Of a stretch of 37,581 nucleotides of DNA, positions 1 through 37,581 are shown piece after piece. Positions within the stretch are counted from its first letter, which is position 1, and each line of letters opens with the position of its first letter. The DNA comes from a virus, in the IMG/VR virus record IMGVR_UViG_3300034520_000247, positions 1-37,581 of that record; one strand, given 5' to 3'. A program made the translations under genes and the position numbers. Below the pieces are notes generated by a model, which was not told the DNA's origin, did no database searches, and worked only from the letters and a program-made list of their open reading frames with translations.

Positions 1-1260
1 GACATGTGGCTTACGGGATTTGATGTTCCATCAATGCACACAATGTATATAGACAAGCCAATGAAGGGGCATAACCTAATGCAGGCAATAGCAAGAGTAA
101 ATAGAGTTTTCAAAGATAAGCCAGGTGGAGTAATAGTTGATTATATTGGAATATTTGAAAGCCTAAAAAAAGCACTTAAAGTTTATACAGAAAGTGATAA
201 GAAGACAACTGGTATAGACACTTCTGTTGCAGTATCTATAATGCTTGAAAAACTCGAAATTTTAAAGGATATGTTCCATAAACTCGACTATTCAGGATAT
301 ATAAATGGAACTGAGATGCAAAGAATAAGAGCAATAACAGCAGGAATGGATTTTGTGCTTTCAATGGAAGAAAAAGATCAAAAAGAATTTAAAAACACAG
401 TTGTAGAACTTTCTAAAGCCCATTCACTTTGTGCATCAACTAAGGAAGGAAGAGCTGCAGCACTTGAGGTTAGCTATTTTAAAGCTGTAAAAGCAAGCCT
501 TGTAAAGCTTGAGAATAAGTCAACAAATAGGCTTTCAAAAAGAGAGATAGAGCATAGAATAAATCAGCTTCTTCAAAAGACAATAATATCAGAGGAAGTA
601 ATAGATGTGTTTGATACATTAGGACTTGAAAGACCTAATATATCAATATTGTCAGATGAATTTTTAGAAGAAGTAAGAACTATAAAATATAAGAACCTTG
701 CTGTTGAAATGCTAAAGAAGCTTTTAGAAGGCAAGATAAAAGCAATAGAAAAAAGAAACATAGTAAAGTCTGAAAAGTTTTCAGAAAAGCTCGATAAGGC
801 ATTAAATAAATACAAGAATCAAGCAATAACAAATGTAGAAGTAATTGAAGAACTTATAAAACTTGCAAAGGAAATACAAAAGGCAAGGGAGGAAGATATG
901 AACCTTGGCCTTTCAGAAGATGAAATAGCCTTTTATGATGCCTTAACAGCAGATGATGCAGTAAAGTTATTTATGAGTGATGAGGTTCTAAAACAAATAG
1001 CACATGAATTAACAGAAGCTATAAGAAGCAACATAACGGTTGACTGGAGCAAAAGAACAATGGCAAGGGCAAAGATGAGGACGATTATAAAAAGGCTACT
1101 TAAAAAGTACAACTACCCACCAAAGCAGGCAGAAAAGGCAATGGATATAGTAATGAAGCAGGTTGAAAAGATGTGTGAAAATGAAGTAGATGAATTGGAG
1201 GAAGATGATTACATAACAACAGAATTAGTAGCTGAAGGTAGAGATGAGTATAAAATTTGA
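1..1260 (+). CDS. hsdR: Type I restriction enzyme R subunit (HsdR), C-terminal part
   Basis: The reading frame is open to the left edge, so the gene starts outside the window and only about 419 C-terminal residues are seen. The first residues, [20 protein letters not shown], followed by QAIARVNR, match the end of the SF2 translocase domain (motifs V and VI) of HsdR. The rest is a long, charged, mainly helical region like the C-terminal HsdR domain that docks on the methyltransferase core. HsdR is the ATP-driven translocase and nuclease subunit of type I restriction complexes, which cut unmethylated foreign DNA. The nuclease domain and Walker motifs would lie upstream. No hsdM or hsdS follows, so they must be to the left or absent. 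The visible part is intact to a TGA stop. Family assignment is firm; whether the whole enzyme is active cannot be judged. Confidence 0.9.
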
Positions 1261-1305
1261 AGTATTTAGTTTTTAAATATAAGTTAAAAAGTGCAGGTGA
1301 TAATT

Positions 1306-2097
1306 TTGGAGTTTAAAAGAAAAAAGCAAGATGAATTCTTAGTTATTGAGAGTTCAAGTAATAGGAAAAAGATAGGAAGAAATGATTTGTGCTATTGTGG
1401 TAGTGGTAAAAAATATAAAAATTGCTGTATGAGAAAAGATGATGAGATAGAAATACTTAGGAATCGATTTGAACAAATAGAAGAAATAACAGATAAGTAT
1501 TTTAGTGTAAATGAATATATAGAGCATTCAGGATATCCAGTAAATAATATAGATTATTTTTTAATTGAAGTATTAAATATAATGGGGTCGTTATTGTATA
1601 AATTTGATATAATAAATAGTAAACAACAAAAGGAAATATTATTTGTAATGTTTAATAAGGCTAAGGAATTTATGAAAACATGTGAAACTTGCGAAAATGA
1701 ATGTATAAAAAATCCTATGAAAGAAATTAGTTTTAAATGGATGATAGAAAGAGGACTTGAACTAAATAATTTGCCAAAAAGGCTACAAAAACAAACGGCA
1801 CTAAACTTTTTCTACATAGAATTTACCAATTATATGGCGAATGCTATGTTTACAGAATTAAAAAATATTATAGATGAAGAAATGGCAGAATTAATATCAT
1901 CATATTTCTATGGTTCATTTTTAGATTATATAAATGAAAATTGCTATGAGGAATGTAATAATGAGTGTATATGTGAAAATAATAGAAATGCTTATTGTAA
2001 ATTTTGTATGTTAGGTGAAAAAAGATTACCCTGTCCTAAAAAAGAAGAAATTGAATATGAAGCAATTAAAGCAACACCAGATGATATGGAACATTAA
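1306..2097 (+). CDS. SEC-C zinc-motif protein of unknown function
   Basis: Residues 24-41 hold the SEC-C signature (CxCx8CC; C29, C31, C40, C41 in GRNDLCYCGSGKKYKNCC). In SecA and many small proteins this motif binds zinc and mediates protein contact. The remaining ~220 residues are helical, and the C-terminal third is again cysteine-rich (about ten Cys between roughly 205 and 250), suggesting a second metal site. The start is set at TTG 1306 because AGGTGA lies five bases before it; an in-frame GTG at 1291 has no such site. It lies 45 bp after hsdR and ends at a strong terminator, so it may be the last gene of the restriction operon. Stand-alone SEC-C proteins are common accessory genes near defence loci, but no role is established here. 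Confidence 0.75.
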   Translation: MEFKRKKQDEFLVIESSSNRKKIGRNDLCYCGSGKKYKNCCMRKDDEIEILRNRFEQIEEITDKYFSVNEYIEHSGYPVNNIDYFLIEVLNIMGSLLYKFDIINSKQQKEILFVMFNKAKEFMKTCETCENECIKNPMKEISFKWMIERGLELNNLPKRLQKQTALNFFYIEFTNYMANAMFTELKNIIDEEMAELISSYFYGSFLDYINENCYEECNNECICENNRNAYCKFCMLGEKRLPCPKKEEIEYEAIKATPDDMEH

Positions 2098-2104
2098 AAT
2101 ATCA

Positions 2105-2142
2105 AGCCATAGCCTAATCGAATTAAGGTTATGGCTTTCTTA
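2105..2142 (+). terminator. Intrinsic terminator after the SEC-C gene
   Basis: An inverted repeat AGCCATAGCCT / AGGTTATGGCT (one G-U pair) with a short AT loop is followed by TTTCTT. It separates the rightward hsdR/SEC-C unit from the leftward fragment that ends at 2143, so it may serve both directions. Confidence 0.75.
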
Positions 2143-2406
2143 TCATCCAAAACTCATAACAAAATCAGAAAACCTTTCTTTAAATAAAGATTCAACCTTA
2201 GAATACATACCTAAATGCCCATATTTTTTAACATTATCAAAAATATACATTGAAGCTTCTTCAGAAACATTGCACATGGCTTGAATCATAGCAGGGCTTA
2301 GACAATGAATATTTTTAAGTAGAGCAATTGGTGCCAAAAGCTCTGTAGCAAAAGCATTAATTATATTATTGTTTATATTATCAGAAAAATTTGTATTAAA
2401 CGACAA
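2143..2406 (-). pseudogene. ImmA/IrrE-type metallopeptidase remnant (C-terminal fragment)
   Basis: This 87-codon minus-strand frame carries the segment that normally follows the HExxH site in ImmA/IrrE (M78-like) peptidases: an INAFATELLAP block, the counterpart of the usual (A/W)xANxFAxELLxP third-ligand region, then a helical tail. The HExxH half is absent. The frame is closed by an in-frame TAA two codons before the TTG at 2406, and only about 110 bp separate it from the next gene, so the missing N-terminus is not nearby. It is best read as the 3' end of a gene whose 5' part was deleted. An independent small protein started at TTG 2406 is possible but less likely. Confidence 0.55.
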
Positions 2407-2433
2407 TTTTTGATTATAAGCTATGTAAAATGA

Positions 2434-2442
2434 TGTTATAAT
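2434..2442 (+). promoter_or_regulatory. Extended -10 promoter for the ImmA/IrrE gene
   Basis: TGtTATAAT is a perfect extended -10 element 77 bp upstream of the TTG start at 2519. No good -35 box lies at 17 bp, which is common for extended -10 promoters. Confidence 0.5.
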
Positions 2443-2518
2443 TTACCTAAAGATAAAAAGTTAAAAACATCAGATAAAAATAAATAATATAAACTGCCTA
2501 TTTGAAGGAGATGATATA

Positions 2519-4387
2519 TTGGCAGCTAATCGTTCCTTTACAGAATATATAGCAAATAGATTTGAAAATGAGTTATTTGAAGCCATTCAGGATTATATTG
2601 AATATAACTATAATAATTTAGACTTGTGGTTATATAAAGTTAGAAAAATTGGTGGCATTGAATTATCAGATATCGAAGTGAAATTTGTAAATGTCAATGA
2701 CTTGCCAGGCATGAAGATAGAATTTGATGTAGTAGTAGAAGCTGAATTTGAAGTAAGAGAGTCAGACTATCACTATGATGAATCTGAAAATTGTGTGCAG
2801 TGGTTTGTATTAAAATGTTCTGGAGATTTAGACTGTAATTTAGATGACTTTAAAATTTACAGTTTAACTGGGTATAAAATCAAAAGTAAGCAGCCCAAAC
2901 CTATGTCAGATTCACTTGTTCCATTTATTTATAGTGAACAATTAGAATCTGTTGCCACAGAATTTCTACGCAAAAATTATCCAGAAGCATTAAAGACTCC
3001 GATGGCAGTTGACCCACAATTATTGGCAGAAAAAATAGGTCTTAAAATAGAAATTAGAGATATTACAAAGGACTTTACAGTGTTTGGACAAATTTTTTTT
3101 CATGATTGCGAAGCAGAATTCTATGATAAAAACAGTGATAAAATGGTTCAAATTCATGTAAATGCTAAAACTATTTTTGTAGATCCGAAAGCATACTTTC
3201 TACGTAACCTTGGATCTGTTAATAATACTATTGTTCATGAGTGCGTTCATTGGGCTCTACACAGAAAGGCATTTGAATTGGAAAGGTTATATAACAGTAG
3301 TGCAACAAAAATAAAATGTCAAGTAGTAGGTGGAATAAAAGATAGTAACAGGGATGCAACTGAATGGATGGAATGGCAGGCAAATGCACTTACCCCAAGG
3401 ATACAAATGCCAATTTCAACATTTAAAGAAAAGGCATTTGAACTTATAAAGAAATATAAACAATTATTACAAACAGAAAAAATAATAGATGTAATGGAAC
3501 CAGTTATTGATGAATTGGCTTTATTTTTTGGTGTTTCAAGATTAGCAGCTAAAATTCGAATGATTGATGTAGGATATGAAGAAGCAATAGGAACTTTTAC
3601 TTATATAGATGGTCATTATATCAGACCACATTGTTTTAAAAAAGGTTTTTTAAAAAGAAATCAGACCTTTTCAATTAGTGCAATAGACGCAGCTATACAA
3701 AGTTTTATTGATCCAGAATTATCTGCTTTGATAAAAGAAGGTAGTTACATATATGTAGATTCACATTTTGTTTTAAAACATCCTAAATATGTAACAAGAG
3801 ATGAAAATGGATATGCTATATTAACTGATTATGCAAGAACTCACATGGAAGAGTGCTGTTTAGTTTTTGATCTATCAATTAAATCAGGATTTAAGGAAAG
3901 TTATCATAGTGAGTGTTTTCTAAATCGTGATAAAGGTTCAAATATAGATTTTGAATTAAAATTTAATAATGGATTTCAATATGCATCTCAAGAAAAAAAG
4001 ATTAAGATACTTGCAGATGTTTTAGAGGAGGAAGCAAGAATTTTTAATGAACTACCCAATAGTTATACTAAATCACTTGAAATGGTCATTGAATGGAGAG
4101 GTGTAACATATAAGGAATTAGAAGAAATGACATTGCTTAATGAGAAAACAATAAGGAGAATTGTTAATGGGGAAACAAATGGTTCAATTGAATCATTAAT
4201 TGTAATTTGTCTTGCATTAAATCTTCCACCAATGATAAGTAACCATATTATTAGTAAATCTCCACATTCACTAAATTTAAACAATAGAGACCATCAGTGG
4301 TATAATTTTGTGTTAACATGCCAATACACAAAGTCAATGGATGAAATAAGACAATTTTTAAATCAGTGTGGTGCAAAGCCACTATAA
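2519..4387 (+). CDS. ImmA/IrrE-family metallopeptidase with C-terminal HTH, 622 aa
   Basis: A zinc metallopeptidase signature HECVHW lies at residues 240-245 and a downstream acidic ligand, E285, in the EWQANAL block. Together these form the HExxH...E site of the ImmA/IrrE (M78-like) family. Residues 1-140 form a beta-rich N-terminal domain I do not recognise. Residues about 520-575 (YKELEEMTLLNEKTIRRIVNG) look like a XRE-type helix-turn-helix, so the protein probably binds DNA. Family members cleave repressors or regulators to trigger stress or mobile-element induction; that role is inference here. TTG 2519 is chosen because GAAGGAG sits eight bases upstream. At 622 aa it is far longer than classic ImmA (~170 aa). 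The gene has its own extended -10 promoter and terminator, and borders the prophage early region, so it could be host or prophage-linked. Confidence 0.75.
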   Translation: MAANRSFTEYIANRFENELFEAIQDYIEYNYNNLDLWLYKVRKIGGIELSDIEVKFVNVNDLPGMKIEFDVVVEAEFEVRESDYHYDESENCVQWFVLKCSGDLDCNLDDFKIYSLTGYKIKSKQPKPMSDSLVPFIYSEQLESVATEFLRKNYPEALKTPMAVDPQLLAEKIGLKIEIRDITKDFTVFGQIFFHDCEAEFYDKNSDKMVQIHVNAKTIFVDPKAYFLRNLGSVNNTIVHECVHWALHRKAFELERLYNSSATKIKCQVVGGIKDSNRDATEWMEWQANALTPRIQMPISTFKEKAFELIKKYKQLLQTEKIIDVMEPVIDELALFFGVSRLAAKIRMIDVGYEEAIGTFTYIDGHYIRPHCFKKGFLKRNQTFSISAIDAAIQSFIDPELSALIKEGSYIYVDSHFVLKHPKYVTRDENGYAILTDYARTHMEECCLVFDLSIKSGFKESYHSECFLNRDKGSNIDFELKFNNGFQYASQEKKIKILADVLEEEARIFNELPNSYTKSLEMVIEWRGVTYKELEEMTLLNEKTIRRIVNGETNGSIESLIVICLALNLPPMISNHIISKSPHSLNLNNRDHQWYNFVLTCQYTKSMDEIRQFLNQCGAKPL

Positions 4388-4407
4388 TATAAAAAATTTT
4401 TATAAGA

Positions 4408-4433
4408 CGGACACGAAATGTCCGCTTTTTTTA
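4408..4433 (+). terminator. Intrinsic terminator after the ImmA/IrrE gene
   Basis: Stem CGGACA / TGTCCG with loop CGAAA is followed by a C and a long T tract. It begins 20 bp after the stop codon. Confidence 0.8.
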
Positions 4434-4446
4434 TAAACATATTGTA

Positions 4447-4500
4447 AAGAAGCCTTATATTTAGCCTATTTGTTAGGTTAATATGAGGCTTCTTTTATTT
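4447..4500 (+). terminator. Second, long-stem intrinsic terminator
   Basis: AAGAAGCCT pairs with AGGCTTCTT, extended inward by TATATT/AATATG and CCTA/TAGG. It is followed by TTTTATTTT and forms a tandem terminator with the preceding one. Confidence 0.8.
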
Positions 4501-4537
4501 TCAACTCTTAAAGTCCTTAAAATAGCTACACAATAAC

Positions 4538-4554
4538 CGGACATGAAATGTCCG
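4538..4554. repeat. Second copy of the GGACA hairpin, without a T tract
   Basis: CGGACATGAAATGTCCG is the same 17-base palindrome as in the terminator at 4408 (CGGACACGAAATGTCCG), differing by one base, about 113 bp further on. It lacks a T run, so it is not a terminator copy as such. Confidence 0.6.
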
Positions 4555-4667
4555 CCATAGCAGTTTATTTCTATATTAAACTGTTTTTAGAAATAAGGAG
4601 TTAAGTATTTTTAGGTATCTGTAAAGGAAAATTTACATTATAAAATTTAAGGTTTATTTAAAAAATT

Positions 4668-4700
4668 TTTCAAATAGGAAAAAAACCTTCCTATTTGAAA
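4668..4700. repeat. 13-bp perfect inverted repeat upstream of the early operon
   Basis: TTTCAAATAGGAA (4668-4680) and TTCCTATTTGAAA (4688-4700) are perfect complements separated by seven bases. It lies about 40 bp before the first early gene, where a repressor operator would be expected. On the minus strand it is followed by a T-rich run, so it could alternatively be a leftward terminator. Confidence 0.55.
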
Positions 4701-4741
4701 TTTAATATAAAGCTACAGAGCAAGGGAAAGGGGGTGAGAAA

Positions 4742-5065
4742 GTGATGGGACCAAATGAAAGGCGAATGAAAATAATAGAAGTATTATGCCAAAGAAGGCA
4801 GGATACTATGAAGAATTTAGCGTTTGAGTTTGGAGTTACAGAAAGAACTATTAGAAATGATATAAACATCCTATCACTTTCTTACCCGGTTGAAACAATT
4901 AGAGGAAATGGTGGCGGGGTTAGAGTTATGGATGGTTATAAATTGAACCAAAAGTATCTAAAACCAGAACAAGAAGAACTTTTAAGAAGATTAAGCCTGC
5001 AGTTAACAGGTAATGATCTTACCATAATAAAGAGTATTATTAAAGACTTTGCTCTGAGAGCATGA
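4742..5065 (+). CDS. Small HTH transcriptional regulator (DeoR/HTH_11-like)
   Basis: The 107-aa protein begins with a winged helix-turn-helix of the DeoR/HTH_11 type: about residues 6-65, with RRMKIIEVL, then AFEFGVTERTIRNDI as the recognition helix region, then a GNGGGV wing. The C-terminal 40 residues are helical and carry no ligand-binding domain, so it is a minimal DNA-binding protein. A run of AAGGGGGTGA precedes adjacent GTG 4742 and ATG 4745 starts; either may be used. It is the first gene of the rightward early operon and its stop overlaps the next gene's upstream frame. It probably controls early phage genes, perhaps through the inverted repeat just upstream. That link is inference. 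Confidence 0.75.
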   Translation: MMGPNERRMKIIEVLCQRRQDTMKNLAFEFGVTERTIRNDINILSLSYPVETIRGNGGGVRVMDGYKLNQKYLKPEQEELLRRLSLQLTGNDLTIIKSIIKDFALRA

Positions 5066-5085
5066 AAGGGAAGGAGGTGAAATCT

Positions 5086-5337
5086 ATGAATGATATAAAT
5101 TTAGTGCTGGCAGAAGAATTTGAAAGGCTTGCAGCAGAATATCGAGCAAGAGCAAAACAATATAATCATCAAGAAGATATTACTATTCATGATATAAGCA
5201 TGGTACTAACAGAAAAAATGAAAAATGGGAAGGTAAAAGAAATTAAAACACTTTTAAGAAAATATGGTGCAGAAAAATTAATAGAAGTTAAACCTGAAGA
5301 TTATGTTGATATATTTGAAGAGGCTAAAAAAATATAA
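5086..5337 (+). CDS. Small phage early protein, unknown function
   Basis: The protein has 83 residues starting at ATG 5086, chosen because AAGGAGGTGA lies five bases before it; an in-frame ATG at 5062 overlaps the previous gene's stop without a good site. The sequence is charged and helical (LAEEFERLAAEYRARAKQY, then a second part rich in Lys and Glu). No catalytic or metal motif is visible. It is sandwiched between the HTH regulator and the antirepressor with short spacers, which fits an early regulatory or accessory role. I do not recognise a named family. Confidence 0.65.
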   Translation: MNDINLVLAEEFERLAAEYRARAKQYNHQEDITIHDISMVLTEKMKNGKVKEIKTLLRKYGAEKLIEVKPEDYVDIFEEAKKI

Positions 5338-5351
5338 AGGAGGAAAAAGGC

Positions 5352-6062
5352 ATGAATGAATTAATAAAAGTAGATTACAGCAGAGAAGAACCAACAGTAT
5401 CAGCAAGAGAACTTCACAAGTTTTTAGAGATTGGGACAGAGTTTAGACATTGGTTTCCCAGGATGTGTGAATATGGGTTTACAGAGGGAATAGATTATAC
5501 CCCGGTCATTTTTGACCACCCCCAAAACCATCAGCCCACAACAGATTATTATTTAACAATACCTATGGCAAAAGAGCTGTGTATGATTCAAAGAACTGAA
5601 AAGGGGAAAATAGCACGACAATATTTTCTTTCTATTGAACAGGCATGGAATACACCTGAAATGGTAATGTCAAGAGCATTAAAGATGGCGGAGAATCATA
5701 TACAATCTCTTAAATTACTAAATTCAAAGCTAAGTGTTGAAAATGAAATTATGAGACCAAAAGCAGAATATTTTGATGACCTTGTTGAAAAAAATCTGCT
5801 TACTAATTTTAGAGATACAGCTAAGGAATTAAAAATAAAGGAAAAGGACTTTATAGGATTTTTAATAGATAAAAAATACATCTATCGTGATAAAAAAGGA
5901 AATTTAAAACCATATGCAGACAAAAATGAAGGTCTATTCGAAATTAAAGAAGCAAAAAATGATAAAACTGGTTGGGTAGGAACACAAACGTTAATTACCC
6001 CAAAAGGAAGAGAAACGTTTAGGCTATTAATAAAAGGTTCAGTTGAAAGAAATATTGTTTAG
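5352..6062 (+). CDS. Phage antirepressor, AntA/AntB plus KilAC domains
   Basis: Residues ~8-100 contain the AntA/AntB antirepressor pattern: ARELHKFLEIGTEFRHWFPRM, the YGFTEGIDY turn, and the YYLTIPMAKELCMIQRTEKG block. Residues ~130-232 have a KilAC-type C-terminal domain (KAEYFDDLVEKNLLTNFRDTA through LITPKGRETF). Such proteins bind and neutralise phage repressors or act directly on DNA to promote induction. AAGGAGG lies ten bases before ATG 5352. The gene is embedded in the early operon, 14 bp after the preceding stop, and overlaps the long frame of the next gene. Its partner repressor is not in the window. Confidence 0.88.
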   Translation: MNELIKVDYSREEPTVSARELHKFLEIGTEFRHWFPRMCEYGFTEGIDYTPVIFDHPQNHQPTTDYYLTIPMAKELCMIQRTEKGKIARQYFLSIEQAWNTPEMVMSRALKMAENHIQSLKLLNSKLSVENEIMRPKAEYFDDLVEKNLLTNFRDTAKELKIKEKDFIGFLIDKKYIYRDKKGNLKPYADKNEGLFEIKEAKNDKTGWVGTQTLITPKGRETFRLLIKGSVERNIV

Positions 6063-6066
6063 GCAG

Positions 6067-7314
6067 GTGATAAAAATAAACTTATATCCCCACCAATTAC
6101 AAGCATTGGAGCAAACCCAAAATCTAAACAGAGTAGCATATTACCTTGATATGGGTTTAGGGAAGACATATTTAGGCTCTGAAAAAATGAAACAGTTAAA
6201 TGCACCATATAATCTTCTAATATGCCAAAAGTCAAAGATAAATGACTGGGCGGAGCATTTTAAATTCTACTATGCATACAACGTGGTTATTTATAAAAAT
6301 CAGCCTATTGAATCTATGCCACAAAACAGTGTAATTATCATAAATTACGATTTGATATGGAGAAGGCCACAGTTAAAACAATTAAAGAATTTTACATTAT
6401 TGCTTGATGAATCACAGTATATAAAAAGTGAAACATCAAAGAGAACAAAATTCATACTAAATCTAAACCCAACAAATGTGATACTACTTTCTGGAACTCC
6501 AACAGGCGGTAAATATGAAGAACTTTGGACTCAAGTCAGATTACTTGGCTGGAATATTAGTAAGAAGGCCTTTTATAACCACTACACAATAACAGAACAA
6601 ATAGATGTTGGTGGATTTAAAATACATGTTGTAGTGGGATACAAAAATATAGATAGGCTAAAAGAAAAACTAAAATCATACGGTGCAGTATTTATGAAAT
6701 CTGACGAAGTATTTGATCTTCCAGATCAGATTGAACAGTTAGTTTTAGTTGAAAATATAAGGGAATATACAAGATTTAAAAAAGATAGAGTAATCACAAT
6801 AAATGAAGAAACTTTAGTAGGTGATACAGCTTTAACCAAACTATTATACCTAAGGCAGCTATCATCAATTTACAATTCTAATAAACATGAAGCTTTTAAA
6901 GATTTAATATCATCAACGGAAGATAGAGTTGTGGTTTTCTATAACATCAAAAAGGAATTTGAAATATTAAAAGGCATCTGTGAAGTATTAGAAAAACCTG
7001 TCTCATATATAAACGGTGATGGGACTGATTTAAAAAACTATGAAGTTAAAAATAACACTGTAACATTAGTCCAATATCAAGCTGGAGCAACTGGCATAAA
7101 TCTTCAAAGGGCTAATAAGGTTATTTATCACAGTTTACCATTATCCAGCGAACTTTGGATGCAGTCAAAGAAAAGAATACACAGAATAGGCCAGAGTAGG
7201 ACATGCTTTTACTACTATCTAATAACTAAAAACAGCATTGAAGAAAAAATATTAGATGTTTTAAAAGAAAGGCAGGATTTTACTTTGGATTTATTTGAGA
7301 GGGTGGATAAGTGA
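6067..7314 (+). CDS. SNF2-like superfamily 2 helicase
   Basis: The 416-aa protein carries the SF2/SNF2 motifs in order: Q-like LYPHQ, Walker A DMGLGKT (about residue 28), DExx box LLDESQ, motif III SGTP, motif V GATGINLQRA and motif VI QSKKRIHRIGQ. It is a compact phage version that probably remodels DNA or forks during replication or recombination. The start is uncertain. The AGGTGA site (6065-6070) points at ATA 6076, five bases on, while standard codons in frame are GTG 6067 and TTG 6043. The family normally begins just before LYPHQ, so 6067 is used. It overlaps the following VRR-NUC gene by four bases, indicating translational coupling. Confidence 0.88.
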   Translation: MIKINLYPHQLQALEQTQNLNRVAYYLDMGLGKTYLGSEKMKQLNAPYNLLICQKSKINDWAEHFKFYYAYNVVIYKNQPIESMPQNSVIIINYDLIWRRPQLKQLKNFTLLLDESQYIKSETSKRTKFILNLNPTNVILLSGTPTGGKYEELWTQVRLLGWNISKKAFYNHYTITEQIDVGGFKIHVVVGYKNIDRLKEKLKSYGAVFMKSDEVFDLPDQIEQLVLVENIREYTRFKKDRVITINEETLVGDTALTKLLYLRQLSSIYNSNKHEAFKDLISSTEDRVVVFYNIKKEFEILKGICEVLEKPVSYINGDGTDLKNYEVKNNTVTLVQYQAGATGINLQRANKVIYHSLPLSSELWMQSKKRIHRIGQSRTCFYYYLITKNSIEEKILDVLKERQDFTLDLFERVDK

Positions 7315-7676
7315 AGGAGAAAGAGTTTCAAAGAAAAGTAACAGAATACCTAAAATCACTTCCAAACACATGGTTCTTTAAAGTATGGGGAGGCGGTTAT
7401 CAAAGAAGTGGCATTTCTGATTTAATCTGTTGCATTAATGGAATATTTGTGGCAATAGAACTTAAAGCAGAAAAAGGAAGTCCAACAGAACTTCAAAAGA
7501 TGAACGTAAAAAATATAAATGCAGCAGGAGGCATTGGGATAATTTTATATCCGTCAGGATTTGAAACATTTAAAAAACTCATAGAGGAGGTGCTTCAGTG
7601 CAGTTTTCCTACAGTAGAGTTGAATGCTTTGAAAAGTGCAAATACCAATTCAAACTGCGATATATTGATGGAATAA
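7311..7676 (+). CDS. VRR-NUC domain nuclease
   Basis: The whole 121-aa protein is a VRR-NUC (PD-(D/E)XK) nuclease. A basic helix leads into WGGGYQRSGISDLI, which supplies the catalytic Asp, followed by FVAIELKAEKG, which supplies E and K. The Q in the TELQKM helix completes the fold. Stand-alone VRR-NUC proteins are Holliday-junction or branched-DNA nucleases found beside SNF2-like helicases in phage replication modules. GTG 7311 overlaps the helicase stop. Its 3' end overlaps the next gene by 79 bases, with that gene's ribosome binding site inside this coding sequence. The overlap implies tight co-expression. Confidence 0.88.
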   Translation: MKEKEFQRKVTEYLKSLPNTWFFKVWGGGYQRSGISDLICCINGIFVAIELKAEKGSPTELQKMNVKNINAAGGIGIILYPSGFETFKKLIEEVLQCSFPTVELNALKSANTNSNCDILME

Positions 7677-9208
7677 GGACAATACCAATGTATGGCCCAG
7701 ATAGTGCTTTAATAGTTGGTTCAGCAATGCATCTTGGCATAGAAGAAGGAATAGACAAAATGGAGTGGTTCTATTATAACCAGTATCCTGTTATAACAGA
7801 TGAAAATATAAACGAAGTTATAAAACTAATCAATTTAGTAAATAAGGCAAAAGAAGCCCTAAATTCAATACTGCACAATAAAGAACCAACAGTTATTTTT
7901 GAATACAAAATAGACTTTCCACAATTTGTAGGGTTTGTAGATTTGATTATTAAAAACAAAGATGAAACAATAAGCATCTATGACTTTAAATACAGCAATA
8001 ATAAAGAGAACTATTTACAGTCGAAACAGCTACATTTATATAAATACTTCCTTGAAAAATTAGGATTTAAAGTAATAGATTTAGGATATATATTCATTCC
8101 CAAAACATCAATAAGACAAAAGAAAACAGAGGATTTGTATCAGTTTAGAAAGCGGCTAAAAGAAACTTTAGAAAATATGGAAGTTGAGATAGTAAACATA
8201 GATTACGATGAAACAAAGGTTAATGAGTTTTTTAAAATATGTGAAGAAATCAAAAATGAAACTGAATTTGAAAAAGCACCTTCAAAATTATGTGAGTGGT
8301 GTGAATATAGAACTTATTGCGAAGGAGGAGAAACATATATGCTTTTACCTGAAAACAAACGAAGAGAACTGAAAATTGATGTTAACCCTGATATGTGGCT
8401 GTATGCAGACAGCTACGTTGGAAAATCAACTTTTGTTGATAAGTTTCCTAATCTGTTATTTCTAAACACTGACGGAAACATAGATAACACAACATCTCCA
8501 GTTGTAAAAATAGCAGATGAGGTAATATTTGAAGGAAGATTAAAAAAAGTAAAAATGGCATGGGAAGTTTTTCTTGATGTAATAACAGAGCTTGAAAGAA
8601 AAGATAATACCTTCGAAAGAGTATGCATCGATTTGATTGAGGACCTTTATGAACACTGCAGGTTGTATATGTATAAAAAACTTGGAATAGACCACGAACA
8701 GGATGCTGGCTTTGGTAAAGGATGGGATATGGTTAGAACTGAATTTCTATCAGCAATAAAAAGGCTTAAAAACCTTGGATACCAGGTGATTTATATATCA
8801 AAGGAGATAAATACTGAAATCACATTAAAGAATGGAAATAAGATAACAACAATAAAACCAAACATCAATGAAAAAATAGCAAATGTGTTAGCAGGAACAG
8901 TAGATTTAACCGTTCGAGCATATATGGATGGTGATGAAAGGTATTTACTTCTTGAAAAGAATGAAAATATCTTCGGTGGTGGTAGATTTAACTTTAAAGT
9001 TCCAAGAATAAAACTTGATAAAGATGAGTTTATTAAAGCACTTAAAGAAGCCCAAGGATATATTTTAGAAGAAGTATCACATGAGAATGAAGATAAGAAT
9101 GAGGACTCAATTAATCAAACATTAAATAACGATAAACCAAAGAATAATAACCCAATTACTTCAAATAACGATGAACAAACAAAAATGAGCAGACGCTCAA
9201 GAAAATAA
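7598..9208 (+). CDS. Fusion of Cas4-like PD-(D/E)XK nuclease and Sak4-like RecA-fold ATPase
   Basis: Residues 1-245 form a RecB/Cas4-type nuclease: GSAMHLGIEEG, then VGFVDLI and IYDFKYS (D and DxK), then QLHLYKY. A likely Fe-S cluster uses C10 or C14 with C232, C235 and C241 (CEWCEYRTYC). Residues ~255-500 are a RecA-like ATPase of the phage AAA_24/Sak4 type, with a P-loop-like ADSYVGKST (first Gly replaced by Ala) and a Walker B-like VCIDLIEDL. The last 40 residues are a polar, Asn/Lys-rich tail. The pair would resect DNA ends and anneal or pair strands; the SSB-like gene follows 16 bp later. In many related phages the two parts are adjacent separate genes. GTG 7598 has AGAGGAGG upstream. 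An internal RBS and ATG at the domain junction (8322-8341) may yield the ATPase alone. Confidence 0.85.
   Translation: MQFSYSRVECFEKCKYQFKLRYIDGIRTIPMYGPDSALIVGSAMHLGIEEGIDKMEWFYYNQYPVITDENINEVIKLINLVNKAKEALNSILHNKEPTVIFEYKIDFPQFVGFVDLIIKNKDETISIYDFKYSNNKENYLQSKQLHLYKYFLEKLGFKVIDLGYIFIPKTSIRQKKTEDLYQFRKRLKETLENMEVEIVNIDYDETKVNEFFKICEEIKNETEFEKAPSKLCEWCEYRTYCEGGETYMLLPENKRRELKIDVNPDMWLYADSYVGKSTFVDKFPNLLFLNTDGNIDNTTSPVVKIADEVIFEGRLKKVKMAWEVFLDVITELERKDNTFERVCIDLIEDLYEHCRLYMYKKLGIDHEQDAGFGKGWDMVRTEFLSAIKRLKNLGYQVIYISKEINTEITLKNGNKITTIKPNINEKIANVLAGTVDLTVRAYMDGDERYLLLEKNENIFGGGRFNFKVPRIKLDKDEFIKALKEAQGYILEEVSHENEDKNEDSINQTLNNDKPKNNNPITSNNDEQTKMSRRSRK
8322..8341 (+). promoter_or_regulatory. Internal ribosome binding site and start codon at the domain junction
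   Basis: AAGGAGG at 8322-8328 lies ten bases before an in-frame ATG (8339-8341, residue 248 of the fusion). It falls exactly between the Cys cluster of the nuclease and the ATPase domain. It would make a 289-aa ATPase starting MLLPENKRRE. Confidence 0.55.
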
Positions 9209-9224
9209 AAAGGAGGAAATAATT

Positions 9225-9683
9225 ATGGCAAGCAAAAGTATTTTTGAAAAATTCGACAAGGAATTTGACATTCAAGGTTTAAAGGAAGACTTAAAAAACG
9301 TAGGAGCAGCTGAAGGACAATTTAAGGAGGTTCCATTTGGAGTATACGAGGTTAAGATCGAAAAAATGGAGCTTGTAGAATCAAAGACAGGAAAACCTAT
9401 GCTAACTTGCTGGATGAGGATTTTAAATGGTGAACACCAAAATTCAATGCTTTTTATGAATCAAGTCTTAAGCACATCCTATGGAATACACACAGCAAAT
9501 GAATTTTTAAGGTCACTTGATTCGGGAATTGAAGTAGAGTTTGAAAGTTTTTCACAATACAACGATTTAATACTTGATATTCATGAAGCTATAGATGGTA
9601 AGTTGGAATATGCAGTTGAATATGGGGAAACCAGCAAAGGATATAAGACTTTTAAAATAACTGAAGTGTTCGAGGTTAAGTAA
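9225..9683 (+). CDS. DUF669 single-stranded DNA-binding-like protein
   Basis: The 152-aa protein has the DUF669 pattern: an N-terminal IFEKFDKEFDIQGL, then EVPFGVYEVKIEKMELVESKTGKPML, then beta strands ending in FKITEVF. DUF669 proteins behave as phage single-stranded DNA-binding partners of Sak4-type annealing ATPases; the role is taken from the family. AAGGAGG precedes ATG 9225. It sits between the nuclease-ATPase fusion and the polymerase, with two bases separating it from the latter. Confidence 0.85.
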   Translation: MASKSIFEKFDKEFDIQGLKEDLKNVGAAEGQFKEVPFGVYEVKIEKMELVESKTGKPMLTCWMRILNGEHQNSMLFMNQVLSTSYGIHTANEFLRSLDSGIEVEFESFSQYNDLILDIHEAIDGKLEYAVEYGETSKGYKTFKITEVFEVK

Positions 9684-9685
9684 GG

Positions 9686-11377
9686 ATGATTCTATTCTTT
9701 GACGCAGAGGTTTTTCCCCAAGATTGGCTCTTCGTCATAATAGACCCTGAAAAACATCAAAAGCATGTCTTCATAAATGATGCTAAGCAATTAGCATCAT
9801 TTTATGAAGAACATAAAGACTATATTTGGATAGGCTACAACAGCCACCATTACGACCAGTATATTTTAAAAGGTATCCTTTGTGGTTTCAACCCTTATGA
9901 TATTTCAAATTATATTATATCAGAAAAAAGGCAAGGATGGCAGTATAGTTCTCTATTTAAAGAGATACAGCTTAATGAATTTGACATAATGACAACAACT
10001 CATGGTTTAAAAGAGCTTGAAGGGTTTATGGGAAATGATATTAGAGAAAGCACTGTAAGCTTTTCAATAGATAGAAAGTTAACAGATGAAGAATTAGAGG
10101 AAGTTGTTAAATACTGTACTCATGACGTAGAACAAACAATGGAGATATTTCTTCACAGAAAAGAAGAATTTGAAACCCATGTAGCACTGCTTAATGCTTT
10201 TAAATTACCGCTTAAATATATAAGCAAAACAAAGGCCCAACTTGCGGCAATTATATTAAAGGCAAATAAAACAAATCTAGATGATGAGTTTGATTTAGAA
10301 ATACCAAGTAATTTAAGGATAAGTAAATACACTGAAGTTCTTGATTGGTATAAGGATTCAAACAATCATAACTATGAGAAATATTTAGAAATAGATATAA
10401 GTGGTGTTCCACATGTATTTGCATGGGGAGGACTACATGGTGCAAGAGAAAAATATGTAGGCGAAGGAATAATTTTAAATGTTGATGTAGTTTCGTTTTA
10501 TCCGACACTAATGATAGAGTATGGATTTCTATCAAGGAATGTGGAAGATCCTAAGCTTTATAAACAAATTTATGAAGAAAGAATAAAATTAAAGACTGAA
10601 AATAATCCTCTGCATCAACCTTACAAGATTGTTTTAAACAGCACATACGGTGCCATGAAGCACAAGTTCAATAATTTATATGACCCAAGGCAGGCTAATA
10701 ACGTGTGTGTAGTTGGGCAACTTCTTTTATTAGATTTAATAGAGAAGTTAGAACCTCACTGGATGCTCATACAATCTAATACTGATGGATTAATAGGAAA
10801 AATAAAAAGGAAATCAGATTTAGACAAAATTAAAGAAATATGCAGAGAATGGGAAGAAAGAACGCATATGAAACTTGAATTTGAAATTTTTAAGAAGATA
10901 TATCAAAAGGATGTAAACAACTATATTTTAATTCATGAAGATGGAAGTTTCAAATCAAAGGGAGCTTATGTAAAAACTTTAAATGAAATAGACAATGACC
11001 TTCCAATTGTTAATATGGCATTAAAAGAATATTTTATAAACAAAACGCCAGTAGAAGAAACTATAAACAATTGCAGGGAACTTTTAATGTTTCAAAAGGT
11101 AGTTAAGCTAACCTATAAATATTCACATGCTCTTTATGGGGACAAACCATTAGCAGAGAAGACTTTAAGAGTTTTTGCATCAAAGAATGAGGATGATAAA
11201 GGTGTATTTAAAGTTAAACCAAATGGCAGAGTTGAAAAAATAGCAAATACACCAGAAAAATGTTTTATATTAAATGACAGTGTAATAGGGAAAAGAGTTC
11301 CAAGACGCCTTGATAAAGAGTGGTATATAAATTTAGCAAAGAAAAGAATTGAGGATTTTGTGGGTGAAGTAGATTAG
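9686..11377 (+). CDS. Family B DNA polymerase with 3'-5' exonuclease domain
   Basis: Exonuclease motifs come first: FFDAEVF (D6, E8), IGYNSHHYDQY and YCTHDVEQTM. The polymerase motifs follow: motif A DVVSFYPTLM with D267, motif B KIVLNSTYGAM at 314-324, and motif C SNTDG with catalytic D367. Motif C has Asn (N365) in place of the first Asp of DTD; the metal-binding second Asp is kept, so activity is plausible. At 563 aa it is a compact phage-type enzyme without an obvious TPR insertion. It is the replicative polymerase of the phage, acting with the primase-helicase encoded next. It begins two bases after the SSB-like gene, with GAGG and AAGG near ATG 9686. Confidence 0.9.
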   Translation: MILFFDAEVFPQDWLFVIIDPEKHQKHVFINDAKQLASFYEEHKDYIWIGYNSHHYDQYILKGILCGFNPYDISNYIISEKRQGWQYSSLFKEIQLNEFDIMTTTHGLKELEGFMGNDIRESTVSFSIDRKLTDEELEEVVKYCTHDVEQTMEIFLHRKEEFETHVALLNAFKLPLKYISKTKAQLAAIILKANKTNLDDEFDLEIPSNLRISKYTEVLDWYKDSNNHNYEKYLEIDISGVPHVFAWGGLHGAREKYVGEGIILNVDVVSFYPTLMIEYGFLSRNVEDPKLYKQIYEERIKLKTENNPLHQPYKIVLNSTYGAMKHKFNNLYDPRQANNVCVVGQLLLLDLIEKLEPHWMLIQSNTDGLIGKIKRKSDLDKIKEICREWEERTHMKLEFEIFKKIYQKDVNNYILIHEDGSFKSKGAYVKTLNEIDNDLPIVNMALKEYFINKTPVEETINNCRELLMFQKVVKLTYKYSHALYGDKPLAEKTLRVFASKNEDDKGVFKVKPNGRVEKIANTPEKCFILNDSVIGKRVPRRLDKEWYINLAKKRIEDFVGEVD

Positions 11378-11412
11378 TTCAATATATATTTTAAGTTTTA
11401 AACTATATCTAA

Positions 11413-11575
11413 TTTGGTATGTTTATACCAAAACAAGCTTAAAACAGGTTATTTTTAACGAAAAATTATTAAAAATACATGCTAAAATGGTAGGTTTTTA
11501 ATGTAATTTGGTAGGTTTTATATACCAAAAGTAGCCTTAAAACCTACCAAAATAGATTTATTTTGGTATATAAAA
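11413..11575. repeat. Cluster of TTTGGTA boxes between polymerase and primase genes
   Basis: The 240-bp gap holds repeated TTTGGTA(T/G) boxes in both orientations. TTTGGTAT (11413) faces ATACCAAA (11425). AATGGTAGG lies near 11486. A perfect 14-bp inverted repeat pairs TTTGGTAGGTTTTA (11507-11520) with its complement (11538-11551). TATACCAAAA (11521-11530) is matched by TTTTGGTATA (11561-11570). It is either a replication-protein binding site or an operator for the primase gene. Confidence 0.7.
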
Positions 11576-11617
11576 CAACCATTTAATCTGGATTAAACTA
11601 ACAAGGTGGTGTGTAAT

Positions 11618-13513
11618 TTGGAAATATTTAAAGGTTATATTAAGACTAATGGTAAGAAACCTTTAGAGCCTTATCGTAATAAAAAATCCTTTTATAACTA
11701 TGAATATATTCGTAGAACGAGTGGAGATTATGCGGGTATTCTTGCTGATGGTATGGTTCAAATTGATATAGATGATGAAAGTGAAGCAAAACTGGTAAAA
11801 AAGATTATAGAAGATTTAGATATTAAATGTGCGATTTTAAAGACAACAAGAGGTATTCATTTTTATTTTAGAAATAAAGCAGTTAATAAAAAACAAACAA
11901 AAATAATGACTCCAATAGGAGTAAAAGTAGATGTGGCAATAGGGGAACAAAATGCATTAGTACCTATAAAGGTAAATGGTGAGACAAGAAGGTGGCTAAA
12001 TAAAATTAATACTATTGAAGAAATTGACTTTCTTCCAGAGTGGTTAATTCCTATTAGTAAGAAAAACGTTCCAGATTTTATCAATCTAAAAGAAGGTGAC
12101 GGCAGAAATCAGCAGCTTTTTAATTATATTCTAACACTTCAGTCAGAAGGGTTTAGTAAAGATAGTATAAGAAATATTATAACTATCATAAACAAATATA
12201 TTTTAAAAGAACCATTAGACCAAAGGGAACTTGATACAATACTTCGTGATGAGGCGTTTTTAAAACAGTCTTTTTATAATAAGTCAAGGTTTCTTCACGA
12301 CAAGTTTGCAAGGTTTATTAAGGATGAAGAACATATTATAAAAATAAACAACCAGCTTCATATATTTAAAGACGGTATATATGTAAGCGACCCTTTAATT
12401 ATAGAAGCTGCTATGATAAAGCACCTGCCAGAATTAAATAAAGCAAAGCGAATGGAGACATTAAATTACCTTGAACTAATAACAAATACAGTATCGCCAA
12501 GTAGAGAAGATTATAACAAAATTGCATTTAACAATGGAGTATATGACATATCGGATAATACATTTAAGGAACATTCCTACCAATATATTATCACTAATAA
12601 AATCCCTTGGGATTATAATCCAAATGCTTATTCAGAACTTGCAGATAGAACATTAAATAAAATAAGCTGCAATGATGCTGAAATTAGAAGTGTTCTTGAA
12701 GAATTAATAGGATACACGTTTTACAGAAAAAACATAATAGGAAAGGCATTTATACTAACTGGCGATAAACAAAATGGAAAATCAACATTTTTAGATATGA
12801 TAACAACACTGCTTGGAACATCTAACATTTCAGCACTTGATTTAAAGGAACTTGGAGAGAGATTTAAAACAGCTGAACTCTTTGGAAAGCTTGCAAATAT
12901 AGGTGATGATATAGGTGATGAATTTATAGCAGAGCCTTCGTTTTTTAAGAAACTTGTTACAGGTGATAGAATCAATGCAGAGAAAAAAGGAAGGGATCCA
13001 TTTGATTTTAATAACTATGCAAAATTATTATTCTCTGCAAATAATATTCCAAGGATAAGAGACAAAACAGGAGCAGTTCAAAGAAGACTTCTAATAATAC
13101 CTTTCAATGCAAAGTTTACTGAAGATGACCCTGATTTTAGACCAGAAATTGCTTTTGAGTTAAAAACAAGAGAGGTAATGGAATATTTAATTTTATTAGG
13201 AATAGAAGGACTTAAGAGGGTAAAGAAAAATAAGAAATTTACAAAGTCTATTGAAGTTGAAAAAGAATTAAAAGAATATGAAAAAATGAATAATCCAATA
13301 ATTGAGTTTTATGAGGACTATGAAGAAGAAATAGGAAATCAGCCAACCAAGGAAGTGTACAAGAAGTATCTTGAGTTTTGTATAAATAACAATAATCAGC
13401 CGTTAAGCCAGATAGAGTTTTCAAGGCAGATTGTTAAAAGGTTTGGATTTAAAATTGAAGATAAAAAAGTTAATGGAAAGAAATATAGAATATTTGTAAA
13501 AATACAAAATTAA
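11618..13513 (+). CDS. Phage primase-helicase (prim-pol plus D5/SF3 helicase)
   Basis: The N-terminal ~160 residues resemble a bifunctional primase-polymerase (AEP) domain: GILADGMVQIDIDD supplies the acidic pair and TTRGIHFYF the basic/His motif. Residues ~200-330 are a linker and D5_N-like region. The SF3 helicase follows: Walker A LTGDKQNGKST at ~380-390, Walker B ANIGDDIGDEF, sensor KLLFSANNIP and the arginine-finger region TGAVQRRLLIIPF. The C-terminal ~80 residues look like a winged-helix tail. TTG 11618 is chosen because AAGGTGG lies eight bases upstream. It opens and primes DNA for the family B polymerase. Repeat clusters flank both ends of the gene. Confidence 0.9.
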   Translation: MEIFKGYIKTNGKKPLEPYRNKKSFYNYEYIRRTSGDYAGILADGMVQIDIDDESEAKLVKKIIEDLDIKCAILKTTRGIHFYFRNKAVNKKQTKIMTPIGVKVDVAIGEQNALVPIKVNGETRRWLNKINTIEEIDFLPEWLIPISKKNVPDFINLKEGDGRNQQLFNYILTLQSEGFSKDSIRNIITIINKYILKEPLDQRELDTILRDEAFLKQSFYNKSRFLHDKFARFIKDEEHIIKINNQLHIFKDGIYVSDPLIIEAAMIKHLPELNKAKRMETLNYLELITNTVSPSREDYNKIAFNNGVYDISDNTFKEHSYQYIITNKIPWDYNPNAYSELADRTLNKISCNDAEIRSVLEELIGYTFYRKNIIGKAFILTGDKQNGKSTFLDMITTLLGTSNISALDLKELGERFKTAELFGKLANIGDDIGDEFIAEPSFFKKLVTGDRINAEKKGRDPFDFNNYAKLLFSANNIPRIRDKTGAVQRRLLIIPFNAKFTEDDPDFRPEIAFELKTREVMEYLILLGIEGLKRVKKNKKFTKSIEVEKELKEYEKMNNPIIEFYEDYEEEIGNQPTKEVYKKYLEFCINNNNQPLSQIEFSRQIVKRFGFKIEDKKVNGKKYRIFVKIQN

Positions 13514-13520
13514 GATTAAG

Positions 13521-13697
13521 GTTCAAGATGAGTTCAACATAAGTCCAAGATAGGTTCAAGATTGTAGATAAGTAATATCAAGGTGGTTCAAGATGTTCAA
13601 GATGTGTATATTACTTATTATCAACTTTATATATAAATATAAAATTAATATATGTATATATAAAAAGAAATATATATATCTTTAACTTATCTTGAAC
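13521..13697. other. Candidate replication origin: iterons plus AT-only tract
   Basis: Four tandem 11-mers of the form GTTCAAGATNN run from 13521 to 13564. Two perfect 9-mers GTTCAAGAT follow at 13586-13603, and one inverted copy ATCTTGAAC at 13689-13697. The 9-mer pair lies inside an 11-bp inverted repeat (ATAAGTAATAT 13568-13578; its complement 13608-13618). An 85-bp almost pure A/T tract (13604-13688) follows, like a DNA unwinding element. The site directly follows the primase-helicase gene. Confidence 0.6.
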
Positions 13698-13738
13698 TCG
13701 AACCTGTAAAAAAATAACAAATAATGGAGGTTAAAATA

Positions 13739-13972
13739 ATGACAAGAAAAGCAAATGATAAAGGCGGTAAAGATTTAAAGAATTGCTTTGCATATAAAAA
13801 CAGAAGGTGCTTGATTTTAAAATCTAAAAATTGTTATGATTGCCCATTCTATAAAACAAGAGAGGAATATAAAGAAGACCGCAGGAAAGCATTGGACAGG
13901 CTGAATACACTGGACAAGGAATACAAAACCTACATCATGGAGAAATACTACTCAAACAAGTGGATGAGATGA
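13739..13972 (+). CDS. Small Cys-cluster protein, unknown function
   Basis: The 77-aa basic protein starts at ATG 13739, with GGAGG eleven bases before it; an in-frame ATG at 13724 overlaps that site. Four cysteines near the N-terminus (NCFAYKNRRC and NCYDCPFY) form a probable zinc knuckle; the rest is a charged helix. Similar small phage proteins are found between replication and late-switch genes, but no function is known. Its 3' end lies in a 16-bp direct repeat. Confidence 0.7.
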   Translation: MTRKANDKGGKDLKNCFAYKNRRCLILKSKNCYDCPFYKTREEYKEDRRKALDRLNTLDKEYKTYIMEKYYSNKWMR

Positions 13973-14010
13973 TAATACTACTCAAACAACCGATAGGAGG
14001 ATGAGATGAT
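13944..14010 (+). repeat. Partial tandem duplication at a gene junction
   Basis: AATACTACTCAAACAA occurs at 13944-13959 and 13974-13989. GGATGAGATGAT follows each copy (13962-13973 and 13999-14010). The first copy ends the Cys-cluster gene and the second carries the start of the DUF1492 gene. Confidence 0.8.
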
Positions 14011-14440
14011 GAATGCAAAAGAGTTTTTAAGGCAGGCTATATGGCTTGACAAACTAATAAATAGCAAATTAGAACATCTTGAAAAATTAGAGGCATTGGC
14101 CCAAAAGACAACAGTTGATTTGTCAAAAGAAAAGGTAACAGGGGGGAACGGTACAACGAGTCCAATGGAGAATGTTGTGGTAAAGATAATAGAGCTTAAA
14201 AGGGAAATAAATGAGGATATAGATAGATTAATTGATCTTAAAAAAGAAATTGGGAAGGTTATTTCAAACATAGACAACCCAAGTTATCAGCTGATACTTG
14301 AAATGAGGTATATTAATAATAGAAACTGGGATGAAATTGCTGATGAGATGGGGTTGGATAAGAGATGGCTATTAAGACTGCATATGAGAGCACTAAGAAA
14401 AATTGATGAAACTTTAAAACTCGCCACTAAAAGACATTGA
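14009..14440 (+). CDS. DUF1492/ArpU-like late transcription regulator, copy 1
   Basis: The 143-aa protein starts MNAKEFLRQA; ATG 14009 is eight bases after AGGAGG, and ATG 14006 is an alternative. It has an N-terminal coiled-coil-like region, a GGNGTTSP loop typical of DUF1492, a second helix pair, and a C-terminal sigma-region-4-like HTH (LEMRYINNRNWDEIADEMG through LHMRALRKIDE). Such proteins sit just upstream of the packaging genes in Firmicutes phages and are thought to activate late transcription. The last codons form part of the 10-bp repeat array of a putative late promoter. A paralogue follows. Confidence 0.82.
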   Translation: MNAKEFLRQAIWLDKLINSKLEHLEKLEALAQKTTVDLSKEKVTGGNGTTSPMENVVVKIIELKREINEDIDRLIDLKKEIGKVISNIDNPSYQLILEMRYINNRNWDEIADEMGLDKRWLLRLHMRALRKIDETLKLATKRH

Positions 14441-14472
14441 AAGCCACTCTTGATTTATGATATTGTTATGAT
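14423..14472 (+). promoter_or_regulatory. Putative late promoter 1: 10-bp repeats plus extended -10
   Basis: GCCACTAAAA, GACATTGAAA and GCCACTCTTG lie head to tail at 10-bp spacing (14423, 14433, 14443), followed by TGTTATGAT (-10 TATGAT 14467-14472). The -35 position holds CCACTC of the third repeat, not TTGACA. A regulator bound to the repeats probably recruits polymerase. The same layout recurs at 14947-15006. Confidence 0.6.
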
Positions 14473-14491
14473 AGAGAAAAATTAATCATAC

Positions 14492-14524
14492 AGCCACTTT
14501 GGGGGAACCTAAGGTGGCTTTTTT
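14492..14524 (+). terminator. Intrinsic terminator just downstream of promoter 1
   Basis: Stem AGCCACTTT / AAGGTGGCT (one G-U pair) is followed by TTTTTT. It lies only ~15 bases beyond the expected start of transcripts from promoter 1. Confidence 0.8.
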
Positions 14525-14559
14525 AAATAAATTAAATGCATGTAACAGGAGGTTATATA

Positions 14560-14964
14560 ATGACGGTAAAAGAATATTTAGGAAGAGCACTTAAAGTAGA
14601 CAAATTTATAAATCTAAAACTTGAGCAGTTAGCGTTATTAAATGAGTTCGAAGATAAAATTGCATATAGAAGTTTAGATATAGATTCTATTGAAAATATA
14701 AAAGAAAAAATAAAAGACTTAAGAACAGCAATCGAATCAGATATATATAAGCTATTTGATGTAAAAAAAGAAGTAATGACTATGATAAAGGAAGTTAATA
14801 ATATAGAATACCAAACACTTTTAGAACTAAGATATCTTTGTTTAAAATCGTGGGAGCAAATAGCATATGAGATGGGATACGACTTGCGTTACATTTATAA
14901 ACTTCATAAAAGAGCTTTAGGAAAATGTAAAATAAATTTAAAACACGCCACTAAAAGCCACTAA
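14560..14964 (+). CDS. DUF1492/ArpU-like late transcription regulator, copy 2
   Basis: This 134-aa paralogue of the previous regulator begins MTVKEYLGRAL at ATG 14560, with AGGAGG upstream. It keeps the two helical pairs and the C-terminal HTH (LELRYLCLKSWEQIAYEMG, LHKRALGKC) but lacks the GGNGTTSP loop, having a short insertion-free turn instead. It ends ATKSH, like the ATKRH end of copy 1, because both C-termini are encoded by the promoter repeats. The pair may have diverged to recognise the same repeats with different strength, or at different times; that is inference. Confidence 0.8.
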   Translation: MTVKEYLGRALKVDKFINLKLEQLALLNEFEDKIAYRSLDIDSIENIKEKIKDLRTAIESDIYKLFDVKKEVMTMIKEVNNIEYQTLLELRYLCLKSWEQIAYEMGYDLRYIYKLHKRALGKCKINLKHATKSH

Positions 14965-15006
14965 AAGACATTGAAAGCCACTCTTGATTTATGATATTAT
15001 TAAAAT
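14947..15006 (+). promoter_or_regulatory. Putative late promoter 2: four 10-bp repeats plus -10
   Basis: GCCACTAAAA twice (14947, 14957), GACATTGAAA (14967) and GCCACTCTTG (14977) precede TAAAAT (15001-15006). The distance from the last repeat to the -10 is 24 bases, identical to promoter 1. The -10 lacks the TG extension, so it may depend more on the regulator. Confidence 0.6.
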
Positions 15007-15066
15007 GCAAAGGTATGGATGTAGAATATGCCGAGGAAATAAATACAAGTAAACGCAGTGTTTTGG

Positions 15067-15097
15067 GCTCTAAAGTTACAATGCTTTGGAGCTTTTT
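15067..15097 (+). terminator. Intrinsic terminator downstream of promoter 2
   Basis: Stem GCTCTAAAG / CTTTGGAGC (one U-G pair) with an eight-base loop is followed by TTTTT. A 32-codon frame (15015-15113) starting almost at the expected transcript start runs through the hairpin. Confidence 0.75.
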
Positions 15098-15184
15098 CTA
15101 TGACTTTGAATAAAATAAAAAGTAGTGTTGGATACATAAGTTGTGGTAAAGGGTTTTTAAATAATGATTCTAGGGGTGGGGCAA

Positions 15185-15352
15185 ATGAAAAATAATGAAT
15201 TTATCCTTGTTTGTGGTAACTGTGGTGAGAGATTAACTTTGGAAGATAACTTGAGTGATAAAATAATAGATGAAAAGTTCACTATTGTTTCCAGCGATGA
15301 TGGGAGAATTTATATTACATGTAAAAGCTGCGGAAATAAAATAAGTTTTTAA
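15185..15352 (+). CDS. Small zinc-ribbon protein
   Basis: The 55-aa protein has two CxxC knuckles, CGNCGE near the start and CKSCGN near the end, forming a zinc ribbon. AGGGGTGGGG precedes ATG 15185; the in-frame ATG at 15164 lacks a site. It is the first gene beyond promoter 2 and its terminator, and is closed by its own terminator. Function unknown; DNA, RNA or protein binding is possible. Confidence 0.65.
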   Translation: MKNNEFILVCGNCGERLTLEDNLSDKIIDEKFTIVSSDDGRIYITCKSCGNKISF

Positions 15353-15353
15353 A

Positions 15354-15382
15354 AGCTCTGAAGAAAAATTCAGGGCTTTTTT
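15354..15382 (+). terminator. Intrinsic terminator after the zinc-ribbon gene
   Basis: AGCTCTGAA / TTCAGGGCT (one G-U pair) with a six-base loop is followed by six T. It begins right after the stop codon. Confidence 0.8.
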
Positions 15383-15399
15383 CGTTGGAGGATAAACTT

Positions 15400-15552
15400 A
15401 TGAAGGTAAAAGTAAAAACAAAACGTGAGAAAAGTAAATGCTATAAATGCGTATGGGGAACATGGCTATCACCAGAGTTGGTGTTTTGCATGTTCCCTTA
15501 TTGTTTAAAGGAAGGTGGAAACTGTGCCAAGAAAGCCGAAACGTCCTTGTAG
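15400..15552 (+). CDS. Small Cys-rich phage protein (50 aa)
   Basis: The 50-residue frame begins at ATG 15400 with TTGGAGGATAA nine bases upstream. The product has a basic start (MKVKVKTKREK) and five cysteines: C14, C17, C30, C35 and C42 (CYKC, FCMFPYC, NCAKK). The layout suggests a metal-binding miniprotein. It overlaps the HNH gene start by 29 bases, implying coupling. Similar Cys-rich mini-genes often precede HNH genes in phage packaging regions. Function unknown. Confidence 0.65.
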   Translation: MKVKVKTKREKSKCYKCVWGTWLSPELVFCMFPYCLKEGGNCAKKAETSL

Positions 15553-15904
15553 TTATCCAAGCTGTCCTGAACTTACCGATGGTAGGTATTGTGAAAGGCA
15601 TGAGAAGGAAATGGAAAGTGAATATAACAGAAACAATAGAACCTACAAGTATTTATACAATAGCACGAGATGGAAGAAACTGCGAATAAAGTTTTTAAAA
15701 GAAAATCCTTTGTGCGAAGAGTGTAAAAGACATGGAGTTGTTACTGCAGCAGAGGTAGTTGACCACATCATACCCCACAAGGGTAACAAAGAGCTGTTTT
15801 GGGACGAGGATAACCTGCAGTCTCTTTGTAAGGAGTGCCATGATAGAAAAACAGCTAAAGAAGATGGTAGGTGGGGAGAGAAAGATAAATTGTATAAATA
15901 TTGA
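15524..15904 (+). CDS. Phage HNH endonuclease
   Basis: The 126-aa protein has a Cys-rich N-terminus (CSYPSC, YCERH), then the HNH core: CEECKRHG, VVDHIIPHKG (D80 and H81), a DEDNLQSLCKECHDRKT helix with Asn, and the final His. HNH proteins of this kind act with terminase in cleaving cos sites in HK97-like phages. GTG 15524 is chosen because AAGGAAGGTGG lies seven bases before it; the in-frame GTG at 15515 overlaps that site. A cos-like region directly follows and terS/terL lie downstream. Confidence 0.88.
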   Translation: MPRKPKRPCSYPSCPELTDGRYCERHEKEMESEYNRNNRTYKYLYNSTRWKKLRIKFLKENPLCEECKRHGVVTAAEVVDHIIPHKGNKELFWDEDNLQSLCKECHDRKTAKEDGRWGEKDKLYKY

Positions 15905-16187
15905 AAGAAAATGTGGATAACATGTTAATTATGTGGACAATTTAGACAAATATCAACAGATTTAGACAAGGGCAGGAATAAGCGATGGTTTACTTTTAGG
16001 GTATAGGGTAGGGGGGTATAATTCTCTATGCCTTGAGCCACAAGGTCGGGCGGGCCCCTCTACACGAAAATTCGCGAAATTACAGGGAGGGGGTTAAGTG
16101 GCGTCAGCCTTTGAAAAATCAAGGTTTCAGGGTTTCAAAACATAGGGTATTTTAAAGCAAATTTTTTAGTTTAGGGGGAGTGATTTT
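15905..16187 (+). other. Non-coding cos-like region between HNH and ParB-methyltransferase
   Basis: No gene is supported in 283 bp. A GC-rich island unlike its surroundings (about 16031-16095) contains CCTTG/CAAGG, GGGCCC (16052-16057) and TTCGCGAA (16071-16078), then CAGGGAGGGGG. Its position after the HNH gene fits a cos packaging site. A 15-codon frame (16098-16145, GTG start after GGGAGGGGG) and a DnaA-box-like TGTGGATAA (15912-15920) are also present; neither is convincing. Confidence 0.45.
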
Positions 16188-17426
16188 GTGGAGGTAAAAA
16201 AGATAGCAGTTGATAAGATAAATCCAGCTAAATATAACCCAAGGAAAAAGTTAAAGCCTGGAGAGGCTGAATATGAAAAGCTTAAAAGGTCAATAAAAGA
16301 ATTTGGTTATGTTGAGCCTATTATTTGGAATCAAAGAACAGGCAATATAGTAGGTGGGCATCAAAGGTTTACTGTTTTAAAAAACGAAGGATATAAAGAA
16401 GTTGATTGTGTAGTAGTTGATTTAGGTGAGCAAGAGGAAAAGGCCCTTAATATAGCACTTAATAAAATTCATGGTGATTGGGATTTGCCTTTATTAAAAG
16501 ACCTTTTAGAAGAACTTGATAAATCAATGTTTGATGTTTCATTAACAGGGTTTGAGGCCGCAGAGATAGAAGAAATATTTTCAAAGGTTCATGATAAAGA
16601 AATAAAGGATGATGAGTTTGATGCTGATAAGGCTTTAGAAGATATTAAAGAACCGATAAGCAAATATGGTGATGTATGGCTGCTTGGAAAGCATAGATTA
16701 ATGTGTGGGGATAGTACATTTCTTCATGATGTTTTAACTTTGCTTGATGGAAAGAAAGCAAATATATGCGTTACAGACCCTCCGTACAATGTAAATTACG
16801 AAGGTGGAACAGAGGATAAGCTAAAGATTATGAATGATAAGATGGATAATAATAAATTTTATGAATTCTTGCTATCAGCGTTTAAAAACATTTATGAAGT
16901 TCTAGACGATGGTGCTGCGGTTTATGTTTTTCATGCGGATACTGAAGGCCTTAATTTTAGAAAGGCATTTAAAGAGGCAGGATTTCATCTTGCTAATGTA
17001 TGCATATGGGCCAAGAACAGCATGGTTTTAGGAAGATCTGATTATCAATGGCAGCACGAGCCAATCCTTTATGGGTGGAAGCCGACAGGGAAGCATAGGT
17101 GGTATTCAGACAGAAAACAGACGACTATTTGGAACTACGATAAGCCTTTAAGAAATGCAGAACATCCAACAATGAAACCAGTGCCATTAGTTGCATACCC
17201 AATAAAAAACAGTAGCATGACAAACTGCATTGTTTTTGACCCCTTTGGTGGAAGCGGTTCAACTTTGATAGCTGCTGAAGAAACAGGAAGAATATGCTGC
17301 ATGATGGAACTTGACCCTAAATATTGTGATGTTATAGTGAAAAGGTATTTAGAATATACGCAGGATGCTGATAATGTGTTTTTAATAAGGGATGGTGAAA
17401 AGATTTTATATAAAGATTTAGTTTAA
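16188..17426 (+). CDS. ParB-like domain fused to DNA methyltransferase
   Basis: Residues 1-~110 are a ParB/Srx-type domain (INPAKYNPRKK, EFGYVEPIIW, IVGGHQRF). Residues ~150-412 are an amino-methyltransferase of the beta class: motif IV DPPY at 197-200, then the target region, then the SAM-binding motif FGGSGST near 353. DPPY suggests N6-adenine or N4-cytosine methylation. Such solitary phage methyltransferases sit beside terminase and probably protect or mark phage DNA, for example against host restriction. GTG 16188 follows a GGGGGAG site. No cognate nuclease is adjacent, though an HsdR-N-type nuclease lies 3.8 kb downstream. Confidence 0.9.
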   Translation: MEVKKIAVDKINPAKYNPRKKLKPGEAEYEKLKRSIKEFGYVEPIIWNQRTGNIVGGHQRFTVLKNEGYKEVDCVVVDLGEQEEKALNIALNKIHGDWDLPLLKDLLEELDKSMFDVSLTGFEAAEIEEIFSKVHDKEIKDDEFDADKALEDIKEPISKYGDVWLLGKHRLMCGDSTFLHDVLTLLDGKKANICVTDPPYNVNYEGGTEDKLKIMNDKMDNNKFYEFLLSAFKNIYEVLDDGAAVYVFHADTEGLNFRKAFKEAGFHLANVCIWAKNSMVLGRSDYQWQHEPILYGWKPTGKHRWYSDRKQTTIWNYDKPLRNAEHPTMKPVPLVAYPIKNSSMTNCIVFDPFGGSGSTLIAAEETGRICCMMELDPKYCDVIVKRYLEYTQDADNVFLIRDGEKILYKDLV

Positions 17427-17427
17427 A

Positions 17428-17483
17428 GTTGACTTTACCTGTGTTTAGAGTGATTAATGTAGTAAAGAAAACACAGGGAGGGG
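17428..17483 (+). promoter_or_regulatory. Promoter/hairpin/RBS cassette A
   Basis: TTGACT (17429) and ATTAAT (17453-17458), 18 bp apart, form a sigma-A-like promoter. CCTGTGTTT (17438-17446) and AAACACAGG (17469-17477) are inverted arms; the right arm runs into the Shine-Dalgarno GGGAGGGG. The -10 box lies in the loop. Cassette B is nearly identical. Confidence 0.65.
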
Positions 17484-17490
17484 AATTAAA

Positions 17491-17727
17491 ATGGCAAGTG
17501 AAAAAAGAGTAGAGGAAATAATAAGGAGAGCAACAAGATTTACAAACTTAAAGAATGCATGGGATTATACTTATAGAGCTTTAAAACCAATGACAGTTAT
17601 GCATGGAGATGACGGATATTATTGGATTGTAACATTAGGTGAAAGTACCATTCTTCAAAGATTAGGATATGAAATAGCACCAAATCCATATAAAATTGAA
17701 AATGAATACAATAACAAGAGGCATTAA
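17491..17727 (+). CDS. Small hypothetical phage protein
   Basis: The 78-aa protein starts at ATG 17491, eight bases after GGGAGGGG. It has a helical N-terminus (KRVEEIIRRATRF) and an aromatic core (WDYTYRAL, GYYWIVTLGES). No known motif is seen. It has its own upstream cassette A and a terminator overlapping its stop codon, so it is a single-gene unit between the methyltransferase and the next small genes. Confidence 0.7.
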   Translation: MASEKRVEEIIRRATRFTNLKNAWDYTYRALKPMTVMHGDDGYYWIVTLGESTILQRLGYEIAPNPYKIENEYNNKRH

Positions 17728-17740
17728 GCCTCTATTTTTT
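17717..17740 (+). terminator. Intrinsic terminator overlapping a stop codon
   Basis: AGAGGC / GCCTCT with a five-base loop containing the TAA stop, followed by A and six T. Confidence 0.8.
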
Positions 17741-17755
17741 ATTAAAACAATTAAC

Positions 17756-17809
17756 TTGACTTTACCTGTGTTCAGAGTGATTAATGTAGTAACAAAAAAC
17801 ACAGGGAGG
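17756..17809 (+). promoter_or_regulatory. Promoter/hairpin/RBS cassette B
   Basis: This second copy of cassette A has TTGACT (17756), ATTAAT (17780-17785), and arms CCTGTGTT (17765-17772) and AACACAGG (17798-17805) leading into GGGAGG. Only a handful of bases differ from copy A, mostly in the loop. Confidence 0.65.
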
Positions 17810-17816
17810 AATGAAT

Positions 17817-18551
17817 ATGGATAGAAAAGAAATGGTTAAAACTTTAAGCGAGATTTTAAATTATCCCGCAAAGTATCTTGGAGCACCAAGTTTTGCTTAT
17901 GAAATTGAAACAGAAGATGAAACTTACACAATAGACAGGCAAGGTAATATTACAACATTGGGAGGAAGAATTGTTACACTTGATGAGATTTTAAAATCAA
18001 GGCAACCTAAAGAGGAATTTGCCCTTGATAGTGTTAATTTAGAATTTCCAATAGAAGAGTATACGGGTAGAACTCTTAAAAATGTTTTAAATATGATTTA
18101 CAGCAAGCAGCACCTAATTGTTAAAGCATTAGAATTAAAAGAACATTTTATTGATGAGTCCTTTATAAAAAACTTAAATTCAAAGAAAATAGAGAATTTA
18201 GAAGAATTTAAAGATGCTATCAATGAATTAGGAACTGATGGTTTAAAAGGAATATACTTTGATTTTGATAAAGGAACATTTACATTTAAGCTTTTAGGTG
18301 AAGATATAACCAGTGAGAAAATAAAGGCTTTTATGGAACTTGCATCGTTTATAAATTTAAATGCCCAAAAGTTAAAATATGCATCATATAAACAGTCGCA
18401 GCAGGATAATCCTAAATACGCTTTTAGAACATGGCTAATTAGGCTTGGTATGAATGGAGATGAATATAAACAGATACGAAAAACACTTCTTTCAAATCTT
18501 GATGGGAACAGTGCATTTAGAAAAATTTCAAGGGAAGGGAGTGCAGAGTAA
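17817..18551 (+). CDS. Conserved mobile-element protein of unknown function
   Basis: The 244-aa protein has an N-terminal block YLGAPSFAYEIETEDETYTID that I associate with a conserved family on Firmicutes mobile elements, sometimes labelled virulence-related without evidence. The middle (TLKNVLNMIYSKQHLIVKAL) and C-terminus (FRTWLIRLGMNGDEYKQIRK) are helical and conserved in that family. No catalytic motif is seen. ATG 17817 is preferred over ATG 17811 because the GGAGG site needs spacing. It is driven by cassette B and overlaps the next gene by one base. Confidence 0.7.
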   Translation: MDRKEMVKTLSEILNYPAKYLGAPSFAYEIETEDETYTIDRQGNITTLGGRIVTLDEILKSRQPKEEFALDSVNLEFPIEEYTGRTLKNVLNMIYSKQHLIVKALELKEHFIDESFIKNLNSKKIENLEEFKDAINELGTDGLKGIYFDFDKGTFTFKLLGEDITSEKIKAFMELASFINLNAQKLKYASYKQSQQDNPKYAFRTWLIRLGMNGDEYKQIRKTLLSNLDGNSAFRKISREGSAE

Positions 18552-18745
18552 TGGATAAATTTTTTATTCAAGAAACCTGCGACCGCTGTGGTGGAAGTTT
18601 GAAGGGCGGAAGGATAATGTCAATGTATAATGAGGATTGCATTTGCTTAAGTTGCAAGGAAAAGGAAATGAAAAGGAAAGATTATAAGAAAGCAGTAGAA
18701 GCAGAATTAGAAGAAATTAAAAGAGGTAATTATAACTACAAGTGA
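18551..18745 (+). CDS. Small zinc-finger protein (64 aa)
   Basis: Two Cys pairs, CDRCGG and CLSCKE, form a probable zinc finger, followed by a charged helix ending RGNYNYK. The start overlaps the preceding stop (TAATG), so translation is coupled. This protein is a regular partner of the preceding family in mobile elements, from my recollection of such gene pairs. Function unknown. Confidence 0.75.
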   Translation: MDKFFIQETCDRCGGSLKGGRIMSMYNEDCICLSCKEKEMKRKDYKKAVEAELEEIKRGNYNYK

Positions 18746-18771
18746 ATTGAAGGGGAAAGAAAAAAGGTTTG

Positions 18772-18800
18772 AGAGTCTACGGGTGTAGGCTCTTTATTTT
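18772..18800 (+). terminator. Intrinsic terminator before terS
   Basis: AGAGTCTAC / GTAGGCTCT (one U-G pair) with a four-base loop, then TTATTTT. Confidence 0.75.
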
Positions 18801-18821
18801 TCAAAGGGGGAGGTGAAACTT

Positions 18822-19292
18822 GTGGCAACAAGGGGAAGAAAACCAAAGCCAACTGCACTTAAAGTTATTGAAGGCAATCCAGGTAAAAGACCTTTAAATA
18901 AAGCAGAGCCAAAGCCTGAAAATAAAGCACCTAAATGTCCATCATGGCTTGAAAAGGAAGCAAAGAAAGAATGGAGAAGGATGTCAAAGGTATTAGAAAC
19001 TCTTGGTATATTAACTGAAGTTGATGCAGCTGCATTTGCAGGATACTGCCAAGCCTATGCAAGGTGGAAGGAAGCAGAAGAATTTTTATCGAAGCATGGA
19101 ACTATATTTAAGACACCATCTGGATATATACAGCAGGTGCCGCAGGTTTCGATTGCACAGACATATCTTAAAATTATGAAGGACTTTTGCTCAGAGTTTG
19201 GATTAACGCCTTCATCACGTTCAAGAATTGTTGCTAATGATAAATTAACAGAAAATGATGACCCAATGGAGATGTTACTAAAAAGTAAATAA
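18822..19292 (+). CDS. terS: Terminase small subunit, P27 family
   Basis: The 156-aa protein begins MATRGRKPKPTALKVIEGNPGKR in pattern, the hallmark of P27-family small terminases, and continues with CPSWLEKEAKKEW and the LGILTEVDAAAFAGYC helix pair. It binds the packaging site and loads the large subunit. GTG 18822 fits AGGTGA and the family start; the earlier in-frame GTG at 18813 lies in the site. terL would normally follow directly but a Spo0E-like unit intervenes. Confidence 0.9.
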   Translation: MATRGRKPKPTALKVIEGNPGKRPLNKAEPKPENKAPKCPSWLEKEAKKEWRRMSKVLETLGILTEVDAAAFAGYCQAYARWKEAEEFLSKHGTIFKTPSGYIQQVPQVSIAQTYLKIMKDFCSEFGLTPSSRSRIVANDKLTENDDPMEMLLKSK

Positions 19293-19326
19293 AAATATTT
19301 TATTTGACAACATTTTCAAACATAGA

Positions 19327-19359
19327 TTGACAAATTTTAATTATAAAAGGTGGTATAAT
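19327..19359 (+). promoter_or_regulatory. Promoter of the Spo0E-like unit
   Basis: TGGTATAAT (19351-19359) is a consensus extended -10. TTGACA at 19327-19332 is 21 bp away, longer than ideal; another TTGACA lies at 19304. Transcription would start about 20 bases before the gene. Confidence 0.6.
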
Positions 19360-19388
19360 AAAAAATAAAATGGGGGGGGAGAACTATT

Positions 19389-19562
19389 ATCACTAAAGAA
19401 AAATTATTAAAAGAAATGAATAAATTAAATAGAATGCTTGAGGGTGATATTGAAAGAACTTCTGATGAAGTTGTTAAACAAAGTCAAAAAGTTGATAGAT
19501 TGATATTAGAATATATGCGGGAATGTGGAGATATGAGTTGGATGAAAGAGAAGAATAAATGA
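19389..19562 (+). CDS. Spo0E-like Spo0A~P phosphatase
   Basis: The 57-codon frame reads KEKLLKEMNKLNRML, then SDEVVKQSQKVDRLILEYM, the two-helix pattern of Spo0E-like proteins with their S-Q-x-[LV]-D core. Family members dephosphorylate Spo0A~P and delay sporulation. The usual length is 50-85 aa. The start is unusual: the GGGGGGGGAG site (19372-19381) leads to ATC 19389 or ATT 19386, both non-standard; the first ATG (19416) has no site and would cut into helix 1. The gene has its own promoter and terminator and separates terS from terL, so it looks like cargo. Family call is by motif only; phosphatase activity is inferred. Confidence 0.7.
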   Translation: MTKEKLLKEMNKLNRMLEGDIERTSDEVVKQSQKVDRLILEYMRECGDMSWMKEKNK

Positions 19563-19580
19563 ATAATTTATATTTTATAA

Positions 19581-19611
19581 AGAGCCTTTAATAACAAAGG
19601 TTCTTTTTTTT
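19581..19611 (+). terminator. Intrinsic terminator after the Spo0E-like gene
   Basis: AGAGCCTTT / AAAGGTTCT (one G-U pair), six-base loop, then eight T. It lies just before the terL ribosome binding site. Confidence 0.8.
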
Positions 19612-19632
19612 ATATAAAAAGGGGGTAAATGA

Positions 19633-21180
19633 ATGCCTTACTCAGAGGAAAAGGCTAATAGAGTAATTACATTTATAGAGCAATTAAAGCTAACAAAAGG
19701 TAAATGGGCAGGGCAGCCATTTAAACTACTTCCTTGGGAACTTGATTTGATTAAAAAAGTATTTGGGACAATAAGGGTAGATGGTACAAGGCAATACAGA
19801 ACAGTTTATGTAGAAATTCCCAAAAAATCAGGAAAGTCGGAAATCGCCGCAGCTATTGCTCTTTACATGCTATGTGCTGATGGAGAATCAAATGCAGAAG
19901 TATATGTTGCAGCATGCGACCGCCAGCAGGCAAGTATAATATTTAATACAAGTGTAAATTTTGTAGAAGGTAATAGGACACTTTCAAGAGTTACAAAAAT
20001 TATTCGTTCTACAAAGAGAATAGTTTATCCAAGAACAGGTAGTTTTTATCAAGTATTGAGTTCAGATGTTAAATCAAAATCAGGACTTAATGTTTCTTGT
20101 GTTATATTAGATGAAATATGGACATACCCTAATGCAGACCTTGCCAAAATGTTAACCACAGGTTCAGGGGATGCAAGGGAACAGCCACTATTTATTTACC
20201 TTACCACTGCTGGAGATAAATTAAGTGGCTATGGATGGGAGATGCATCAAAAAGCAAAAGATATATTAGCAGGAAGAAGAATAGATAATACTTTTCTCCC
20301 TATTATTTATGGGCTTGAAGAAGGAGAAGATTGGGAAGATGAAAAAAATTGGTATAAAGCTAATCCAAGTTTAGGATATACATTAACAATAGAAAGGGTA
20401 AGGGAACATTTTGAACAGGCAAAACAAGACCCGGTAGAAGAAGCATTATTTAAACAACTAAGACTTAATATGTGGTTAAAACAAAATATAAAGTGGATGC
20501 CTCTTGATAAATGGGATAAATGTGCATTTGAAGTTGACCCTGAAAGATTAAGAGGAAGAATATGTTATGGAGGGCTTGACCTTTCAAGTACAACGGATAT
20601 AACAGCCTTTGTTTTGGTATTTCCACCACTTAACGAAGATGATAAATATTATGTTTTGCCTTACTTTTGGATACCAGAAGAAAATCTAAAACTTAGAGTA
20701 AAAAGAGACCATGTACCTTATGATGTGTGGGAAAAACAAGGGTTTATAAAGACAACAGAAGGTAATGTGATACACTATGGATTCATAGAAAGTTTTATAG
20801 AAGATTTAGGGACTAAGTATAACATAAAAGAGATAGCCTTTGATAGGTGGGGTGCAGTTCAAATGGTTCAAAATCTTGAAGGATTAGGATTTACAGTTGT
20901 TCCATTTGGGCAGGGATATAAGGACATGTCACCACCAACAAAGGAATTAATGAAGTTAACACTTGAAGAAAAGATAGCTCATGGAGGCAACCCGGTATTA
21001 AGATGGATGATGGACAATATTTATATAAAGACTGACCCTGCAGGAAACATAAAGCCTGATAAAGAAAAATCAACTGAAAAGATTGATGGTGCAGTTGCAT
21101 TAATTATGGCACTTGATAGGGCTTTAAGGAATCAAAACGCAGGGTCTGTTTATGATGATAGAGGAATTTTGGTGCTTTAG
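19633..21180 (+). CDS. terL: Terminase large subunit
   Basis: The 515-aa protein is an HK97-type large terminase. The ATPase half has Walker A EIPKKSGKSE at about residue 70 and Walker B VILDEIW near 160, with a coupling motif TTAGD. The nuclease half has GGLDLSSTTDITAF, which supplies the first metal Asp, and later acidic residues (IAFDRWG, EKIDGAVA). It powers DNA packaging into proheads and cuts the genome. GGGGG and ATG 19633 give a clear start. Consistent with a cos-type HK97-like phage given the HNH gene and the P27 partner. Confidence 0.93.
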   Translation: MPYSEEKANRVITFIEQLKLTKGKWAGQPFKLLPWELDLIKKVFGTIRVDGTRQYRTVYVEIPKKSGKSEIAAAIALYMLCADGESNAEVYVAACDRQQASIIFNTSVNFVEGNRTLSRVTKIIRSTKRIVYPRTGSFYQVLSSDVKSKSGLNVSCVILDEIWTYPNADLAKMLTTGSGDAREQPLFIYLTTAGDKLSGYGWEMHQKAKDILAGRRIDNTFLPIIYGLEEGEDWEDEKNWYKANPSLGYTLTIERVREHFEQAKQDPVEEALFKQLRLNMWLKQNIKWMPLDKWDKCAFEVDPERLRGRICYGGLDLSSTTDITAFVLVFPPLNEDDKYYVLPYFWIPEENLKLRVKRDHVPYDVWEKQGFIKTTEGNVIHYGFIESFIEDLGTKYNIKEIAFDRWGAVQMVQNLEGLGFTVVPFGQGYKDMSPPTKELMKLTLEEKIAHGGNPVLRWMMDNIYIKTDPAGNIKPDKEKSTEKIDGAVALIMALDRALRNQNAGSVYDDRGILVL

Positions 21181-21192
21181 AAAATCAACTTA

Positions 21193-21221
21193 TTGTAAAA
21201 ATTTCTTAAGTTTTTTATAAT
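21193..21221 (+). promoter_or_regulatory. Sigma-A promoter of the HsdR-N-type nuclease gene
   Basis: TTGTAA (21193-21198) and TATAAT (21216-21221) are separated by exactly 17 bp, directly after the terL stop. It is one of the best sigma-A-type matches in the window. Confidence 0.7.
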
Positions 21222-21258
21222 AAAGATGAATGGTGTTTTTATGATTGGGGGGATGAAA

Positions 21259-22485
21259 TTGGATGATTTCTTTTTGAATATTGATTTTAACAACTATGAA
21301 ATTGGAAGAGAATATTTTAGATATAATAAAAAGTGCATTTTTGATATTATAAGAGAAATACTTGTATTAGAAACACCAGAAGAAATAGTAAGACAAAAAT
21401 TTGTTAGATATTTAATCGAAGAGTTAAAAGTGCCTAAAAACAAAATTGAAGTTGAAGTTCCAATGGTACATTTCAAAAAGGGTTCTAAAGGCAGAGCTGA
21501 CATAGTGGTTTATGCAGAAAATAATGAAGGATACTTAATTCCATTAATTCTTGTTGAATGTAAAGCACCTAATGTTCCTCTTATTGATGAGGTATGGAAA
21601 CAGGCGATTAAATATAATGAAATATTAGGTGCTGCAATAATAGTAATTACAAATGGTAATAACACTTATGCTGTTGTATTTGACGATGAAACTAAAGAAT
21701 ATTACTATATAGAAGAGATACCTGAATATAAAGAAATTTTAAGTGGAGGACAGTTTAAATATATATATGGTGATTTTGGGAGATGGGAAAGACCTAATTT
21801 TAGTGAATTAATTTGTGAAAAAACAATTAAGGAGTTTGAAGAATTAGGATGGATCGGAGAGGACACAGATACACGTTTATATCCTTTAATTTTTAATTTA
21901 GCAGGATTTTTACATGATACAAGAGAAAAATTTTCACCTATAAATTTTGAAGATTTGAAGATTATAGAAGATGGGCATCGCTATACTTCATTTGGAAATG
22001 CAGGGGGCGGAATTTGGGAAGGTGATTATAGATATTTTATCTTAGAAGATGAACAAGGAAATAATCAAATTATAAGTATGTCTATTTTTGGTTCATTAAA
22101 ATGCACTGACCATCCACAATTTGGTAACAGAAACGGAAATACAATTTTTGTAGTTTCTATTGATGATTTTGAGAAAAGACATAATTCATTGCAACTCAAT
22201 TTGGATAAATATACAAAGATTAAAGGTAATGAATTTACTATATGGCATGATGGAACTATAACAATTGGGAAAAATGGTGCAGCAAAAAGGAAAGAACTTA
22301 TTGAATATATAAAAAGTAAAGATATGTCGTTAGTAGATTCTAATGGTAATATAATACTTGGAACATTTGATTGTAACAAAGAAATATTATGGAAACAAAA
22401 GAATACAAGACAATTTATAAGAAATGCAATTAAATATGCTATTTTAAGAGATGAATTTAGAAGAATAAAACAAAGTAGTTTATAA
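21259..22485 (+). CDS. Stand-alone HsdR-N-type PD-(D/E)XK nuclease
   Basis: Residues ~30-135 match the nuclease domain at the start of type I restriction R subunits: TPEEIVRQKFVRYL, then GRADIVVY (D81), LVECKA (E100, K102) and the QxxxY motif QAIKY (Q115, Y119). No helicase motifs follow. The ~270-residue C-terminal part is unknown, with a glycine-rich GNAGGGIWEG stretch and a helical end. TTG 21259 is preferred because GGGGGG lies six bases before it; upstream ATGs (21226, 21241) are in frame. Own promoter and terminator mark it as an independent unit between terL and portal. It could restrict competing phages or act at host DNA; no activity is shown. Confidence 0.75.
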   Translation: MDDFFLNIDFNNYEIGREYFRYNKKCIFDIIREILVLETPEEIVRQKFVRYLIEELKVPKNKIEVEVPMVHFKKGSKGRADIVVYAENNEGYLIPLILVECKAPNVPLIDEVWKQAIKYNEILGAAIIVITNGNNTYAVVFDDETKEYYYIEEIPEYKEILSGGQFKYIYGDFGRWERPNFSELICEKTIKEFEELGWIGEDTDTRLYPLIFNLAGFLHDTREKFSPINFEDLKIIEDGHRYTSFGNAGGGIWEGDYRYFILEDEQGNNQIISMSIFGSLKCTDHPQFGNRNGNTIFVVSIDDFEKRHNSLQLNLDKYTKIKGNEFTIWHDGTITIGKNGAAKRKELIEYIKSKDMSLVDSNGNIILGTFDCNKEILWKQKNTRQFIRNAIKYAILRDEFRRIKQSSL

Positions 22486-22519
22486 AAATGAAATAATTTA
22501 AGTAAGAATTTAAACTTAT

Positions 22520-22541
22520 GCACCTTTTAAAGGTGCTTTTT
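22520..22541 (+). terminator. Intrinsic terminator before portal
   Basis: GCACCTTT / AAAGGTGC is nearly a perfect palindrome and is followed by five T. Confidence 0.82.
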
Positions 22542-22568
22542 ATATACCCAATTTCAGGAGGTGACTTA

Positions 22569-23828
22569 ATGCGAATACCATTTTTATCAAAAAAAGAGGC
22601 AAGAGCAGCACCCATATCAGATAGAATAAGAGCATTTTTGCTTGGTGAGGATATAGAAATTCCAACAAATGCAGGTGTAGATGTTAGTGAAGAAGCTGCA
22701 ATGAGAACAACAGCAGTTTATGCTTGTGTTAGAGTTTTAGCAGAATCTGTTGCAAGCCTTCCCTTATCTCTATATAAAAGACTTGATAGAGGTAAAGAAA
22801 AGGCAACATACCACCCTTTGTATTTTTTACTTCACGATATGCCAAACCCTGAAATGACAAGCTTTACCTTTAGAGAAACATTGATGACCCATTTACTTTT
22901 ATGGGGTAATGCCTATGCACAGATAATTAGAAATTCAAAGGGTGAAATAATAGAGCTTTGGCCTTTAATGCCAAATAGAATGGAAATTGAAAGGGATAAA
23001 GAAACAGGAAAGCTTGCATATAGATACTTAACTGATATTGGTGAAGTTGTTCTTCAAAAGGAAGAAGTATTTCATATAGTAGGCCTTGGATTTGATGGGT
23101 TTAAGGGTTATTCACCAATTCAAATGGCAAGGGAAGCAATAGGACTTTCAATTGCAACTGAAGAATTTGGGGCAAGGTTCTTTGCAAATGGTGCAAGGCC
23201 GGGTGGAATACTTGAACATCCTGGAATAGTAAAAGACCCTGAAAGACTAAGAAAGTCTTGGGAAGAGGTATATAAAGGGATAAAAAACTCACATAAGATT
23301 GCAGTATTAGAAGAAGGAATGAAATATCATGAAATAGGAATTCCGCCAGAGGATGCACAGTTTTTAGAAACAAGAAAATTTCAATTAAATGAGATATGTA
23401 GAATATTTAGGGTTCCACCTCACATGATTGGTGATTTAGAAAGGGCCACATTTAGCAATATTGAGCATCAATCAATTGAATTTGTTGTTCATACAGTAAG
23501 GCCATACCTTGTAAGATGGGAACAAGCCATATCAAAATGCCTTCTTAATGAAGGAGAAAGGCGAATATATTTTCCTAAATTCACAGTAGATGGCCTTTTA
23601 AGGGGTGATTTTAAGACAAGAATGGAAGGATATGCGATAGGAAGGCAAAATGGCTGGCTATCACCTAATGATATTAGAGAATTAGAGGATATGAACCCAA
23701 TACCTGATGGCCAAGGAGGGGATATTTATCTTGTAAATGGCAATATGATACCTGCAAATAAAGCAAAAGATGGGGAAGGTGGTGAAAAATTTAATGGGGC
23801 AGATGGAGAGAAGGACGATAAATCTTGA
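22569..23828 (+). CDS. Phage portal protein, HK97 family
   Basis: The 419-aa protein begins with a short basic leader (MRIPFLSKKEAR) and holds HK97-portal landmarks: EEAAMRTTAVYACVRVLAESVASLPL, WGNAYAQIIRN, the stem region (GYSPIQMAREAIGLS) and FRVPPHMIGD. A dodecamer of it forms the DNA entry vertex of the capsid. ATG 22569 follows AGGAGG. The C-terminus overlaps the protease gene start by 35 bases. Confidence 0.93.
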   Translation: MRIPFLSKKEARAAPISDRIRAFLLGEDIEIPTNAGVDVSEEAAMRTTAVYACVRVLAESVASLPLSLYKRLDRGKEKATYHPLYFLLHDMPNPEMTSFTFRETLMTHLLLWGNAYAQIIRNSKGEIIELWPLMPNRMEIERDKETGKLAYRYLTDIGEVVLQKEEVFHIVGLGFDGFKGYSPIQMAREAIGLSIATEEFGARFFANGARPGGILEHPGIVKDPERLRKSWEEVYKGIKNSHKIAVLEEGMKYHEIGIPPEDAQFLETRKFQLNEICRIFRVPPHMIGDLERATFSNIEHQSIEFVVHTVRPYLVRWEQAISKCLLNEGERRIYFPKFTVDGLLRGDFKTRMEGYAIGRQNGWLSPNDIRELEDMNPIPDGQGGDIYLVNGNMIPANKAKDGEGGEKFNGADGEKDDKS

Positions 23829-24414
23829 AGAATTAAGGGTTAATAATACAAAGCAAGATAGTGACGAAGTCAGAGTTATTGAAGGACATGCAGCAGTTTT
23901 TGAAAAATGGAGCGAAGAGATTGGCTTTTTAGTGCCTTTCAAAGAAAAAGTCTTAAAAGGAGCATTTAAAGAGAGCATAGAGAAGGACGATATAAGGGCA
24001 CTTTTTAATCATGACACAAATTTTGTCCTTGGAAGAAACAAATCAGGAACCCTATTTTTAGAAGAAGATGAAAAAGGGTTAAAGGTTAGGATAATTCCAC
24101 CTGATACACAGTGGGCAAGAGACCTTTTAGTTTCAATAGAAAGGGGCGATATTAGCCAGATGTCCTTTGGATTTACAGTTTTAGAGGATAGATGGGGCTA
24201 TCAGGATGGAATAGACGTTAGAGAGCTTGTAAAAGTAAAGCTATTTGATGTATCACCAGTAACATTTCCAGCCTATACTGAAACAGATGTTGGGGTAAGA
24301 ACCATTTTAGATGAATACAACAGGCGAAAACAAACAAGAATTGATGAAGAAAGGATGAAAAATATTAAAAAGTTGCAGCTATTAAAGAAAAAATATGAAC
24401 TTTTAGGAAAGTAG
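23794..24414 (+). CDS. HK97-family prohead protease
   Basis: The 206-aa protein has the S78 protease pattern: VIEGHAAVFEKWSE, LFNHDTNFVLGR (catalytic His) and DISQMSFGFTV (catalytic Ser), ending SPVTFPAY. It processes capsid subunits during maturation. ATG 23794 has GGTGGTGA seven bases upstream; ATG 23803, giving MERRTIN, is also possible. A terminator overlaps its stop and lies before the capsid gene. Confidence 0.9.
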   Translation: MGQMERRTINLEELRVNNTKQDSDEVRVIEGHAAVFEKWSEEIGFLVPFKEKVLKGAFKESIEKDDIRALFNHDTNFVLGRNKSGTLFLEEDEKGLKVRIIPPDTQWARDLLVSIERGDISQMSFGFTVLEDRWGYQDGIDVRELVKVKLFDVSPVTFPAYTETDVGVRTILDEYNRRKQTRIDEERMKNIKKLQLLKKKYELLGK

Positions 24415-24437
24415 TGCTTAAATTAGGCACTTTTTTT
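24413..24437 (+). terminator. Terminator-like hairpin between protease and capsid genes
   Basis: AGTGC / GCACT with a nine-base loop followed by seven T. The stem is short, so it may be a partial terminator that tunes upstream versus capsid expression. Confidence 0.55.
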
Positions 24438-24464
24438 ATTACTTAAAAACAGGAGGTAGATAAA

Positions 24465-25730
24465 ATGGATAAGATTAAAGAAATGCAGGCAAAAAGAGAA
24501 GAACTGAGGCTAAAGGCAGTTGAACTTATTGAAAAAGCCGAAAGAGAAGGAAGATACCTAACTGAAGAAGAGGAACAGAGAATAAAAGAATATGAAGAAG
24601 GCATAAAAAGATGGGACGATACTATTGAAAATGTAAGAAAGTTTATGGTGGTTGACACTGTTAAAGACAGAGAACCTATTCAAAATGAACCAGTTAAGGA
24701 TGAAAAAAGGTTTAATTCCTTTGGAGAACAGCTAATGGCTGTGTATAGGGCCGCTGCACCAGATGGGAAAGTTGACTCAAGACTAACAACAAGGGCAGCA
24801 CTTGGGCTTAATGAATCAGTTCCTTCAGATGGAGGATTTTTAGTTCAAAAGGATTTTGTATCAGAACTTTTAAAAAGAACTTATGAAACAGGTATATTAG
24901 CATCAAGGGTTAGAAGAATACCAATATCAACTAATTCTAATGGATTAAAAATAAACGCAGTTGATGAAACAAGTAGAGCCAATGGTTCAAGATGGGGTGG
25001 TGTTCAAACCTACTGGGAAAATGAAGCAGAACAGATTGTAGCATCAAAGCCTAAATTTAGAACTATGGACCTATCATTAAAGAAACTAACAGGTCTTTGC
25101 TATGCAACAGATGAACTACTTCAGGATGCTGCTGCACTTGAAAGTGTAATTAGACAGGCATTTGCAGAGGAGTTTGGATTTAAAATTGATGATGCCATTA
25201 TAAACGGAACAGGCAGCGGCCAGCCACTTGGAATATTAAACTCTGATGCACTTGTAAAGGTTCCAAAGGATAATGGACAAACAGATATAATAACTGTTGA
25301 AAATTTACTTAATATGTGGGCAAGACTGTGGGCAAGAAGCAGGTCAAATGCTGTATGGTTTGTAAATCAAGAATTAGAGCCTATTTTATACACCTTAAAG
25401 GTTGGAGATAAACCAGTATATATTCCAGCAGGGGGATTATCTGAAGCACCATATGCTACACTTCTTGGAAGGCCAGTTGTTCCAATTGAGCAGTGCTCAC
25501 AAGTTGGAGAAGTAGGGGATATTATATTAGCTGATATGAGCCAGTATGTTTTAATTGATAAAGGTGGAATAAATGCTGCAAGCTCAATTCATGTAAGATT
25601 CCTTTATGATGAGAATGTATTTAGGTTTATTTATAGAGTAGATGGACAGCCACTATGGAATAAGCCGCTAATGCCTTATAAGGGAAGCGGGGCAATAAGC
25701 CCATTTGTAGCACTTGCAAAGAGAAACTAA
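24465..25730 (+). CDS. Major capsid protein, HK97 fold
   Basis: The 421-aa protein has a charged coiled-coil delta domain (residues ~1-95) that serves as an internal scaffold and is removed by the protease. The HK97 core follows: VPSDGGFLVQKDFVSELL, TGILASRVRRIPI, ATDELLQDAAALE, GTGSGQPLGIL and LGRPVVPIEQCS. AGGAGG precedes ATG 24465. It is the main building block of the head. Confidence 0.93.
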   Translation: MDKIKEMQAKREELRLKAVELIEKAEREGRYLTEEEEQRIKEYEEGIKRWDDTIENVRKFMVVDTVKDREPIQNEPVKDEKRFNSFGEQLMAVYRAAAPDGKVDSRLTTRAALGLNESVPSDGGFLVQKDFVSELLKRTYETGILASRVRRIPISTNSNGLKINAVDETSRANGSRWGGVQTYWENEAEQIVASKPKFRTMDLSLKKLTGLCYATDELLQDAAALESVIRQAFAEEFGFKIDDAIINGTGSGQPLGILNSDALVKVPKDNGQTDIITVENLLNMWARLWARSRSNAVWFVNQELEPILYTLKVGDKPVYIPAGGLSEAPYATLLGRPVVPIEQCSQVGEVGDIILADMSQYVLIDKGGINAASSIHVRFLYDENVFRFIYRVDGQPLWNKPLMPYKGSGAISPFVALAKRN

Positions 25731-25744
25731 GGGGGTAATAGAGA

Positions 25745-26161
25745 ATGAAGATAGTTGATTTAAAAGTGCCAGGGACGATATTTTCATCACCTGTTAGCAC
25801 AAATGAGATAGAACTTAAAAACTATAAGGAAGTAACATTTTTAATAGAAAGTGGAGAAGGAGCAGAAGGGACATCTACAGTTACAATACAAGGTAGAAAA
25901 GGTGTAGATGGAGAGGCCCTTGATGTTCCTTTTTTATTTGCTGAAAAGAATAATGAGCTTGTTGAAGTTGAAGAATCAGGTAAAACAATAACAGTTGGTG
26001 GAACATCAGGTGCAGTCAAGTTTTATAGGGTAAAGGTAAGCGATATGCTCTTAGCTTCAAAGGAAGTTGATAGAATAAAGCTAAATTTAACTAAAATTGA
26101 CGGTTCAACTGTTGTAGGTGCAATTTATGCTATATTAGACGACCCAAGATATTCAGAATGA
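25745..26161 (+). CDS. Head protein of unknown function (possible decoration protein)
   Basis: The 138-aa beta-rich protein directly follows the capsid gene and precedes the connector genes. It is rich in Val, Thr and Gly with a TSTVTIQGRKG stretch. No catalytic motif. Position suggests head decoration or stabilisation, but no family is recognised. Confidence 0.65.
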   Translation: MKIVDLKVPGTIFSSPVSTNEIELKNYKEVTFLIESGEGAEGTSTVTIQGRKGVDGEALDVPFLFAEKNNELVEVEESGKTITVGGTSGAVKFYRVKVSDMLLASKEVDRIKLNLTKIDGSTVVGAIYAILDDPRYSE

Positions 26162-26171
26162 GGGTGGTTAA

Positions 26172-26741
26172 ATGAACCTTAGAGTTATTGAAGGCCCTAC
26201 AGATGAAGTTGTATCTTTGGAGGAAGCAAAGAGTCATTTAAGAATTGATGGGGATGATGAGGACATCCTCATCTTTTCATATATCAAAGCCGCAAGGGAG
26301 TATGCGGAGATATTTACAGGAAGAAGCTTTGTAGGGAAAACTTATGAGTATATAACAAATCCAAAAGAAAAGTATTCATATGTTGAACTTCCAATGCCGC
26401 CTCTTATTGAAGTATTGGAAGTTTTATGTGTTGATAAAAATAACCAAGAATTAAAATTAAACGAAGGATATGACTATTATGTTCTAAAAGGATATGATGA
26501 AAGTTTAATATACCCAAGTTTAGAGAGAGGATGGCCTAAAGAAACATTAGATAGGTTTGGTTCAATAAAAATAAAATACAGGGCAGGTTATACAGATGCA
26601 CCTATGCCAGTTAAGCAAGCGATTCTTATATTAACATCCCACTTTTACGAAAATAGAGAGAATCTAACAACAAAGGACTATAAGGAAATTCCCTTTGGAG
26701 TATCATCACTATTAAGACCCTTTTGGGTTCCAAGGTGGTGA
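26172..26741 (+). CDS. Head-tail connector, gp6-like
   Basis: The 189-aa protein has the connector pattern VSLEEAKSHLRIDGDDEDILIFSYIKAAREY near the start, a middle beta segment, and a C-terminal YTDAPMPVKQAILILTSHFYENRE helix typical of gp6/QLRG-type adaptors. It forms the ring below the portal. It lies four bases before the next adaptor gene. Confidence 0.85.
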   Translation: MNLRVIEGPTDEVVSLEEAKSHLRIDGDDEDILIFSYIKAAREYAEIFTGRSFVGKTYEYITNPKEKYSYVELPMPPLIEVLEVLCVDKNNQELKLNEGYDYYVLKGYDESLIYPSLERGWPKETLDRFGSIKIKYRAGYTDAPMPVKQAILILTSHFYENRENLTTKDYKEIPFGVSSLLRPFWVPRW

Positions 26742-26745
26742 AAGA

Positions 26746-27072
26746 TTGAATATTGGTGATATGAGGCATAGAATTATAATACTAAAACCAGTAAAAATTA
26801 CTGATGATAATGGTTTTGAAACAGAAACCTATGAAAATTTTAAGACAGTTTGGGCATCCATATCAAACCTCTATGGCAGAGAATACTTTGAAGCTGCAAC
26901 TTTAAATGCAGAAAAAACTGTAAAGTTTACAATAAGGTATATAGATGGGATAGATAATAGTATGAGAATATCCTTTAAGGGAAAACAATATGAAATAACC
27001 TTCATAGATAATATAAAGTATGAAAATAGATTTATTGAAATAAGGGCTTTGGAGGTTGAAAGCATTGGCTAA
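26746..27072 (+). CDS. Head-tail adaptor (head-closure) protein
   Basis: The 108-aa protein begins IGDMRHRIIILKPV and continues with WASISNLYGREYFEAATLNAE-like pattern, the SPP1 gp16/HK97 adaptor family. It closes the head and joins the tail. TTG 26746 has AAGGTGG nearby. It overlaps the next gene by eight bases. Confidence 0.85.
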   Translation: MNIGDMRHRIIILKPVKITDDNGFETETYENFKTVWASISNLYGREYFEAATLNAEKTVKFTIRYIDGIDNSMRISFKGKQYEITFIDNIKYENRFIEIRALEVESIG

Positions 27073-27463
27073 AATAGAGCTTGAAGGTATGCAGGAACTT
27101 ATTGATAGAGTTAATAAACTTGGGACAAAGGGAGAAGTTATTAAAAAGAATACGTTAATAAAAGCTGGAACACTTGTCAAAAATGCTATGGAAAAGAAGG
27201 CACCAAGATCCATTCTAAATAAAAAACATATGGCGGATAATATAAAGATGTCAGATATAGAGAAGGAAAATGGAGTAGATTATATAAAAATCGGGCCAAA
27301 TAAAGGGGATAATTCGGAGTTTTTTTATTCTAAATTTACTGAATGGGGAACAAGTAAAATTCCTGCACAGCACTGGGCTGAAAATTCTGTATTAGAAAAT
27401 AAAAAAGAAATAAATGAAATTATTGTAGAGGAGTTAAAGAGGGGGCTTGAGGATGATTCGTAG
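27065..27463 (+). CDS. HK97 gp10-like neck/tail-completion protein
   Basis: The 132-aa protein has the gp10 pattern: a basic helix (IKAGTLVKNAMEKKAPR), an IKIGPNKGD strand and FTEWGTSKIPAQHW near the C-terminus. TTG 27065 lies nine bases after GGAGG; TTG 27056 is an alternative. It sits between the head adaptor and the next tail-completion gene and overlaps it by 11 bases. Confidence 0.85.
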   Translation: MAKIELEGMQELIDRVNKLGTKGEVIKKNTLIKAGTLVKNAMEKKAPRSILNKKHMADNIKMSDIEKENGVDYIKIGPNKGDNSEFFYSKFTEWGTSKIPAQHWAENSVLENKKEINEIIVEELKRGLEDDS

Positions 27464-27779
27464 TATAATAGTTGAAGCACTAAAGCCTCTTAATGTTCCA
27501 GTTACCTTTCAAAAGTATAGCGGAAAAGCAGAAACTTATATTACTTTTCATGAATACTTTGAAACGGGAGAAGAATATGAGGATGATGAAGAAACTTTAA
27601 CAGCTCATTATGTTCAAATTGATATATGGTCAAAGAATGATTATGAAGAATTAGTGAAAAAGGTAAAAGAAAAGTTAACAAAGATAGGCTTTAAAAGAAT
27701 AAATGAAGTAGACCTTTATGAGGAAGATACAAAAATCTATCATAAAGGTCTTAAATTTTATTATCTTGAAGAAAGGTAA
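27453..27779 (+). CDS. Tail completion/terminator protein (DUF3168-like)
   Basis: The 108-aa protein (MIRSIIVEALKPLNVP, ITFHEYFETGEEY, VQIDIWSKNDYEELVKKV) fits the tail terminator family by pattern and position just upstream of the tail tube gene. ATG 27453 has a GAGGGGG site; TTG 27447 is also in frame. Confidence 0.75.
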   Translation: MIRSIIVEALKPLNVPVTFQKYSGKAETYITFHEYFETGEEYEDDEETLTAHYVQIDIWSKNDYEELVKKVKEKLTKIGFKRINEVDLYEEDTKIYHKGLKFYYLEER

Positions 27780-27788
27780 GGTGATAAT

Positions 27789-28355
27789 ATGGCAAGGCAG
27801 ATAGGGCTTAGAGATATTCATATAGCAAAGCTTACTAAGGACGATTCAACAGGAGTTACTTATGAAACACCAATAAAACTTGAGAGGGCAATTAGTGCAA
27901 AAATAACACCTAAAATAACTTCTGAAAACATTTATTCTGATGATTCAGTAGAGGATGTCATATCTTCATTTGAAGGAATAGACGTTGAAATAGAATTGAA
28001 TCAGCTATCACTTGAAAGTAGAGCAATCCTTCAAGGTGCCAAGGTTGTTAAAGGCGTTTTAATTGAAAGTAAAGATGATTTAGCACCAACAATTGCAATG
28101 GGTTTTAAATCTAAAAAGACTAATGGTAAGTATAGGTATGTGTGGCTTTTAAAAGGCAAATTTGAACTTGTATCAGATGAATATGATACTGAAGCAGAAA
28201 AGCCAAAGGCCCAAAGTGCAAAGCTTAAGGGTAAATTTTATTCAAGGGATTATGATGGGAACTATAGGTTTATAGCTGATGAAGATAAACAGGGAGTGGA
28301 TGCAAGTATTATAAATGGATGGTTTGATGCAGTTGTGAATGAGCCGAATGTATAA
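27789..28355 (+). CDS. Major tail (tube) protein, phi13-type
   Basis: The 188-aa protein starts MARQIGLRDIHIAKLTKDD, a pattern of phi13-family major tail proteins, with conserved AISAKITPKITSENIYSDDSV and a KGKFYSRDYDGNY end. It polymerises into the tail tube. AGGTGATAAT precedes ATG 27789. It should be followed by the tail chaperone, but an extra gene intervenes. Confidence 0.9.
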   Translation: MARQIGLRDIHIAKLTKDDSTGVTYETPIKLERAISAKITPKITSENIYSDDSVEDVISSFEGIDVEIELNQLSLESRAILQGAKVVKGVLIESKDDLAPTIAMGFKSKKTNGKYRYVWLLKGKFELVSDEYDTEAEKPKAQSAKLKGKFYSRDYDGNYRFIADEDKQGVDASIINGWFDAVVNEPNV

Positions 28356-28371
28356 AATACAATATTATAAG

Positions 28372-28422
28372 TTGAATATATTTTCAAAAATAAGTAATAT
28401 AAAATATAAGTGAGTATATAAT
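28372..28422 (+). promoter_or_regulatory. Possible promoter(s) for the EEP-fold gene
   Basis: TTGAAT (28372) with TAATAT (28395), 17 bp apart, and a separate TATAAT (28417-28422) lie in a very AT-rich 118-bp gap. Either could drive the gene at 28474, but AT-rich DNA makes such matches common. Confidence 0.35.
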
Positions 28423-28473
28423 AATGTTTAAATAATGTAAATTTTGTTGATAGGATAAGAGGTGATGGTAAAA

Positions 28474-29142
28474 TTGAGAATCGTTTCGTGGAATTGCAAT
28501 GGAGCATTTAGGGGGAAATATGATGCTATTCAAAAACTAGATGCAGATATTTATGTTATTCAAGAATGCGAAGACCCTCAAACAACAAAAGACAATGGGT
28601 ATAAAAAATTTGCTAGTAATTATATATGGACAGGATTTAAAAATAAAGGATTAGGGATTTTTGTGAAAGATGGTATCACTTTAAAAAATAATAACTGGAA
28701 ATCATTTGGCTTAGAATGGTTTATTTCATGTGAAATAAACAACAAATTTTCTTTATTAGGAATTTGGGGTTGTGGCAACTATGTAGAAGATATTTATGTT
28801 TATTTAAATATATATAAAGAAAAATTAGAAAACATGTTAATTTGTGGTGATTTCAACAGTAACAGTTGTTGGGATAAGCAATATAAACGAAGAAACCATA
28901 CAGTGATGGTAAAAATGTTAGAAGGTTTGGGTCTAAGTAGTTGCTATCACTATAAAGAAAATGAAATTCAAGGTAAAGAGAGTAAACCTACTTTTTATTT
29001 GTATAGAAAAAAGGAAAAGGGATATCATATAGACTATTTTTTTTATGATAAGGAGAAGGTTCAAAACATACAAATAGGAGAATTTGAAGATTGGATTCAT
29101 CTTAGTGATCATATGCCGTTAATTTTGGATATTAGTTATTAA
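28474..29142 (+). CDS. Endonuclease/exonuclease/phosphatase (EEP) fold enzyme
   Basis: The 222-aa protein has all EEP (DNase I-like) active-site motifs: SWNCNG (N7), VIQE (E31), CGDFNSN (D126, N128), YHIDYFFY (D187) and SDHMPLIL (D212, H213). These enzymes are Mg-dependent phosphodiesterases acting on DNA, RNA or lipid headgroups; the substrate cannot be told. There is no signal peptide or fused domain, so it should be cytoplasmic. TTG 28474 follows AGAGGTGA by eight bases. It lies between the major tail gene and the tail chaperone, with a 118-bp AT-rich leader and its own terminator. This is not a structural gene position, so it looks like inserted cargo. Confidence 0.8.
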   Translation: MRIVSWNCNGAFRGKYDAIQKLDADIYVIQECEDPQTTKDNGYKKFASNYIWTGFKNKGLGIFVKDGITLKNNNWKSFGLEWFISCEINNKFSLLGIWGCGNYVEDIYVYLNIYKEKLENMLICGDFNSNSCWDKQYKRRNHTVMVKMLEGLGLSSCYHYKENEIQGKESKPTFYLYRKKEKGYHIDYFFYDKEKVQNIQIGEFEDWIHLSDHMPLILDISY

Positions 29143-29158
29143 CTTACTTTAATGTAAT

Positions 29159-29180
29159 GAGGTTACGAAACCTCTTTTTT
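29159..29180 (+). terminator. Intrinsic terminator after the EEP gene
   Basis: GAGGTT / AACCTC with an ACGA loop, then six T. Confidence 0.8.
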
Positions 29181-29204
29181 ATTTAAATAGAAAGGAGAGA
29201 TTCT

Positions 29205-29531
29205 ATGAAAGCATCAGAATTAAAAAACAAAGGCGTAAAAATAAAATTACAGGATAAAGAATACGAATTAAAATTTGATATGAACACCTTCTGTGAGTTA
29301 GAAGAAGTTTATGGAGATATAAATAAAGCATTTGAAGATTTGCAAAATAAGAAATTCAAAGCAATAAGAGCGTTAATATATGCAACGATTAAAGCTCAGG
29401 ATGAAAATATTACATTAAAAGAAATAGGACAAATGATAACATTAGATAAATTAGAAGGTTTAAGTTTGGCAATTAATAAAGCACTTAATATTGCTATGCC
29501 AGAGGTAGAAGAAGATATGGGGGAACATTAA
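29205..29531 (+). CDS. Tail assembly chaperone, short (G) form
   Basis: The 108-aa helical protein (KFDMNTFCELEEVYGDINKAFEDL, IRALIYATIKAQ) matches tail assembly chaperones encoded just before the tape measure gene. Such chaperones coat the tape measure during tail assembly. The gene ends ATG GGG GAA CAT TAA, and a -1 shift at GGGGGAA (29519-29525) would produce the long form. AAAGGAGAG precedes ATG 29205. Confidence 0.85.
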   Translation: MKASELKNKGVKIKLQDKEYELKFDMNTFCELEEVYGDINKAFEDLQNKKFKAIRALIYATIKAQDENITLKEIGQMITLDKLEGLSLAINKALNIAMPEVEEDMGEH

Positions 29532-29722
29532 GCCACACCAATCAAGATTCGTGGGATTGGGAGTGGCTTTTGTATTTAGCAACAAATATCTTGAAGATGA
29601 GTGAAGACGAGTTTTGGAAATGCACACCTAAGAAGTTACAAGCACTATTTAATGTATATAAAAGAGTAAATGGAATAGAGGTAGAAGAGGAATTTGACTA
29701 TATAGATAACGTTATTTTTTAA
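29519..29722 (+). CDS. Tail assembly chaperone C-terminal extension (T) by -1 frameshift
   Basis: The -1 frame is open across the 190 bp between the short form and the tape measure gene. It encodes about 66 residues (LSHTNQDSWDWEWLLYLATN, SEDEFWKCTPKKLQALFNVY) typical of the gpGT C-terminal domain. No start codon with a good site opens it, so it is read by slippage at GGGGGAA, where the P-site pairing is kept fully. The fusion would be about 172 aa. This explains an otherwise empty gap. Confidence 0.75.
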   Translation, partial: GGTLSHTNQDSWDWEWLLYLATNILKMSEDEFWKCTPKKLQALFNVYKRVNGIEVEEEFDYIDNVIF

Positions 29723-29734
29723 CAGTGAGGTGAG

Positions 29735-31801
29735 ATGGTGGCAAGGGATGCTAATACTGTAATTGCAAGAATAGGACTTGATGATAGAGGATTCCAAGAG
29801 GGTGTATCTAAAATACAAAGAAGCTTAAAGGTTGTTCAAAGTGAATTTGCTGCGGCATCAACAAAACTTGGGGACTTTGGAAATTCAACAGAAGGATTAA
29901 AACTTAAAGCAGATAGTTTAAATAGGCAGATTGAACTTCAAAAAGATAAAGTAGCAGCATTAGAGAAGGCATATAAAGAAAGTGTTGATGCAAAGGGCGA
30001 AGATGCCAAGGCTACTGAAAATTTAAAAATTAAACTTAATTATGCAACAGCAGAACTTAATAAAATGGAACAAGAACTTAAAAATACAACTAAAGAGCTT
30101 AAAGAAAAAAGCTCTGCTTGGTATAAATTGTCCCAAAGTATGAATAGTGCAGGAGAGAAGATGAAGTCGATAGGAGATAATATGTCATCAATAGGAAGTA
30201 AACTTACAACAGCAGTAACACTACCTCTTGTAGGAATTGGGACGGCTGCTACAAAAATGGCTATGGATGCTGTTGAATCTGAAAACCTCTTTGAAGTTTC
30301 AATGGGTGCTATGGCAGATGAGGCAAGAAAATGGTCAGAGGAAACATCAAAGGCCCTTGGACTTAATGCATATAATGTAAGAAAAAATGTAGCAACATAC
30401 AATTCAATGCTAACAAGTATGGGCTTGACATCACAGGAAGCATTAAAAATGTCAGAGGGGCTTACTCAGCTTTCCTATGATATGGCTTCATTTTACAATC
30501 TAAAACCAGAAGAGGCATTTGAAAAATTAAAGTCTGGAATATCGGGTGAAGCTGAGCCATTAAAGGCTTTAGGAATATTAGTTAACGATAACACTATAAA
30601 AACCTATGCATACACTCATGGAATAGCAAAACAAGGCGAAGCATTAACTGAACAGCAAAAGGTGATGGCAAGATACGGGGTAATTATGGAATCAACTAAA
30701 AATGCTCAGGGCGACCTTGCAAGAACCATGGACTCTCCAACCAATAAACTTAGGGTTATGAAAGAGCAGGCAGAGCAGCTTGGTATTCAATTTGGACAGA
30801 TTCTAATACCAGTTCTTGAAAAGTTAATAGGAGTAATAAAGCCATTAATGGATAAATTTCAAGGGATGACAAAAGAACAGCAGGAGATGATTGTAAAAAT
30901 AGGGCTAATTGTTGCAGCAGTAGGGCCTGTAATTGGAATTATTGGTAAGGTAATAAGCATAGCAGGTACTCTTTCAACTGTAATAGGAAGTGTATCAGGG
31001 GCAATGGCAACAGCAGGTGGTGCATCTGCTGCTTTAGGAGGTGCTTTTGCTTCATTAACTGGGCCTGTTGGAATTGCTGCTATGGCTATTGCAGGTATTA
31101 TTGCAGTTGGAGTCTTACTAATTAAAAATTGGGATAGTATAAAAGAATCTATAAACAATTTAAAAGAAAACATTGCATCAAAATTTAACTCTATAAAAGA
31201 AAATATATCAAACGCATGGGAAAATGTAAAAACTAAAACATCTAATGTATGGGGAAGCATTAAAAACACAATAAATGAACATGGAGGTGGGATAAAAGGA
31301 ATTATAGGAACTTATATTGAAGGCTATAAAGCAGTTTGGGGCAAGGGTTTTGACTTTATAAACAGCATAACAGGTGGAAAATTGGGAGAGGTTTTTGAAA
31401 AAATAAAAAGTATAGCAATTTCTATTAAAGAAAAGTTATCTGATATGTTTGATTTTAAAATACCTAAAATAAAGCTGCCGCATTTTTCGATAAAAGGTGA
31501 ATTTAGCTTAAAACCACCGAGTGTTCCTTACTTAGAAGTTAATTGGTATGCAAGCGGGGGAATCTTTACAAGACCGAGTATAATTGGTGTCGGAGAGGCA
31601 GGAAGTGAGGCTGTTTTACCAATTGATAGATTAGATGAAATTATGGCAAGAGCAATTGAAAAGGCAAAAGGAAATAATAGTGGAGGTTTAACTTTACACA
31701 TACAGAACTTTTACAATAATTCAGATAAAGATATAGAACACCTTGCATATGAACTTGAATTTTATAGACAGCGTATTTCACTTGGAAGGGGTGGGAGGTA
31801 A
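29735..31801 (+). CDS. Tail tape measure protein
   Basis: The 688-aa protein has a long N-terminal coiled coil (~1-140), the tape-measure core with WSEETSKALGLNAYNVRKNVA and TQLSYDMASFYNLKPEEAFEKLKSG, a hydrophobic Gly/Ala-rich segment (~385-465) with membrane-like helices, and a C-terminal region with VGEAGSEAVLPIDRL typical of the family. It sets tail length and may help DNA entry. AGGTGAG lies directly before ATG 29735; GTG 29738 is another possible start. Its length suggests a short tail. Confidence 0.92.
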   Translation: MVARDANTVIARIGLDDRGFQEGVSKIQRSLKVVQSEFAAASTKLGDFGNSTEGLKLKADSLNRQIELQKDKVAALEKAYKESVDAKGEDAKATENLKIKLNYATAELNKMEQELKNTTKELKEKSSAWYKLSQSMNSAGEKMKSIGDNMSSIGSKLTTAVTLPLVGIGTAATKMAMDAVESENLFEVSMGAMADEARKWSEETSKALGLNAYNVRKNVATYNSMLTSMGLTSQEALKMSEGLTQLSYDMASFYNLKPEEAFEKLKSGISGEAEPLKALGILVNDNTIKTYAYTHGIAKQGEALTEQQKVMARYGVIMESTKNAQGDLARTMDSPTNKLRVMKEQAEQLGIQFGQILIPVLEKLIGVIKPLMDKFQGMTKEQQEMIVKIGLIVAAVGPVIGIIGKVISIAGTLSTVIGSVSGAMATAGGASAALGGAFASLTGPVGIAAMAIAGIIAVGVLLIKNWDSIKESINNLKENIASKFNSIKENISNAWENVKTKTSNVWGSIKNTINEHGGGIKGIIGTYIEGYKAVWGKGFDFINSITGGKLGEVFEKIKSIAISIKEKLSDMFDFKIPKIKLPHFSIKGEFSLKPPSVPYLEVNWYASGGIFTRPSIIGVGEAGSEAVLPIDRLDEIMARAIEKAKGNNSGGLTLHIQNFYNNSDKDIEHLAYELEFYRQRISLGRGGR

Positions 31802-32505
31802 TGCTTAGCTTTAATTTTGCAGGGAAAGATAGTTGTTTAGACTATGGTATTTTAATAACTTCAAGGCCTACTATCCCATCACCTAAAAGAAGAGTTTCGT
31901 ATATTGATATTCCAGGTAGAGATTCAAGTTTAAGATATGATGAAGGAACCTATGAGGATATTACTATTGTCGTTGAATGTTCAATAACAGGAGAAAATAT
32001 TATTCTAAAAATAGATGAAATAACTGCATGGCTTTTTAATTCAGGAGAGAGTGATTTAATATTTTCATTCCAGAATGATAAAAAGTATATAGCTCAGGTT
32101 GTAAATTCAATAGAGTTTAAACAGGTTTTAAGGTATTCTTCAAAATTTATAATCATATTTAATTGTAGGCCATTTAAATATGCAGTTTCAAACAACGTAA
32201 TTACAATAACTCAAAATGGAACTAATTTAATAAATCCAGGAACGATATATAGTTTACCTAAAATTTATGTTTATGGCTCAGGAGATATAACATTTAAAGT
32301 TAATAGTGATGAATTAAAAATTAATAGTCTGCAGAATAAAATAATTATAGATTCTACACTCTATGACTGCTATGATGATGACCTTAACAACTTAAATTCA
32401 AAAGTTAGTGGAACCCTTCCAGTATTAAAAGTGGGTAACAATATCATAGAATGGACAGGAAATGTATCAAAGGTTGAGATCTTACCTAACTGGCGGTGGT
32501 TGTAG
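31801..32505 (+). CDS. Distal tail protein (Dit)
   Basis: The 234-aa protein (YGILITSRPTIPSPKRRV, YIDIPGRDSSLRYDEGTYED) is a Sipho_tail/Dit-type protein that forms the hexameric hub at the tail tip. It overlaps the tape measure stop by one base (TAATG) and precedes the Tal-like gene. Confidence 0.88.
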   Translation: MLSFNFAGKDSCLDYGILITSRPTIPSPKRRVSYIDIPGRDSSLRYDEGTYEDITIVVECSITGENIILKIDEITAWLFNSGESDLIFSFQNDKKYIAQVVNSIEFKQVLRYSSKFIIIFNCRPFKYAVSNNVITITQNGTNLINPGTIYSLPKIYVYGSGDITFKVNSDELKINSLQNKIIIDSTLYDCYDDDLNNLNSKVSGTLPVLKVGNNIIEWTGNVSKVEILPNWRWL

Positions 32506-34400
32506 TGATTTGTGTTTATGACAAGAAAACTAAAAAGGGTGAATTTGAAAATATAGGACTTGGTGTTTTAGACGAGTGTATAGTAGCTGAAATAACAGAA
32601 GAACTAAATGGTGAATACAGTTTATATTTAGAATATCCAGCAAACTCTAAAAAAGCTAATTACTTAGTTGAGTTTAATATTATAAAGGCAAATGGACAGC
32701 TATTCCGCATATATAAGGTAGAAAGAGAAGTTGAAAAAATAGGGAAAATAAAGGTATGGGCAAGGCATATATTTTACGACCTTGCTTTTTATTTTATAGA
32801 AGCGGCAACACTTGTTAATGCAAATATGAAAGAAGCAATAGAAGGAACTATCCCACCTGAAGCACAGGCAGTTTTTAAATTTACAGCACCAGAGGAGAAC
32901 ATTTATCCATTTAGTATAAGGAATGTAAATGCACTTGAAGATTTCTTTAAAATACTTCAATATTATGGCGGAGAAGTGAAAAGAGATAATTTTAATATTG
33001 AAATACTTAAGCAATTAGGAACTAATTCAGGGATATTAATAAAGTATGGTAAGAACATAAAAGGAATGAGGGCCATAATTGATACTAATAATTTTGCAAC
33101 AAAGGTGTATCCAATAGGGAAAGATAATTTAGTTCTTCCTGAAAGATATATTGAAGCTGAAGGTGATGTTGCTAAGATTTTATCATATCCAATAGTTAAA
33201 AAAGTTGAATTTGATACAGGAGATGTGGATGAATTAAGAAACTTAGCGAAGGAATATATAAAGCAAGCATCAAATCCATTTGTAAATATAGAAGTGGACT
33301 TTCTAGAGCTTTCTAAGATAAAAGAATATGAAAACTTTAAAAGCCTTACAGAAGTTAATCTTGGTGATGAGGTTGAAGTTAAGCATGAACTATTAGGAAT
33401 TACAGCAAAGCTCAGGGTTATAAAGAAAAGAATTGACCTTTTAAATCCTTTAAATACAAAAATTGAATTAGGCAATCCATTAAATACAATAATTGAAAAA
33501 TTAGATTTTGATTTAATGCTTGAAAAGATTGATAGTAAAATATCGGGCTCACAAAACCAATTAATACTAAAGAGAAATACAGATACTATAAATATTTCAG
33601 CTACAAAATATCAAGCTATGATAATAGGTTTTTCAGTATCAGCAGATACAAACTTAACAGCAAATATTGTAATTTCGGGAAAGGCAAGCTCTGATTTAAC
33701 ATTAAGTATTTTCTTTTCGTTGGATAACAAATATTATGATTTAAAGCCAGTTCAAAAGGTAGCAGCAGGGGATAATATAATAAATGTTACACTGCCAATG
33801 CCGCAGGTTACAGCAGGACAGCATTCTTTTATTATTGAAATGCAGACTACAAATGGAACATTTACTATTGAAAAAAACAATCTTCAGGTAACAATTGAAG
33901 GTAGAAACCTTGAAGGCGGATTAAGCCCTAAACTTCCAAGAGCAGAAGTTATACAAACATTTTTATATGAATTATTTCTGGGTAAGATAGAACTTCAAAA
34001 GCAAAATATAGTCCTTACAAGTGTTCAAAAACTAATAAATGATATTAAACCTGACATAGCACAGACAAATTCATATGCTGATTACTTGGCTAAATCATTG
34101 GAATGTTTGATAGATATAAATATTTCAAAAGCATCTGTTGGAATATCAGAAACTTTTTCAAGATATAAAATGTCTGATTATGATTTTGACAGCTGGATTA
34201 ATTTTGACTTGGATTTTGAAAAACAGACAGATGGAACATATATAAGTTATGAAAGAGCAACAATTAAGGAATTAGAATATATAAATCAAGGAATTTTTGA
34301 AAGCACATTAGGGAATGGTGTAATTTATGGTGTCAATCTTGCAAATAGAGAAGAATATAACAGTTTAGTTTCATTAAACGCAACAATAAAGGAAGTATAG
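32505..34400 (+). CDS. Tail-associated (Tal-like) minor structural protein
   Basis: The 631-aa protein starts at GTG 32505, overlapping the Dit stop; the GTG at 32496 lacks spacing. The N-terminal ~350 residues match the phage minor structural/Prophage_tail (Gp44-like) pattern: ECIVAEITEELNGEYSLYLEYP, FRIYKVEREV, VNLGDEVEVKHELLGI. Residues ~365-475 look like a beta-sandwich, and the rest is helical. It forms the tip baseplate and may carry receptor or wall-degrading functions at its C-terminus; no peptidase motif is evident. Confidence 0.83.
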   Translation: MICVYDKKTKKGEFENIGLGVLDECIVAEITEELNGEYSLYLEYPANSKKANYLVEFNIIKANGQLFRIYKVEREVEKIGKIKVWARHIFYDLAFYFIEAATLVNANMKEAIEGTIPPEAQAVFKFTAPEENIYPFSIRNVNALEDFFKILQYYGGEVKRDNFNIEILKQLGTNSGILIKYGKNIKGMRAIIDTNNFATKVYPIGKDNLVLPERYIEAEGDVAKILSYPIVKKVEFDTGDVDELRNLAKEYIKQASNPFVNIEVDFLELSKIKEYENFKSLTEVNLGDEVEVKHELLGITAKLRVIKKRIDLLNPLNTKIELGNPLNTIIEKLDFDLMLEKIDSKISGSQNQLILKRNTDTINISATKYQAMIIGFSVSADTNLTANIVISGKASSDLTLSIFFSLDNKYYDLKPVQKVAAGDNIINVTLPMPQVTAGQHSFIIEMQTTNGTFTIEKNNLQVTIEGRNLEGGLSPKLPRAEVIQTFLYELFLGKIELQKQNIVLTSVQKLINDIKPDIAQTNSYADYLAKSLECLIDINISKASVGISETFSRYKMSDYDFDSWINFDLDFEKQTDGTYISYERATIKELEYINQGIFESTLGNGVIYGVNLANREEYNSLVSLNATIKEV

Positions 34401-34410
34401 GGGTGATTAT

Positions 34411-35568
34411 ATGGGGATAGTTCAAACACCAGCACAGCCTAAAGGAAACAGTGGGATGACACTCTTTGGAACAAGCAATGATGATACAACAGTAACACTC
34501 CCGGATATGGGTTTTGACTTTAAATATAACGGTTCAGTTGTAAGGCAATTAAGAACATCAGGTAACTCTTGGGTAGGTTTTGGTTCAGCAACAGAGCATC
34601 TAAAAATAAATAGAAGAGATGCAAGTTATAATAAACTATATTATGCTTTAGAAATTGAAGGTGGAAAGAAAACTTTCAGAATAAGGTGGGAAGGGAACGC
34701 ATCATATTCTAATTGGAATGCTAACGATTTAATTTGGGAATTGACCTTATTTGAAACAGGCGTTATTAGACTTGTAATTGAAAAAATACCAAATAGTGGG
34801 ACAAATAGTTTTGACAACCCTAATGTAGGAACGCAAACTTTAACATTAAGCAATGGGGCATCTTTAATATTTTTTCCTGGGACAGCTGACGGCAAAAATT
34901 ATACGATATACTACAATTCAAATTATATTCCAATGAATGAAAAATACCTTATGGTTGATGATGATGGGGTAAAAACTTATTCTGGTGGTTCATGGAGCAA
35001 AATTGGTGATTTACCTCTAACTGAAGAAATGTTTTTAAGTTTTGGATTAGATAATATTCCACAAAGTTATTCAGGAATTTTAGGAAATCCAAAGCTTTAT
35101 TATTATTCGGATAACGATACTAAAAAAGCAAATCCTACCAAATACATTTTAGAAACAAAGGAAGTTGTAACAAGTAAGTCTAAATTAATAAAACAAAAGA
35201 CAGATTTTATAATACCATCAGGTAAAAACATCTCAAGCATAACAGTTGATGCAAGTTTTGTAAGAAGAGATGCAAATGGCAATCCTATCTCAACAAATGG
35301 AGTGATTAGATTAGCAATAAGCTTTGATAGTGGAGTTTCATATTATACTTATAACCAAACAAGTGGTGCATTTGAGGTAATTGATATCAATGATATTAAT
35401 CAATTTTTAAATCAAGGCATAGATGTAAACAACACAAATCAATTAAACATGGATTTATTAAACCAGTTATTGACCGAAAACAGAACCATTAGATTTGCAT
35501 ATTTGCTTAATAAGCCTACATTAGACGATGTATGTAAGCTGAAGAAAATAAAAATAATGTTTGCATAA
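34411..35568 (+). CDS. Tail-tip/fibre protein, unknown family
   Basis: The 385-aa protein is beta-rich with many Asn, Ser, Thr and Gly residues. A lectin-like N-terminal part (residues ~15-175) holds GFDFKYNGSVVRQLRTSGNS and IRLVIEKIP-type strands. Position after the Tal-like gene and composition suggest receptor binding. No catalytic motif. AGGGGTGATTAT precedes ATG 34411. Confidence 0.65.
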   Translation: MGIVQTPAQPKGNSGMTLFGTSNDDTTVTLPDMGFDFKYNGSVVRQLRTSGNSWVGFGSATEHLKINRRDASYNKLYYALEIEGGKKTFRIRWEGNASYSNWNANDLIWELTLFETGVIRLVIEKIPNSGTNSFDNPNVGTQTLTLSNGASLIFFPGTADGKNYTIYYNSNYIPMNEKYLMVDDDGVKTYSGGSWSKIGDLPLTEEMFLSFGLDNIPQSYSGILGNPKLYYYSDNDTKKANPTKYILETKEVVTSKSKLIKQKTDFIIPSGKNISSITVDASFVRRDANGNPISTNGVIRLAISFDSGVSYYTYNQTSGAFEVIDINDINQFLNQGIDVNNTNQLNMDLLNQLLTENRTIRFAYLLNKPTLDDVCKLKKIKIMFA

Positions 35569-35580
35569 GAGGGTGGTAAT

Positions 35581-37248
35581 TTGAGAGAAGTTATTTCATA
35601 CAATAAAGACTTTTTAAGTAACACAGTTTTTAAAGAAACAAAACTGAAAGATGACAGAGGGATAAAAGGAAAAGTATTAGTTGAATTATTTGATGCAAAA
35701 ACAAATAAAAAAGTAAAGGAAGCATACACTGAGAACATTATTCCTGACCTCTTTTTTAAGGACATATTTTTAAGGCATTTTGCAGGAGGAATAATGGGAA
35801 TAAATAACAGAAGCCAAGATCAATTTAATAATAGTTTTGAATGTATATATCTTACTGACTCCACAAAACCTGAATCGTCAAACACAGAAAAAGTAACGGG
35901 AAATATAATAGGATATGCTTATAGAAATACTGAGTATTCAGGAACGGATACTTTAAGAGGGACAATAAATAAGTTAGAAAGTAAAATGGAAATACTTAAT
36001 GGGAAAATAAGGGCTACATTTGTATTTGACTTTCCAACACATGCTGCTAATGGAAGATTCGAATCTATATATTGGGGAGCTGAGCCTTCGAAAAGAGAAA
36101 AATTTTATATAGGACCACCCATATTTGGAAGAAATAATGGAGATGGAACTATCTATGCAAAACAAAATTTTTATAAAGAGAAATATTGGGCAATTTATTA
36201 TATATTTTATAGCGGTGGTTATGGTAGCTTTAGGAGAACATTAAGATTTACAGATTACCATAAAGGATATGCATACTGCGATGCAACTATAACAAGTGCA
36301 ACTAATACAACCTATATTCAATATCCCGATGATTTAAAAGGACATCAGATTTATCTGCCGTTTGATTTAAATCTAGACTACTATGTGGATTTTTCGAAAG
36401 CGATTAAATTACTTAATTCTTCTGGTGGAGCGTTTCCTGCAGGAGAATTAAATGATGTTGTTCCTGTATATAAAGAAAATGGAGAAATAGATTATTTTGT
36501 AGGATTTTACACATATTATAGCTACCCAAATCAATATATAAAAATTTACAAATGGAGTAATGTAGGGGTATTATTGTCAACTGTTGGCCCTATAAATTTA
36601 ACAACAACTTTTAAAGACGCATATAATACGAATTTTAGTTATGTTGGCTATACATTAAACCCAATAATGACAGGTGATGGATATATAGAGGTTTATGGAT
36701 ACAATTCAAGACAAGATCCACAAAATAATAATGAATATGTATATACGAACAGATTATTAAGATTAGATCTAAATGGCAATTTAATAAGTGAGTTAAACTT
36801 AAAACCTAAGATAGGAAGTTCAACATGGTTTGCCTCTAAAGGAATGAATAGTGGAAATGTTGAAAGAAGATGCTATATAGGGAATATAATTTACAGAACA
36901 AAAAATAGAATATATTTACAATATTATGGAACACAGGGTGGAGCAGGATTTTATCAAGTAATAACTCCTGAAGGCAATCTGGTGGAAGCATATAGAGAAT
37001 ATCTTTATTATGAAGACTATTCAGATTCAACTGCATACCCAATAATAGGGACTGATAAGTTTATTTCAATGTATAGATATTCCAACAATGATTATGTATA
37101 TTTTGGAATTTATTATTTAGCAACGTCAAAACCCTGTGGAGCTCATACAAAGCTTGCTCAGCCAGTTGAAAAAACGGATGCAAATACAATGAAGGTCCAA
37201 TATACATTTGAGATAGACTTAATAGATTTTGCTTTTGATTATTATTAA
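35581..37248 (+). CDS. Tail fibre/receptor-binding-like protein, unknown family
   Basis: The 555-aa protein starts at TTG 35581 after AGAGGGTGG. The N-terminal ~120 residues (KVLVELFDAKTNKKVKEAYTENII) may anchor to the tail; the rest is rich in Tyr, Asn and Gly with repeated beta segments (YYIFYSGGYG, YVGFYTYYSYPNQYIKIYKW), suggesting a beta-propeller or fibre-like receptor-binding domain. It is the last structural gene before the lysis genes. No family is recognised. Confidence 0.65.
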   Translation: MREVISYNKDFLSNTVFKETKLKDDRGIKGKVLVELFDAKTNKKVKEAYTENIIPDLFFKDIFLRHFAGGIMGINNRSQDQFNNSFECIYLTDSTKPESSNTEKVTGNIIGYAYRNTEYSGTDTLRGTINKLESKMEILNGKIRATFVFDFPTHAANGRFESIYWGAEPSKREKFYIGPPIFGRNNGDGTIYAKQNFYKEKYWAIYYIFYSGGYGSFRRTLRFTDYHKGYAYCDATITSATNTTYIQYPDDLKGHQIYLPFDLNLDYYVDFSKAIKLLNSSGGAFPAGELNDVVPVYKENGEIDYFVGFYTYYSYPNQYIKIYKWSNVGVLLSTVGPINLTTTFKDAYNTNFSYVGYTLNPIMTGDGYIEVYGYNSRQDPQNNNEYVYTNRLLRLDLNGNLISELNLKPKIGSSTWFASKGMNSGNVERRCYIGNIIYRTKNRIYLQYYGTQGGAGFYQVITPEGNLVEAYREYLYYEDYSDSTAYPIIGTDKFISMYRYSNNDYVYFGIYYLATSKPCGAHTKLAQPVEKTDANTMKVQYTFEIDLIDFAFDYY

Positions 37249-37263
37249 GAAAGGATGATTAAT

Positions 37264-37581
37264 ATGAAAAACAACACAATACAGTTAATCTCTGCTACCT
37301 TAGGTGGCTATTTAGGATATTTTTTAGGAGGTCTTGATGGGTTTATGTATGCACTTGTAACCTTTGTGGTTATTGATTATATAACAGGGGTTATGGTAGC
37401 GGTACTTGAGAGGAAACTCTCAAGCGAGATAGGATTTAGGGGCATTTTTAAAAAGGTTCTTATTTTTATCATAGTTGGAATAGGGAATATAATCGATGTT
37501 AATGTAATAAAAAGCGGTAGTGCAGTTCGCACCGCCGTTATTTTTTTCTACATTTCAAACGAAGGAATAAGCATAATTGAA
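37264..37581 (+). CDS. Phage holin (toxin-secretion/lysis family), 3' end beyond the window
   Basis: The visible 106 residues are a holin of the toxin secretion/phage lysis type: an N-terminal hydrophobic pair (ATLGGYLGYFLGGLDGFMYA), then FVVIDYITGVMVAV with the DYxTG motif, ERKLSSEIGFRGIFKK and a further membrane segment. It forms the membrane lesion for lysis. GAAAGGATG precedes ATG 37264. The frame is still open at the window edge; an endolysin gene is expected next. Confidence 0.88.
   Translation, partial: MKNNTIQLISATLGGYLGYFLGGLDGFMYALVTFVVIDYITGVMVAVLERKLSSEIGFRGIFKKVLIFIIVGIGNIIDVNVIKSGSAVRTAVIFFYISNEGISIIE

What the first reader, a model, noticed from the sequence alone, without database searches (positions are those of the whole stretch)
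19293..19632. Spo0E-like sporulation phosphatase gene wedged between terS and terL, with its own promoter and terminator
Seen: a 57-codon frame with the two-helix Spo0E pattern (SQKVD core), a consensus extended -10 (19351-19359), and a T8 terminator (19581-19611). Known: Spo0E proteins remove phosphate from Spo0A~P and delay sporulation; terS and terL are normally adjacent. Inference: the prophage carries a gene to hold its host in vegetative growth, or to steer lysis versus sporulation. It is easily missed because it lacks a standard start codon.
Basis: partly seen in the sequence, partly recalled or inferred. Interest (0 to 1): 0.75.

Follow-up and report, generated by a model that had tools for sequence, protein, structure and literature searches.

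The report
Prophage Spo0E gene with sporulation-type promoter
A clostridial virus carries, between its two DNA-packaging genes, a real but easily missed gene of the family that blocks spore formation, and its switch looks like the one the host uses to start sporulation genes, so the virus may apply a brake exactly when its host begins to turn into a spore.

Summary
Frame 19386-19562 (ATT start, no ATG/GTG/TTG) matches Pfam Spo0E-like PF09388 above its cut-off. It keeps the invariant S and D of the signature (SQKVD) and is predicted to fold as a two-helix hairpin. A prophage relative (L279) has the same terS-spo0E-terL order, an ATT-ATT start and 82% identity; dN/dS is about 0.08, so the frame is a protein under selection. 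In relatives terS and terL usually abut. All seven spo0E genes found in this phage lineage sit beside the terminase genes with their own promoter, usually also a terminator: a "moron".

The derived pattern TGACAAA-N19-TATAAT occurs exactly 33 times in 17 host-family genomes (44 Mb): 15 are spoIIG promoters, 10 spoIIE promoters (the classic Spo0A~P-activated promoters), one is another prophage's spo0E. In that prophage's host genome the only two matches are spoIIG and prophage spo0E. Best reading: a prophage gene switched on by Spo0A~P that encodes a Spo0A~P phosphatase, a feedback brake on sporulation. Sequence evidence is strong; Spo0A control and phosphatase activity are inferred.

The parts
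18813..19292 (+). terS, terminase small subunit
   Evidence: PF05119 E 2e-30; 97% identical to terS of Caloramator prophage L114
19302..19324 (+). ATTTGACAACATTTTCAAACATA, block identical in prophage L279; possible upstream regulator site (reverse strand TGTCAAA, 6 of 7 to the 0A box)
   Evidence: alignment; function is inference
19327..19359 (+). promoter TTGACA-21 bp-TATAAT with TG extension (TGACAAA-N19-TATAAT at 19328-19359)
   Evidence: same pattern at host spoIIG and spoIIE promoters
19372..19381 (+). G-rich ribosome-binding site GGGGGGGGAG
   Evidence: sequence; L279 has AGGGGAG at the same place
19386..19562 (+). Spo0E-like gene, 58 codons plus stop, ATT start (ATG in chromosomal relatives L301, L283)
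   Evidence: PF09388 33.5 bits; dN/dS about 0.08 against L279; AlphaFold2 hairpin pLDDT 87; start comparison
19579..19611 (+). intrinsic terminator (11-bp stem, T-tract)
   Evidence: equivalent hairpin after L279 spo0E
19633..21180 (+). terL, terminase large subunit
   Evidence: PF20441 E 1.9e-56 and PF03354

Best explanation
A moron-type cargo gene of a temperate clostridial phage encodes a small Spo0E-family aspartyl-phosphate phosphatase. Shown: the frame is a selected protein of this family, with its own promoter and terminator, placed at the terminase junction of a phage lineage found as prophages in spore-forming relatives of Caloramator. Shown: its promoter has the architecture (TGACAAA, 21-bp spacing, TATAAT) that in these hosts marks the spoIIG and spoIIE promoters. 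Inferred: Spo0A~P, which activates spoIIG and spoIIE, also activates the prophage gene; the product then removes phosphate from Spo0A~P, lowering it again. The lysogen thus delays or aborts entry into sporulation just when the threshold is reached, keeping the host in a state in which the phage can replicate or be induced. The ATT start probably keeps the product scarce or tunable (inference).
For: PF09388 above cut-off. Invariant S33 and D37 in 27 aligned relatives. The profile built from that alignment finds the solved B. anthracis Spo0E-like proteins 2bzb (E 5e-7) and 2c0s (E 3e-4). Hairpin model. Conserved frame and non-ATG start in L279. Same gene type beside the terminase in L114, L279, L203/L404, L209, L408, L417. 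In 79 terminase-related virus records only L203 and L209 have a Spo0E-like gene. Promoter: exact pattern at 15 spoIIG and 10 spoIIE promoters and the L114 prophage spo0E, out of 33 matches in 17 genomes, reversed-pattern control 14; only two matches in G001, spoIIG and prophage spo0E. Plain BLAST of the window segment also found the G114 spoIIG promoter, E 2.8e-5. None of about 50 host chromosomal spo0E-like genes has the 21-bp pattern, and among about 160 terminase loci it lies near the terminase genes only where spo0E is present. Literature: Spo0E inactivates Spo0A in Bacillus and represses sporulation in C. difficile (PMC11115286); spoIIG and spoIIE are sigma-A genes of the Spo0A regulon (PMC12090719); C. 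difficile Spo0A binds spoIIE and spoIIGA DNA (PMC3485338).
Against: No expression or activity data. The 0A boxes are degenerate: at the -35 the reverse strand reads TGTCAAT, 5 of 7 to TGTCGAA, and the G5 that Spo0A contacts is missing (consensus and contacts from PMC3485338). L279 has TTTACA and the L203-type promoters TATACT, one mismatch each; L417 has 22 bp. The extended -10 could allow constitutive transcription. Spo0E-like proteins can act on other partners (RstA and motility in C. difficile, PMC11115286). AUU starts are usually weak (from memory). Foldseek does not single out Spo0E structures (2c0s is rank 20, E 6.5), as expected for a 58-residue hairpin.
Confidence: 0.6

Rival explanations
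1. Ordinary moron: the Spo0E-like phosphatase is made constitutively in the lysogen from an extended -10 promoter and simply lowers Spo0A~P at all times; the 21-bp spacing has no regulatory meaning.
For: Extended -10 TGGTATAAT; own promoter and terminator; family membership.
Against: The 21-bp spacing and TGACAAA are kept across phage promoters that are otherwise diverged, and match host spoIIG/spoIIE promoters far above chance, while host spo0E-like genes lack it. L114 has no TG extension.
Confidence: 0.22
2. Spo0E-fold protein with another target: it binds or dephosphorylates a different response regulator, or acts through an RstA-like partner on motility or other stationary-phase behaviour, not mainly on Spo0A.
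For: The signature is SQKVD rather than SQELD; C. difficile Spo0E binds RstA as well as Spo0A and affects motility (PMC11115286). Phage and some chromosomal KQSQxVD proteins resemble each other more than the rest.
Against: The signature S and D are invariant; the promoter links it to the Spo0A regulon; spo0E loss raises spore numbers in C. difficile (PMC11115286).
Confidence: 0.13
3. Decaying passenger: a captured host gene whose start codon is already lost (ATG to ATT), being kept by chance in a few prophages.
For: Non-standard start in the window and L279, ATA in L417; the L279 prophage itself is a wreck with broken terS and truncated terL; spo0E is absent from most related phages.
Against: dN/dS about 0.08 over 49 codons since the split from L279, with 14 of 21 changes at third positions; promoter, ribosome-binding site and terminator are kept.
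Confidence: 0.05

Closest known systems
Spo0E / Spo0E-like aspartyl-phosphate phosphatases (B. subtilis Spo0E; B. anthracis Spo0E-like proteins, PDB 2c0s and 2bzb; C. difficile CD3271)
   Same: Size, two-helix hairpin, S-Q-x-x-D signature, Pfam PF09388, profile match to the solved structures
   Different: Carried by a phage at the terminase junction; SQKVD instead of SQELD; ATT start; promoter of the spoIIG/spoIIE kind, which none of about 50 host spo0E-like genes has
(Pro)phage spo0E or abrB genes beside RRNPP quorum-sensing systems (PMC10075063)
   Same: Phage-borne homologue of a sporulation-initiation regulator proposed to hijack sporulation timing
   Different: No RRNPP receptor was recognised next to this gene among the neighbours scanned; control appears to run through a Spo0A~P-type promoter; position is between terS and terL
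Brevibacillus phage SecTim467 gp70, Spo0E-like (PMC4909266)
   Same: Spo0E-like protein in a phage genome
   Different: 96% similar to a host Spo0E and lies in a putative transposable region; the passages read say nothing of promoter or terminase
Morons of temperate phages (known to me from lambdoid phages, from memory)
   Same: Single gene with its own promoter and terminator inserted between two genes that abut in relatives
   Different: The promoter seems tied to the host's sporulation master regulator rather than constitutive

Membership tests
Spo0E-like phosphatases (PF09388) | Pfam gathering score | tested here: met
   33.5 bits against 23; also found by the whole-record search
Spo0E-like phosphatases (PF09388) | Signature S-Q-x-x-D with conserved aspartate | tested here: met
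   SQKVD; S33 and D37 invariant among 27 relatives. Fourth position V instead of L
Spo0E-like phosphatases (PF09388) | Short antiparallel two-helix hairpin | tested here: met
   AlphaFold2 pLDDT 87, helices 4-19 and 26-47; sequence profile hits 2bzb and 2c0s
Spo0E-like phosphatases (PF09388) | Structure search recovers Spo0E structures | tested here: inconclusive
   2c0s only at rank 20, E 6.5; no match is significant for this small hairpin
Spo0E-like phosphatases (PF09388) | Dephosphorylates Spo0A~P | not testable with these tools
   needs a biochemical assay
Phage moron | Extra gene between two genes that are adjacent in relatives | tested here: met
   gap 340 bp here; -11 to 46 bp in nearly all relatives with a close terS
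Phage moron | Own promoter and terminator | tested here: met
   in L114 the terminator is missing and spo0E overlaps terL
Phage moron | Expressed in the lysogen | not testable with these tools
   needs RNA data
Spo0A~P-activated sigma-A promoter (spoIIG/spoIIE class) | -35-like and -10 elements 21-22 bp apart | tested here: met
   21 bp in window, L114, L279, L203, L209; 22 in L417; same in host spoIIG and spoIIE
Spo0A~P-activated sigma-A promoter (spoIIG/spoIIE class) | 0A boxes (TGTCGAA) | tested here: inconclusive
   only degenerate boxes (6 of 7 upstream, 5 of 7 at -35); many host spoIIG promoters in the family likewise lack a near-perfect box
Spo0A~P-activated sigma-A promoter (spoIIG/spoIIE class) | Transcription depends on Spo0A | not testable with these tools
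   needs a reporter in spo0A+ and spo0A-null strains

The most novel reading that the evidence does not exclude
The phage reads Spo0A~P as a starvation signal through a promoter modelled on, or captured from, a host spoIIG/spoIIE promoter, and uses it twice: to make a Spo0A~P phosphatase that aborts sporulation, and in lineages without the terminator (L114, where spo0E overlaps terL) to start transcription of the packaging genes, so that the prophage prepares to leave before the host becomes a dormant spore.
Probability: 0.1. Interest if true: 0.85.

Novelty: new variant of a known kind. Interest (0 to 1): 0.62.

Why it matters
Phage-borne Spo0E-like genes have been noted before, with proposed quorum-sensing control, but how a prophage would time such a gene is open. 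Here the promoter itself points to an answer: it is wired like the host's own first sporulation genes. If true, a prophage has built a self-limiting feedback brake on the host's decision to sporulate, which can be tested with one reporter fusion in a laboratory strain. The gene would be missed by gene finding that asks for ATG, GTG or TTG, because it starts with ATT, so similar genes may be overlooked.

Tried and rejected
NCBIfam and PHROGs have no family for the 58-aa protein. tblastn and distant blastn of the gene against 50,697 phage records gave no relative. A viral-contig scan with the single protein found none; with an alignment it found one unrelated phage, L250, where the gene lies among other small genes without this promoter. 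Rfam: nothing in the window. I considered that the ATG at 19370, with a one-base change in the G8 tract, could be the true start (slippage or sequencing error): rejected as the main reading because L279 has no such ATG and keeps ATT-ATT-ACT in frame. I considered that the promoter is a general late-phage promoter: rejected because in about 160 related terminase loci it lies near the terminase only where spo0E is present. Foldseek against PDB was uninformative for so short a hairpin. Insertion at this junction as such is not special: L003 and L024 hold a 174-aa HNH-like frame between terS and terL. I could not find a held paper that states the B. subtilis spoIIG (22 bp) and spoIIE (21 bp) spacings; these are from memory.

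Full report
What is there. Between terS (18813-19292) and terL (19633-21180) lies a 340-bp insert with a promoter, a G-rich ribosome-binding site, a 58-codon frame without ATG, GTG or TTG at its head, and an intrinsic terminator. The frame matches Pfam SpoOE-like at 33.5 bits, cut-off 23. The window is a virus record of 37,581 bases. It carries terminase, portal, major head, tape measure and tail proteins, an antirepressor, a DNA polymerase and a primase.

The frame is a real gene. A prophage remnant in an anonymous genome of the same family as Caloramator (L279, genome G116) has the same order terS, spo0E, terL, with the Spo0E protein 82% identical over 55 residues. Over 49 codons there are 21 nucleotide changes, at codon positions 5/2/14; dN is 0.069 and dS 0.82. 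Both copies begin GGGGAG-4 nt-ATT-ATY-ACT-AAA-GAA, with no standard start codon in frame upstream. The chromosomal relatives L301 and L283 read ATG-ATT at the same place, so the ATT stands where relatives have ATG. The first in-frame ATG (codon 11) lies inside the first helix of the model (helices 4-19 and 26-47, pLDDT 87) and has no clear ribosome-binding site. The signature serine and aspartate (S33, D37) are invariant in 27 relatives. A profile of these finds the two solved B. anthracis Spo0E-like proteins, 2bzb and 2c0s.

The arrangement recurs. In relatives with a close terS the two terminase genes overlap or lie up to about 46 bp apart. Spo0E-like genes between terS and terL were found in the window, in the prophage of Caloramator sp. 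SKW256 (L114; terS 97% identical, but Spo0E only 38% and TerL 73%, so the spo0E-terL block was probably exchanged) and in L279. Just upstream of terS, followed by a hairpin with a T-run, another form occurs in L203 (same place as L294 and L404), L209, L408 and L417. Of 79 terminase-related virus records searched as held, only L203 and L209 have a Spo0E-like gene; the third hit of those searches, L250, is an unrelated phage that had been fetched by its Spo0E. The gene is therefore rare cargo with a preferred place. The junction also takes other cargo: a 174-aa HNH-like frame in L003 and L024. The nearest non-phage relatives are host chromosomal Spo0E-like genes next to sensor or GGDEF-like genes (L301, L283) or murE- and NUDIX-like genes (L286, L292, L295), neighbours named from sequence inspection only, which suggests capture from a host.

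The promoter. The TG-extended -10 at 19351-19359 has a perfect TTGACA upstream, but 21 bp away rather than 17. The same 21-bp spacing occurs before spo0E in L114, L279, L203 and L209, with 22 in L417. From memory, the Spo0A~P-activated sigma-A promoters spoIIG and spoIIE of B. subtilis have 22 and 21 bp. I therefore predicted that host spoIIG and spoIIE promoters would share the pattern, and tested it. In 17 genomes of the Caloramator family, most spoIIGA and spoIIE genes have NTGACA-21-TATAAT upstream. A search for the exact pattern TGACAAA-N19-TATAAT in all 17 genomes (about 44 Mb) gave 33 matches: 15 in front of spoIIGA, 10 in front of spoIIE, one in front of the L114 prophage spo0E, 7 elsewhere; the reversed control pattern gave 14 (places matched to genes by coordinates). 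In G001, the genome of the L114 prophage, the only two matches are spoIIG and the prophage spo0E. In the window the only match, allowing one mismatch, is this promoter, and it is exact (chance expectation with one mismatch allowed is 0.46 for the whole window). None of about 50 host chromosomal spo0E-like genes has it. Among about 160 phage terminase loci it appears near the terminase only with spo0E. An ordinary BLAST of the window segment independently picked up the G114 spoIIG promoter (42 bp, 83%, E 2.8e-5).

How it most likely works. Shown: family, selection, and promoter architecture shared with spoIIG and spoIIE. Known from others: Spo0E inactivates Spo0A in Bacillus and represses sporulation in C. 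difficile (PMC11115286); spoIIG and spoIIE belong to the sigma-A part of the Spo0A regulon (PMC12090719); Spo0A of C. difficile binds spoIIE and spoIIGA DNA (PMC3485338). Inferred: rising Spo0A~P turns on the prophage gene together with spoIIG and spoIIE; its product strips phosphate from Spo0A~P; sporulation is delayed or aborted, and the lysogen stays vegetative. Weak points: the 0A boxes are degenerate and lack the contacted G; there are no expression data; the extended -10 could give constitutive transcription; other partners than Spo0A are possible.

Novelty. Phage spo0E genes are known (PMC4909266; PMC10075063, the latter beside quorum-sensing genes with a proposed sporulation-hijacking role). 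I found no report of one under a spoIIG/spoIIE-type promoter or at the terminase junction in the papers searched. I rate it a new variant of a known kind.

Noticed in passing
L114:4864-7404 and L203:3479-6007: terL is interrupted by long in-frame insertions (about 0.9 kb each) that look like inteins; in L114 spo0E overlaps the terL start (ATGTTTGA) and there is no terminator between them.
   Followed up: partly
window 18771-18794; L279:3403-3425; L203:2943-2966: A hairpin with a core like GAGTCTAC..GTAGGCTC followed by T's is conserved just upstream of terS in diverged phages, with or without spo0E next to it: a terminator, antiterminator target or packaging signal.
   Followed up: no
L417 reverse strand, about 2832: In the Clostridium caldaquaticum prophage the Spo0E ATG is ATA; an in-frame GTG three codons upstream may replace it.
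   Followed up: partly
window 4-1260 and 21226-22485: The left edge holds the 3' part of a type I restriction R-subunit gene (possible host flank), and between terL and portal lies an orphan HSDR_N_2 nuclease-like protein that was not found at this place in L114.
   Followed up: partly
window 17811-18551; L203:1567-2178 and about 2213-2627: An amidoligase-like gene (phrog_2443) precedes terS; in L203 it is followed by a frame that looks like a gamma-glutamylcyclotransferase, by sequence inspection only.
   Followed up: no
window 14006-14440 and 14536-14964: Two related regulator-like proteins (phrog_36, DUF1492, sigma-70 region 4 similarity) stand in tandem.
   Followed up: no
L361:1501 and L362:1501: The same promoter pattern lies between a thiN-like gene and a small membrane protein gene in two genomes (G106, G107): a possible further member of the Spo0A regulon, or chance.
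   Followed up: no
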